Of a stretch of DNA of 64,000 nt, positions 1-64,000 are shown piece after piece. The stretch covers positions 22,474,501-22,538,500 of the forward strand of contig OX637409.1 of assembly GCA_951799425.1 (NCBI GenBank), in the 5' to 3' direction. The notes beneath the pieces were generated by a model. The model saw only the letters and a program-made list of their open reading frames with translations. It did no database searches and had not been told where the DNA came from. The translations under genes were made by a program, and so were the position numbers. Numbering within the stretch: position 1 is the first letter of the stretch; each line of letters starts with the position of its first letter. The stretch comes from Ilex aquifolium (taxonomy: Eukaryota > Streptophyta > Magnoliopsida > Aquifoliales > Aquifoliaceae).

Positions 1-63
1 CATTTGATACGCTGTGCGAACCTTCGTAATCCCAGCAATCAAATGAGTTTCCAAACACTCTCG
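1..63 (+). other. First visible exon of the ferredoxin gene (leader; start of gene lies outside window)
   Basis: The sequence up to position 63 ends in TCG and is followed by GTAAGAT, a good plant donor site. The matching acceptor is the TTAATTCAG at 2452-2460, immediately before the ferredoxin coding exon. The exon contains an ATG at 43-45 that is in frame, through the splice junction, with the ferredoxin start at 2467. It would therefore add nine residues to the N-terminus. The true 5' end of the transcript is outside the window. Confidence 0.55.
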
Positions 64-2460
64 GTAAGATCTTCATAATCCTATTATTCGAATCTAGCTT
101 ATTTGTGCTCTTGTTTCTTTGTTATGGGTTTAGGCTGATTTTAGTGTTTTGCTTTTTTGTTGGGTCTTTCTTGGTTCTCTAGCGTGATAGGATTACGAAT
201 ATATATGTGAAGATTGCATGTATGTGTTTGTGTGATTTTACAATTTTTGATTTTGTGGTTTGAAATCTGACGTAGCTACTCTGCGATAGTAACCAGAAAG
301 ATTCTGTTTGTGCCTATTTCATCCGATTTATGGATCAAATCAAACTGGGTTTTTTTGACGATTGACCTCCCAAGATAAATTCTTGTCTTGTTTTCATGCC
401 AAATGGGGCGGTTATGATGGTGAAAGGTTGAAGTATTTTTAAAAAAGGAGAAGGAAAAAAAAAAGGCCCAAAGGTTGATTGCACTGCTAACTTTTTTGTT
501 TTTGATTACTTAGCATGATGCTGCAAAAAGTAGTTTGCTCTTTCTAATTCTTAAGATGAAGAGAACTTTGACTTGATGGAGTTGATGGTGTTTACAGTGG
601 CCAAATTAGAATTATCATGTCCAAAAGCTAATATTTAGGGTACTGGATAATATATCAAATTTATGCTCCTGTGCAACCAAGAGATTGCAGCCGGAACCAT
701 GGTTTTTGAAATTCACTCAAAATCTGTTTAACTTTATGCTCACTTGGTTTTGTTTATTTCCCTCGCATTAGCAATACTTCGCTGCAAAGTTTGTTTCTGA
801 AATATAACTGGTTTTCCTTGCCTTCATCTTCCATTCTTATCAACTTTAAATTCATCAATTATAGTTGGCCTAGAAGCCAATTTTAGATCTTCTTTCAAGT
901 AGAATCATCTGAAGTTATACCACGTATTCAATGGTAACACTTTGGGTTGTTCCTTACTAACCCCTAGACAAAGATCAAAATTTTGTTTCGGTTTATTGTT
1001 TCGGTCACCTAGAAAACCGAAATGTTTTAGAAACAGAATACAAAATAATTAAAAAAAATTTGAGAATTTATTTCCAATACATTTTGAAACATCGGGTGAA
1101 ATTGGAACATCTTGAAAGTTGAAACTACTTGAAATATTTTGGAACAATGGTGGAAACACGTCAAAACATCTCAAAACACGTCAAAACATTCTACCTCAAA
1201 GTATTAGAATCTCAATTAGATGTGACCCCTCACCCACCCCTATGAATGCCGTCATTCCTGTGCTATCACAAGTCACAACATTGACTCCCCTTTGCCAGGA
1301 CAGCATCGAAAGCCTGTGCTGTTGCAGCATTGGGACCCCTAAATTGCACTTTCAAATTGAATCCTAATGCATGACCTTTGCAGTCCATTGTCAAGTCTTT
1401 GTTGTTGGTGGATACATTTTATGGAAATGTCTAAAATCCCACATATTAGGGCTGCACTATGCTGTTTGATATTTCAGTAGCAACTGGAGCAATTATTAAT
1501 TTTTTGGCATGTTAATGTAGCATGGAACAAGAAATAAGTAGGATGATTCCTAGTGAGTGGGCATAGTAGATGCATCATCCAAGGCTTTTAATCATCAGAG
1601 GTTACGTAGTTCATCACCACCTTTGTTTGAACCTTTATATTGCTTTATTTTCAAATCCCAAGTACATCAGAAGAAATCCAACCTAGAACCTACAACTCTA
1701 TGTGGTAGGATCCCATATACTTAACATTAACAAAACCTAATACGACTTCCAAAACAAAGCTCTAGCTTACATAAATGCATTTAGTGAAATTAAAAGTGTT
1801 ACTGAAAATTCAATGCTAAGCCTAAATGAGTTTCTGAATTATGATTATGCTGAGGTGGAGCATGATTCTATATCAGCCAACTGTCATGGCATATTATATC
1901 CTAGCATGAAGGATAAAGTTTGTATCAAACCGAATATGTAAGTCCACCTTCACTCTCATGGAACAATATGTGCTACATTTTGCTGTACTTCAGATAGTTT
2001 TCCTCAGTTCATATTATTTGGAGCCTCGAGTGAAGGGCGAAGAGCCGCTCGCTTGTCTCTTCTCATAGTGCTCCATATATCTACTGCCTTTTTTCACATA
2101 AATGGATGATTAAGTTCCATTTACTTGTGAATTGTGACTTGACAAGGCACATATTAGAATGGTGGTATGTATGTTTCCACTATGTTGGCCTCAAGGAAGG
2201 AAAACAAGAGGAGTTAAGAAGGGCATATTCCTCTGTCGGACAGTTGTTGATAGAAGTGCTGCCAGTTTCTTTACAATGTTGCTAACTCTAGGAAGTTTCT
2301 GTTGTTAGAAAATTTTAGGTCCAGGAGGATTTCGGCAAAACTATTGTCTAATACTATAACATCAAGTTCGTTAGTGACTTGATGTTATGCAACATAACAA
2401 TCAGATGATCGCTTTGTAACCAGTTTGTGAACCAGCTGAAACTTGCTGTTGTTAATTCAG
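64..2460 (+). other. Leader intron of the ferredoxin gene
   Basis: A 2.4-kb stretch begins GTAAGAT and ends TTAATTCAG. It has no convincing coding content: the longest plus ORF in it (1119-1367) resembles nothing I know. Several T-rich tracts typical of plant introns are present. Root-type ferredoxin genes of other plants are known to have an intron ahead of the coding region, which fits. I see no clear mobile element in it. Confidence 0.55.
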
Positions 2461-2466
2461 GCAAAC

Positions 2467-2922
2467 ATGGCAACCGTGAGGCTTCCATCCCTTTGTACGT
2501 TCACAAGTGCACCCCAGAGCCGAAGTACAAGTGCCTTCACCAAGAGCCAATCTTCTCTAGGATCTGCAAAGATCATCTCTAAGACATTTGGCTTGAAATC
2601 TTCGTCTGGTTTCAGAGCATCCGCGATGGCAGTATACAAAATAAAGCTAATTGGAGAAAATGGAGAAGAGAACGAGTTTGAAGCTCCGGATGATACTTAC
2701 ATCCTAGATGCAGCCGAAAATGCAGGAGTTGATCTGCCATATTCTTGCAGAGCTGGTGCATGCTCCACCTGTGCTGGGAAGATGGTTTCAGGTTCTGTCG
2801 ATCAATCTGATGGATCCTTCCTCGACGAGAAGCAAATGAAGCAGGGTTATTTGCTCACTTGCATCTCCTACCCTACTTCTGATTGTGTGATTCACACTCA
2901 CAAGGAAGGTGAGCTATACTAA
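2467..2922 (+). CDS. FD3: Plastid [2Fe-2S] ferredoxin, root/non-photosynthetic type
   Basis: This is a 151-residue ferredoxin precursor. Residues 1 to about 54 are a Ser/Thr/Lys-rich, acid-poor chloroplast transit peptide. The mature protein starts near AVYKIKLIG. The [2Fe-2S] ligands are Cys94, Cys99, Cys102 and Cys132, in the CRAGACSTC motif and the later LTC. In plastids the protein passes electrons between photosystem I or ferredoxin-NADP reductase and enzymes such as nitrite reductase, sulfite reductase and glutamate synthase. The ends [16 protein letters not shown] and the ALSO-conserved YKIKL start resemble Arabidopsis FD3 and other root-type proteins more than leaf FD1/FD2, so heterotrophic tissue use is inferred. 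Start choice: ATG at 2467 gives the usual MATVR beginning. An in-frame ATG in the upstream exon (position 43) could add nine residues. The coding region is uninterrupted. Confidence 0.95.
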
Positions 2923-3309
2923 GTATTTATTTGAGGACATACCTCTATATTGATGAGTGCAAGCATTTGGGTAAGGTTTTAAGTTCTTTAGGAATCATTG
3001 TGGATTAGGATTAAACAGGCTGTCTCAGACCTCTAGTACTCTTCTTTAAGTGTTCTAGTCATAATGGTTGTGCATAATGCCAATCTTCTTTGGCTTCTTC
3101 TACGGGTATTTGTGGTGTGTAAGAATTTTATTTTAAATTTGATTTCATCAAGATCTACCAATGGATTTTAGAGCCACATTTTAGTAGATTGGAAATTACC
3201 GAGTGAAATTAGTTATTTAAATTTATAATGACTGATTCTAGTTGCACGAGGACTGTTGTCGGATATAACCTCCTATCTAGTATATATGAAGTATTAATAT
3301 TTAAGTTAT
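2923..3309. other. Ferredoxin 3' flank
   Basis: AT-rich sequence holding the presumed 3' UTR of the ferredoxin gene. I see no further gene or element here. Confidence 0.5.
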
Positions 3310-3960
3310 ATTAGGCATGTTAAAATGTGACACACTAACACGAGTAATCGATACAGAGTTAAGCGGTTAAGGTTTTTGTTTGGATGAAACTTTAACAGGT
3401 GCGGATGGTAAATGGGTGGATCTGTTAGATTCGTTTAATAAACGGGTTGTGTCGGGTGAGATATGTCAACTTGTTTATCATTTGTTTACCTGTTTAAATA
3501 AAATTAATATGATACTAAATTAATAATTATTTCAAATTTTTTTAGTCGGAATAATTTATCCAGTTTAATAATTAGACCAATTAAATTTAGTTTTTTTGTT
3601 TTGTTTTAAATGCTTTTCTAATGTGGATTGGCATCACTAAATGTCATATTTTTGTATTAGTTTGTTAATTAGTTAGTAGAAATGTTTATTAATTAGTTAT
3701 ACAAAATTTTTAATGTCTAACGGGTCAAAAGAGTGGTGAGTGGTTAAAGAGTTATTGTGTTAATTTGATTTTACTCACCACGGTTCGTTTATTAAATAGG
3801 TTAATCTGAGTTATTGTGTTAATTTGATTTTCACCCGTTTAATTAAACGGATTGTGTACGGGTTGAATGATTTTTCACACAAACTCGCTAAGACCTGACA
3901 AGAAATTGTGTAATCTTACACGGTTGACAAGTTTAAGTTACACCCTCTTTAACAACTTAA
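3310..3960. repeat. Dispersed repeat rich in AAACGGGT / CGTGTCGGGT motifs
   Basis: The segment repeats phrases such as TTTAATAAACGGGTTGTGTC, TTTAATTAAACGG and CACAAACTCGCTAA on both strands. The same phrases recur at 8215-8460 and 13735-13935. This vocabulary is typical of a non-autonomous DNA transposon family common in plants, often with hAT-like ends TAGGGATGTCAA. Clean termini are not visible in this copy. Confidence 0.45.
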
Positions 3961-6540
3961 CAATTTATTTTTTGGAGTAAATAGTTGTTTAACACCTTCA
4001 TTTCAAATCTATCTATCCAAATGTAACCCTAAATTTCTCTCAAGATTTTGATCCTATCTGGGCAACTAAAAAACATAGATAATGGAGGGTATGGATTAAT
4101 GAGATTTGGCACTGGGTGATGAATTGGCTCATCCCCTTTTATATGCATTTTTCTGTGTATCCATGGTCCTAGTTGCCGGAAATGTTTGTCCGATGCTCAG
4201 TATTAATGGATGGTGAGGGATCCACTTGTATACAATGAGTAATTCTGTTCAACCACAAGGATCCACTTTCATGTAACTATGTTCTTGTGGAAGTTTCAGG
4301 ATGATTAGTCTCCTGCTCTCTTGCCTTCATTTTGAATTTTTTGTACAAAGCAACATATATGTATTTAGGCTGTACTCCAAAACATAATAATAGTTACCCT
4401 TTCTTTTTGGAGGGGGGTTGCATGTCTCTGGGGGATCTGTATGATGCAACACAACTTCCTCTTCATGATTATATAATTATGGCTATTGTCAATTATTCTG
4501 TTATATTCATATATTAGGTAACTAGGATTTTGTGATGATGAAAATTTGTTTTTATTTTTGAAACATAACAGGTTAAGATCAACTATTTTTGCCATCATTA
4601 GTGTGTTGTATTTGGCCACGCCAAAAATGTTGTTTATTACATTTTATGATTGTGTTGGTAAGTTATTTAAATAGATTAAAGTGTATTTTTCTATGTAAAA
4701 ATATCATGTGGGGGGAATTGTAGATGTTTGTAAGTCAAGTGAAAAATCCAAACAAATGATTGGATTGGATTGGATATGTCAATGGACTAGGGGTAATTCG
4801 TGCCTGAAGCCACGGTGTAACATAAGTGATAGATAATGGATTTGGGAGGAGAGAAATTCAATGTGAATGGTTTTGAGAGGGATGTTAGAGACCATTGGAT
4901 GAGTTTATTTGCAATCATCGGATGGACTTATTGAAGTCTGCCCTATTTTATATTATAGATAGAATGATAAACATCTACAAAAGCAAAGGTTAAAGTGTAG
5001 GCCCTTCCAATTGAATTGTTTCTTGCCAAACAATGGTTTGAATTGGATAACAAATATAACCCATCTAATTAAGTGGCTAAGTGGGTTTGGGTGGGATGGG
5101 TTAAGATACAAAAATTTCAATCCTTTCCTATGCTTGCCACCAGTTATTCAAACACACCCTAGAGTTAATTACTCACAAACTCAAACCATGGAGCCAATCT
5201 TTTAAACATTTTCACTCTTGAACTTGACTATCTACTCAACATATGAGAGTTCTTAAAAAACTTTTGAGGAGAATACTTTAGCCCATAAGGACTAACCTTT
5301 CAAAATGTTCCAAACTTATTTAATGTAAAAAAGCTAGAGAAATCTCATAAGAAGGAAAATGTTACGTAATCTAAATAAAATTCGAAAATTAAAACTCAAA
5401 TATATATCCCTTGGATGAGTGGGTCTTACTAAAAAAATTGATGATATCCACTTATCTAAAGAATTATATGAATCTGAGTTTCAACTTTTTGAATTTTATT
5501 TGAGTTTTGTAGCATTGTTCCTCTAAAAAATGACGAATGCCCAAGTCCCATTCCTCCTGTGGAAACGAAGCCCGTTATAGCAAATACTTTCCAATCAAAA
5601 CGAAGCCCATTATAGCAGCCACCCTCTTCCAGATCCATGATGTAAATGGACAATTCATGAAAATACGTTGATAAGTTTCCATTGAGTTGCAACACCAGGT
5701 CTCTCTCAGTCTCTCTCCTCTTCGACTTCTGCAGGATGGGTTTGGTCTATTTATGTATGCTGTGTGTGTAAATATGAGGTCCCTTGTTTTTGAAGTTGAT
5801 GATTGAAACTCTTGCGTTTTCTTGTCTGTTTGTTTTATGGGTTCGAGATTGTACTTTGGTTTTTTGTTTTTTTGGACAGTTCAATTGTGTGATGATTTGT
5901 CCAAGAGAACGACTTCCCTTTGGTAACATTTCATATTGAATCATGGCCTTTTGTTGATTGAGAAACTGTTTGGGCACTGCATGTGGGAGGGTAATGCATA
6001 CACATTGTGATTGTTACTGTGAGTGCATTGTGTTGGTGGGCATTGTCTAAAGATTTGATTTTGATGTGGAGTTCTCTTCTTCCATATGAAGAATTGAAAG
6101 CTTTGTCTGATCATTTGGCAAGGCTTATGTTCTCAATGGGTTTCGTGTATGATATATTGTTCGTGTTTCCCGATGTTGTGATGCATTTTTTTAAACTTTA
6201 CCAAAACACTTTGGAAACTTTCATTTTCTGCACAAAGTTTATTAAGTCTAACATTCCCCTCTTGGTATTCTGTAGAACATGGAAGAAGATTCAGTTACAG
6301 TCTACTACTATACTTCCATGTTAATTGTCTCTTTGTTATATACTTCATTTTTTCTTAAGGATAACAGAAAGGAAGTTTAACTAAAGAATTTGGAGGCTTC
6401 ATTAATCAACCATACAGTTGACAGACTAGATGGAAGTCTATGAAGTGAGGAAGCTGATGTGGTACTTGAATTCAAAAAATGCAGTTGTTCCGGGAGGAGG
6501 AGATATGGAGTGGATTTTCCCTCACGATTATATACATGGA
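3961..6540. other. Intergenic stretch, no recognised gene
   Basis: AT-rich DNA with only short open frames. A weakly GT-rich block at 4980-5165, with alternating GGGTTTGGGTGGG and CAAACACACCC phrases, looks like a decayed MITE. The open frame at 6007-6324 (105 codons) resembles no protein I know and has no supporting splice or domain signal. I see no RNA gene. Confidence 0.4.
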
Positions 6541-7810
6541 TTGTTCGACACTACCTAGAAGGGGGGTGAATAGGTTTTTAAATTTTATACTTAGACAAAC
6601 ACCAAATTAAACATATTACTACCACAATGACATCTTCTCACAAAGATTAATCAATTATTAGTGAAAACCCTCTTGTTAAATGCAACCCTTTGAACCTATG
6701 AAGATTGATGTTGTTAATTTGTCAATTAAATGCACAAACACTCCATCACTCGCTGCGATCCCAACCCAACGACCCAAACCCTTGCTACGCAACTATGGAT
6801 GACAAATATGTTCCATCAATTATTTCAACAAACATATAGTGTGTATTAAATCACAAGTGTATATGAGAAAACAATAAATAATATAAGTGATTTGTTGACG
6901 TGAAAATCTTCCTTGGAAAAAATCGCGGAGAACCTTTCGGGGTTCATCAAAAGTCTAATCTACTATTTCAAAATCAGCTTACAAATATTTGAATCTTATA
7001 TCTCGTTTAGTACCGTGGTTAGACGCTTCCTTCCTTCAATAAACTTCTTCGCCAAAGTGCCTCTTCGATATCTTGGATAGTTTCATTTGGATTCTCCATT
7101 GCAATGGATCCTATAGGCTTTGAGCATTCCTAGGATGCACCCAAGAATCTTGATATGCACGATGTCAATGAGTTTGGTCTTCAACCGAGCAAGTTTTTCT
7201 TCTCCAAGTTGTGAGGTTGGATAAAAATCACTAGATAGTAGCCTTTGGGTTTAGGGTTGTGGTAGAAGCTCTTAAGGTAAAAGATAAATTTTTCTCTCAA
7301 AATAATCACAAGAGACTTCCCCTAGGTTTAAGAAAGACTTTCCTTATTTATAGGTTTGAAATAAGAGCAATCTTGCTAAACAAGAAAACACAAATTTGCG
7401 AACAACTGCTCGCAGTCATATGGCGGTGGTCATTGGAATGAAAACAAAATTTCATATCGACCTTGGAGAGAAGGACCACTTGAGCGACTAAGGGATCACT
7501 CAAGTGACTCTGAGACCGCTCGAGCGACCTAGAGGGCGACCCTATAATCTTCCGCTTAGTCTTTGTCCGATTTTTTTTCAAGTCATGTAAAGACCGTTCT
7601 AGTGAAGGCTAACAAGCATAGGATGGTCTCTATTAGTTTTTTAAGCCTAAAACCAAGCAAACAAATTTGTCCTCTTGAACACTAAAAAATGTTGCTCAAA
7701 AGGGATACGATGATGACTCAATTCTATGTTTTCAAAACACACAAACAATTTAGAAAAAAATTTCTTTGAAGAACACCCAGGAATCATATTCGGATCAAAT
7801 ACAGATTCTA
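6541..7810. mobile_element. LTR-retrotransposon fragment (copia-type LTR-like)
   Basis: The block opens with TGTTCGACACTACCTAGAAG followed by GGGGGTGAATAGG, a phrase I associate with LTRs of plant Ty1/copia elements. It continues with low-complexity, non-coding sequence containing GCTCGAGCGACC repeats near 7500. No gag or pol sequence adjoins it, so it is probably a solo LTR or truncated remnant. The right boundary is approximate. Confidence 0.35.
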
Positions 7811-8214
7811 TTTTAACACTAATCCTCCTAAGTTTATTAAACTAATATATCATTTTAAGTCTCTAGATCATTACCTTGTCTCAATAAATACTGAATCTTT
7901 TGAATTCAATTAATAGAATACCCTAGCTACTTACATTAAAAAGTCTTTATATGATGACATTTTGACAACTATGTTTTTAGAATTGTGTTGGGAGATTAGA
8001 TGGAACACATATTAGAGCAAAGGTAACCCTTATGCTCCAATCAAGACATCCCCTGTATGAGTTTGGTGATGATGCTCGGGCGGCCAAATCTCGGGGAGCT
8101 TTTTAATCTCTAAACATCGGCTTCAAGGGAGTCACTACCTTCTTCTGTCATGGATCCAACTCTATAGAGAGCTGTCAATTAGCTTAGTTAATAAATTTGT
8201 GTTGTGTATAGTTG
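7811..8214. other. Short intergenic stretch
   Basis: No gene is recognised. A short phrase near 7985-8010 on the plus strand (GRLDGTHIRAKV when translated) is reminiscent of the DDE-domain G-DGTHI motif of Harbinger-like transposases. It is only about a dozen residues long and is not supported further. Confidence 0.25.
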
Positions 8215-8460
8215 AATTTGTGCTTATCACCCAAACTCGCTAAAATTTAACACAAAACGGTAGATTGTATCTAAAATTAGGGATGTCAATTCGTGTCGTG
8301 TCCTGTGACTCTCATGTCGGGTATTTTCGTATCGTGTCACTGTTATTCGTATCGTGTTCGTATCAAAATCCACAAAAAAAAAATATTTAATTTGTTCTAA
8401 GTGTCAAACATTAATCTAAACTATTAATTATTCATATTTAATAATCGTAAGTAATGATGC
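8215..8460. repeat. Second copy of the AAACGGGT/CGTGTCG dispersed repeat
   Basis: It contains CCCAAACTCGCTAAAATTTA and, from 8279, TAGGGATGTCAATTCGTGTC, the hAT-like end phrase of this family. Only part of the element is present. Confidence 0.45.
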
Positions 8461-8475
8461 ACAAAAGTGGCTTTA

Positions 8476-8710
8476 TGCAAAATCAATCAAGGATGAAGTA
8501 AAGAAGGCTGAACATAAATAAACACAAAGATTAGGTGGTTCGGTCTAAATGACCTACTCCATTGGGAATAATTACGATGGCCGGAGAATATTATTACTCA
8601 GAACGCGTAGTATATTGAGATATGTGTGATATCCCTCATGTGTAGGCGGGACTTACAATTTATAGGGGAGTATAGTCTTCATGGTGCTACAGAGCGGGCT
8701 TTGATGAAAG
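8476..8710. mobile_element. Left part of an older LTR-like sequence split by the copia insertion
   Basis: Phrases such as AGATTAGGTGGTTCGGTC and ATTATTACTCAGAACGC are typical of plant LTRs. The sequence stops at the copia element that begins at 8711. The probable continuation is on its far side from 15730. Family and outer limits are uncertain. Confidence 0.35.
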
Positions 8711-9138
8711 TGTAAGAATTTTAATGAATCGTATATGAAATTTAGAACACCTAACTTACAAGGTTTAGAACATACATGTATGAGCCATAATACTCAATCT
8801 CCTGATTTTTTTTCGCGAAAGGACAAGATATTCCTCTCCTTCTTCAAAACAATAAGCAGCTCTCAATGGGACAAGCAAATTAGGTTATGAAGTGGAGAGG
8901 GAACCTACCCTACTATTTATAACGAATCTAATGAGCTCTCCTATTACGGGTCACAATTAGATTAAGACATACACTTAATGGCCGCAACCACATTAATTAA
9001 AAAGATGTAAATAAGCCCATTAAATTAGATCACTTAATAATATTGGGCTCATCTCATTTGACCATAAATTCAGCCCGTTTTCACAAACTAAAAATTAATT
9101 ATCAATTAATGGAAGTCCAATATGGAAAAATTCTAACA
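8711..9138 (-). repeat. 3' LTR of the copia element
   Basis: It runs from TGTAAGAATT to ATTCTAACA on the plus strand. It is closely related along its whole length to 15287-15724, sharing blocks such as AACATACATGTATGAG and AAAAAGATGTAAATAAGCCC. The polypurine tract (minus strand GAGTGGGAGAA) abuts its inner edge at 9139. Confidence 0.85.
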
Positions 9139-9829
9139 TTCTCCCACTCGGACAACATTAATTGTAGTCATTTAAAAAATAAAATAAAATTATTTGTTTG
9201 AAAAATGACTCTCGGACTAATCAAACAAAACTCAATGTGGTCACAATAAAAAATATAGTCATGAGACAACATCTCAAATAAGACCCGCTCCAATAAAACT
9301 ACTATTTTCGAACTATGGCGGCCTTTACATCCTTTATTGACATAGGGTCAATCCATGATTACAAAAAATAATAATCCTATTGACATGGATCAAGATGTGG
9401 TAGTGTATCAAAAAAATAACATCTCAATATGTGATCTGATAGATATGTTATTTTCATTGTCAGTCCTCCAAATGATTTCTCTTTAATAACATGCTTCAAC
9501 AATAAGCTAGAGAAATCAATCAGCTTCAACAATAAGTTAGTATGTTTCCAACTTAAAATCTCAAGATTTTCTCAAATGATATAATCAGAGACATACTTCA
9601 TTGACAAAACAGTCATACTTAAGACATACACCAAGCCTTAAGAATTTGTATAAATTGACATATCATAAATGTGCACACATATAACATAGCAAGAATATCT
9701 TGTTAACAACAATGATGATCTTCCAAATATCATCAAATAGATGCATCTCAACCATATTGAGTATCAAATATCACATGGAATTAAATCAATACTAAAGTTT
9801 TTAACACATAAATAAACTCCCACTAACCA

Positions 9830-12539
9830 AGTACATCAAAAGACCCTAAAATGTCCATGTTGTCAACATGTTTCTTAAAAGTTATAGGTCTTAGTCCCTT
9901 GGTTAAAGGATCGGCAAACATTGATTATGTATCAATATGTTCAATCACAATACCACTTTTTTTCACAAGATCCTTGACAGAAAGATATTTAATTTCCATA
10001 TATTTAGACCCACTATAGTTTTTGTTGTTCTTTGAGAAGAACACAGCTATACTATTATCACAATAAATTGTTAGTGGTCTAAAGATGGAATCAACAATCA
10101 TAAGCTCTAAAATAAAATTTCTTACTTATATAGCTTATATTGTAGCTCCATAACAAGCCACAAATTCAACTTACATAGTGAAACAAAAAAAAAAACTGTG
10201 AAAGTTTGTTTAACACTCTTCCATGATATTGCTCCTCCAGCTAACAAATAAATATATCCTGAAGTGGATTTTAAATCATCCGGACACCCAATAAAATTTA
10301 AATCTGAGTAATTAATCACCTCAAGACTATCAACCTTCCGATAAACAAGCATGCAATCTTTTATCCTTTGCAAGTATCTCATAAATTTCTTAACCGCCAC
10401 ACAATGATCTAATCCTAGTTTAGAAAAATACCTATCAAGAACACTAATAACAAAGACAATGTCTTTTTCATAAAAGGTTTATACATTTTGATCTCAGTAG
10501 GACAACACCAAACACGAAAATAGTTAATACTTGGTTCTCTATTTGTCCATAATTCAAAAAATATTTTTGAAATAGATTTACTAGGAACCCTCTTAAGAAT
10601 GTACAAAACTGTTTTAATGGATTCACCCCAAAGGTAATTAGATAAATTACATTTACTCATCATCTTCCTCATCATGTTTTAAGGGTACGGTTACTCCTTT
10701 CAATTACATCATTCTGCTCGGGACTACTAGGCATATATTGGACAATAATTCTACATTCTTGCAAGTACTTGAGAAATGGTCATAAATGCTGTCAAGACAC
10801 ATCATGTTTGTCATAATACTCACTACCACGATCAGACCTAACAATTTTGATGATTTTCTCTAATTGTTTCTCTACCTCAGTCTTGAAAATTTTAAACTTT
10901 TCAAGAGTATCAGATTTTTTATTAATTAAATAAATATATCCATAACGAGAGAAACATCAACAATAAATGTAATAAAATATTTATTACCACACAAGGTACG
11001 TGAGTAAGGTCCACTGATGTCAGTGTGAATGATTTCCAAAAGATCTAGACTGTGAGTTGCACTTTTCTTCTTAGACTTGATCAATTTAACCTTAATGCAG
11101 TCAACACAAGTTTCAAGGTCTTCAAAATCAAGGAGAGGAAGAATATTATTATTTATTAATCTTTCCACTCTTTCTTTAGAAATATAATTCAAGCGTTTAT
11201 GTCACAGCTGTGAAGATTTTTCTTTATTGAGAGATCTATTATATACAACATTCACAATATCTGAAAGACCATATTCATTATTGACAGCCAAACATATACT
11301 ATACATACCATCATATAAAACACAATGACCAACAATTTTGAAATTTAAAGACAATTGAGTTTTACCATTACTAAAATTAAAACAATATCCTATTTTATCA
11401 AGCAAGGAAACTGAAATCAAATTCCGCCTAAATGACGATACATAAAAAGTATTTTCTAAAACAAGTTGAAAACCAGTGTCTAGATTCAACCTAACAGTTC
11501 TAATGAACTCAACATGGACTTCATTATTATTTCCTATTTTAAGCTTGGTTTCCCCTTCACTTGACCTCCGTTTGCTTGTGAATCCATGCAAAGTCATGAC
11601 AATATGAACAGAAGCTCCACAATCAATCCATCAAGAATTTAATGGGATATTAATCAAATTAGATTGAAAGCAAACAAATGCTAGTGAGTTACCTTCTTCT
11701 TTATTTTTCTTTTCTAACCGAGACTTGAATCGAGTGCACTCACTTTTCTTATGACCTTGTTTCTTGCAAAAGTAACACTTGACATCTTTTCGATGACAGT
11801 CTTAAAACCTCCCACATTCTGACTAGTGCTATGCCTTTTGAAATCCCAATCATTCTTTGGAGCATTATGATTAGGGTTTTCTATTATTTTCCTCATACCC
11901 ATCTTCGAAACTAGATTTAGGTTGGGAAACAAACAAGACAGTTTCACTCTTTTCTTTTCTAAGTTTTTCTTTCTTGAAATCACACTTGAAAATAAGGTCA
12001 TTTATTATCCAGGACTCATTTTGGATATTGTAGGTAGTTTTGATTTGACTAAACTTTTGAGGCAAAGAGTTAAGAGTGTGATGAACAATGAAATCATCAG
12101 GAATAACAATTTTGAAGGCTTTGAACTTGGTTTGAACATGGACCATTTTAAGGATATATTCCTTAACACCACCTATATTGTCATATTTCATACTCGTTAA
12201 TTCATTTATTAGGCCCTCAGCTTCAGTCTTGTTGAATACATTGTATTTGTCTCCTACAGCGGTAAAGAACTCCTTGACATTCTTGGTTTCAAGCAAGCCA
12301 CTCATAAGGTGTTCAGAAATAGACCTTTTCATAGCAATCGTACTAAACCGATTAAATTTCTCCTTTTTTGCATAAAGTTTTTTTACTTCAGGAGAACTTT
12401 CACTAGTAGGCTTAGGAGGTTTATTCTCTTTCAAGATAAAGTCTATATCAGCAATTCCCAGGGAAAACTCAATATCTTGCTTCCATTTCTTATAATTAGA
12501 ACCAGTCAATACTTCAATGTTGGCATTATTATTATTCAC
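9830..12539 (-). pseudogene. Copia gag-pol remnant (RT core deleted)
   Basis: On the minus strand, 12539-11871 encodes copia gag. It begins with a run of Asn residues, then LTGSNYKKWKQDIEFSLG and a KLYAKKEKFNRFSTIAMKRS block. 11714-12001 covers the region where the zinc knuckle is expected. 11597-11202 has the protease-to-integrase spacer (YVSSFRRNLISVSLLDKIGY). 11192-10926 has the pre-integrase Cys region and the start of the integrase core (HTDISGPY). 10675-10415 has the integrase end (LWGESIKTVLYILKRVPSK). This runs directly into RYFSKLGLDH, which belongs to the end of reverse transcriptase, then MRYLQ...STSGYIYLLAGGAISWKS and the RNase H tail to about 9830. The part of RT carrying the YVDD site is therefore missing. 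Several stops and frame changes confirm a dead copy. Copia gag-pol is normally one ORF of roughly 1,300 codons. Confidence 0.85.
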
Positions 12540-12808
12540 AGCAAAAAAGACTGTTCAAGGCAACAAGAATATAAACAGTTAGCAACATTAGGCAATGAAT
12601 AAATAAAATATGTTTTGAACATAATAAGTCATATTTTATTAAAAGGAGTCCAAATACATCACTACAAACTCTCCTTTGGGTAGAGAATGCAATATGTTAT
12701 AGGTCTTCTCTTTCATAAAACTAACCAATGAGAATGCTCAAGTTTCAAAAAATTTATCGCTTTTGGGCAAATAAACCTTCTAGACTATTGCACTTCTACC
12801 ACAATGTT

Positions 12809-13165
12809 TCATGACATCTCCAAATTATAATACACAATAACCCCTTTTGGGTAGGTAATTATATATTATAATTTAGAGATCATCCGGTAACAAAAGCATG
12901 AGAAAACCAATAAATTTTAATGAATAGACTACTTTGGTGGCAATCATCCATTTCAACCCATAGAATTTTTTCAAACCGGGATATTTTCATGACATTTTTT
13001 AATTACAATACACAATAACTCCCTTTGAACAGGTAATTGTATATTATAACTTAAAGATCATCACATAACAAAAGCATAAGAACAATATAATTTTTTTTTA
13101 ATGAATGAACCACTTTGGTGGCAACCATCTATCTCTTAATCCATAGAATTTCTCAAACCGGGATA
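12809..13165. repeat. Tandem duplication, period about 179 bp, in the copia leader
   Basis: Two adjacent copies start at CATGACAT (12809 and 12988). Each continues through ACACAATAAC, GGTAATT, TATTATAA, GATCATC, ACAAAAGCAT, CCACTTTGGTGGCAA-like phrases and TCAAACCGGGATAT. A weaker third relative precedes them from about 12660. They lie between gag and the 5' LTR, in the untranslated leader of the element. Confidence 0.75.
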
Positions 13166-13734
13166 TCACAACAAATGTCCATATATTAAATATTATGTGA
13201 TCAATCAATATGATGTGCTAACCAACACGTATCTCTATAAATCACTCATCATCAATCGTTGCATTCAAGTCTTATTAAAATTAAGTAATTTAAATTCACA
13301 TCTACCAACATCAATAAATAATAGGTAGATCATAAAAAATATTTCATCATATAAATCACTGGGGACTAAAATTGAAATTGTACAAACACTCTCTACAAAT
13401 TATAGCAATTCAATCAAAGTTGCATTAGCATGAGAGAAAAATAAAAACAAAAATTAGTTGCTATTAATAATTTGTATAGATAAAGTCTACATCTATTTAT
13501 CAACATGAGCTCATGTTATTTACACGAGTCATCCAAAAGAAGATAGTATATATTAATCAAAAAAAAATTAACATAAACATCACAATTGTTTAAATAAATC
13601 TTATTTGTATTATTTTAATAATCACATCAATATATATGTTTGACTTTGATGAGAACAGCCGCCATCCATTATTGACTTTGACAAGAACATCTCACGTTTC
13701 AACCTTTTTTTTTTTCTCTTCTTGCGACAAGGAG

Positions 13735-13935
13735 TGTCAAACGTGTTGGGTTAAACGGTTATGTGTCGGGTTAAACGGGTGACAGATAAAAAACATATAA
13801 ACCCAGACACGAGCAGTTTAATAAACGGGTGAAAAAATTCAACATGAACACGAACCGTTTAATAAACGGATAATACGACACGACTCGTTTAACCCGTTTA
13901 ATTTTCATAAAATTATTTTATTAAAATTTTAACCC
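13735..13935. repeat. Third copy of the AAACGGGT/CGTGTCG dispersed repeat
   Basis: GTGTTGGGTTAAACGG, GTGTCGGGTTAAACGGGTGA, AACCGTTTAATAAACGG and ACGACTCGTTTAACCCGTTT occur within 200 bp. The repeat is nested in the copia leader, so it inserted after the copia element. Confidence 0.5.
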
Positions 13936-14045
13936 ACACCAAAAAATTATTTTATTAAAATTTTAAATTTCATTAATTATCCACAACAATTGTACTCTCT
14001 TAATTAAAAGATTTCCAATTGTACTATCTTAATTACCTACTTGTG

Positions 14046-15032
14046 TGCCGGCTCATGCACTAGGCCATTGCCTAGGGCCCCAAATGGGACAAAAATTTTG
14101 GGCCCAAATTAAATTTTTGTACAATTTTACTAGATTTAATTTTTGGGTTTAATTTGAGAATTAAATGCATTTTGACCATTAAATTAGTAAGAAAAACTAC
14201 CATTGAATAAGTTTACTAAAAATCAAATAACCATAATTTACTAAGTATCAAAATTAGGTCCCTAGATTAAATACAAGTAATAGTATTGTAAAATTTTTAA
14301 AATTTCTTACAAAAATATTTAGGGCCCTAAAGTTTGAGTTGATGTGTTTTATCTTTGTCCAAAGTTTATGGTATATGAAAAATATGTGTTATCACCTAAT
14401 AAAATATTTTTCTATCTTATTATCAAAAAAAAAAAAAAAATTGTGTAATTCATTGTCTATCAACTAATAGTTAAAAATTATAATTTTATATTTTTTTAGA
14501 TTAAATTTGAGGTTACTTCAAATGTAGGATAAATTTTTACTTAATTATTTTTTTAAAGCGTATAAAAATGACTATAAAATAGAGTGAGTAGAAGTATCTC
14601 ACTATCTGAAAGTAAGTATAACCATAATTACCTTGCTAAAATTTCTCAGTTAAAACATTTATTTGGTTCTCTGCAATATTAAAACATGTTTCACATATTC
14701 CAATACCATTTAACTTACACAAATTTTAACTTTTATATTTGTTCTGAAAAAAATTATTTTATTAGTTAGTTTAAATTTTCATTATCTTTCTCATTATCTT
14801 CAATAAAAAATTAACTTAATTATATTTGGTCGAGTATTCGACTTTTGTTAATTGAATTTTAATGTATAAAACTTGAATTTAAAATTTTAATTAATATTTT
14901 TGAATCTCAAAAAAGAAAAACAAATAAAATTAAATAATTTAATTGTTGTCAATTATTTATATTATTATAAAATATGTTAATAAGGTCTAATTTAAAATTT
15001 TTGCCTAGGCCCCAAATATGTTGGGCCGCCCA
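14046..15032. mobile_element. hAT-like non-autonomous element nested in the copia leader
   Basis: The left end TGCCGGCTCATGC and the right end GGGCCGCCCA are imperfect inverted copies. Inside each end are the complementary phrases TTGCCTAGGGCCCCAAAT (left) and TTGCCTAGGCCCCAAATATG (right). The flanking 8-mers TACTTGTG (14038-14045) and TGCTTGTG (15033-15040) match at seven of eight positions, as expected for an old hAT duplication. There is no coding capacity. The ends resemble those of the element at 61594-62632. Confidence 0.65.
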
Positions 15033-15286
15033 TGCTTGTGACGTACATGACTGGCCGCCTTTTTTTTTTTCTTTCGAAAAGTGCAACAACTTTGCTTTGA
15101 ATGGAAAAAGACGGTCAGTGAATTGTCATCGATGGCAACGGTGTGATTCAACATTGTGTGTTGAGAAAAAATTGGTGTCGTCGACATCGCAAAAAATAAT
15201 TTTGAAATTCTTAAATTATATGAATAAAAATGTAAAATAAATCTTGTTGGGTTCGAAATTTATATACGATAGACTCTGATATTACA

Positions 15287-15724
15287 TGTAAAAATTTTAA
15301 TAATTCGTTTATGAAATTTAGAACACCTAAATTACAAGGTTTAGAACATACATGTATGAGTCATGATACTCAATCTTCTGATTTTTCGCGAAATGACAAG
15401 ATCTTCATTTCCTTCTTCAAAGTAATAGACATCTCTCAATGGGAGAAGTCAAATTAGGTTATGATTAGGTTATGAAGTGGAGAGGAGATTTAGCCTGTTA
15501 TTTATAATGAACCTAATGAGTTCTCCTATTACGGGCCACAATTAGATTAAAACCTACACTTAACCGGTTTAACTACATCAATTAAAAAGATGTAAATAAG
15601 CCCATCAAAATATATCATTTAATAATATTGGACTAATCTCATTGGACCATAAATTCAGTCCGTTTTTCACAAACTAAAAACTAACTATCAATTAATGAAA
15701 ATCTAATATGAAAAAATTCCAACA
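15287..15724 (-). repeat. 5' LTR of the copia element
   Basis: It is a direct copy of 8711-9138 with point differences and short indels, including an extra ATTAGGTTATG duplication near 15455. It ends CCAACA at 15724. The degenerate primer-binding site lies just inside it on the minus strand. Confidence 0.85.
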
Positions 15725-16140
15725 GGAAGCTCCATCGCGGGGAGCTCCGATTAAGGCGTCACCCTTGTAATAGAAACGGGTGATTCCGTGATGTTGGCAT
15801 AACGTGCAAGGTAATTGAGGCTTACGATGCGTACTCTGATTCCCTTCCTAAGATGAAGATCTCATGTGCGTTACTAATACACTGGATTTTCCAAGACGAT
15901 AGACTTGACCCTTGTCGACTTGTATATCTGATTAGGGCTTGGCTGCACTTGTGATTTGGGCTAAGTTTGGACCGGACTGTACCTGTGATCTAGGCCTCGT
16001 CTGAACCGGGGCCCACGTATGTAATCTGGGTTTAGTTTAACTCGGGCCCACGTATGTAATCTGGGTTTAGTTTAACCCTGGTCCATCAATATCAATTTTA
16101 AAAGAAGCCGACAATACACCTCGATGTGATGTTGGAATAA
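15725..16140. mobile_element. Right part of the older LTR-like sequence
   Basis: It resumes with GGAAGCTCCATCGCGGGGAG and carries a perfect tandem pair of about 37 bp (GGGCCCACGTATGTAATCTG plus GGTTTAGTTTAAC) at 16008-16077. It is presumed to be the continuation of 8476-8710, interrupted by the copia insertion. The assignment is an inference. Confidence 0.3.
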
Positions 16141-16954
16141 GAATAAAGTTCATCTTCAGTGGCCAACTAAAAAGTTTCTAGTAAAAGGAACTTTGTAATC
16201 AATAGTATATCATGAAAGAGTAAAAAAAAAAAAAATTGGTATTGTAACACTTTTTTTTTTTTGGTATTTATACTTTTTTTTGAGTGAAATTTATTATTTT
16301 TGGGGGTATATTTATTTTTTGGGTTCACTCATACTTTTTTGGGTAGAATTTATTATTTTTTGGACAATTTTTACTTTTTAATATAATAATAAAATTTTAT
16401 TTTTCGATATTGTACTTAGTGTTTTACACTGGAATGATCAACCTTGTAAATATTAAAAGGGTATCCTTGGGAAAGTAACTTTGTGGGGAAAGTTTTTTGT
16501 GCCTACTGCCTAGTGAGGGAGGCTTTTGCTGTGAAGAAGGGTTCACCACTTGAGTAGCATCTAAAAAGTGTCCCACCTGAGACCAAATATGCAGATATTT
16601 TTTATGTTTCATGTCAATACCAAAAGTTGAAGATTTGTAAATCCTAAGGTTTTCATCCTCCCAAAAAGGATAGCCATAGCCATATAAAGTAGAAGAATTC
16701 CAGGTCAATAGCTAGGTATTGCCATGTCTGGTCCTCCTGACCATACTTTATCCCAACAAAAACAAAAACAAAAAGTAGAAGAATTCCCAGTGTTGCATTG
16801 TGCTTCATGCTTGATGCAATTAATCTAGGGTTTATGAGAAAAGTAGTGTGAATACAGATTTAACTTTTATTATCATTGTTTGGACAAAATGCTTTCTATA
16901 TATTCGAACGTGTAATATCATGGTTCTTAAGACGACACTTTAACTCAATCGAAA
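16141..16954. other. Intergenic stretch, no recognised gene
   Basis: Contains T-rich tracts at 16250-16380 in which GAATTTATTATTTTTTGG-like phrases repeat. The minus-strand open frame at 16424-16708 has no recognisable domain. Confidence 0.35.
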
Positions 16955-17140
16955 CAATTTTTTTTTTTTTTGTGGTTCAATGGTCAAGAGTAGTCAGATC
17001 AGCTTACACACACCTCAATTAATCATCTCTCTAGTCTGGTTAAAGGCAGGTCATCCACGTCGGGACTAGCGTATTCATAAGAAATAAACCTCTCATGGTC
17101 TGGTGTCAAGGGATTATCAAGATTTGAACTCAGGGCGTCT
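16955..17140 (-). mobile_element. SINE-like retroposon, family A (minus)
   Basis: On the minus strand it has a B-box-like GAGTTCAAATCTTG and a body with GTCCCGACGTGGATGACCTG, AACCAGACTAGAGAGATGAT and GGTGTGTGTAAGCTGA. It ends in a poly(A) tract (T run at 16962-16972 on the plus strand). Five other copies with the same body phrases are found in this window, at 23738, 32620, 35577, 36003 and 63540. Confidence 0.6.
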
Positions 17141-17146
17141 GATTTA

Positions 17147-17610
17147 GGGGTTGTTTAGTAAGTGGGTATGGAGGGGCTTGACAAGATGGGTTTGGGGAAA
17201 ATAGTCCAAACGACCCTTAAACTCTATATTCGGATTGAAAATTCAATCATAGGTTCCCAAACTCGACCCGTAACTGGCCCGAATGTTAAACTCATGATCA
17301 TGAGTTTCGTCAAACCTAAGGGGGTGAGTTTGGGAAAATGGGTTAAGGAGTTAAGGATGCAAAAGACAATTGCACCCCTTAACATGGATATAAATTGGAT
17401 TGATCAATGGTAAAATAGTCATTTACAGAACAAATAATTGTTAATAATTATGATATATCTATGGGTTCTACATGTGTATGTGTTGCATACCAAACATGGG
17501 TATGAACCGGATTTAATGTTGAATCACATCTTTGTAAAGAGAAATTTGAGTTTGGAAGGATTTGGGGAAACCAATTCAAACCCTCCCCAAAAACCCATCC
17601 AAACAAGCGC
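17147..17610. mobile_element. Tourist-like MITE (putative)
   Basis: The left end GGGGTTGTTTAGTAAGTGGG and the inverse of the right end, GCGCTTGTTTGGATGGG, form imperfect inverted repeats. The flanks are TTA (17144-17146) and TAA (17611-17613), close to the 3-bp TTA/TAA duplications of PIF/Harbinger MITEs. Inner G-rich and C-rich phrases face each other. The open frame at 17162-17413 lies wholly inside and is taken as chance. Confidence 0.4.
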
Positions 17611-17614
17611 TAAA

Positions 17615-18190
17615 AAGTTCACTCCACGACTATTCTAGGTTATGGTCCCCACTATATAATTGCTTGTAACCCTAGTTCAATCTCCCAATCCAAAATTCTC
17701 AAATTGAACATTTCATTTATTGCAAAATAATGAACAAGAGGATACACACTCATTTGAGAGAGTTATTACCTAATGTGTTAAGATTTGAGAGAGGTAATAC
17801 CCATTTAATGGCACCTTTTTTAAAGTCTATTATTGCACTTTTCTATTGAGTAAACTTTTAGGAATTGTCATGACATTGCTTAAAAAAAAAGGGACATTTA
17901 GGGCAAAACTGATGGCTTCCAACTCACTCAGACACACTTTACTTCTCTAGAAAGATAAGAAAAACTCCCTGAGTTTTTAAATAAAAAATAAAAAATTATG
18001 ATCTATCATAAATATATCCTCTAATTAGTTAAAACTTCACCTTAAAAATATATAATTTAACCTTTAAAAATTATAATTTTATTTATAAAATTTACAATTT
18101 TTATTATCGATCATAACATTTAAGATCGATAATGACTTTTGTAGTTATAACTTATTTTAATTCTAAAATATTATAAATTTCGATACAATT
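17615..18190. other. Intergenic stretch
   Basis: No gene or clear element recognised. Confidence 0.4.
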
Positions 18191-18191
18191 G

Positions 18192-18381
18192 GGGCATGTT
18201 TGTTTTAAGGTTTAGGCTGATATAAGGCTCTAGATAAGGTACAAATAGTCCTAACCACATTTAATATTTTCTTTGCTTTGTGTTCGTGGCCTGATTATAA
18301 TGAGATAGTTGAATTCTGCGCCCAGAGTGGATCGTTTTGGATACTATCCTATCCAATCTACTAGACAAAGCAAACATGCCC
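18192..18381. mobile_element. Short Tourist-like MITE, 190 bp
   Basis: The ends GGGCATGTTTG and CAAACATGCCC are perfect inverted repeats over 11 bp. The element is flanked on both sides by TTG (18189-18191 and 18382-18384), a 3-bp target duplication as in PIF/Harbinger MITEs. Confidence 0.6.
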
Positions 18382-19870
18382 TTGGTTATCCTATCCATCT
18401 ACCGTTGAGCGTGGATTGCGATGAAGATCGCGTGGCAGCAGGCGAGTGACACGTGCACCCAACAAGGATTCGAGTCAGCACTTCCATTGTTTTAAATGTG
18501 TTTTTTAACCAAACACGGTTTGTGATTTTTTAATTGACTTTTTTTCCCCAAAAACACGGTGGATGTATTGTAATTGAACTTGACTACGTATCTCTAAATA
18601 ATAAAAATATTCATAAAAATAATATCTGATAATTTTTTTATTATTTTTTTGGCATGTAGACTTTGTCCATTGTTATAATATCTGATGAGGTTGTGACACA
18701 ATTTTTATTATTAAATAAGTGAATTTCACTAATATTTAATGATAGTGATTTTGCCACATCACTTAGAAAGAAAAATTTAGTAAGTATAACATTATTGTTT
18801 TTAAAATGGGGAAAAATATATTTTTTTCCATTTTTTAAATAAGATAATGTATAAGGAGTTGAGATGAAATTCTTTTTTTTTTTTTTTATATATATTTAAA
18901 AATTCGGGGGATCCATGTTACCGAAGATATCGTATGTAAGACTATTAATCAAACTGAACTATTCTAACCCGATTTGGATTCGACTCATTTTTGGCTCGTT
19001 CAAGCTCAACTTATTTTTTAAACGAGCCGAACTTGAATAATTTTTTAAGTTCGATTAAGAAAACAAATTTTTTTAGACTCGTTTGAACTCGTCCAACTGT
19101 CGGCCCTAATAGTACGTGTGAAAGCACATTGAGAGGTCGACAATGTAGCATTTGTCAAGGTTTGACAAATTTTTTAGAGAAAAATATTATTTGAAACTAT
19201 CATGGGCCCGGGCATAGCCAACAATTAGCAATTAGTTTAAGGGCGAATATTTTAAGTAGGTCCAACTCTATAACATTAAGTAGTTAATGACTTTAGGGTT
19301 TCACAAAGCTGACTCTTAACTATGTATGTTAATAAAATGGTGTGGCTCATAAATTTAAACTTCATTAAAATCTAAACCATTCGTAAAAAAGATTTCATAA
19401 AAGGCAAATGTCAAAAAAAAAAATCAAAACGCAAATGAAAAAGATAATTACCAAATAATATTATTTTTTATCAAATAGTTATATTGAAGTCAACCGCTAA
19501 TTACATTCGAGTCATACGCATATAGAGATATAATAGATAAATTATATTTTCAATTGAGAGTCTATTTGAACAATAGATTTGTTTTAAACTGTTTCTTATC
19601 GATCATAAAAAATTCATCTTGACGTGTTTTTTATATTTTATATCAAAATCGAAAAGTTATTAAATAAGAATTTAAGAAGTAAGTGTAATAATATCTCTGG
19701 AATTCAATTGAAACAAGTAAATCATCAATCTTAGAAAATTAGAGATCAATTGTAGGCCAATTAAAAACAATTTAAATTTTGAATTACGAATTTATAACAA
19801 AAAAAATTCACAAATATACAAATTAAGGCCAATTTTAAGTGTGGGCACAACTTATTTATATCTAAAAATA
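18382..19870. other. Repeat-rich intergenic stretch
   Basis: AT-rich. Around 18940-19105 phrases such as CGAGCCGAACTTGAATAA and GACTCGTTTGAACTCG resemble the small inverted-repeat element at 60761-60903, but ends are not clear. No gene recognised. Confidence 0.35.
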
Positions 19871-19879
19871 TAGCCAAAT

Positions 19880-20714
19880 TATATATATATATATATAATA
19901 AAATAGCTTACAATTCAAATTTTAAAAGATAAACAAAATTACTTTTGTTTTTCGCGGTTCAGATCGCTTTAAATTTTACTTTAAAGTTAATCTAATGACT
20001 AATATTAATACCCTAAATTTAATAGGAAAAATAGACCCTAAAAGTGTGTTTGGAGCGATTTTTTAAAAGTACTTCTAGAAATTATTTCTCATAAGTACTT
20101 TTAAAAAAAAAATAGTGTTTGAAACCGCCCCACCACTAACTCTACCACCCTCACCCCCACCACCACCACCACTACCTCGACCACCGCCACCGCCACTGCC
20201 ACCATCACTACCACCGCCGTCACCACCACCGCCACAACCATCGCCGTGGTCGTCGCCCCCACCGCCGTCACCACCATCGCCATAACCATCACCGTGGTCG
20301 TCGCCGCCACCACCGCCATTGTCGCCGCCACTGCCACCACCACCGTCGCTGTCACCATCACCGCCACCACCACCACCACCGCCACCATCACCGCCACCAC
20401 CGCCATCACCCTCGCCCCCGCCCCCGCCATCATCACCACCACCATTGCCGTCGTCACCGCCGCCCCCACCACCACCACCACCACCGTCGTCACCGCCACC
20501 ACCACCACCGCCGCCACCGCCACCACGGTCATTGCCACCCACCACAACCATCACCGTCTCCTACCACCACAACCTCTCACCCCCACTACAATCGATACTT
20601 TAATTCATTTATCTCTCATTTATGTTTGTGATTTGATTTTGGATATGAATACAAATATGTTTATTGTTTACCATTTTTCATTACTCTGTGCCTTCAGGCA
20701 CAAGCAATAAATAG
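19880..20714 (+). mobile_element. Helitron-like element, first of a tandem pair
   Basis: The unit ends with the hairpin TGTGCC-TTCA-GGCACA (20687-20702), followed eight bases later by ATAGT, a one-base variant of the Helitron CTAGT terminus. Its flanking segments (AAAAGATAAACAAAAT, TTCGCGGTT, TTTAAATTTTACTTTAAAG; ATACAAATATGTTTATTGTT near the end) are shared with the next unit. The middle is an expanded CCA/CCG tract. The left end is approximate. Confidence 0.55.
20125..20590. repeat. CCA/CCG (CCACCG, CCGTCA) trinucleotide-rich tract
   Basis: About 460 bp of almost uninterrupted CCN triplets, mostly CCA, CCG, TCA and TCG. It produces long artefactual open frames on both strands (poly-Gly/Asp, poly-Pro, poly-Ala/Thr/Val). 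It is a microsatellite-derived expansion inside the Helitron-like unit, not a gene. Confidence 0.9.
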
Positions 20715-21385
20715 TTTATATAATAAAGTACAATACAATTCAAATCTCAAAAGATAAACAAAATGACTTTTGCTATTCGCGGTTGAGATCTCTTTAAATT
20801 TTACTTTAAAGTTAATATTAACACTCCAAATTTAATATAGAAAATAGGGTCCTAAGGGTGTGTTTGTGGTGACTTTTTAAAAGTGTTTTTAATACTTATA
20901 ATTTCTCACAAGTACTTTAAAAAAAAAAGTGTTTGGAAACTACTCCACCAACACCTCTACCACCACCAGCCCCACCACCCCCGCCCCCACCACTGTCGCC
21001 ATCCTACCACACCCATCGCCCCACTACCACCGTCACTGCCACCCCACCATCACTTCTTCCACAACAACCACCTCCACTATCGTAACCACACCACCACCAT
21101 TGTTGCCGCCACCTTACCACCACCACCACTATCCCACCATCACCCCTACCACATCACCCCCACTGCCCCCCAACCACCATCACCATTGTCACCTATAGTT
21201 GCCACCATTACAACCGATTGTCATCATTCATCACAACTATCACCGCTCACCTCCACTATAATCAGTGTTTACATTCATTTATTTATCCTCTATCTTTGTA
21301 ATTTAATTTTAGGTGTGAATACAAATATGTTTATTGTTGAACATTTTTTAATTATCCCGTGCCTTCAGGCACGGAAAATAACTAG
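20715..21385 (+). mobile_element. Helitron-like element, second of the tandem pair
   Basis: The 3' end has the hairpin CCGTGCC-TTCA-GGCACGG (21357-21374), seven bases, then CTAG (21382-21385) followed by T. This is the classical Helitron 3' signature. The unit starts directly after the terminus of the previous unit and repeats its order of motifs, including a shorter CCA-rich middle (20940-21205). No Rep/helicase is encoded, so it would be non-autonomous. Confidence 0.65.
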
Positions 21386-21884
21386 TATATATATAAAGTG
21401 AATAATATTTTGGATATACACTATCAACAAAGGGAAAAGAAGAAAAGCATAAATCTCACATCAATGACACTAAAATGAAGAAAATTGTGTGTCAAACACA
21501 AATAAAGTGAATAATATTTTGGATATACACTGTCAACAAAGGGGAAAGAAAAAAAGCATAAATCTCACATCAATGACAGTAAAATGAAGAAAATTGATAT
21601 TTTGGATATACACTATCAACAAAGAAGTGAAAAGAAGAAAAGCATAGGGCATAAATTCATATGGTCTTAACATCCATCATCTCATTAAGTTTCTTAACCA
21701 CAACGCATAAATTATTATGTCCGCCAATGACCCACTTGAGTATATGATAATTCAAGAAAGATCATGATGCAATAAGAAGATGACGATGGAGAAGAATCAA
21801 TCTCTCCTAAGTTTCGACTTTTATGAAGCTAAAGAATTTACTAATTACCACCTAAATAGGATCCAAATCCACTTTATCGTAGAT
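21386..21884. repeat. Intergenic with a 3-copy local repeat
   Basis: The phrase ATATTTTGGATATACACT followed by (A/G)TCAACAAAG and GAAAAGCATAAATCTCACATCAATGACA occurs at about 21407, 21507 and 21597 (the third shorter). This makes a tandem repeat of roughly 100 bp period. The remainder holds nothing recognised. Confidence 0.6.
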
Positions 21885-22083
21885 TTTTTTTTTTTACTAC
21901 TAGCTATTCAGACTTGTGCCGAGTATTTTCTTGAACTTTGAATCGGCCACTATAACTCAAAAGCTAGTTTAATGACATGTTTCTTGAGAAACAAGGGTGA
22001 TTGACCCTTAGGAGGTGTGAAAGTATCGAACCTGAGACCTCTTGTTTGCAAGAGAACCGACTTGATCACTAGACCACCCCTAA
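21885..22083 (-). mobile_element. tRNA-derived SINE (family B)
   Basis: Reading the minus strand, the head GGGGTGGTCTAGTGATCAAG (22061-22080) has an A-box-like element. A B-box-like GGTTCGATACT follows at 22022-22032. Together they form a tRNA-like RNA polymerase III internal promoter. The body continues to an A tract (T11 on the plus strand, 21885-21895). This is the layout of a plant tRNA-derived SINE of about 200 bp. Confidence 0.65.
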
Positions 22084-23737
22084 AGATTACTTCATTATAT
22101 ATTGCTCACCTTGTATTGAGAGTAACAGAGAGAAAATGTGTTTAGAGAGAATTTTATACGTTAGAGTGTATCTTTTCTAAAACAAAGAGTAAATTTCATA
22201 ATAATTTAAAATATAAATCAAAATTTTGTGCTCCAATAGGTTTATCTATTCTTATTATAAATAATTATTTTGATGAATAACTACGATTAATGAAGAATAA
22301 TGATTTTAAGCAAATTTATTAACCAAATATATTATTAATTGTTGTTGGGATTAACTACTTTAGCACACAATTCAACCAGAAGATATTGTTTGATGAACTA
22401 ATTAAGATGCTACTAACTTGGGATAATAGGTGTTAATGTTATGGTATCCAATGAGTTTGGTGAGGGAGAGGACAACAACTTATGCCTTCAACTTGACTCC
22501 ACCAATATAATGAAAAAAGGGACAATTTTGAAAGTTTGATAGAATTTTCGTGTTAGTAATTTTAAATGATTGGTAAGGTTGAAAAATTATTTATGAATGA
22601 AAATGAGCCCTTATCATTGGGTCATTTTCTCACCTCGAGTAGTTTTTATTCTTAGCTACTCTTGATTTTCAAGTTTAAATAGCTTAAAAGTCTTTCTTAA
22701 TGGACTCCAATCACTCAATTGATACTCTTTATGGATCTAAGTTATGTCAGCATTATTGACATAATATAATCATCCAATAAGAAAAGAATAAAAAAGGTAA
22801 AATATGGCTTCTGTCCTATCATGCAGGTGATTATGTATAACATAACTAGGTGGTTATTAGTTTTAATGAGGCTCATTTCCTGATTTGTTTATTTATTAGT
22901 GGACTGTTACACCACGTGATACTGCTGACATGATATAACGGTTACACTCAATATTTTTTTCCCAATGAGGACCTCGATGAGATCTTTCTCCCGACTCTCT
23001 TTATTCTAGGGTAGGAAACATTGGGTCTCTTCTTTTTTTTTTTTTTGGCTATATGGTGTCCAATCTTACGCCGACTAAATCTCCTATCACATAACTTTAA
23101 TATGCAAATTAAGAAAAACAACGGATTAAAAAATTTCGGGTATTTTGTCAAAATAACATAAGTTACGAAATGCTTTCTCAATCTAATATGAACTATAAGA
23201 TATGCTCATCTTAATTTTTTGCATCGTTAATTGAAGAATTTCTAGATGCGAATTACATGCCAAATGGGTAGGACTCTTGTTATAAAAAATATTTTGTCAA
23301 AAATAATTGATTCATAATGTTTCGTGAAGAATGCTATTTTGACAAATCAATCAAAAAAAAAATTATGTTTGGTTGATGCATAATTACCCTCAAATCAATC
23401 CTCTTGTCATCTCTACAATGGAAGGTCGATGCTTCAAAAAGAAGCAAGCATGATGTCAAAATTTATAATTCTTTTAGGGGTCTAGTTGCAAAAAAAAAAA
23501 AACTAAATATATTAGAATCTATCGTAAAAAAATATAATTTTTTTGGTGTCATTTTATAATTTTTTGTGATTTAGTTTAAAATTTTGGAGGTCAAGTTAAA
23601 AAATTTTAGAGTGTATAAGTTAATTTCAAAAACTAGTAATTGATGATACGACAGTGAAGAAGGTAGACTTATACCAAAAAGAGTCTCCCAAGAGTTTTCA
23701 AGATAAAATGTAAGAATTTTAAGGGGTAGCTCAAATA
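22084..23737. other. Intergenic stretch, no recognised gene
   Basis: AT-rich DNA with only short open frames. The minus-strand frame 22948-23181 is Lys/Arg-rich with no known domain and is not annotated as a gene. Confidence 0.4.
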
Positions 23738-24430
23738 TTAACATAGACGAGTTGTAAACTTAGACATTTTGAATTCGAATCTTGTCAATTTCTTAGCATC
23801 CGTTTGGTACGATGGAAAAATAAAAGGTTAGAAAGTTAGAATTTGGTAAGGAAGAAAAATAGGAATAATGAAAAAGTTGATGGATTAGTTTTCTTTCCAA
23901 CTCATCAAAATCAATCCCTCCAAAATTAGAAAGAAAATTGATGAAAAGTTAATTATTTGTATTAAAATGTATCTTATTTGTCTATATATTTTTTGATCTA
24001 TACATATATTATGTATATATTAATTTCATATATAAATACAATGATAAAATATGTATTTATATTTTTTTTTAAATTTTAAAAATAAAAATTAAAAATTAAA
24101 AAAATATTTTTTCCATCTTACCAAACACAAAAAAAAATGAATTATTTTTATTTTCCATTCATCTTACCAAACACAAAGGAAAGAAAATATATCATTCCTA
24201 GTTTCCTTTCTTTAATGATAGAAAGTGTATCACTCATACTTTTCATACCTCATATTTTTCATCATTTCTACCAAACGGAGCATTAAGGTCAGGTAATGAG
24301 GAATTTATTCCTCATAAATACCTTAGTCCCAGCGTGGATGGTCTATCTTTAACCGGACTGGGGAGGGAATTGGTTGAGGTGCCATAAGTTGATTCGGACA
24401 CCTGTAATTGTTAAACTAAAAAAAAAATGT
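23738..24430 (+). mobile_element. SINE-like retroposon, family A, split by a MITE
   Basis: The left part (23738-23795) has GACGAGTTGTAAACTTAGAC and the B-box-like TTCGAATCTTG. The right part (24283-24430) has TCAGGTAATGAGGAATTTAT, AGCGTGGATGG, AACCGGACTGGGGAGGGAAT and a terminal A tract. The two halves join smoothly when the MITE at 23796-24282 and one TTA are removed, as judged against the uninterrupted copy at 32620. Confidence 0.6.
23796..24282. mobile_element. Tourist-like MITE inserted in the SINE
   Basis: The ends GCATCCGTTTGGTA and TACCAAACGGAGCA are near-perfect inverted repeats. The element is flanked by TTA on both sides (23793-23795 and 24283-24285), the TTA target preference of PIF/Harbinger elements. 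The interior is AT-rich and non-coding. Confidence 0.75.
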
Positions 24431-24494
24431 AAGGGTGTTTCAGGAAATTCAAAAATATGTCGGTAAAAATCACCTAGCACTATGACCACATAAC

Positions 24495-25491
24495 TAGGGA
24501 TGTCAGTGAACCGAAGCGGGGGTGGGGGGTGTAGTCTCCATCCCCTTACCCGCTTAAAAAAACTCTGTCCATTCTCGGTTCACTCCCGTTGACGAGTATA
24601 ATTTTTATCCTCATCCCCGTCTATGGGTAAATTTGTAATCCTCGCCCCTGTCCCGTCCCCGCCTTCACCCCCGCCCAAGCCCAACATAATCCAACATTGT
24701 AAATAATCCAAAAAATTTCATGTCACCAACTAAAAATTACCACATAATTCTTCTCATCAATAAGGACTAGCATTTGGTATACTGAGTAGACAAGAAGTCT
24801 ATATCCAGCACTTTTCAAGCAAAAAGTCTATCCAACAATTTTCATAGAGCAAAAACCATATTTAAGTAGAATAAACTCAAAAATCAACAAAAACCTAATC
24901 TAACACTATAATCAGAATTCAACAAAGACCATATTCAAGTAACTTAAAATTAGAAAATTAAGATTATTGCATATCTAACACAGAAAATCAGATATAACAC
25001 ATGAAAATTACAGATCTAACACAAAAAACAAAAACAAAAAAAACAGAACAAGTAACATCTAAAAATCTCGTATCTAACACACCATAGATCCGAAACAAAA
25101 ACTTTCAATAGCTAACACAACACAGACTTTTAGTTCTATCAAAATTTATCACAAATCTAACAAAAATGATCATAGATCTAACAAAAGCTATCAAAAAGAA
25201 TACAAAGATAATAGATCTTACCTTATTAGACAAAAAAAAAAAAAAAATGGACCACTGAATTTTGAAATTAACTTTATAAGTGGGGTGGGAATGAAATTGG
25301 GGTTTATGATTTTATATATCACGTGTTAGTGAGGGCGGGGACGAGACGGATAAGTGTCAGTTCATCCCGTGTGGGTTTATACGGGTATCCCTGTATACGT
25401 CTACCATCCAATACGCATGGTCCATCTCCGGTCCAAATAAAACGAGTTTGAACGAATATCCATTTTTTTCCGATTCACTGTCGGAACTAGA
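24495..25491. mobile_element. hAT-like inverted-repeat element (putative)
   Basis: It starts TAGGGATGTCAGTGAACCG and ends CGATTCACTGTCGGAACTA, imperfect inverted repeats. Subterminal CCCCGTC/GGGGACGAG phrases at both ends are typical of a common plant hAT-like family. No matching 8-bp flanking duplication is seen. The middle repeats AGATCTAACA(C/A)A phrases. Confidence 0.4.
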
Positions 25492-25625
25492 GGAAGGCTA
25501 AATTCCTAAACAATGACGTGAACACGTGGAATCAAACAATTGGACAGCTATTAAAAAATTGCTTTTACAACCCAACCCCCCCCCCCCCTTCCTTTTTGTT
25601 TGTTTTTAGCATGTATGCACATAAA

Positions 25626-25633
25626 TATATATA
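25626..25633 (+). promoter_or_regulatory. Putative TATA box of the GH17 gene
   Basis: TATATATA lies about 70 bp upstream of the ATG at 25703, with a short leader between. Placement fits a plant core promoter; no other evidence. Confidence 0.4.
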
Positions 25634-25702
25634 GGCAATGAAGGGGAGGGCCGTTGTGGCTGAGATTTCTGAGTCCCCCAAACACAGCAGAGACACCTAG
25701 CA

Positions 25703-27761
25703 ATGGCCACCCTCTTCCGGGCTCTTCTTGTGCTTCTTGCTCTAGCAGGTTCATCTTCTACTTCGTTTGTTGCTTTCTTTGATTCATTTTTTTTTTTGAT
25801 TACTAAGGAAAACCCAAGAGCAAAAGTAAAAAGACTAGTAATCTTTCATGTTTTGGTTTTGAGAAAAGGGAAGACTCATGAATCTTTGTCAAGTATCTGT
25901 ATGTAGCTCAATTGGGTTTCTTTCTTTCTGCTTGTTTTTATTTCCTTTTCTGTTCTCTTGGGTGGCTAATTCCACTGAGATATTCAGGATTCAGGATTTA
26001 ATGTGTATCTACCTCATCCTTGGAGTTGATTTTTGTGGAATCTTGAAGGAATGGAATTAGAAATAGAAATAGAATTCAATTCTAAGTTTCTGTTTATTCA
26101 GTTAGAATTTATGGATGATTATGATGTGACTTGCATTGTATTGGCTATGAGTAGTTGAATTGTGGACAATTGGTCTGGGAATCAACGTTTTGTGTTATTT
26201 ATTGTTTTTTACTTCACTTTCAAGCATAAATTTTTTTTTTTGAAATCTTGATTTTTTTTTCCCCAAATGCTTGGTGTGTTAGGTGGGTATCTTTGAAAAA
26301 TAGGATTGCTTCTAATAATTTTGGTTTCTCTTGTCAAATACTGAATTGTGGACAAATGCTATCTAGTCATAGGATTTTTTTCTCCATTCTTGAATATTTG
26401 TTTTATTAATTACCTCCTGAGCCAATGGAATCTTTGATTTACACTTTTGATCTTTTTGGTTTTCAGATTTATTTGTTAGTATTCAGAGCCTTGGAATTGG
26501 AATTAACTATGGTCAGATTGCCGACAATCTCCCATCTCCTTCCCAGGTAGCCGTCCTCCTTACATCTCTCAACATCAGTAGAGTGAAACTCTATGATGCT
26601 GATCCAAATGTATTAAGAGCATTTTCCAGTTCAAATGTTGATTTTGTTATTGGACTTGCGAACGAGTATCTTCCGAAAATGACTGATCCCAATCAAGCTC
26701 AAACTTGGATTGAACAACATGTTCAACCTTACCTTCCCCAGACCAAGATTACTTGTATAACCGTTGGAAATGAGATCTTATCTGCCAATGATACTCAGTT
26801 AATGGCTTATCTCCTCCCAGCAATGCAAACTATGCATGGAGCTCTCGTAAATCTTGGGCTGAGCAAACAAGTATACGTGACAACCGCACATTCACTTGCA
26901 ATTTTGGGTAATTCCTTCCCACCTTCCTCGGGGACTTTCAGACAAGATCTTGCTGAGCGTATCCAGCCGATTCTCAGTTTTCATTCCCAGACCAATTCAC
27001 CGTTCCTCATAAATGCATATCCATATTTTGCATACAAGGATAACCCAGGTCAGGTTCCACTGGAGTATGTGCTTTTCCAGCCTAACCCTGGGTTGACTGA
27101 TCCCATTACGAATTTGAACTATGATAATATGTTGTATGCGCAAATCGATGCTGTTTATTCGGCAATGAAAGTAATGGGTCATACAGATGTACGAATTAAA
27201 ATTTCTGAGACGGGTTGGCCATCTAAGGGTGACCCCAATGAGGTTGGAGCAACGCCACAGAATGCGCAATTGTACAATGGTAATTTGCTGCGCCGGATAA
27301 CGCAGCAACAAGGTACTCCAGCAAAACCATCAGTACCAATCGACGTTTATGTTTTTGCACTTTTTAATGAGAATCTCAAGCCTGGCCCAGCATCCGAGAG
27401 GAACTATGGGCTGTACTATCCCGATGGCACTCCAGTTTATAGCGTTGGTTTACAGGGTTCTCCTCCACATATGGATGGTTTACAGGGTCCTCCTCCACAT
27501 ATGGAGTATTCAGCCTCCAAGAAAAATGTAAGCATCTTAATTTTTTCAGCAGAGCTCTTTTAGTGTCTTCTTTCTTCGCATTTCTGCATTTCTCACATGT
27601 AAGTTCGAATTCATCGAACTGCAATGATTTAAATACAGAAAGCATAGGATCTAATGCTATGATTTTCTCATATTTTGCAGGCCTTGTCTATTTACACTCT
27701 TCTCCTTTTTTCCCTAGTATCCTTAATTATGCTTGAAAGGTGGAGAATTTATCGAAATTGA
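25703..27761 (+). CDS. Glucan endo-1,3-beta-glucosidase (GH17), membrane-anchored type, 3 exons
   Basis: The exons are 25703-25748, 26467-27527 and 27681-27761, with GT-AG introns of 718 and 153 bp, giving 395 residues. Residues 1-24 form a signal peptide, split by intron 1. The GH17 barrel begins LGIGINYGQIADNLPSP. The proton donor is Glu118 in VGNEIL and the nucleophile Glu263 in ISETGWPS. Near the C-terminus the segment GLQGSPPHMD/GLQGPPPHME (about 344-363) is a tandem repeat. There is no CBM43/X8 domain. The last exon encodes the hydrophobic segment ALSIYTLLLFSLVSLIML followed by the basic tail ERWRIYRN. This suggests either a C-terminal membrane anchor or an unusual GPI signal. The enzyme hydrolyses beta-1,3-glucan (callose) at the cell surface or plasmodesmata. 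If intron 2 is retained, translation stops twelve codons into it and the anchor is lost. Confidence 0.92.
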
Positions 27762-30257
27762 GGAAGAGGGAAAGATGGACAATAGGGGAGCCTATTAAGG
27801 CCCCTCAAAAATATTGTCCTCCCCGTTTCGGAGGTAGATCTTAGAGGTAAGAAGTTCAATTCTCATTATTTTTCGTGTTTTTGATTGATTTGGGTTTTTC
27901 TTTTCATCCAAAGTTAAGATTGGGGTGCAAGAAACAATAATTTTACCATACATATGGTATTTTTTATTTAGGAGGGTAGTCTTTCCCCATACTCTGATTT
28001 GAATTTCATTAGAAATCTGGATTCATGGTGAGTTTACATGCTTCCACAATGTGTATGGTTGAAAATAGATTACGGCTGTGGTCAACTATTTAACACACCA
28101 ATTTCTAATGATACCTTCCTTCTCTCATTGTTTATTCAAGGTATGGTAATGGGTCTCCATCCTCCTTATCTCCACTCATAATCATCCAGTATGAATCACA
28201 CTGGCAACAAAATTCTGCTTATTTTCAACTAGACAAAAGTCCAAATTGGCTTCTATCAGGAAAAGAAAGACACCATCAGAGTCCATCTTTGGCAGCCCTC
28301 TAATTTTTTAGTGAACCGCCTGACCTGAAAGCTCATCATCTTTGTCTGTGTTTGTGAAGCCTCTATCTGAAGATGACTTCCTTTGTCTATATCTTTTTTT
28401 ATTTATATGAAAAAAGAATGTGCTGCATCAGCCTTAGGTGGAGTATACCCAAATATGTCCTGGTGTGACTCCATGTCAACTTCATGTCTATTTCAAGCTT
28501 ACATCTACAGCCTACTTTTTGTGTTGGGGACTTTTCAAGTGGCAATTTAATATCTTCTATCATACTAGGGTTGGTTTTATTTTTTTTGGCCTGTCCTTCC
28601 TATCAAGTTTGTATTATCTCCTGTCATGTTCAACTTTTTTTTTTCCTATTTAACATTTCGTGTGTATCAATTGATATTGTTCTATGACGCCATGAGCGTT
28701 GTGTCCCAGTTCCCTCTGACCTTGAATCATGAGTTACAGAGGTGGCTTGTGGCTTTCAATTTTGTGAGAGCCCTTTTGGCTATAGAGAATACTTACATCA
28801 GCAGGAACCAAAAGAGATAAGATTGACAGATAGACGAATCCAGTTGGCAAATTCTTATAGTGACTGGCTAAAGTAGCTATATACCTCCATATTTGATTCC
28901 CCTTTGGTAGGCCAGCCAACACTTATTATCAACCGACCTATTATCAAATAAAAAAAAAAATCTTTGTGGTCCCTACAACATTTGATCTCCATACCAAGGT
29001 GGGTCAGAAACTTCTGCTTCACTAAAACATGAGTTTGGCAAATGGCTGTAATCCAAAGGAAAAGGGCTAATGGTTGATGGTTGATGGCTGATGGTTGAAA
29101 TTGAAGAGAGTCTAGGCTAGCTTTTCAAATGATGAGAAATGTATTCTACAATTCAATTAATTATGCAGTGGTTGGTAGGCCATCACTTGCACTGTCCCCA
29201 GGAAGTTTAAGATGGTCTTTCTCTGTCAACTGTATTTAGCCTAGCAAACTGTCATCACAATTAGTCTGCTGTATTTTATTGAATGATTAATTTTCAAATA
29301 CGACCGTTATTGATAGTAACATTTGATTCTGAATACAATTAATCTCGTGCCATCTTTATTTACAGGTAGTCAATTATGGCGGAAGTTTTGTTTTTCATCA
29401 TGGATGTCACCGGTCTAGACATTATTACAACGATGGCAGATCAGAGAATTTTCTCTTTGGACTTCATCAGAACCACTGTTGTATACATACCAAACTAGTT
29501 CATTACTTCGAAAGGTAATTCATCTTAGAATTTATTATACTCATAAAGGAATTCTCAGCAATAAAGTGAACCAACGGGGCTGGAACGGTAATAAGGATAA
29601 TACAATTCTTTGACAAAACAAACGATAGTTTGTAACTTAGTGAAGATTTTAGGGGGGTGTATTGGATTGTATGTACTATGTAGGGGAACATTATATTTCT
29701 GAGATTTATCATAGTTTTATATTTTGTTCGTCTTTATAGAACTATAGCTTGATCGAAAAGTTGGGAAATGTGTAATCTTATACTGTCTCATTTATCGGTA
29801 CTTTAGTACGTTGTTTGTGTATATTCGTGTTACAGAATTGGGTTTTCTGCAAGTAGCTTTTTTCTTTCTATCAATATACGAGAAATGTTTTTGGTGTGCG
29901 TAGCATTGCTCGTATAAATAATAATCATAAACATGAAATGCTTCAGCAAATTAATGAACGACTAATGGACGATTAAAGCCAGTACTACACTCGTGGCTGG
30001 GTTTTATTTATTTTTTCGAAAATTGTCGTTGTACTCATTGTATAAGACTTTCGTGATTTGATTAAACAAAAGGAAGAAAACATATGCATGTTTAATAGCA
30101 CTTTCCCATACAAAACTGAACCTTATTCCTTTTGCCTTGGTTTTGTAATTTAATTATCAAAGTTGATGGTGTGAGTTCCACAACTCATGTACCAGCCTTT
30201 TCATTACTAGGTATCGTCCCTCAATTATTTTTTTTTTTTTGGGGTGTTATAATTTTA
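27762..30257. other. GH17 3' flank and intergenic stretch
   Basis: It contains the presumed 3' UTR of the GH17 gene. A GTAAGAAG donor at 27847 and a TTTACAG acceptor at 29367 could mark a 3' UTR intron, but this is speculative. Short open frames near 28440-28920 show no known domain. I see no clear mobile element. Confidence 0.35.
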
Positions 30258-31422
30258 GGCTTAATAACAAAATACCCCCTCCAAGTACTCTCTCAAGTTT
30301 CAATTTCGACAATTAACCCCCTTTAAAAAAATTTGGACTTAAATTAAATGAGAGAGTGGATGAAAAATACAAAATTCCTAAAATACCCCAACCCCTTTCT
30401 ATAGCTCCACCAATGCCTCCAATCCCCTTCCCTTATTTGGACGGCGCCTCCAACCCCAACCTCTTGCTCCGGCGGTCACCAAACCCACACCCCCTGTTCC
30501 AACGGTGCCCCCCCAAATCCTTTCCCCTCCTCTAGCTGTCCCCCACCCCATACCCAACGCCGATAGCACCCCAAAACCCATCTCCGCTAGTCTCTTCCAT
30601 ACTAGCACATGCAATCTCCCAAGCCCCACCCCACCTTCTACTATTTCCTATGCCCCATCATCAAACAAGCAAGTCCAACAAATCCATGTATTCTTTGATC
30701 TAAAAAACAAATAACCACAAATATGTACACAAGAAATAGATCCAAGTATCATTACCCACCTACTACCACCATTAGAAACTTCTCCATTTTTCCTTTTTCC
30801 TATTTCCTTCTTCTCTATCTAGTCAACCACAACACATCAACCATTGGATCCAATCGTGTATTATGTACGAATCTCTTTCCTCCTGATGGGTGTTGATTAA
30901 TGGACGTAAATTTATTTTGGGGGTGGGTTTCATTGGAAGAGGGGGGATGTATAGTTCGGGGGTGGCATGGGGCGAGTGGGTTTTCATCGGAAGAGGGAGG
31001 AAGTTGGGTTTTACCAGTGGAGGGAAGGGTTAGGTTTCACCAGAAGAGGGGATGGAGTTCAATTGTTCGAGGGTGGCAGGGTGAGTTTCACCGGAAGAGA
31101 CAGGGAGTTGGGGTTTCGCCAGTGGTGGAGGTTAGCATTGGTTGGAGCTAGGGTTTTTTTTGTGATCAAAGTTGCCTTGGAATTGGATTTTTTTTTTTAA
31201 AGTTTTGTCAAAACAAAAGATTGAGATATGGGTATTTTTGTACTTTTGATTAATTTTAGATAATTTTTGTATCAAATTTCTGTCATTTTTAACAGTGTCA
31301 ACTAACGTAGGAGTTAATTAAAAAATATTCTAATATTAAGAGGGCAAATTATTGAAATTGAAATCTGGGGAAGTTGATTGTAACATAACTCATCCTTGGA
31401 GGGGGAATTTTGTAATTAACCC
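30258..31422. mobile_element. Non-autonomous MULE-like inverted-repeat element
   Basis: The left end GGCTTAATAACAAAATACCC and the inverse of the right end GGGTTAATTACAAAATTCCC continue into CCTCCAAG on both sides. They match at 24 of 28 positions. Further inside, TTTCAATTTCGACAATTAAC on the left pairs with a similar phrase on the right. GGGTTAATT ends are shared with the autonomous MULE at 38628. I could not confirm a 9-bp duplication. The GC-rich interior holds a degenerate minisatellite (30920-31130) and no intact gene. Confidence 0.55.
30920..31130 (+). repeat. Degenerate minisatellite GTTT(C)ACC(G/A)GAAGAGGG
   Basis: GGGTTTCATTGGAAGAGG, GGGTTTTCATCGGAAGAGG, GTTTTACCAGTGGAGGG, GGTTTCACCAGAAGAGGG, AGTTTCACCGGAAGAGA and GGGTTTCGCCAGTGGTGG follow at 30-60 bp intervals. 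The resulting Gly/Arg-rich open frames are by-products. Confidence 0.6.
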
Positions 31423-32500
31423 TATATTTGATTTTAAAATTATGATATATTGTTTTCTTGGCAAGTTGATATATAATTTTATCAAATTATGTAAATAAAC
31501 TTCAATTTTGTTTCCATTTAATTATTGCACAATTTTAACTTATATTTGCATAGAAATATATGATTTAAATTGGAGCATAAATGGACTGCATATCAATATG
31601 CCTAAGTTGGAATTTGTGAAATATACTATATATATATATATATATATATTCATTAAAAACTTACTAGTGAACATAAAAATCCAACAGTATTTGATTAGTT
31701 ATGGGTGATATTATTTTTTCTTTATCTTATCAGTTGTTTATTCAATAAATATGGTTTGATTCATATAATCATGCTCTTTTAAACCCTAACATTTGTTGTT
31801 GACCCAAAAAAAAAATAAGAATGAGAATCGACAAGCTTCTTCAGAAAGTAAAGTGAATTTAATCTGTCTTTTATACAGTAATTGCCTCCCACTCGAGAGT
31901 TATCAAGTTTGCAAAAGAATTCTGAGCAATCTATCTTCAAGATACAATATTGTCCAGTACTAACGTGCAGATTACAATTCTAAACACTAATATAGAACAA
32001 GTCCGATAAACATCAAATTCTATAAGTAAGTAATAATTATATAGAAATATTATGTAGTTATAGAAATTCAAGGGGCACCAATAAATAGTCACAACCTTTG
32101 GCACAAGTAACAAGTATTTTTGTTTAAATTTAAACATAAATAATTGTGACTGTTTAATTTAAATATAAAAGTTATTTTCATCCAATCTATAATATAAAAC
32201 ATGTCAAACTTCAATAAATTCATCCAACGGTCTCAAATATACTCATCTAACAGCCACCAACATCCCTCTTAAAACTATTCACATTACAATGTGTCTTTAA
32301 GCACGAATTATCCATAGTTTGAATAAAATGACAGTTAATTTAAATTTAAAACATCATTTTAAAAAATTTACCAATTTAAAGACCCATCATGGCTTGTGCG
32401 CGTGTGAAGTGTAAAATGGGCCGAAAGTGCACGTGCGCGCATCTAGTGGCTAATGTCTTTCTCTTGTGCCAAGCAAATACACTTGAAAAAACTCTTCTTC
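31423..32500. other. AT-rich intergenic stretch
   Basis: Holds a (TA)n microsatellite at about 31626-31650. No gene or defined element recognised. Confidence 0.4.
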
Positions 32501-32504
32501 TTTT

Positions 32505-32605
32505 TTTTTGGGAGGGGGAGGGACTTGAACTTTTGACCTCGTGAAGGCAAAATCTTTATAAAGTAAAGAGTAGTATTGAACTAAAAGTCCATTGGTACAT
32601 GTGAA
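32505..32605 (-). mobile_element. tRNA-like SINE head fragment
   Basis: On the minus strand GACTTTTAGTTCAATACTAC and then GAGGTCAAAAGTTCAAGTCC resemble an A box and a B box about 45 bp apart. The segment ends in a T/A tract at 32502-32510. No body follows. Confidence 0.4.
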
Positions 32606-32619
32606 AAAACTCTAACGCC

Positions 32620-32820
32620 AAAGACGAGCTGTAAATTTAGATATTCTAGATTTAAATTTTGGTAATTTCTTGGAGTCAGATTATGAAAAATTTATCACTC
32701 ATGAAAACCCTAGTCCTGACGTGGATGACCTGCCTTTGACTGAATCAAGGAATTAATCGATGTGTGCATAAACTGACTGAAACACTTCTGACCGTTGAAA
32801 AAATAAAAACAACCTCTACA
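32620..32820 (+). mobile_element. SINE-like retroposon, family A (plus)
   Basis: GACGAGCTGTAAATTTAGAT, CCTAGTCCTGACGTGGATGA, CTGCCTTTGACTGAATCAAG and GTGTGCATAAACTGA are followed by an A-rich tail. It has the same order of motifs as the copies at 16955 and 23738. It is uninterrupted and serves as the reference copy here. Confidence 0.6.
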
Positions 32821-33674
32821 TAAATATCACTTAAAAATCTTCTCTACATTCAACGTGGAGTAGAAGTTTTAATGCACTGAAAGTGTATTTCAACTGCTTC
32901 TAAAGAAAAAAAAAATACACACAACAGCATTGTTTATAATAGGTCGACTTTCATGCTAGTTCTTACCCCAGCATGAAAGTTATATTTTAAGAAAGGACAA
33001 ACATTATAATACTTTATGTACTCATGATGCAAGTCAGTTCCTTCAAATGGAAGTAATTATAGGAGCTTTCAAGTCTGAGGTAAGCCTTCGTATATCATTG
33101 GAAGGAAAAACAGTAAGCGAATATGAATATGTTTATTTGTTAATAAATAAATTCATAAAGTATGCACAAAGAGTACGAATCTCTTTCTGTATTCAAGTAT
33201 GTTCCTAATTGCTCAGACTCTTGTTGTAGTGTGAGCTTGAAAATACTCGAAATTGGACAATCAACATGAATTCCTTTAAATGAATCCTTTTTTATTAATT
33301 ACCAGGAGTAAGATCAGTTGCCTAGGAGCTCAAAAAAATGTAGCAAAGTAATTTTTTTTTTTTTAAAATAACAAAAAAACAGCCCAAGGAGAAGGTTACA
33401 GCCATATAATCTTGTAAAGGCTCTCAGTATTTCAAATCAATGTCCTGAATCCAAGAAATCATCATTTATATTCCAGAAGGTAATCAATTCTTCACCCCTG
33501 CTGCTGATGAATTCATAAGGTGTATAAGACTACCTAAGCGACAGTTCTACATGAGACCTTCTATATACAAAGATATACACATTTCTCAATTTACAGAGAA
33601 TCTTTCACATCTCTTATTCTTGGATATACAAGCCAATGCTCAAAACACAGGAATTGAAAATCAAAAGGTAAAGG
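32821..33674. other. Intergenic / 3' flank of the CML gene
   Basis: Presumed 3' UTR and flank of the minus-strand CML48-like gene. No other gene recognised. Confidence 0.4.
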
Positions 33675-36583
33675 CTATGACACAAGAAATGGAATGACCA
33701 TAGACATGAATGTGTCATAAGTAAGCGTTGCCGAACCAGTGTATCGAGGATCCTTCTCCTTGAATTTTTCAGTTAAACCCTGAAAATTGCATATGCAGAG
33801 ATAAGGAACAAAATCATAAAACAGGTTCATAACTATTATAACTATTAGCTGACCAGATAATTTTCAGTGCCCATTCCAAACAAGTTGGAACATCTGATAG
33901 ATAGGGGTGTTCAAAATTCCCCCCCCCCCCAACCCGACCCGTTTCGCAATATTCCGATCCTACCCTACCCGATAATTTGGCTTCCGCATTTTTCCGACCA
34001 ACTAATGAAAGGTTTTTTTAGTATTTTGCAAATATCGGGTAGAAATGCGGAATACTCATAAAATTTCTGCATTTCTACCCTACCTTCTGAGCCAATTTTT
34101 GGGACAGAATTCGGCTCGAAACATTATCATCAATCAGGTCGGGTCGGCCAAAGAAATACTCTTCTGCAACTCATCGGCTCGGAACATGAAATCCAAAAAT
34201 TCATACCCGTCGGCTCGGGTGAACAGCCCTACTGATAGATATGGAAAGGACCAATAACCACAACAAAAAGCATTAAGAAATGAAAAGGAAAATTGGCTGC
34301 TGGGAAGAATTTGTTGTGTACCTTCACAATCATCCCACACCTGCACATACAACAAGAATCCTTATTATATAATGTTCTACAAAGTCCTAAAGAACTAGCA
34401 AGCCATGGTGACCAAGCAAGGAAATCTTACTCAACAAAACTATCAAAATTCAGCTCAACCCTCCGGCCACTTCCATCATCATATCTAGAAATCAAAACTT
34501 GAAGAACAGAAGGTGGAATTGCATATCCGAGACTGTGGAGAGCATCCCTTAGTTCCATTGCATCAATTCTTCCGCTCTGATCCCTGTCGAATCTCTCAAA
34601 AATGGCCTACAATTATATATCAGGCATCAAATAAATATATAGACTGAAATATAGAATGGCCCTCCCTACTAGTGACTACGCTCAGAAAGTCAGTGAGAAG
34701 CAAGAACAAGAAGGGAAGAGAAGTCCCAAGAAGTACTCCACTTAGCCTTTCTCTCACCGAAAGATTGGTCCAGCAGAAAATTTTAGGAAACTAAATGGCG
34801 CTACGATGAGTATGTAATCTCTAATAAACTTGCTTAAATCAAGGGATTCTTCCAACAAAGTTCAACCTCAGCAGTCAGCACTAGTAAAAGTAGAGTGTTT
34901 AACAAGAATGCAATATGTCTGAACTTTCAACATAATAACTGCAACCATACGATAATCTAATATGCTTAAGTCTATTTTTCACGCGATTACAATAATATTT
35001 TGGTTCTAGAATTTGCTTCAAATTCACAATACCATGCTGCACTAATTCACTTGCCTTTCCTATATGGACTAAGAGCATAACTGCCGCATTTGCTTGTGCG
35101 GGTATTTCTAAAAGGATACCAGGTATAGCAAATTTAAGCACCGCACGAGCAAACATGTTTCATTCCCCCAATTAATTTTCTAAATACCAACCAACCACGT
35201 AAAAGTTCATAATCTTTTTTATTTAGGGAATTGCTAGTCCGATTCATATATCTATCACGACCATCTGTTAAAAAAAAAGCTATCACGATCATCATAGGTT
35301 GCTTTTTTTTTTTAATTTAGGATATGAAATTATGTACTTGTGTTACCTGTGATTATTTGTGTATGATAAAAAGCAGAATAAAAATGCTTACCCGCCATTG
35401 ACGAAGACAGCTCCATAATGCAGCAAACTCTTTGGGCCCTGTATAGGAGAAAACAAAGCCGACATCAACACAAAGAATGAGACCAAACCCAAATCTTACT
35501 GGTCAAAGGAGCACATGTACAAGACCAAATTGCCATAGAACTTAAAAGTAACATTTTTCTTTTTTTTTTTCTTTTTTTGTTGACTAATTTCCACCCTAAT
35601 CTGATCAAAAGCAGGTCATCCACGCCGAGAATATGGGATTTGTAAGGGGATAAATCCCTCATACCTGACCCCAAGAGGACGCCCAAATTTGAACTCACAT
35701 TCACGTACCATCAACAAACTCATAAATTCATTTCAACAACGCAAAATTTACACAAAACCCAAATCAAAAGCAGCCAGAAATCCCCAAAAAAAAAAAATTA
35801 TTGCTCTCAACAAGTAATCCTAACAATCTCAATGAATTCTCCCATCATTCTCATCTCTATTCACCCAAATGCTCATGTAAAGACCCATTGAAACAATGTA
35901 TTCCCCACAAGCCTCATTCTAGATTCTAGCTTTAATTTGGAATTCAAAGTAAAAGAGTTTGCACAAGCTTCCTATGCTTAGAAAAAAGAAAAACCTTGGC
36001 AACAGGGAGCTGTAAACTCTAACATTTTAAGTTTGAATTATCTAATTTTGGTGTAGATGACTTGCTTTTAACCGAACCGGAGAGGGATTGGGTGAAGTGT
36101 GCGGAAATTAGTCGGACACCCTCCACCGTTGAATTAAAATAAAGAAAGAGAAAAATCAAGTGCAAATACTTCTGGAACACAAAATTTCAAAAACTTACCA
36201 ATTTTAAGAGATTTCTCAATTGGGTCCTTGAAGAGAAACATGAGCAACCGAATAGTCTCCAGACTGAACCTCTGGTAACTCGAAGACAAGGCCTGTTGCA
36301 ACTCCTTCTCATCTATGAACCCACTTCTGTCCCTGTCCACCGTTTGGAAGCTCTCAATCACTTCCGGATGGGTCCCTGGAGGAAAAGAAGGGTACCCATA
36401 TGATGAAACCGACCCATAATTGCTCTGAGGGTGAGGCTGGCCATAGTAGTTTGGAATTGGATGAGGAGGAGGAGGAAGTGTAGATGACGGGTATGGGTGG
36501 GCCAAAGCGGGCTGTGAGTCGGGCAAGGGCGGTGCAGAGGGATTGTAGGATTGAGTGTTGTATCCACTGCCATGGGAAGCCAT
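33675..36583 (-). CDS. CML48-like penta-EF-hand calcium-binding protein, 5 exons
   Basis: The exons (minus) are 36583-36199, 35438-35392, 34606-34431, 34340-34322 and 33779-33675. All introns are GT-AG and together they give 243 residues. Residues 1-70 are a Pro/Tyr/Gly/Ser-rich disordered tail, as in ALG-2/PDCD6-type proteins. The first EF loop is DRDRSGFIDEKE (83-94) and the second complete loop DRDQSGRIDAME (151-162). Later degenerate EF hands include SRYDDGSGRRVELNF. The C-terminus is TYDTFMSMVIPFLVS. The order and junctions (KIG|PKEFAALWSCLRQWR|AIFERF) match plant CML48-50. The family binds calcium and membranes or partner proteins as dimers; a calcium-sensing role is inferred. Introns 1 and 4 hold transposons. 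The start is the only ATG that opens the exon-1 frame. Confidence 0.93.
33902..34231. mobile_element. hAT MITE in intron 4 of the CML gene
   Basis: The 330-bp element starts TAGGGGTGTTCA and ends TGAACAGCCCTA, inverted repeats with one mismatch. It is flanked by perfect 8-bp direct repeats CTGATAGA (33894-33901 and 34232-34239). Eight-base duplications and TAGGG ends are diagnostic of the hAT superfamily. A C11 run lies near the left end (33920-33930). It is entirely intronic and non-coding. Confidence 0.88.
35577..35705 (-). mobile_element. SINE-like retroposon, family A, in intron 1 of the CML gene (minus)
   Basis: On the minus strand GAGTTCAAATTTGGGCGTCC (B-box-like), GGTATGAGGGATTTATCCCC, CTCGGCGTGGATGACCTGC and ATCAGATTAGGGTGGAAATT are followed by an A-rich tail (T-rich 35560-35578 on the plus strand). 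It is truncated at the head relative to the copy at 16955. Confidence 0.55.
36003..36145 (+). mobile_element. SINE-like retroposon, family A, in intron 1 of the CML gene (plus)
   Basis: GAGCTGTAAACTCTAACATT, GTAGATGACTTGCTTTTAAC, CGAACCGGAGAGGGATTGGG and TCGGACACCCTCCACCGTTG are followed by an AAAATAAAG tail. It lies in opposite orientation to the copy 300 bp away in the same intron. The pair could form a hairpin in the pre-mRNA. Confidence 0.55.
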
Positions 36584-36599
36584 AGATGAGAAGTCTGGA

Positions 36600-36984
36600 A
36601 GTTTATTGTATTTTAGATAAAAAGCAAGTCCAACATCATTCTAATTTCGCATACAACTCAACTTCTGTCAACTCACTACCTTGTTCCAACCCAAAAAAAA
36701 AAAACCTTATTATTTAGTACTTATGTAAATGGATCGAATTCTAATTCAAATTTAATTAATTAAATATAAATTAAATTTTTTTTATCAATAATATAAATTT
36801 GAATTTAATCTATAATAATAAAATAAAAGTGTTTTTGTATCTTTAAGTTGGAAAAGCACAAAAATAATTTAGATTTATTAAAAAATATTGATCTAACGGT
36901 CTAAAATCACTTCACAAAAATTTTCCTCTCGTATATGTCACCTCCAAACCCAAATCCCAAATCCCAATGGTCTAAAATTGATCC
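36600..36984. promoter_or_regulatory. Region upstream of the CML gene
   Basis: AT-rich 400 bp between the CML start and a plus-strand Ser/Pro-rich frame. It would contain the CML promoter. No individual site is assigned. Confidence 0.3.
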
Positions 36985-37205
36985 AAATGTTGAAATCACT
37001 CCAATCCTTCTCTCGCGTGTCTTCTCGCTCTTGCCTCACCCCTCTCACCTTCAATTCTCTCAACTACTCCCCCGCATACCCAGCCTCTCTGCCCCCATCT
37101 CCCTCATATCTCTCACACTCTCTTTGCTCCTCTACCTCCGTCTTTCTCACCCTCCTCTATGTTCACCCATCCCCATCTCAGTCGAAGGAAACCACCGCCT
37201 CCGAG
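36985..37205 (+). other. Possible exon fragment with mitochondrial-presequence-like start (uncertain)
   Basis: The frame starts MLKSLQSFSRVSSRSCL, an amphipathic, Arg/Ser-rich, acid-free sequence like a mitochondrial presequence. It ends at TAG-less TAA after 73 codons. Just past it, another frame reads a plausible PPPPSNDNDDDASQTN stretch, then GTCAAG, a possible donor. This looks like the first exon of a gene now cut off by the inverted-repeat element at 37292, with a frame break near 37195. I recognise no domain, so it may be chance. Confidence 0.25.
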
Positions 37206-37291
37206 TAACGACAACGACGACGATGCTTCCCAGACCAACGGTCAAGTATCTCTCTTAGTGATAAGGACCTATCTCCAATTCCTAAAACCCT

Positions 37292-38152
37292 AACCATTAG
37301 AACATCTCCAACAATGCTATCTAAAATAGCTACCTAAAATATATTTAAATATTGTATTATCTACTTTAGCTAACCATTTTTTCAAATTCACTCCAACAAC
37401 GTTATCTATTTTATATAACCACTTCAACTAACTTTAACTAACTTTCAATAATAAAATTCAAAAAATAGCAATTCAACTATATATTGAATAAATTTAATCA
37501 ATTATGGGCTACAAGAATAAATATCATAAACGATGGGCTACAAGAGTAAATATCATAAAATACTTAGGGGGGGTTTTATTGGATTTTTAGAGGGGTTTTA
37601 CTGGATTTTGGGGTGGGGGGTTTTCTGAATTTCATCGTCTTCACAATCTTGGAAACTCATTTTCAACCATCTGAAACCCAAAAGCAGAGAACCATGAACA
37701 GAAAATTCTCACCATAATCACTCATTGTCTTCTCACCATGAACCCAAAAGTGGACCCTCAGTCGGTGGACCCTCAGTTGATCGATCGATTTGTTCGATTC
37801 TGAAGCAGCAAATCTGAAGCAAATAGCTACGCAAATCTGAAGCAGCAAATAGATCTTCTGTGTTGAATGTCGGTGGAGCCTTCTTGGGGAAGCTGAATGT
37901 CGGTGAAGCTTCAGTGATCTTCGGTGGAGCCTGCGATGAAGCCTTGTCAGTTCTGTGCTGTGGAGCTTCAGTGTGAGAGAGAGAGAGAGGGCCAGCGACG
38001 GAGAAAGGCTAGCTACATCAAGCGAGTGAAAATGGGGTTATCTAGTTTAGATAACCGAATAGCTAGTCTCTTGGAATGATATTTTAAGGAGAAGCTATCT
38101 AAAATAGCTAAGGGGAGGGGTTTACCTAGCCTGTTGGAGATGCTCGATGGTT
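37292..38152. mobile_element. Inverted-repeat element with GARCATCTCCAAC ends
   Basis: The left end AACCATTAGAACATCTCCAA and the inverse of the right end AACCATCGAGCATCTCCAAC are inverted repeats. They are followed on both sides by CTA(T/G)CTAAA and TAGCTATTTTAG-like phrases. GAGCATCTCCAAC ends belong to a widespread plant MITE family. The interior has short duplications (GTGGACCCTCAGT twice near 37750) and a GAGAGA run. It is non-coding, and no flanking duplication is evident. Confidence 0.5.
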
Positions 38153-38627
38153 TCTCTTTCAACCGATATTCTTTCGGTTATTATGGGTGAAATCAAGCCC
38201 ATGATTTCCAACCGATATTCTTTTGGTTATTACCAGATTTCCAAAGAGAAGGCCAGCGCCAACGCCATAACACTGGCGTCGCTCTGAGGTACTTTTCTTC
38301 CTCGCCCTCCCCTCCCTTTCTTTCTCTCATCCTCTATGCGCACAAACCACCCCCAAACCCTCTGTATTTCACCCACCCACACCATTTTCTCATTATCTCA
38401 CCCATTTCTCATTCTGGGTCACCTCATTTTCTAATTATAGGTAAGCCCTATTATGATTTTAGTTTTTACACATGCAATATTCTTAAAGATTATTAACCTA
38501 CATGTCTGCGACATTGATTTTTTTTTATACATATTTTCTGGCTATGAATGGAATGAGGAGGTTTAAAGGTGGCTGTTTTAATATGCTTATTTGTTGTTTC
38601 AGCTGGTAAAGGTAATAATTTATTAAT
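38153..38627. other. Flank left of the MULE
   Basis: The phrase CCGATATTCTTT(C/T)GGTTATTA is directly repeated near 38163 and 38212. A CT-rich leader-like segment follows (38290-38400). The MULE inserted at 38627/51721; joining the two flanks reveals no known gene. Confidence 0.35.
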
Positions 38628-38851
38628 GGGTTAATTGCAGCTGTGGTCCCCAAAGTATTCATTTTGTCTCATTTTGGTCCCCAACCTTCTAATTTCATCA
38701 AGTTGGTCCCTAACATATTACATTTGCACTTACTTAGTCCCCGCCGTTGGCTTCGTCCACAATTCTAACGGTTCCAAGTCATGTGCCATCTGCATGACCC
38801 AGGTGAGGGTTTTTTCTGTCATTTCCCCTCCTCCCATTACTGGAGGGAAAC
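38628..38851 (+). repeat. Left terminal inverted repeat of the MULE
   Basis: 224 bp, mirrored at 51488-51711 with only scattered differences (for example GCAGCTG versus GCGGCTG). The inner limit is GGAGGGAAAC. Confidence 0.9.
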
Positions 38852-38937
38852 ATTCCCACCAACATTGTTATGGGTTATATCCCTAACAACACAGACCCGT
38901 TGTCTGTTACAGAGCCATAGGAGAAGAGAGGGAGAAA

Positions 38938-39356
38938 ATGAGGGGAAGGGAAAGAAAGGAATCAAGTGCAGCTGGAATGGTAGCAACACCATGCTACTGT
39001 AGACAAATCTCCAAAATGAGGACCTCATGGACCGATACCAACCCAGGAAGGAGGTTCATTGGATGTGAAAGATATGGGGTAAAAAAGATGTTTTGGATTT
39101 TGTTACTGAGTTTTCGATTTTGAATGCATTTAACAAAATGTTGCATTTGTAGGAGGCTGGAGGGTGTGGATTTTTTGCTTGGTATGATCCGCCAATGTGC
39201 GATAGAGCGAAGCAAGTGATACCCGGATTGTTGCGATCAAAGCAAAGACAGGAAAACCAACAACGAAAGGCAAAAGCTAGGGAAAAATTATTATGGGTTG
39301 CTTTGTTCTGTTCTTGGACATTTTTTATTTTCAGTTGGGTGTGGCATTTACTGTAA
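38938..39356 (+). CDS. GRF-type zinc-finger protein with C-terminal membrane segment, carried by the MULE
   Basis: The exons are 38938-39078 and 39153-39356, with a 74-bp GT-AG intron between, giving 114 residues. The zinc-binding pattern of the GRF domain is present: CYCR, then SWTDTNPGRRFIGCERY, then GGCGFFAWYDPPMC. A basic, Gln/Arg/Lys-rich linker follows. The tail is hydrophobic (LLWVALFCSWTFFIFSWVWHLL), likely one membrane helix. GRF fingers bind nucleic acid. Small GRF proteins of this shape are frequent in plant genomes near MULEs. Here the gene lies just inside the left TIR, convergent with the transposase. It is intact; function in transposition is unproven. Confidence 0.75.
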
Positions 39357-39905
39357 GTAGGAGTGTTCTGTTTGTCTGTGAAGGGTGCTCTATTTTTGTG
39401 TAGGAGGGTGCCCTGTTTTTGTTGTGTAGGAGGTGTACTGTTGTTTAATCTACTGTCTTCGGACTTTCAATGCCTTTTGTACTGAACATGACTAGGTTCT
39501 CTTTGTCCCACTTCGCATTCCTTTAAGACTTTCCCCCAGTACTCAATCCCTTAAAGTGTCTAATGAAATTGTTTAGCATGTGCCTAGCACAATGCCTATG
39601 CTCAGATGCTGGTACTCTCTCAGTCAATGCTGGAAGCAAACCCTGCATAGAATATGTTAAGCACATGTTAATATAAACTGATAAATAAATGTTAAGAACC
39701 ACTGCTGTTGATTTTGATTAAAACATACCTTCTGCCTGTCAGTGATGAAGGTCCACTGCTCATGGTTTTGATCAGTTATGCCTAAGTCAGTGCATAGTAC
39801 TGTTAAGAACCATGCCCATGATTCCTTCATCTCAATCTCAACAATACAGTAGGCAATGGGAAACATAGAATCATTGGCATCAATCCCAACAGCAGTCAAC
39901 AATTG

Positions 39906-39910
39906 TCCAC
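39906..39910 (+). repeat. Target-site duplication TCCAC (left)
   Basis: TCCAC directly precedes the left LTR and recurs directly after the right LTR at 49858-49862. Confidence 0.9.
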
Positions 39911-40094
39911 TGATTAGTACTTAAAATTGACATGTTATTATGACATTTTAAGACTAATTGTACTTTAATGGAGTTTAAGTGATGTCATTTCAGGCCCTAA
40001 ATTGAACAAGGACCCAAGAACAACAAGTACCACACTTGGATGTAGCACCAGCACATTAGGGTCAAAATTGGAAAAGCTTGGAGCACAGCTAGAA

Positions 40095-40457
40095 CGTTCG
40101 AACGCCAAATCACGTTCGAACGTCCACATTGCACTGTAGCAGACTCAACTGCTGAAGAGAAGGCGTGTTGCAGTTAGGAAAGAAGACTGGAGCTCTGAAG
40201 CACTTGAGTGTCATGTTCGAATGCCAACTCACGTTCGAACGTACACTTGAGTTGATGGAAGACCAGACCACTGCAAAGAGTTGGAACTGAACCTCACAGA
40301 AGACCACCAGACTACTCGAGTGATAGGGTCAAAGAAAATCTGGCGTTCGAACGCCCTTAGTGCAAAAACAGAAGAAACGTTCGAACGACAGTAAACGTTC
40401 GAACGCCCTTAGTGCAAAAACAGAAAGAACGTTCGAACGCCAACTCACGTTCGAACG
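40095..40457 (+). promoter_or_regulatory. Palindrome array in the 5' LTR (U3)
   Basis: CGTTCGAACG, a perfect 10-bp palindrome, occurs at 40095, 40113, 40232, 40344, 40378, 40396, 40430 and 40448, with a variant TGTTCGAATG at 40214. Most are in pairs with 8-bp spacers (18 bp start to start). The array ends 100 bp upstream of the TATA box. This is the position of LTR enhancers; binding factor unknown. Confidence 0.7.
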
Positions 40458-40557
40458 ATATTCACAGACTGGCAGCAGAGTTGTTGACTGTTCACTTGGA
40501 CTTGGGCGGCAAACACTATTCCTTCACCCCCCCCCCCCCTTGTCTCCTCCTCTTGCC

Positions 40558-40565
40558 TATAAATA
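40558..40565 (+). promoter_or_regulatory. TATA box of the 5' LTR
   Basis: CTATAAATACTCCCC context, about 650 bp from the LTR start, downstream of the palindrome array. The same sequence occurs at 48551 in the 3' LTR. Confidence 0.65.
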
Positions 40566-41857
40566 CTCCCCTTGTTGGAGAGTTATGGGAGCCAAGTAGG
40601 AAGTAGGAAAGTTGATGGAGGCTTAAACTCCCACTCTCATTGTAGATTTAGCTCATTTCCCTTGTATGAAGTCTTTATTTTAGAGATTAGTTTGGCTTTA
40701 GTCCAACATCTCTTGCTTGTTATAACAGTAGTTTTATGTTTATGCTTTCATTTTTCATGCATAGAAGAGAGATAGCTCACCTTTTGGTTGAGGAAGCAAC
40801 CCTCCAATTCTTGGTTGAGGAATCCACCCTCCAAATGTGACTAGCTTTCTTCTACTTTTATTGTTCATACATTTCACTTCCATTGCTTGCGTTTCTTTCT
40901 TTCTTAGAAGAGTGAAACTCTTCCACTTTTCTAGAGCTTTACCAAAGTCGTGAAGGGTGGAATGTGATTCACCCATTCTTTGTTAAAGATTGACTACGCA
41001 TTTGTTGTTACTTTATCTTATAAGTTCTCTACTTGGAGGGATGAGCATCACTCACTTTTCTAGCTTTACCCAAGCCATGAAGAGTGAATAGTTTCTCATT
41101 CACTCTTTAGTAAGAGGAGAAGGGCATGTATAAGTTATCCGGGAATCATATTTGTGCAATGTTTCTATGTTTAATGCTTATTTCTTCTTGTTATTGGATG
41201 ATTGATTGCATCTAGCAAAGCTAGGGTACTTTATATAACTGTGGGTTCTTTTTATGACACGGATGACTCTTGCATAGAAAGACTCATCAGTTCAAGGCAA
41301 GTACCCCGGCTAGATCCTCATGACTACCCCTCAATCTTCCCCCTTATTGTACTTCATTTAAAGAATGGAATATTAATATCATGATTGGATGTCTTGTAGA
41401 AACACTTGCTTGTTTGTAGACGGGTTAAGTCTCGGCACAGGCAATTCTTGTAAACTTCTAGAAAGACATCGGAATCATGTTCTTAATTCTCACAATCCAT
41501 CTTTATCTTCCGATTAACTTGCTGTTGACACGGGAGTTAATTGAGTTATCAAGCACAATTATGACAAACCGGATAACTAGCTACATGTCCAGATCCTTGC
41601 ACTAAAGAGTGACTTTTTTTATTAGCACCTATTTTGTTAAGAAAATCTTCCTGGAAAGAATCTTATATTCTGTCCAGAAAAACTCATATCTCACAGCAAA
41701 TCTCAAAGGTTACAATCAATAGGTCTCTACCACTGCTCACCTCAGAAATATCAACAAAAGTTCCCTGTGGATTCGACTCCGGACTCAAACCAGATTATTA
41801 CTACAGCTTGACCGCCTGCACTTGGGTGTACACATTTCGAATCAAGCATCAAGTTTT

Positions 41858-41875
41858 TGGCGTCGTTGCCGGGGA
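41858..41875 (+). other. Primer-binding site (tRNA-Asp)
   Basis: TGGCGTCGTTGCCGGGGA follows the LTR after six bases. Plant tRNA-Asp would give the same sequence with C for T at base six. Confidence 0.85.
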
Positions 41876-41968
41876 ACCTTTAAAAGGTATTTTAAGGTGA
41901 AAGATAAAAAGACCTTCAACATTGTGTATATTTTGGTTTACTGTAAATAACTTTGTTTTATTTTCTTT

Positions 41969-43462
41969 ATGACTGAGGGCACTCCTCACTTCCAAAATTT
42001 GCCGGCAGAATCGTGTGAGTACGTGAATCAGCCTGAACCTAATTCACCTAGATCAGTAGCAGACTCTTGTGAGGGTAGTATGGCAAATAATGAAAGAAAT
42101 GGAGAAGTCCCTATGAGAGAGGAGGAGGTCCCTAACATCCGAACTTTGCGGGATTACTTAAATCCCACAAGAAATAGTGTCCCCTCTTGTTTTATTTTTC
42201 CTGAAAATGCTCCCCTCTTTACTGTAAAGCCGGGGACAGTGCAGTTATTACCCGTGTTTCATGGATTGGATGCAGAAAATCCATATCTGCATATAAAAGA
42301 TTTTGAGGAAGTGTGTGGAACATTCCAAGACAATTCTGAATTGGCCAAAATGAAACTGTTTTCTTTTTCCTTGAAGGATAGAGCCAAACAATGGTTAAAT
42401 TCTTTAAAGGCTTTTTCAATACCCAATTGGCAAGCATTACAAAATGAATTTTTTAGAAATTTTTTTCCTTTACACCGCACAAATGCACTAAAAAGGCAAA
42501 TCATGAATTTTGCGGTCAAAGAAGGAGAAATTTTTTATCAAAGTTGGGAGAGATTCAAAGATCTGCTCCAATCCTGCCCACATCATGCTTTTGAAAATTA
42601 GACTTTGGTAGGATTTTTCTATGACTCCTTACCCTCTAGACTACGTCAGTTTGTCGAAATGATGGCCCAAGGAGAATTCATGGGAAAAAGTCCGGAGGAG
42701 GCATTCAATTTTTTCGACACCATATCTGACAGTTCTCAGATGTGGGACTCAGCCTCCCCTACCACTGTAGAAGCCAGACCATCTAATTCCCAAGGAGGAA
42801 AATATGTCTTGAGAGAGGATGATGACTTGAGAGCAAAAATGTCCACACTATCTCGAAAGCTTGAAGCTTTAGAGATGAAGAAAGTCCATCAAGTTGATGT
42901 TAGCCCTTCCACCGAGCAAATGTGTGGAATTTGTACGCTAACAGGACACCCTACTGGGGAGTGTCCCACCATCCCAGCATTCAAAGAAGTCTTGTTGGAA
43001 CAAACACATGCAGTTTCCAACTTCAACAAGCCCTACTCCAACCCATATTCTGAAACATACAATCCAGGGTGGCGAAACCACCCTAACTTCAGTTGGAAGA
43101 ACACACAACCAATACCCATGAACCAACAACAAGGACCATACCCACCACCTCAAGGACCTCCTGCATATCAACCATACCAACCACCACAAAAGAGGAACCT
43201 TGAGGACACACTGAATCAGTTCATGCAAAGCCAAATGAATTATAACAATAATTCCACATAGGCTTTCACTAATTTCAAAACCCAGACCACTCAATCTTTT
43301 GAGGATCTTAAAAGCCACATCCAAAAGTTGACTCAATCCATGGTCACACACGAAAAGGGAAAGTTTCCTGCTCAACCAAAGCAACCACAAGGCCAATTCC
43401 ATGTAGGGAACACTTCAACAACAGGAAACACCCGAAACCCAGATCTGCGCACAGATGAGTAA
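41969..43462 (+). pseudogene. Athila-type gag with two in-frame stops
   Basis: The single frame from ATG 41969 is broken by TAG at 42599-42601 and TAG at 43259-43261, and ends at TAA 43460. It contains IRTLRDYLNPTRNSVPSCF, the retrotransposon gag core (LPVFHGLDAENPYLHIKDFE; KLFSFSLKDRAKQWLNSL; FFPLHRTNALKRQI) and the second half FFYDSLPSRLRQFVEMMAQG. A CX2CX4HX4C zinc knuckle (CGICTLTGHPTGEC) and a Pro/Gln-rich tail follow. Both stops replace codons that are Trp (TGG) and Gln (CAG) by context, each by one transition. Gag would package element RNA in the cytoplasm. As it stands only a 210-residue N-terminal product is made without readthrough. Confidence 0.88.
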
Positions 43463-43464
43463 TT

Positions 43465-43775
43465 TTTGTGTTTTTGTTTGTAGGTCTCAGCGGTGAACAG
43501 ATCTCTACCATTCAACCTCGTCTCCACACTCCATGAACCGGTAAATTCGAAACATTGGGGACAATGTTCAGTTTAGGTTGGGGGGTATGATCAGTTCATC
43601 ATCAGTTCTTTTTCGTTAATAATTTTCGTAAATTTTTAAATTTTTATTGTCGCTGTTAATCATGTTTGAACATTGATTGTATAAATTGATGATTATGCTT
43701 ATGAATCAGCTTCAATCGTCTTTGTGACTGGCAGACGTTAAAGAACCAGATAGTGAGTCTTAAAATTTAGCAATC
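43465..43775. other. Remnant of the region downstream of the deleted pol
   Basis: Contains ACATTGGGGACAATGTTCAG and TTTAGGTTGGGGGGTATGAT, phrases that follow pol in Athila-group elements. It marks the pol deletion point just upstream. No coding. Confidence 0.6.
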
Positions 43776-44186
43776 ATGGATGTAAATCTTTTTTGGTTTA
43801 GCCTAGGAGTTCTACGTACTTTTCCATCTGATGTACATATTATGATCATGAGAAAAGCAAGATTAGTAAGGAAGGCTGAAATCAAAGAAAAACAAGTGAA
43901 ACCCCTCTGTGGCAGAAGCAGCTTTGCCAAACGCCGTCGTGCAAAAAGGCTTGGTGCCTGTAAACAGTGTGGCAGATTCTTTCACGAAAAAAGGTACAAC
44001 CAGTGTTCTGAACCAATTTCCGGTCGCGCACTTGATCGATTAGACTGGATAGTGAATGGGCTGAGTAAGGATTACCCTGATACGCCATGCTATTCCGGTA
44101 CTGTGCTTAACCGATTTGTGAGAGAGGAAGTTGGGAGAGTTACTGGTTGTCCATTTTACACAGACACAGAGGGAGACTCGGATTAG
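43776..44186 (+). CDS. Unrecognised basic Cys-motif ORF inside the Athila-like element
   Basis: 136 codons, intact. The N-terminal third is hydrophobic to neutral. The middle is strongly basic (FAKRRRAKRL). A CKQCGRFFHEKRYNQC segment (C-x2-C-x11-C) suggests a small metal-binding or nucleic-acid-binding site. The C-terminal half is mixed (SGRALDRLDWIVNGLSKDYP; VLNRFVREEVGRVTGCPF). I do not recognise the protein family. It lies where Athila elements carry extra, env-like ORFs, but nothing in it looks like an envelope (no signal peptide, no terminal membrane helix). It could be an element-specific accessory protein or chance. Confidence 0.45.
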   Translation: MDVNLFWFSLGVLRTFPSDVHIMIMRKARLVRKAEIKEKQVKPLCGRSSFAKRRRAKRLGACKQCGRFFHEKRYNQCSEPISGRALDRLDWIVNGLSKDYPDTPCYSGTVLNRFVREEVGRVTGCPFYTDTEGDSD

Positions 44187-44455
44187 ATAATTTTCTGTAG
44201 GAAATTTGTACTTTTGTTGGGGGAGTGAATGCCAAAGGTCCGAATTTGTTGTAAAAAGTGTAAAAATCTTTTTGTATAAATTCTTTTGACTGAAATGAAA
44301 ATATGGGCCGAGTAAGGAATGCCCCAAAATACCAACCTGAAGCGTGGGTAGGGGTTCATCCTGAGACGCCTTAGTTTTTCTTGATTTAAATTTGTGTGTT
44401 TTGTTTTCTTTGATTGTATATAGTGTAGTAGAGAAAAACTTTAATTTTGGTTCAA
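44187..44455. other. Spacer in the Athila-like element
   Basis: Non-coding T-rich spacer between the Cys-motif ORF and the internal palindrome array. Nothing else seen. Confidence 0.4.
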
Positions 44456-44754
44456 CGTTCGAACGCCAGGTAACGTTCGAACGTTGACTGCTTACAGTAC
44501 TCAGCCTCTGATGAAGCTTCTGCTGGAACTTAAAAGTACTGGGAGCTCAGTCCGTTCGAACGCCAATAGACCGTTCGAACGAGATTAACGTTCGAACGCC
44601 AATAGAACGTTCGAACGAAGAGAACTTACAGTACTTTGGCCTCTGACAGAACACAAAAGTACTGGGAGCTCACCACGTTTGAACGCCATACCACGTTCGA
44701 ACGGTCTGTTTAAAATCCTTCTATCCACGTTCGAACGTCACAAACGTTCGAACG
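44456..44754 (+). promoter_or_regulatory. Internal palindrome array of the Athila-like element
   Basis: CGTTCGAACG occurs at 44456, 44474, 44553, 44572, 44589, 44608, 44694, 44728 and 44745, plus the variant CGTTTGAACG at 44676. They form pairs with spacers of 7-9 bp, separated by segments that include a repeated AAAAGTACTGGGAGCTCA. It is followed 13 bp later by a TATA box. The layout matches that of the LTR and suggests a second, internal promoter. Confidence 0.65.
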
Positions 44755-44767
44755 TTACGACTCAGGC

Positions 44768-44775
44768 TATAAAAG
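44768..44775 (+). promoter_or_regulatory. TATA box of the internal promoter
   Basis: GGCTATAAAAGCCCGG directly after the palindrome array. It lies about 215 bp upstream of the ATG at 44985 of the following ORF, with a C/A-rich leader typical of a 5' UTR. Confidence 0.55.
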
Positions 44776-44984
44776 CCCGGCTCGTCTTCTTCATTTCAAA
44801 ACCCTCCAAAACTTCTGAAAACCCGAAAAACCTTGGAGACTCTTCACTACCCAGATCCCAAAACCCCAACCATTCTCCATCTTCACCAAAAATCAACCCT
44901 CCCAAGACATTTGCCACTTCAAGAAGATCCATTTTCACAAAGAAATCAAAGATTTCAAAACCCTCCAACTCAAAAACCGAAAAA

Positions 44985-46037
44985 ATGCCAAGAGTCAAGC
45001 TTCCTGCCAGGAAGAACCCAAACACCCAAGAGCCAAATTTTATCGAAGAAGTGGTGGAGGTGAGAAAAGGAATGCCACCACTCACAAGGAGATACGACAA
45101 AACTCGGTTTCTCACAGCTCTAAAAGCAGACAGGTTTGAAAATTTCTAACAAAACAAAGCCATTGTTTGTGAAAGAGATGTGATTTTGGCTGATTTTGCG
45201 GAGTTGGGGATCTTTGCGGAGATGGAAAGAAGGGGGTGGTTGTTGTATTTGAGGAACGGCGGTGAGGCCGTAGTCGACTTGGTGCGGGAGTTTTACTCCA
45301 ACGCCGAGATCATCGAGGGGGAAATTCGAACTTATGTAAGGGGAGTCCATGTGGACGTTGATAAAGATTACATTTGGGGAGTAAGGCAAGAGGTGCCTTG
45401 GGTGCCAAATCCCGCTTATCCCCCAAGGAAGAATGTGGCGATGAATGAGGTGGGGAAGGAACTGACTGGAGTACCCAATTTTTTGTGGACTGGGAAGAAA
45501 TTTTTTAGACAAGGGGAGCTAAGTGACAAATACAAAATGTTAAACTTAATTGCGGTGTCAAATTTTGCTCCAATAGGAAGAAAAAATGAAGTTTTACCTG
45601 ACATGGCTCGGTTGTTGTATGCGATTGGAAAAGGGCAAAGCATTAATCTCCCCTCCCTAATTCTGACAGAAATGAAAAAAGGGTGTGATGTGAAGAGGAA
45701 TTCGCTTCCCTTCGGCACCCTAGTGACAGAACTATGCAAAGAACATGGGGTAAGGGTGAAGCCCGAGATGGAAATCCAAAAGCCAATGGGGCCACTGAAC
45801 AAGGCTTCCTTCCGGAGAAGCCAAAGTCATAGTGGCGGCCCAGCGGCAAGGCAAGAAGAGCCCCCGGCCCACGGAGTGGATGAGGTACAAGAGGAGCTTG
45901 ATGAGATGGAGAGAGAGATGGAGAGAGAGAGGGAGATCAGCCAGCAGAGGCGGGACCTAGCACCAGCACCCGACGCTCCTTATTGGACGTCATGCTTAGC
46001 ATTGAAGCTAAGCAGGATGAGATCCTTAGGCTTTTGA
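44985..46037 (+). pseudogene. ORF with plant transposon-associated domain, one in-frame stop
   Basis: From ATG 44985 the frame reads MPRVKLPARKNPNTQE and continues to TAA at 45147-45149. The same frame then continues to 46037. Past the stop it has ERDVILADFAELGIFAEMER, RGWLLYLRNGGEAVVDLVRE, FYSNAEIIEGEIRTYVRGV, GVPNFLWTGKKFFRQGELSD and ARLLYAIGKGQSINLPSLIL. I recognise this as the domain described as putative plant transposon protein, found as an extra ORF in many plant LTR elements. The C-terminus is a charged coiled-coil-like segment (EELDEMEREMEREREISQQR). The stop sits where Gln (CAA) would be after a single C-to-T change. Biochemical role unknown. Confidence 0.7.
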
Positions 46038-47907
46038 GGGGTGGACATGGTGGACATGGAGGAGATGGTGCACAAGGAGGAGAGTGAGAGAGAGGATTTC
46101 TGTTCTTGTTCTTGTTTTTATGTTTGTTTAAAGTGCTTCTTTTTATGAATTTCTTCTTTGATAGTTGTAAGTTTTTGTGTGATTGTGAATGAATCGAACC
46201 GTTGATATTAAAAGATGATATTTTGAAATGAATGGTTCCATTTATCACTTTTATTTGTTTTAATGCATTTGAAGATTTAGCATAAAAATTAAAAGGTGAT
46301 GGAACAAATGTGGATGTTAAGAATGCTTGCTAGAGTAAATATGCACATGATCGGTTTGACACCTCCATTTATCAACCGAGACTTAAAATCACATTTCTTG
46401 AAAAAATTGGTATTCTCTCTATACTTAAATTGTCATATGTACATCGATATTTGTTATTTTAAAGGTACAGGAGGATCTGACTCGAAAATGGAATTAGTAT
46501 ATAACCAATACCCCCTGGAAAACCCGACATACACAGTGGAGATAACAAAGAACACCAGGGTGAGTTTCGAACCTAACAATGCTTTCGAGAGACAATCAAT
46601 GTTTACTCAAGTAAATTTTTTTCACTCTCAATTTTTGAATGATCTCATTAACCTTGCTTTGATTGACGCACTTAAAAGTGATCTATTGACATATCCCACA
46701 AGGAACCATCGTATACGACACATACATATGCACATGCTTGAGAAATGATCTTAGACCATCTTTGATATAATATTGAGCCTTAGACCTTTCTTTGACAAAA
46801 TTTATCCCTCGTTAGCCATGTTTGAGCCATCAATGTATGAATTTTCCTTTGATAAACCTATATGATTACCAATCCATAGGAAAGCATACTTGACATACCT
46901 TGGCTATCTAATTTTCTTACATCCTCTTTGTAAGATGATACAGAAAAAGGAAAAGGAAAAGGAGCATTCGAGATTATCATCCAAAAAGAGTTGATTGGAA
47001 CAATTGAAACAAAACAAGAAGCAAAAAGGCAAGAACTTGCCAAGAAAGTGAAAAATGAGAAAAATGAAAGAAAGAAATGTCATCTCTCGGCAAAATATCA
47101 AGAAGTTAGAAAAAGGTGTGCTACAATACGTAAACAGAAGATAGCTTTTGAAAATCCCTGACGTCGTTTCGTTAGCCACTGACCTCTGGCCACGCTACAA
47201 CCTATGAAAAGCCCTATTTGATCTCAAGTCTGTTACATGCATGTGTTGATAATCACAATTGGGATATGGTAAATAGCATTCCTTTTAATTGCGTTAATAT
47301 TCTTTCATGAGGTTATGCCAAACATAAGTAGTTGCTTCTTAAAAATTTCACTCCTTTCCTAAATTGTGCATGTGATTTTTCGATTGGCCATCTTCTGAAC
47401 ACATGATCTGTGAGAAACAAGTCACTATAACAAAGTGAACTTTTGCTGAGAGTATACTACATGAGATTTGTGAAATCGAAACTATCCATGGAAGGTGATA
47501 AAAGGGAGTATTTGTTACATAACAATTCCTGTTGCTTGAATGATCATTCTTACTGCATTGAGAATTTCAAATACCAATGTAACAAATGATAATTTTTGCA
47601 TAGAATGAATACCTGTGAAATAAGGACGTGTGAGACATAAGTCAAAATTGAGAATCTGGTGTCCCAACGACCATGATGCTAATTTACTTTAGTCAGCACT
47701 CTCCTATGCACATCTGTTCGACTGAAGTTTGTGGGTAGCTTCCCTGGAAACCCTCACGAGACAACACTCGTCCGCTAGGGTAAACCTAATGGTTCAACGG
47801 CTTGTTGCATAAGCTAAATGCAACCGGATGACCTACGAAAATGGCATTAGGAGTAGATTTTTCTTTTTCGTATTACTAGAGACTAGCAATATTTAGGTTG
47901 GGGAGTG
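46038..47907. other. Long 3' region of the Athila-like element
   Basis: Mostly non-coding. The open frame at 46296-46748 has no known domain and poor composition. A PPT-like AGGTTGGGGAGTG sits at 47895-47907, immediately before the 3' LTR. Confidence 0.55.
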
Positions 47908-49857
47908 TGATTAGTACTTAAAATTGACATGTTATTATGACATTTTAAGACTAATTGTACTTTAATGGAGTTTAAGTGATGTCATTTCAGGCCCTAAATT
48001 GAACAAGGACCCAAGAACAACAAGTACCACACTTGGATGCAGCACCAGCACATTAGGGCCAAAATTGGAAAAGCTTGGAGCACAGCTAGAACGTTCGAAC
48101 GCCAAATCACGTTCGAACGTCCACATTGCACTGTAGCAGACTCAACTGCTGAAGAGAAGGCGTGTTGCAGTTAGGAAAGAAGACTGGAGCTCTGAAGCAC
48201 TTGAGTGTCACGTTCGAACGCCAACTCACGTTCGAACGTACACTTGAGTTGATGGAGGACCAGACCACTGCAAAGAGTTGGAACTGAACCTCACAGAAGA
48301 CCACCAGACTACTCGAGTGATAGGGTCAAAGCAAATCTGGCGTTCGAACGCCCTTAGTGCAAAAACAGAAGAAACGTTCGAACGGCAGTAAACGTTCGAA
48401 CGCCCTTAGTGCAAAAACAGAAAGAACGTTCGAACGCCAACTCACGTTCGAACGTTATTCATAGACTGGCAGCAGAGTTGTTGACTGTTCACTTGGACTT
48501 GGGCGGCAAACACTATTCCTTCACCTCCCCCCCCCCTGTCTCCTCTTGCCTATAAATACTCCCCTTGTTGGAGAGTTATGAGAGCCAAGTAGGAAGTAGG
48601 AAAGTTGATGGAGGCTTAGACTCCCACTCTCATTGTAGATTTAGCTCATTTCCCTTGTATGAAGTCTTTATTTTAGAGATTAGTTTGGCTTTAGTCCAAC
48701 ATCTCTTGCTTGTTATAACAGTAGTTTTATGTTTATGCTTATGTTTATACTTTCATTTTTCATGCATAGAAGAGAGATAACTCACCTTTTGGTTGAGGAA
48801 GCAACCCTCCAATTCTAGGTTGAGGAAGCCACCCTCCAAATGTGACTAGCTTTCTTCTACTTTTATTGTTCATACATTTCACTTCCATTGCTTGCGCTTC
48901 TTTCTTTCTTAGAAGAGTGAAACTCTTCCACTTTTCTAGAGTTTTACCAAAGCCGTGAAGGGTGGAATGTGATTCACCCATTCTTTGTTAAAGATTGGCT
49001 ACACATTTGTTGTTACTTTATCTTATAAGTTCTCTACTTGGAGGGATGAGCATTACTCACTTTTCTAGCTTTACCCAAGCCATGAAGAGTGAGTAGTTTC
49101 TCATTCACTCTTTAGTAAGAGGAGAAGGGCATGTATAAGTTATCCGAGAATCATATTTGTGTAATGTTTATATGCTTAACGCTTATTTCTTCTTGTTATT
49201 GGATGATTGATTGCATCTAGCAAAGTTAGGGTACTTTGTATAATTGTGGGTTCTTTTTATGACACGGATGACTCTTGCATAGAAAGACTCATCAGTTCAA
49301 GGCAAGTACCCCGGCTAGATCCTCATGACTACCCCTCAATCTTCCCCCTTATTGTACTTCATTTAAAGAATGAAATATTAATATCATGATTGGATGTCTT
49401 GTAGAAACTCTTGCTTGTTTGTAGACGGGTTAAGTCTCGGCACAGACAATTCTTGTAAACTTCTAGAAAGACATCGGAATCATGTTCTTAATTCTCACAA
49501 TCCATCTTTATCTTCCGATTAACTTGCTGTTGACACGGGAGTTAATTGAGTTATCAAACACAATTATGACAAACCGGATAACTAGCTACATGTCCAGATC
49601 CTTGCACTAAAGAGTGACTTTTTTTTATTAGCACATATTTTGTTAAGAAAATCTTCCTAGAAAGAATCTTATATTCTGTCCAGAAAAACTCATATCTCAC
49701 AGCAAATCTCAAAGGTTACAATCAATAGGTCTCTACCACTGCTCACCTCAGAAATATCAACAAAAGTTCCCTGTGGATTCGACTCCGGACTCAAACCGGA
49801 TTATTACTACAGCTTGACCGCCTGCACTTGGGTGTACACATTTCGGATCAAACATCA
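47908..49857 (+). repeat. Right (3') LTR of the Athila-like element
   Basis: 1,950 bp, a near copy of 39911-41851. The palindrome array (48092-48453) has nine exact CGTTCGAACG copies, including one where the left LTR has the TGTTCGAATG variant. The TATA box is at 48551-48558. It is followed by the second TCCAC. Confidence 0.93.
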
Positions 49858-50884
49858 TCCACCATATGCCCCTTTCAGGTGGCAACCATCTAATCCAACC
49901 ACTTTCCTGCACCCTTGAAGAAATCCCCTCTTACATGTTGCAAGACATACATAAAACCTCTGAAATATAAGTTTACCATTTTCCTCATCACCAGGTGCAT
50001 CCAAGATAATTGTGGAACCAGGATTACTCCTCCTTAGTTCCTCACAGTAATCCCACAATCTACCATATTGTTCAATTTCATCACCATGTATCAACAACAT
50101 TGCCCTTTTCTTTGCTCTATACAATTGATTCCTTGATACATCAACATGAAAATCTCTCCTAACCCTCTTTTTAAAAGCCTTTGTAAGCCAACAAGGATTG
50201 ACCCTTAGTTCATCCATATACTTCAATGCTATCATCTTTGAGGTGACATTTCTGTTATTATAAGTTATCCCACATGTATGCTTACCAATGTATGTCTTTA
50301 TTTGGTATGTTTTCTCACCATGCACTCTACAAGCATAAACCAGCCAACTGCAACCCCCTTCACATTGTGCCCTCACCCTCCTCTTATCATTTTTTACTAA
50401 TTTCACATTTCTCTGATGTTTGATAGCATGTTGTCTAATGGCAGCCTTGATCTCATCAGATGTACTAAAAAACATACCCAGTTTAAAATGTGGGTATTCC
50501 TCATCATTTTCTGCCCTAAATACTTCAAATTTTTTATGTTTTCTTGCATGATTCTCTTCATCAGATGCACTGAAGCAGCTTAAAATCTCCTCAGAATCAC
50601 CATCTGTATCATTGAGTTCTAACTGTTGCCTTTTGTCTGTTGCTGTTTCTTTCTGCCTATTACTATTCAAACCAATCCATTCAGCTTCATTATCAACATA
50701 ACTATCATACAACATGTTATCATACTCACTTTCATAATCACTGTCAACCAACATATCATACTGACTAGATTCACAATCAGGTTGGTATTCATTGTCTAAT
50801 TTATCAGACTCTGATGCTACCCTTTTCCCTTTATCAACTGACACATCACCATCAGACTCCATTGTGATTCTTGTATAATAAGAT

Positions 50885-51150
50885 CCTGTTCAAGGACCAC
50901 ATCAACTATAAATTACTTCAACTAACAGTTTCAACGACCACATGGTTTCGAACAAACACATAAACAAATGGTTTTCAAGGACCACATCAACTATAAATTA
51001 CTGCAACTACCAGTTTCAAGGACCACATGATTTCGAACAAACACATAAACAAATGGTTTTCAAGGACCACATCAACTATAAAATATTGCAACTTACACAT
51101 AAACTATTAACAAAGAGTTTCCAATGCATAAACAAATGGTTTCGAACAAA
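50885..51150. repeat. Tandem repeat, 85-bp period, three copies, subterminal in the MULE
   Basis: CAAGGACCACATCAACTATA begins at 50891, 50976 and 51061, exactly 85 bp apart. It is followed by AACAAACACATAAACAAATG-type phrases. It lies between the right TIR and the transposase start, where MULE transposase binding or promoter repeats are often found. Confidence 0.8.
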
Positions 51151-51314
51151 CACATAAACTATCTAATATTGAATACTGACTTTTATAAATCAGTCTTACC
51201 CATGAACCTTAGACTCAAATCTATAAGAATGAGTACATACCATAATGGGGAATGTCTTCATCTGCATGTTGATTCCTAGTCTTCCGTCGTTTGGAACGTA
51301 CCATCTTTGTGCTT

Positions 51315-51402
51315 TGCCCTAATGGTGTTCTGTTTTGCCCTAATGGTGTTTTGATTTGCCCTAATGGTGTTCTGACCTGTTCAAATGGTGCTCTATTTTG
51401 CT
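51315..51402. repeat. Short tandem repeat TGCCCTAATGGTGTTCTG
   Basis: Four imperfect copies of roughly 23 bp, the last diverged to GTTCAAATGGTGCTCT. Confidence 0.7.
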
Positions 51403-51487
51403 AATCGTTTTTTTCCCTAACAACTGAAGGCATTGAAGAGTCTTGTCTGTTGCAGAACAAGTGAAGTGAAGAGTCTTCTGATCAGCC

Positions 51488-51711
51488 GTTTCCCTCCAGT
51501 AATGGGAGGAGGGGAAATGACAGAAAAGCCCCTCACCTGGGTCATGCAGATGGCACATGACTTGGAACCGTTAGAATTGTGGACGGAGCCAACGGCGGGG
51601 ACTAAGTAAGTGCAAATGTAATATGTTAGGGACCAACTTGATGAAATTAGAAGGTTGGGGACCAAAATGAGACAAAATGAATACTTTGGGGACCACAGCC
51701 GCAATTAACCC
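51488..51711 (-). repeat. Right terminal inverted repeat of the MULE
   Basis: Inverse of 38628-38851. It is followed by the 9-bp duplication TTTATTAAT. Confidence 0.9.
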
Positions 51712-51720
51712 TTTATTAAT

Positions 51721-54700
51721 GCAATTTCTAGAAATTTGTTGTTTTGAGTCTATTGGGATAAAGTAGTTGTTGTAGTTGTTTTAATTGTTGGAAAGCCCTA
51801 ATTTTTTATCCTAGAAGTGTTGTAGTTCTCATTTTTTTTGTAATGTCAGCGGACTATTTTTGTAAATACCGAAACTAGGGGTTTATGTAGACTTGATTCT
51901 TGCTTAGAGCATTTGAGCTTCCCATTTTTTAATTTTGTGCTTCTGTTATAATTGCCAAATATTACATATTTGAAGCTTCAATTTCTCACATTCATGGTTC
52001 CTTTTGCTATTCTAATCTTAGTTTTGGGTTTTCCAAGTTTTGGGTTCAATTTCTCACATTCAAGGTTTTGCCGTTTCATGTAATTTTTGGTGATATTCAA
52101 TTGCAATAGCTGGGACACCTCTTAAATTTTAAGGTCCTTCCTAATTTTTGAATGCTAACAATGTGATGAGACTGTAAATTTGAGAGATTAACTCTTAGAT
52201 TTGTGAACACAAAAGATAGGAGAAGATAAGATAAGAGAGTTTTCAAAGGACAATTTTCAAATACGACTAATATTTATAGATGATCTAATCTTCTAGTGTT
52301 ACTAACCAAGTTAGTCACGTGTAGTTAGTCACAACAGATCAAGTACATCTATGTGTTTGTAACATTTCTTGAGGTGGATATATTTGATTTGGATTTATTT
52401 GACTTGAATATTTGTTCAACTGCTCTATTGAAGGTGGGTTTGGGTATGTGTATGGTAGACTCATGGATATTTGACGTCAAACTTTTGTTGTAAAGCTCCT
52501 TGGTGGCCATGAAAGTAAATTTTTTACCTCTTTTAACTTTCTATCGGTGTTTTTCATTTTCTTCGTACCAACCAAATCTATTTACTCTCTCCTCCAACGA
52601 GAGTTGTTTTAGATGTATCTTTGTTGTCTCAAGTTTTGGTGTATTTAACCCCCACATTTAAAATCATAACTGTGAATCATAAGCTATTTTACCTATAAGT
52701 TATTTGATAAAACCTCACTTGGTAAGTTGTCCCTCTCAAACCCGTCTGCTAACTATTTGATAAAATGCCTTTGAGATTTTCAGTATGATTATTTGATCTA
52801 ATTCCTTATTATTTTTCCACAAACACAATTATGGAAACTGAATACTAAGTGTTGCATTTTCTCTATACATATTTAAACCTCGAATATAACTAAGTACATA
52901 TTTAGCTGTGCTCTTTAGAGAAGTGATGTTGATAATGGTAATGGATCTCAAAATAATTAAACTAGACATTTATGAGCTCATAACTGAGTTTGCTCATGTA
53001 CCAAGTCAAAGTAAATAATAATCTTGGTATTTTTTTTGTTAATGGTACGAGTTAAAATTTTGTGACTGTTTTTTATGCTGCCACAGGTGTTAAGAATGAC
53101 GGGTTGGTGTCAGAACTTTGCAAGATTGAAAATCTTTGTTGGCAATGTAGTTTTGCCGCCTCCAAGTTCTTGCATTTTTTAGTAGTTATCTGTATGCATA
53201 TGTCGATGCTTTTATTTATTTTCATTCTCGAAGATGTATTCGATATTTATGAAATTAATGATGTCTTAGCATGGTGGATTTTTGGCTGGGTTTTCTTTAT
53301 TTAGTTATTTTTTTGATGCAGTTGTTGGGTTGATTATTTCAATTTGGTGTTGCTTTTGAACATAAACCGGCTTTGGAATTTATACTTGACTCATACTTGA
53401 ATCTGTCTTATCACCATTAGGTGGCCATGGTTTTTATGTTAGTTAAATGGTTGGTGTCTTGAGTAGACCGGCACGACATCAATATCGTTGATGGTTTTAG
53501 TTATGGAGAAATAGCGTTCAAGAATTAGTTGCGGGTGAAGGGAATATGGTGTTTATGGTTTGGGATTTAAAGTGTTAGTAATCTATTAGATTGACAGAAA
53601 AGTAGAGAGAATCAAATTGGATTGAATTTTTTCTTCCAAATAATTATTTTTCATATTTCATGGGATGTATGATGTAAAACTGTTTTAATTCCCTCTTTCT
53701 TTTTTTATGTTAATGAGCTGTTTTTTTTTGGATTGTTGCGGAAGGTATGGAGTTTTTGGATCTTAGTTCAAGATAAAGATGCATATAATTTTTGTACGAT
53801 TGATCTATGGAGCTTCCTTGGTGCCAAGTAAAGTTTTTGGATTTTTTTTGGATTGTTGTGTTTTCTTTAAATTCATATGTTTCTAAATAATAAGTAGATT
53901 TGTACCAATTATGTACACATGTTTCTATTTTTTATGTTATGTTTTTAAAGTAAATTTTGTCATTTTTTTATATTGATTGTGAATTTATATTAATTTAAAA
54001 TGGTGTAATAAAAAAAATAAATCACATGATTAGTGCTCGATTTTGCATTGCACGATGTCTTTAGGTATGAGTTTTATCCTTCTAAAAAAAAAATGGTTAT
54101 AGCGATTTGATGAAGTCTGCTCAAATTATATTGCATCGTAATTTCAGATATTCAATCCCTATTGTAATTTATATTTCAAGAAAAAACAAATGGGTAATAA
54201 GTGGCAATCTACTGATTAGACATTGTTGAACTATTTCAATGATTCAAAAGTGCCACCACAATCTTGGAAAGGCCTAAACCAAGGGACAAATGGTCGGATT
54301 TTATGGCATTCAAGTTCTCTTTTACCCTCTATTCAAGTTGAGTAATATTACAGACGCAACTCGGTCTATGGCCCAGTTTTAAAATGAAATTAAGTTTTTT
54401 ATAGACAAATTGTAAAGAGTGGAGTTTATGTACATCCAATCATAATTAGACACGTCAAATTTTTAACAAAAAAAATAATTGGGATCTATTTCTATGAGAC
54501 CTCATCCTGTTTAACTTGGGTTAAAACCTACAAACTCAAGTCAAGTTAACCAGATCTCTAAATAACACAATCAATGGACCTAAAAAATTGAATAACACAT
54601 TTAAATCGAAAAATATTGCAGTTATCTACAATCAATAATTTAGAATTTCTCGAGATAGTGATGGAGTTGGCCACTCATGATCTGTTTGTTTGATATCTTC

Positions 54701-54745
54701 AAAGTGCACCTGTTGTTTAATTTACTCTGTTTGTAGTGTTTACAA
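51721..54745. other. Intergenic stretch, no recognised gene
   Basis: AT-rich. The open frame 53062-53304 ends in a hydrophobic stretch and starts beside a CCACAG acceptor-like site, but matches nothing I know. No mobile element with clear ends. Confidence 0.35.
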
Positions 54746-55088
54746 TGTTGGAATCTAGAGGACTATCACACACTCACCAAAAAAATAATGGAAGAGACTA
54801 TTGAAAATAGGAAGAACTATTTCTATTCATTCGTATTCAAATGGATGTATTACATAGGATATATATAGACTCTCATATATAATACATGATATACAAAATA
54901 ACTCCACTACATAATGCAATAATAAAAATAATAAAGACCCCACTCTTCCATTACTTGGAGAATTAAAATACTACAATTACTTTGTCCCCCACTAATACCA
55001 AATTGATGACCCACTAATACAAAAAATTAAATACATAAAAATAACTCCTAGAACATGAAAAGTCATGTTTATTATTATTTTTCCAACA
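54746..55088 (-). repeat. 3' LTR of the compact copia element
   Basis: Near-identical to 57357-57700, with roughly a dozen differences by eye. The PPT lies at its inner edge (plus strand TCCCCCCTT from 55089). Confidence 0.92.
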
Positions 55089-55095
55089 TCCCCCC

Positions 55096-57036
55096 TTAAA
55101 CATGATTTTTCTTCTCAACTCCAAGCAAACTTCTCAATTTGCAAAAAACATCCTCTTTGAGGGGCTTAGTGAAAATATCGACAATTTGATCTTGAGACTT
55201 CACAAACTTGAGCTCCACCTCTTTCTTGGTCATATACTCTCCAATGAAATGGAATCTTGTGTCAATATGCTTACTACGATCATGAAACACCGGATTCTTT
55301 GCCAACGCTAGTGCTGATTTGTTATCAATGAAGATCTCCGTCGATTCATCTTGAGGCAAATGAAGCTCCTTCAACAAATTTCTAAGCCAAAAGGCTTGAC
55401 AAACACATGATGTAGCCGCCACATACTTGGCTTCACAAGTCAAAAGAGTTACAATGGGTTGCTTCTTTGAACTCCAAGCAAATGCGGTATCTCCCATGAA
55501 GAAAACATACCCGGTAGTACTCTTTCTATCATCCATATCTCCGGCCCAATCATTATCACAATAACCCGCAAGCTTGGAATTGTTAGAACAAGAATATAGT
55601 AATCCATAATCAAATGTACATTTGATGTATCTAAGAATTCTTTTCGCCGCCTTCAAATGGGTCATGGTAGGAGCTTCCATATAGCGACTCACAAGACCAA
55701 CACCAAAAAGAATATCCGGTCTTGTGCATGTTAAGTATCTCAAGCTTCCCACTAGGCTCTTGAAATGGGTGGAATCCACATGCTCTCCATCTTCATATTT
55801 TGACAATTTTACACCACATTCAACGGGTGTGCATACCGGCTTACAATCTTGCATCTTGAATTTTGTCAAAATTACTTTAGCATAACCTTCTTGAGAGATG
55901 AAAATATCTTCCTTCATTTGCTTCACTTCAATGCCAAGGTAGTATGACATAAGCCCAATGTCGGTCATCTCAAATTCTTTAGTCATTGCTCTCTTAAAAT
56001 CTTCAAACATTCTTGGACAATTTCCTATATCACCATTATCATTCACCTTTGCATAAAGAGCATGTTTATGGGGACACTTGGTGAAATTATTTGTTTGAAA
56101 GTACTTGTCAAGTCTACTATTCCAAGCCCTTGGTGCTTGCTTCAAACCATACAAAGCCTTTTTTAATTTCAAGACTTTCTCTTCTTGCCCTTTCACAACA
56201 TAACCCAATGGTTGTTCAACATACACCTCTTCATCAAGAAAGCCATTCAAAAAAGCGAACTTTACATCCATTTGATGAATTTTCCAATCATTTAGATCGG
56301 CTAAAGAAATAACCAATCTAATTGTTTCCAAACGAGCAACGGGTGCAAATACCTCATCATAGTCAATACTTGGTCTTTGACTATAGCCTTTTGCAACCAA
56401 CCTTGCTTTGTACCTCTCCACTTCACCTTTGATATTTTTCTTTGTCTTGTACACCCACTTCACTCCAATGACCTTTTGTCCTCTAGGGAGTGTGGCAAGT
56501 TCTCATGTTCCATTCTTTTCAATAGCTTCAATTTCTTCATTCATGGCACTCTTCCACTTCTTGTCTTGTGCCGCTTTCTCATAGCCTATGGGATCACAAT
56601 CGGCAAATAGGCAAAATAGTGTTAGATCACTAAATCTTTGAGTTATCTCTTCGATTTTTTCATAGATATCTCGAAGACTCCTCATGCGAGGTGGCATTTC
56701 ACTTGAACTTGCTTCGGATGATGATGGAAATGCTTGCACATTGGTGGGTGATGGTGCAAGAGAATAAATGGGCAGCTCCATAATCTCATTGGGCTCCTCC
56801 TCTTCTTCAAAGAATGGGAAAAAATCATAGTCTTCTTGTGGGGTGTTCTAATTCCATTCATCTTCTTCATCAAACTGAACATCTCTACTAATGATTATCA
56901 TGTCATTGCTTGGGTTGTAAAGCTTGTAACCTTTGCTTCTTGAATCATAGCCAATGAAGACAAACTTTTCACTCTTGTCATCTAGTTTGGTCTGTTTCTC
57001 ATCCGGCACATGTGCATAGCATACACTTCCAAATAC
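55096..57036 (-). pseudogene. Copia pol remnant: integrase tail, RT without active site, RNase H
   Basis: One frame on the minus strand, interrupted by TAG near 56848 and TGA near 56504. Both stand at positions where Trp is expected (EWN-stop-NTPQ; NGT-stop-ELATLP). It starts [20 protein letters not shown], the end of integrase. It continues with the RT fingers and palm ([50 protein letters not shown]). After [13 protein letters not shown] it jumps to [13 protein letters not shown]. The segment that normally carries the YVDD catalytic Asp pair is therefore gone without loss of frame. RNase H ([24 protein letters not shown] block, [20 protein letters not shown]) runs to a normal C-terminus. 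Confidence 0.92.
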
Positions 57037-57040
57037 CTGC

Positions 57041-57347
57041 ACCCCCAAACCCTTTTCTCTCTCTCCTACACGTCCACCGCGTTCCAGAAATGCCGCCGAA
57101 GTTTGACCCATCCCAAGTCGTGGACGTCTACGTTCGGGTCACCGGCGGGGAAGTCGGTGCCGCCAGTTCCCTGGCCCCGAAAATCGGTCCACTTGGTCAA
57201 TCGCCAAAGAAAATCGGTGAAGACATTCCAAAAGAGACCGCCAAGGACTGGAAAAGCCTGCGTGTCACCGTCAAGCTCACCATCCAGAATCGACAGGCCA
57301 AGGTGTTCGTCGTCCCCTCCGTCGCGGCTCTGGTCATCAAAGCTCTA
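57041..57347 (+). pseudogene. RPL12: Captured fragment of cytosolic 60S ribosomal protein L12 (uL11), antisense in the copia element
   Basis: ATG at 57090 opens [20 protein letters not shown], then [27 protein letters not shown] and [11 protein letters not shown]. This is the N-terminal 86 residues of plant RPL12 (normally about 166). About 50 bp of C/T-rich 5' leader precede it. It carries a few unusual residues (Gln for Leu in GPLGQSP, Pro for Ala in EDIPKE, Phe for Thr in KVFVVPS) but no frameshift. At its 3' end the coding sequence fuses with the element's primer-binding site. The open frame continues into the LTR to 57479. On the plus strand it lies opposite to the element's own transcript. 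There is no evidence of expression. Confidence 0.93.
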
Positions 57348-57353
57348 ATACCA
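57342..57353 (-). other. Primer-binding site of the compact copia element
   Basis: The minus strand reads TGGTATTAGAGC, one base from the initiator-Met complement TGGTATCAGAGC. Its last six bases are shared with the captured L12 sequence. Confidence 0.8.
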
Positions 57354-57356
57354 CTT

Positions 57357-57700
57357 TGTTGGAATCTAGATGACTATCACACACTCACCAAAAAAATAAT
57401 GGAAGAGACTATTGAAGTTAGGAAGAACTCTTTCTATTCACTCATATTCAAATGGATGTATTACAGAGTATATATATAGACTCTCATATATAACACATGA
57501 CATACAAAATAACCTCACTACATAATGCAATAATAAAAATAATAAAGACCCCACTCCTCCATTACTTGGAGAATTAAAATACCATAATTATTTTGTCCCC
57601 CATTAATACCAAATTGATGACTCACTAATACAAAAAAATTAAATGCATAAAAAAAACTCCTAGAACATGAAAAGTCAGGTTTATTCTTATTTTTCCAACA
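57357..57700 (-). repeat. 5' LTR of the compact copia element
   Basis: 344 bp, direct copy of 54746-55088. The outer edge is followed by TACAA. Confidence 0.92.
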
Positions 57701-57806
57701 TACAAGTCAAAGATGCATTATTTTTGTATTCAACTTACAGTATGCAAGATTGTCTTTATCTTTGAGGCTCTCATACTTGTCATCTTGCAAAAGAACTGCA
57801 CAAACT

Positions 57807-59147
57807 TTATGCTTCCCTAACTAGCTGCACCAATTTCTTCACCGCCAGATCTACCTCTTCATCACCTTTCCCTCTCATCCTCTCACTCAATTCCTTAACC
57901 TTCTTCCTCACTTCTCTCCCTTCTTCCTCCACTACCACTTCATTGATCACCTTTGCCACCTCCTCCCTGTTGAACCTTCCATTCTCTCTCTTCACCTCCA
58001 TGCCTATGCCAATCTCCACTACTAACTTGGCATTCAAGGGTTGGTCTATATGCATAGGCATGGCTACGATTGGAACACCAAACATCACACCCTCCAGTGT
58101 TGAACTCCACCCACAGTGACTCACAAAGCCACCTATGCCAGAATGTCCTAATATCTTTGCTTGTGGGGCCCACCCTTCTAGTACCATGCCTCTCTCTTCT
58201 ACCCTTTCTTGGAAGCCTTCTGGTAAGGCTTCATCTAATCTAATTCTCTCTCCTCCATGAAACCTTACAACCCATATGAAACTCACCTTGCTGAGCTCTA
58301 ATCCATAAGCTATCTCTTCTATCTCTTCCTTTGAAAGAAAATACTCACTTCCAAAAGAGACAAACACAACTGAAGAAGCCTCTTGTTTGCTCAGCCACTC
58401 CATGATAACTGTATCTTCATCTTTGTTTTTAGGGTCCTGAAGAAGAGGCCCCACAGTAACCATCTCTTTTCCCGTCAAAACTGACAAATAATCGATATAC
58501 TTTGCCTCAATTTCTCTCGATGTCTTAGTCAACACGATGCTCGAAGATCTTGCCAAGCATCCTAGGTACCTTTCCTTGTCTGGGACACCATTTGAGATGT
58601 TATACATAAACCCAATAAATTTCTGGCGCTCCATTTCAGGGAACTCGAATGCCGGAAAAGGATATTCCAAAACAGGATTCTCAAAGAAATGATTGAGAAA
58701 AGCACAAGTCGACGCACCAAAAGTTAAGAAAAGAACTGCATCAATGTTTTCTTCACGAGCCACTTCGGGTACCCATGGCTGTAAGAAATCATAGATGACT
58801 AAGTTTGGTTTGAATGTTGTGAGTATGTTACAAAAGTCAGGTTTGGCTGCGTCAAAGGTGGTTTTGAGGTCGGACATGAGGTGGGGTGGGAGAACTTTGG
58901 TGGTGTGGAAGTGAGGAGGGAGTTCTGGGGAGGAAGGAAGGTGGATATCTATGAGTTGTATTGAAGGAAAGAGTTGGCCGGAGAGAAGGGTTTTTCTGAT
59001 AGGTTTTAGATTGATGGGTGTGGAGCAAAGATATACATGGAAATTTCTCTCTGCAAGTCTCTTGGCTAGCTCTAAGAATGGTGATATGTGGCCATAAGCT
59101 AACCATGGTAGCATCAGAACACTGGGACTGTGTTGTTTAGAAGCCAT
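57807..59147 (-). CDS. UDP-glycosyltransferase, UGT94/UGT91-like, intronless
   Basis: 446 residues from ATG at 59147, a complete family-1 plant glycosyltransferase. The catalytic His is His20 in WLAYGHISPFLELAK and the partner Asp is Asp120 in VIYDFLQPW. The 44-residue PSPG sugar-nucleotide box runs from WAPQAKILGHSGIGG (326) to MPMHIDQ (369). The box includes HCGWSSTLEG and ends in Gln, typical of UDP-glucose users. VVFVSFGSEYFLSKEE and the whole N-terminus (LCSTPINLKPI; LPPHFHTTKVLPPHLM) resemble UGT94 enzymes that add glucose to the sugar of flavonoid, apocarotenoid or triterpene glucosides. Cytosolic. Acceptor cannot be told from sequence. Two TTGAC cores (59328-59338) lie about 185 bp upstream, possible WRKY sites. 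The compact copia element begins about 100 bp past the stop. Confidence 0.94.
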   Translation of the reverse strand: MASKQHSPSVLMLPWLAYGHISPFLELAKRLAERNFHVYLCSTPINLKPIRKTLLSGQLFPSIQLIDIHLPSSPELPPHFHTTKVLPPHLMSDLKTTFDAAKPDFCNILTTFKPNLVIYDFLQPWVPEVAREENIDAVLFLTFGASTCAFLNHFFENPVLEYPFPAFEFPEMERQKFIGFMYNISNGVPDKERYLGCLARSSSIVLTKTSREIEAKYIDYLSVLTGKEMVTVGPLLQDPKNKDEDTVIMEWLSKQEASSVVFVSFGSEYFLSKEEIEEIAYGLELSKVSFIWVVRFHGGERIRLDEALPEGFQERVEERGMVLEGWAPQAKILGHSGIGGFVSHCGWSSTLEGVMFGVPIVAMPMHIDQPLNAKLVVEIGIGMEVKRENGRFNREEVAKVINEVVVEEEGREVRKKVKELSERMRGKGDEEVDLAVKKLVQLVREA

Positions 59148-60760
59148 GATCAATTTCTCTCTAGATCTGTGGAAGGTGAATTTGTCTATGATTTGTTTGA
59201 GATAGAGATGAAAGTTTTGATGGCAAAAGAGATGGGAAGATTAGTAAATGCTTGGACAGGAAGTGGGAGAATATGTGGTTTTGGTTTTGCTGACGGCTTT
59301 TGTTGAAATTTTCTTAGTTTGGCTGGCTTGACTTTGACTATCCTACACAAGTACAAGTGCAAAACTAAAAGCTTTCGGTCTCCAGACATAAATTATTCGA
59401 ATTTGAAACAAATTAAGTAATTATTCAAAAAAACTTTATCAGATTATCAGATTCGGATCAGACTTTTAAAATCGAATTCAGATTCAGATCAATTAGAATT
59501 CGATTCAAACTCGATTCGTTAGACATACCTACTATCTAGTGGTTGGTTCAGTGGCAAGTCTACACATCGTGTAGCCAAGAAAAAACTCAAATTTTTTTAT
59601 TAACATTTGAGTTTGAATTTTTACGGTTATGAGTCTTATAAGTTATAATAGTTTGGTGGAGCTAAACTAATTATTCAATGTCTAAAATACGTGATAGGAC
59701 CTTAGTTTTGATCTGACATAAATACGATAAATCTCTCACGTATAATTGTGTAATCCTAATAACAGATATGTAAAATGACTTATTTGTACATTAAAAAACT
59801 TCTATAGCTCTAATTCTTGGGTTAAAAAACTTTAGACTAATGTAATTTAAAAACAATTGGGTGGGGGCTATAATTAGATTGGCTGTCACCCAATTTGATA
59901 AAGTTAAAAGGATAGGTTCGTTTCAAATTGTCTACTGCTTTTACAAAGAAGATCGGTAAAAATTAGGAGTTTAAAAAAATTCATTTTATTGTAAATTTAC
60001 AAATTTAATGTACTTCTTGAGTATAAGAAATTTTATTGACATAAATAAATCTTAATATCTTATCCTTCCAAAAATAATTAGAAAAATTCTCCAACTAGAG
60101 AAATGAGAGAAAAGCCAAACCTCAATTTAAATTCGGGTGGGCTATTTTCACCCACAAAACTTTCTTCCTCCTCGCCTTATGTTTTAACTCTATCTCATTA
60201 AAAAGTCTTGTTTGGATGACGGTCATATTCGATTGGTTACATTCTTAAAATTTTAAATTATCATATTTGGATAGTCAATTAATTGATAATTTAAATCGAA
60301 AAAAAGATTATTAATGTGATCAAATTTTCAAAAAATGATGGGTATCCTAAACTCGTGGGCAATAGTTGTAATCTCATTCTGATATTATAAAAAATGAATG
60401 AAATACCAAAATTAACCTCATTTCCAAAATTCAATTTAAATTACAACCAAAGTCCCTTCCAAAAATCAAGTCCTTACCAAAATTAAATTCATTAGTCCAA
60501 AACAATTATAAAATATTAAGTAATCCCCGTTTTAGATTATTAGCAATGACCAAACACTAAATAAGAGATTATCATGATAACTAAAATCTAGGTATCTCAT
60601 TACTAGGAATAAGATATCATAAACGGGGCCTTAATGTTCGTTTACCACTTAAAAATATATTGCTTAATACTCTTTTATGAACAGCAAAGACTTATCCTCT
60701 CTTAACTTTCTTTATTAACTCTTTTTCTTCTTCTTAATATCCATAAGAATTTAATATTAT
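59148..60760. other. UGT upstream region and intergenic stretch
   Basis: It holds the presumed UGT promoter (59148-59400). Phrases GATTCAGATCAATTAGAATT and TTCGATTCAAACTCGATTCG near 59470-59520 are repeat-derived. The block 60210-60640 has MITE-like composition without clear ends. No gene recognised. Confidence 0.35.
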
Positions 60761-60903
60761 GGCTGATAATCGAGCCAAGTTTTGCAAGCTTGCGTCGAGT
60801 CTGTCGAGCTCATTTTTTTAAACGAGTCTAAAAAATTGTTCAAGTTCAAACGAGTCAAGTCCAAAATGAGTCGAACGTGAGTAACTTGACTCAATTATCA
60901 GCC
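60761..60903. mobile_element. Small inverted-repeat MITE, 143 bp
   Basis: GGCTGATAATCGAGCCAAGT and the inverse of its right end GGCTGATAATTGAGTCAAGT match at 18 of 20 positions. GAGTCGAAC/GTTCAAACGAGTC phrases lie inside. No flanking duplication is obvious. Confidence 0.6.
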
Positions 60904-61593
60904 CTATCTAAGGCTCTCTATATCTCATCCCTCTATGTGTCTTATGCTTCTCCATCTTCTTCTTCATCCTAAAATTTAATGATGAAAAAACCCTAACTAT
61001 ACCAAACATTTCTCTAATTATACTTAACAGGGGAAAAGATGAAACTTTCACATTTACATGAAAAACAATTTATTATTTATTTAAATGTGATATCCTAAAA
61101 TTCACGTACGTTTAAAAAAAACTAACAGCATGAAACTATAATACCAATACAAAAAAGATGGTTAAGGAAAATCATATGTGGGGTGAGAAGATATGGTGTT
61201 GGAAAAGATGATTTTGTTGTTAAACTCTTTCATTAATGCGATGAAAAAATATATCTTTTCTTCCATTTTGATTTTTTATGCTTCTAATGTTTTGGGGCAT
61301 CCCGACAATTATATACCTGCTAATCCGATGCCCACCCTGTCTCATATTGTGCGGGAATGGTATTTCTTACCGATCCATTTAGTAGTTTACTTGATATGCA
61401 CTTATTTAAGGTGTATCTTGGCTCGATGACGTGTTGAGATATTATTTAGAAAGAATGTATATTTGTTGTTTAACATTTCAAATTGCTTTTGATTTTTGAA
61501 ATGAAATGCAAATACTATGGATTGGTTGGGTTGATGAAATTATAAGAGCTAATACTAGTTTGAGCTTTTCATTTCTGATATGTGCATTTCCAT
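60904..61593. other. Intergenic stretch
   Basis: The open frame 61193-61429 (78 codons, hydrophobic) resembles nothing I know. No element recognised. Confidence 0.35.
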
Positions 61594-62632
61594 CAGGGCG
61601 GCTCAAGAAAATTTGAAGCATAAAGCGACATTTATAAATGAGGCTTTTTTTTAATTGTTTGTATCGTTCATTCTCCTTTTTTTTTTTTGTGATATTGTCG
61701 ACTTAAGTAAGACTATTAATTTCAAAATTTTCGTTACTAATATTTTTTCATTTTTTTTTATATTTTGCATCCAGGATAGTTGTTTTGCATGTTTTATTCT
61801 CATTGTGAATATTTTTTATTATTATTATTTTGTTGTATTATTTTATTATTTTTTATTCTTTGGGATCTATTAATTGTTTTGTTTGCAGGACTTTAACCTA
61901 TTTTTCTATGACGTTTTGTTTAATAGTAGGAATAAAGAAATCATTTTGAGATTCAATTATTTTAAAATTGTCATTTTTAAGAAAAAAATTTCATATCCAA
62001 ATGATTATTTTCTAGTTCCATATTTATAATACCTAATCAACAAATTAGTTCTAAATAATCATATGGTATCTATAATTACATAATATATCATTAGCTTAAA
62101 ATTATAAAAAAAAAATATAAAAAAATTACAGTTTGATTTGTTACGGTTATTTACAACATTAAAATTGGATATTTTATTTTTTTGTTGATCATGTAAAATA
62201 AGTGATTTATATTATGTGAGTTTGATTTGGTATATGATTTAAGATAAAAAAAATTGCGTGTGTGTGAGAGAGAGATGGAGTTTTGTTTGTGTTTAATTGG
62301 AGATGTAAGAGAGAGAGAGTGTGTGTGTGTGTGTGTGTCAGTGTGTGTGTGTGTATGAGAGAAAGAGGAGAGTTTTGTTTTTACAGTTTTTGTTTTACTG
62401 CATTGAGTTTTGACCGTTGTAACAAAATGTGTGGGCTGTATTTTTAGGCTCATCTATGGAAACTGAAATTTAGTTGTCTGGTGTACACTTTATTGAGGAT
62501 TTTTGTGGAATTTATATTGTCACGTATTTAAAAATTTGGGCTGAATTACACTATACATTAGAAAATATGAGGCCTTTTTGGTTATTTGGGCCTAAAGCCC
62601 CCGCTTTTTTAGTTACTGTTGGGCCGGCACTA
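61594..62632. mobile_element. hAT-like non-autonomous element
   Basis: It starts CAGGGCGGCTCAA and ends GGGCCGGCACTA, imperfect inverted repeats. Perfect 8-bp direct repeats ATTTCCAT flank it (61586-61593, 62633-62640). The interior is AT-rich with a GT/GA microsatellite and no transposase. The ends are related to those of 14046-15032. Confidence 0.8.
62268..62355 (+). repeat. GA/GT microsatellite
   Basis: Runs of (GA)n and (GT)n with one interruption (GTCAGTGTG). The minus-strand frame over it (His/Thr-rich) is an artefact. Confidence 0.9.
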
Positions 62633-62640
62633 ATTTCCAT

Positions 62641-63535
62641 ATTAGAAAATTAGTAAAAAAAAACATGCACCTGAAAGAATGATCCAAGCTGATTCTTTTT
62701 GTTGAACTGTTGCAGATATGTGAAGAGTAGTATTCCAACCAACCAATGCTCAAAATTTTCATAGGTGACAAATACAAATGTGTTATTGGTTAACTATGTT
62801 AGGCCTAGTATTCGTCTTAGGGAAAAATCAATTTGGTGAAGAGACATCTTTTTTTTTTTTTGAGCAGTAAACTGAAAATTCATTCAACTAGGAAAAAGAT
62901 TATTACAATCAGAATATGAGAAAGCCTTTAACTCGAGTGGGAGACAGCTGACCCAACTCAAAGGAAGAGAATTGGTTTAACAGATGCTGCTACCCAATTA
63001 ACTGTCCTATTATGGGCACTTGGCTTATGTAAAAAACTTAAATGATTTTGCATACTGCATAGTTCTTGATGTCTTTCAAGAAGACGTGGATTTGTCATGG
63101 TGGTACTCATTCTGTTGAGCTGAGTTTGATAACCTCAGTATTATCACACTCAATAGTAGCCTGCTAGCAGGCAGGCTTGCCATATTGCAGCTGCTTCGGC
63201 ATACAAACTTGATACTATCGGTATATTTTTGGCTATGAAGATGTCCTGAAAAAGGAAGCCCATTCTGGAAGAGGGAGGGCCCAGTGAAGATTCTAACCCA
63301 ATAAAGAAACAGAGGGGAGCAACTAAATCAAGAGAGATATTACTGAGTCTCCTTTCCCCTTCTCAGCTAGGGCTCAATGTTCCCCCAAATTGAGTAAGAA
63401 GATAGAGCAGAAAGCAAAACTCAGCAAGGAATCAACAGAGGTACCCTAAAAGATGAGAAAGAGACAACCTCTTGGTTCATTAAAGAACAAACATAAAAAT
63501 TGTCACACAACACATTTTATCAGACACGCATATAC
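62641..63535. other. Intergenic stretch
   Basis: Fragments such as GATGTCTTTCAAGAAGACGT and CAAACTTGATACTATCGGTA hint at an old retrotransposon, but no frame is open. Nothing firm. Confidence 0.3.
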
Positions 63536-63539
63536 CTTT

Positions 63540-63660
63540 TTTTTTTTAACCATTAGTGTGCTTAAACTAACTTACGCACATCTCGATTAATCTCTTTTCT
63601 AGTCTGATCAAAAACAAATCATCCTCGCCGGAACTACTTTTAAAATTTCATACTCCAATA
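63540..63660 (-). mobile_element. SINE-like retroposon, family A (minus)
   Basis: On the minus strand GGCGAGGATGATTTGTTTTT, ATCAGACTAGAAAAGAGATT and ATCGAGATGTGCGTAAGTTA are followed by an A tract (T10 at 63538-63548). Head truncated. Confidence 0.5.
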
Positions 63661-64000
63661 CCAAACTTCTCTTTATCCGTACTGTAGACAAGCTCCTCAC
63701 TTAAATTGGATTGAGATGGTTTATCCAAGTACAATCTAGATTCTTAAAACCTATGTCCAAATATTAGATATGGGAAAATATTTATACTTATAAGGGTACC
63801 AGTAAACACTATCAGATGGTATACATCATACACAAAATAAATAATATGCATTCACATACAAAAAATTGTACATTGTTAAAAAATGTACATATAAAATATT
63901 AAACATTTCCATGTGTCTGATAAAATGTGTTGTGCGATAATTTTTCATTGGTTCTAAATACCACATGGTAATGTCCCGCGATACCTTGCAAACACCGAAT
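63661..64000. other. Window end, intergenic
   Basis: A phrase ACACAACACATTTTATCAGA near 63508 recurs inverted near 63910-63935 (CTGATAAAATGTGTTGTG). This suggests an inverted-repeat element of about 430 bp spanning 63500-63940 and enclosing the SINE copy. No gene. Confidence 0.35.

Follow-up and report, generated by a model that had tools for sequence, protein, structure and literature searches.

An antisense RPL12 fragment beside the primer-binding site of a Copia retrotransposon: possible capture by plus-strand strong-stop DNA

A Copia LTR retrotransposon in the genome of Ilex aquifolium carries, directly against its primer-binding site (PBS), a piece of the gene for ribosomal protein L12 (RPL12, uL11) that runs antisense to the element. 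This raises the question of how the fragment came to lie in this place and in this orientation, as genes transduced by LTR elements are usually found in the sense of gag-pol according to one review (PMC7264820). The element occupies 54746-57700 on the minus strand (2,955 bp) of the window, the whole 64,000-nt stretch of DNA analysed here (G000:C19:22474501-22538500 of an 800-Mb assembly). An initial annotation, made from the letters of the window, had proposed such an element with such a fragment, and Pfam and DNA matches, both LTRs and a TACAA duplication bear this out.

The two copies of the target-site duplication TACAA were read directly at 54741..54745 and 57701..57705. Between them lie the 3' LTR (54746..55088, minus strand) and the 5' LTR (57357..57700, minus strand), which align as a pair at 93.3% identity and both have TG...CA ends; the alignments overrun these ends by one base, the next base being T on both sides. 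Adjoining the 3' LTR is a polypurine tract, AAGGGGGGA on the minus strand (55089..55097, read directly), followed by a reverse transcriptase (RT)/RNase H remnant whose longest open stretch spans 55099..56502 (minus strand; RVT_2, E 2.8e-71). This pol remnant is broken, with two in-frame stops within 55109-57036. The C-terminal tail of integrase, with its SH3-like domain (56851..57041, minus strand; SH3_retrovirus, E 3.2e-28), is native-like up to the GCA at 57039-57041. At the other end, a 3-nt spacer (57354..57356, minus strand, read directly) separates the 5' LTR from the 12-nt PBS, TGGTATTAGAGC (57342..57353, minus strand), which is complementary to initiator tRNA-Met at 11 of 12 positions. 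Read in its own direction, the element consists of spacer, PBS, antisense RPL12 piece, integrase SH3 tail, RT and polypurine tract. The similar LTR pair with TG...CA ends and a 5-bp target duplication, the position of integrase upstream of an RVT_2-type RT with both on the minus strand, and the PBS for initiator tRNA-Met are those of a Copia element. Where RPL12 sits, 2.1 kb comprising the leader, gag, protease and most of integrase is missing: the interval from PBS to integrase is 308 bp here vs. 2114-2164 bp in 12 other copies, confirming the earlier proposal that gag, protease and most of integrase had been replaced. Rfam and tRNA scans over the 64,000-nt window found nothing. About 100 bp from the element is the stop codon of a UDP-glycosyltransferase gene in the same orientation (57807-59153, minus strand; 448-aa frame, UDPGT E 3.2e-20), so that transcripts reading through from this gene would run into the 5' LTR and on into the antisense RPL12.

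The captured fragment covers 308 bp at 57039..57346 on the plus strand and consists of a partial 5' UTR, with the ATG at 57090, and 85 codons plus 2 nt; codon 86 is finished by letters of the PBS, not of the donor. The fragment had initially been placed at 57037-57356 and credited with the first 86 codons of L12. The 5' leader and the codons are indeed present, but the part that matches the donor is shorter at both ends, with the PBS at 57342-57353 and the LTR starting at 57357, and the donor accounts for 85 codons and 2 nt. A Pfam match to Ribosomal_L11_N on 57090-57476 (E 2.8e-17) establishes the L12 identity. Searching the assembly with the fragment as DNA returned six places, the fragment itself included, and a protein search returned the identical six. 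The best match besides itself is an RPL12 gene on contig 9 (G000:C9:10634305-10634613), identical at 295/309 positions (95%), and the genome-wide search for a donor that had been suggested was thus successful. This gene has an intact 166-aa frame and no introns and continues as an ordinary gene beyond both junction points; no match to element sequence was found within 1.5 kb of it, and the donor therefore lies outside the element, as expected for a host gene. The other matches are three intact RPL12 genes at 80-85% identity and one broken copy at 76% (L006, G000:C14:14562562-14562740), which is disrupted by a TAG stop and by an insertion of 6 bases. Chance similarity to L12, named in the initial annotation as one finding that would overturn it, is excluded by the DNA matches to the donor together with the Pfam domain, and a chimera with the donor made during assembly is unlikely, because fragment and donor differ at 12 coding positions.

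As regards intron loss and a poly(A) tail, the marks of mRNA retroposition, the fragment ends at codon 86 and the donor has no introns. The comparison of intron content proposed earlier could be made, but since the donor is intronless it does not separate an mRNA from a DNA template. The fragment starts ~40 nt downstream of a TATATCA motif in the donor. With the usual spacing between TATA box and start site, which we used to place the cap, this would be about 10 nt inside the donor transcript, the start site being predicted. Ribosomal-protein mRNAs are abundant. On the plus strand, an open frame of 129 aa (57090-57479) joins the 86 L12-like codons to 43 codons derived from the antisense PBS and LTR; we read it as a by-product.

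Both junctions show short overlaps. On the PBS side the sequence is CCTAGCTCTGATACCA in the nearest native copy and CATCAAAGCTCTCAAAG in the donor, and the window crosses from one to the other within the six letters AGCTCT (57341..57346). A shared GCTCTA had been reported here; an overlap does exist, but its letters are AGCTCT, with the donor reading GCTCTC and most native copies AGCTCTG at the junction. The chance of an overlap of at least 6 nt at a random joint is ~0.0013, assuming equal base use. Counted into the PBS, the joint falls at 7-13 nt, which takes in the 12-nt point. On the integrase side, where the overlap is GCA (57039-57041) or CCGCA (57037..57041), the native sequence is CCCGCA in 9 of 11 copies, with CCTGCA and CCCACA in one copy each, and the donor has GCCGCA vs. 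CCTGCA in the window. In the present sequence this overlap is 3 nt; it would be 5 nt if T57038 was originally a C. Its chance is ~0.05 to 0.005 for 3-5 nt. Microsimilarities of this kind, here 6 nt and 3-5 nt, characterise LTR-mediated retroposition, and the earlier claims of capture by an LTR element, homology at the PBS-side junction and integration of the chimera are all supported.

As for the primer, an 18-nt end of the tRNA has eight exact matches in the genome; four were fetched, and three of these are tRNA-Met genes with anticodon CAT. We take this CAT-anticodon tRNA, which matches the PBS, to be the initiator tRNA-Met. In the fourth (L082, G000:C8:24114030-24114140), the tRNA-Met 3' end with CCA directly follows 55 T; a tRNA-gene scan of this locus made no call, and it looks like a reverse-transcribed tRNA end or the PBS region of an element. 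With CCA added, the tRNA 3' end pairs with two native PBSs over 12/12 nt and then meets a mismatch, compared with 11/12 for the window. The difference in the window is at 57347, with A for G; copies L051 and L069 also have A, and we read it as a later mutation. Directly beyond the PBS, 57341 is A, following the donor and the native element, and because the tRNA has G at this position, the tRNA was copied over at most 12 nt, barring a later change at 57341.

Is the fragment a property of this one copy or of a subfamily? A search with the integrase tail gave 209 candidates. The 40 that were scored each match over at least 532/537 bases; 11 of these 40 were inspected beyond the integrase junction, and all 11 run on into integrase. 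Searches with the LTR and PBS gave 288 candidates and, for a second query, 295 (40 scored in each case), and the PBS side was inspected in 43 other copies (3 + 20 + 20). The native leader is present in 43/43 of these PBS-bearing copies, several of which have an altered PBS; one, L045 (G000:C2:56964015-56964185), has an expanded CT repeat in the leader beside the PBS. Copies beyond the scored ones were covered by the L12 searches, and no second L12-bearing element is among the six DNA and six protein matches to L12 in the whole assembly. Further copies sharing the junction, which had been anticipated, were found neither in the L12 searches nor among the 43 copies inspected. On the L12 searches and the 43 native copies, read from lists of 40 scored, we reject inheritance of the capture from an older L12-bearing subfamily. 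The initial annotation had also held that the element transposed after capture: one integration is evident, but the searches revealed L12 joined to the element nowhere else. Two 100-kb stretches of contig 19 (200 kb in all), one adjoining the window and one at 12.0 Mb, contained no copy of the element, and a search of viral contigs for a relative found none.

The LTRs differ at 22 of 344 aligned sites, a divergence of 0.067 or 0.034 per side. Substitution rates of 1.3e-8 and 7e-9 give insertion ages of ~2.6 and 4.8 million years, respectively. Of the 12 coding differences between fragment and donor, 11 could be polarised with the paralogue on contig 15 and one is ambiguous. Because 11/11 fall on the fragment side, the contig-9 gene is the source, and the fragment has decayed since capture. 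Of three differences counted in the 5' UTR, where a one-base gap makes the alignment unsure, one belongs to the fragment, one to the donor and one is ambiguous. Six of the 11 polarised coding changes alter an amino acid, which is not significantly below the neutral expectation (P 0.14 to 0.31), and with this neutral pattern of substitution a selected protein is rejected. Counting 12 fragment-side substitutions, the ratio of the fragment rate to the LTR rate is 1.22 (95% CI 0.55-2.57, a low-power test), and it spans 1.12 to 1.42 if 11 to 14 substitutions are counted. These values fit a fragment about as old as the insertion, with capture at insertion time, and disfavour a repair much later than the insertion.

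How, then, was an antisense copy made? The initial annotation had invoked a template switch near the site where reverse transcription initiates. However, a minus strand that switches onto an mRNA would yield the gene in the sense of the element. The sense orientation usual for mRNA retroposition is not what is seen here; the fragment is antisense, and the copying must therefore have been done by the plus strand, or from an antisense template. In the yeast element Ty3, the first plus strand ends after 12 nt of the primer tRNA have been copied, and this dead-end strong-stop DNA builds up in particles, while normal completion depends on a plus strand made later and ending at U5, and not on the dead-end DNA (PMC5371799). 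We therefore lean, with a modest degree of confidence, towards a defective Copia element in which plus-strand strong-stop DNA used a host mRNA as the bridge to a complete cDNA; from the observed anatomy we infer the order of the strand events and the use of RNA as the template for RPL12. The strong-stop DNA would begin at the polypurine tract, extend through the LTR and spacer into 12 nt of the primer tRNA, and end in ...AGAGC. Missing the minus strand that reaches the PBS, this end would instead pair with GCUCU at codons 85-86 of the RPL12 mRNA, and RT would run along the mRNA towards its 5' end for ~308 nt, to ~10 nt from the predicted cap. Because the plus strand did the copying, RPL12 would become antisense to the element. 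The new 3' end would then pair, through GCA or CCGCA, with a minus strand halted in integrase, and filling in of both strands would give an LTR-to-LTR DNA without gag, protease and most of integrase. This chimera would have integrated once, at TACAA beside the UDP-glycosyltransferase gene, and decayed afterwards. As an inference from one event, the scheme covers the orientation, the joint at the PBS, the loss from gag to integrase, the end near the cap and an abundant donor mRNA. Against it, the intronless donor leaves the RNA template unproven, two switches or one bridging step are required for what is a single event, the 12-nt stop is reported for yeast Ty elements and not for plant Copia, and the integrase overlap is perhaps just 3 nt, expected by chance in ~5% of cases.

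The main rival of plus-strand capture is break repair, in which an inserted copy of normal length would have been broken, lost 2.1 kb and been filled by end joining with 308 bp of the contig-9 RPL12, in either orientation at random. Templated insertions at breaks are documented (PMC11724301, PMC10923293), the microhomology at the two junctions is as compatible with end joining as with template switching, the intronless donor makes a DNA template possible, and the fragment was found in a single place. Nevertheless we consider such a repair rather unlikely: one of its breakpoints would coincide by chance with the 7-nt stretch containing the 12-nt PBS end, for which a post hoc estimate, allowing for two breakpoints, is 14 of ~4,100 internal positions. 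The filler, too, would by chance derive from transcribed sequence of a highly expressed gene, beginning near the predicted 5' end of the transcript, and in age the fragment seems to match the insertion and not to be younger, although the rate ratio is a weak test (CI 0.55-2.57). The same product could also arise from two standard overlap-aided switches of the minus strand, which would jump in integrase to an antisense RPL12 RNA, or to first-strand cDNA in the same particle, and return at the PBS. While LTR-mediated retroposition by microsimilarity has been described (PMC5408686), this route requires an antisense RPL12 template within the particle and leaves unexplained both the return at the 12-nt end of the PBS and the start of the fragment near the predicted mRNA 5' end, and it strikes us as improbable.

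The antisense orientation could instead reflect function, by analogy with Pxyfem of Plutella xylostella, in which a reverse-complement PxyMasc is fused to ORF fragments of an LTR element, with a 4-nt microsimilarity at one joint (PMC9674220). A putative antisense RNA, made from the element or by read-through from the UDP-glycosyltransferase gene, would then tune the RPL12 mRNA as Pxyfem does PxyMasc. The fragment runs antisense to the element and, in the element's orientation, is preceded by the gene, and 78/288 of its 21-mers are exact in the donor, the longest run being 51 nt. However, only 3, 0 and 0 of the 288 are common to the three other intact RPL12 genes, and the fragment decays freely, all 11 polarised coding changes being on its side and 6/11 altering amino acids; such a domestication we regard as very improbable. 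Pxyfem also differs in being multicopy, lacking recognisable LTRs and making silencing RNAs in the published account (PMC9674220), whereas the LTRs and target duplication of the window element are intact.

Capture of host genes by plant LTR elements is itself known, from maize Bs1 and from surveys in rice and sorghum (PMC13317346), and what is unusual here is the antisense form anchored at the PBS. Like the window element, Bs1 is a plant LTR retroelement carrying host gene fragments, namely segments of ATPase, xylan endohydrolase and glucanase genes in a chimeric gene that is transcribed and translated (PMC13317346); the window element has one antisense fragment abutting the PBS, was found as a single copy and is decayed. 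The main text of the rice and sorghum survey, by word search, does not mention orientation (PMC3726574). In LTR-mediated retroposition, part of an mRNA likewise enters the element cDNA at short microsimilarities and integrates, and the published model places the switch during cDNA synthesis begun at the PBS, before the second strand (PMC5408686); by our reasoning this model should therefore give sense copies, whereas the window copy is antisense with its joint at the 12-nt PBS end. The complex grass LTR elements of Sabot and Schulman, products of abnormal template switching, share a two-template cDNA, a single integration and a target duplication, but both of their templates are retrotransposon RNAs (PMC1950507). 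Grande, RIRE2 and Retand have an open frame antisense to pol; it sits between pol and the 3' LTR, is shared by all or most members of each family and, as reviewed, has no known host-gene source (PMC7264820). In searches of the open-access literature, we found neither a description of an antisense host fragment abutting the PBS nor plus-strand strong-stop DNA named as the capturing end.

More generally, it is quite possible that dead-end plus-strand strong-stop DNA is a standing gateway for host sequences, its PBS end priming on mRNAs, being extended towards their caps and leaving antisense fragments welded to the PBS. If so, the window would hold a genomic fossil of an intermediate described from yeast particles, and would suggest that plant Copia elements stop at the tRNA position seen in yeast. 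The capture models consulted here have host RNA copied during first-strand synthesis and predict genes in the sense of the element. An antisense gene joined to the PBS where it was copied from tRNA points to another route of capture, through the plus strand. The signature of a 12-nt PBS followed by an antisense 5' exon could separate the two routes genome-wide and reveal plus-strand stops in plants.

Elsewhere in the window, the frame at 26583-27560 matches glycosyl hydrolase 17, that at 45180-46034 the plant transposon protein Transposase_32, and that at 49858-50862 a MuDR-type DNA-binding domain. Finally, an inverted repeat of 54 nt (63495-63548 and 63892-63945), with arms 78% complementary and 343 nt apart, is possibly a small DNA transposon.
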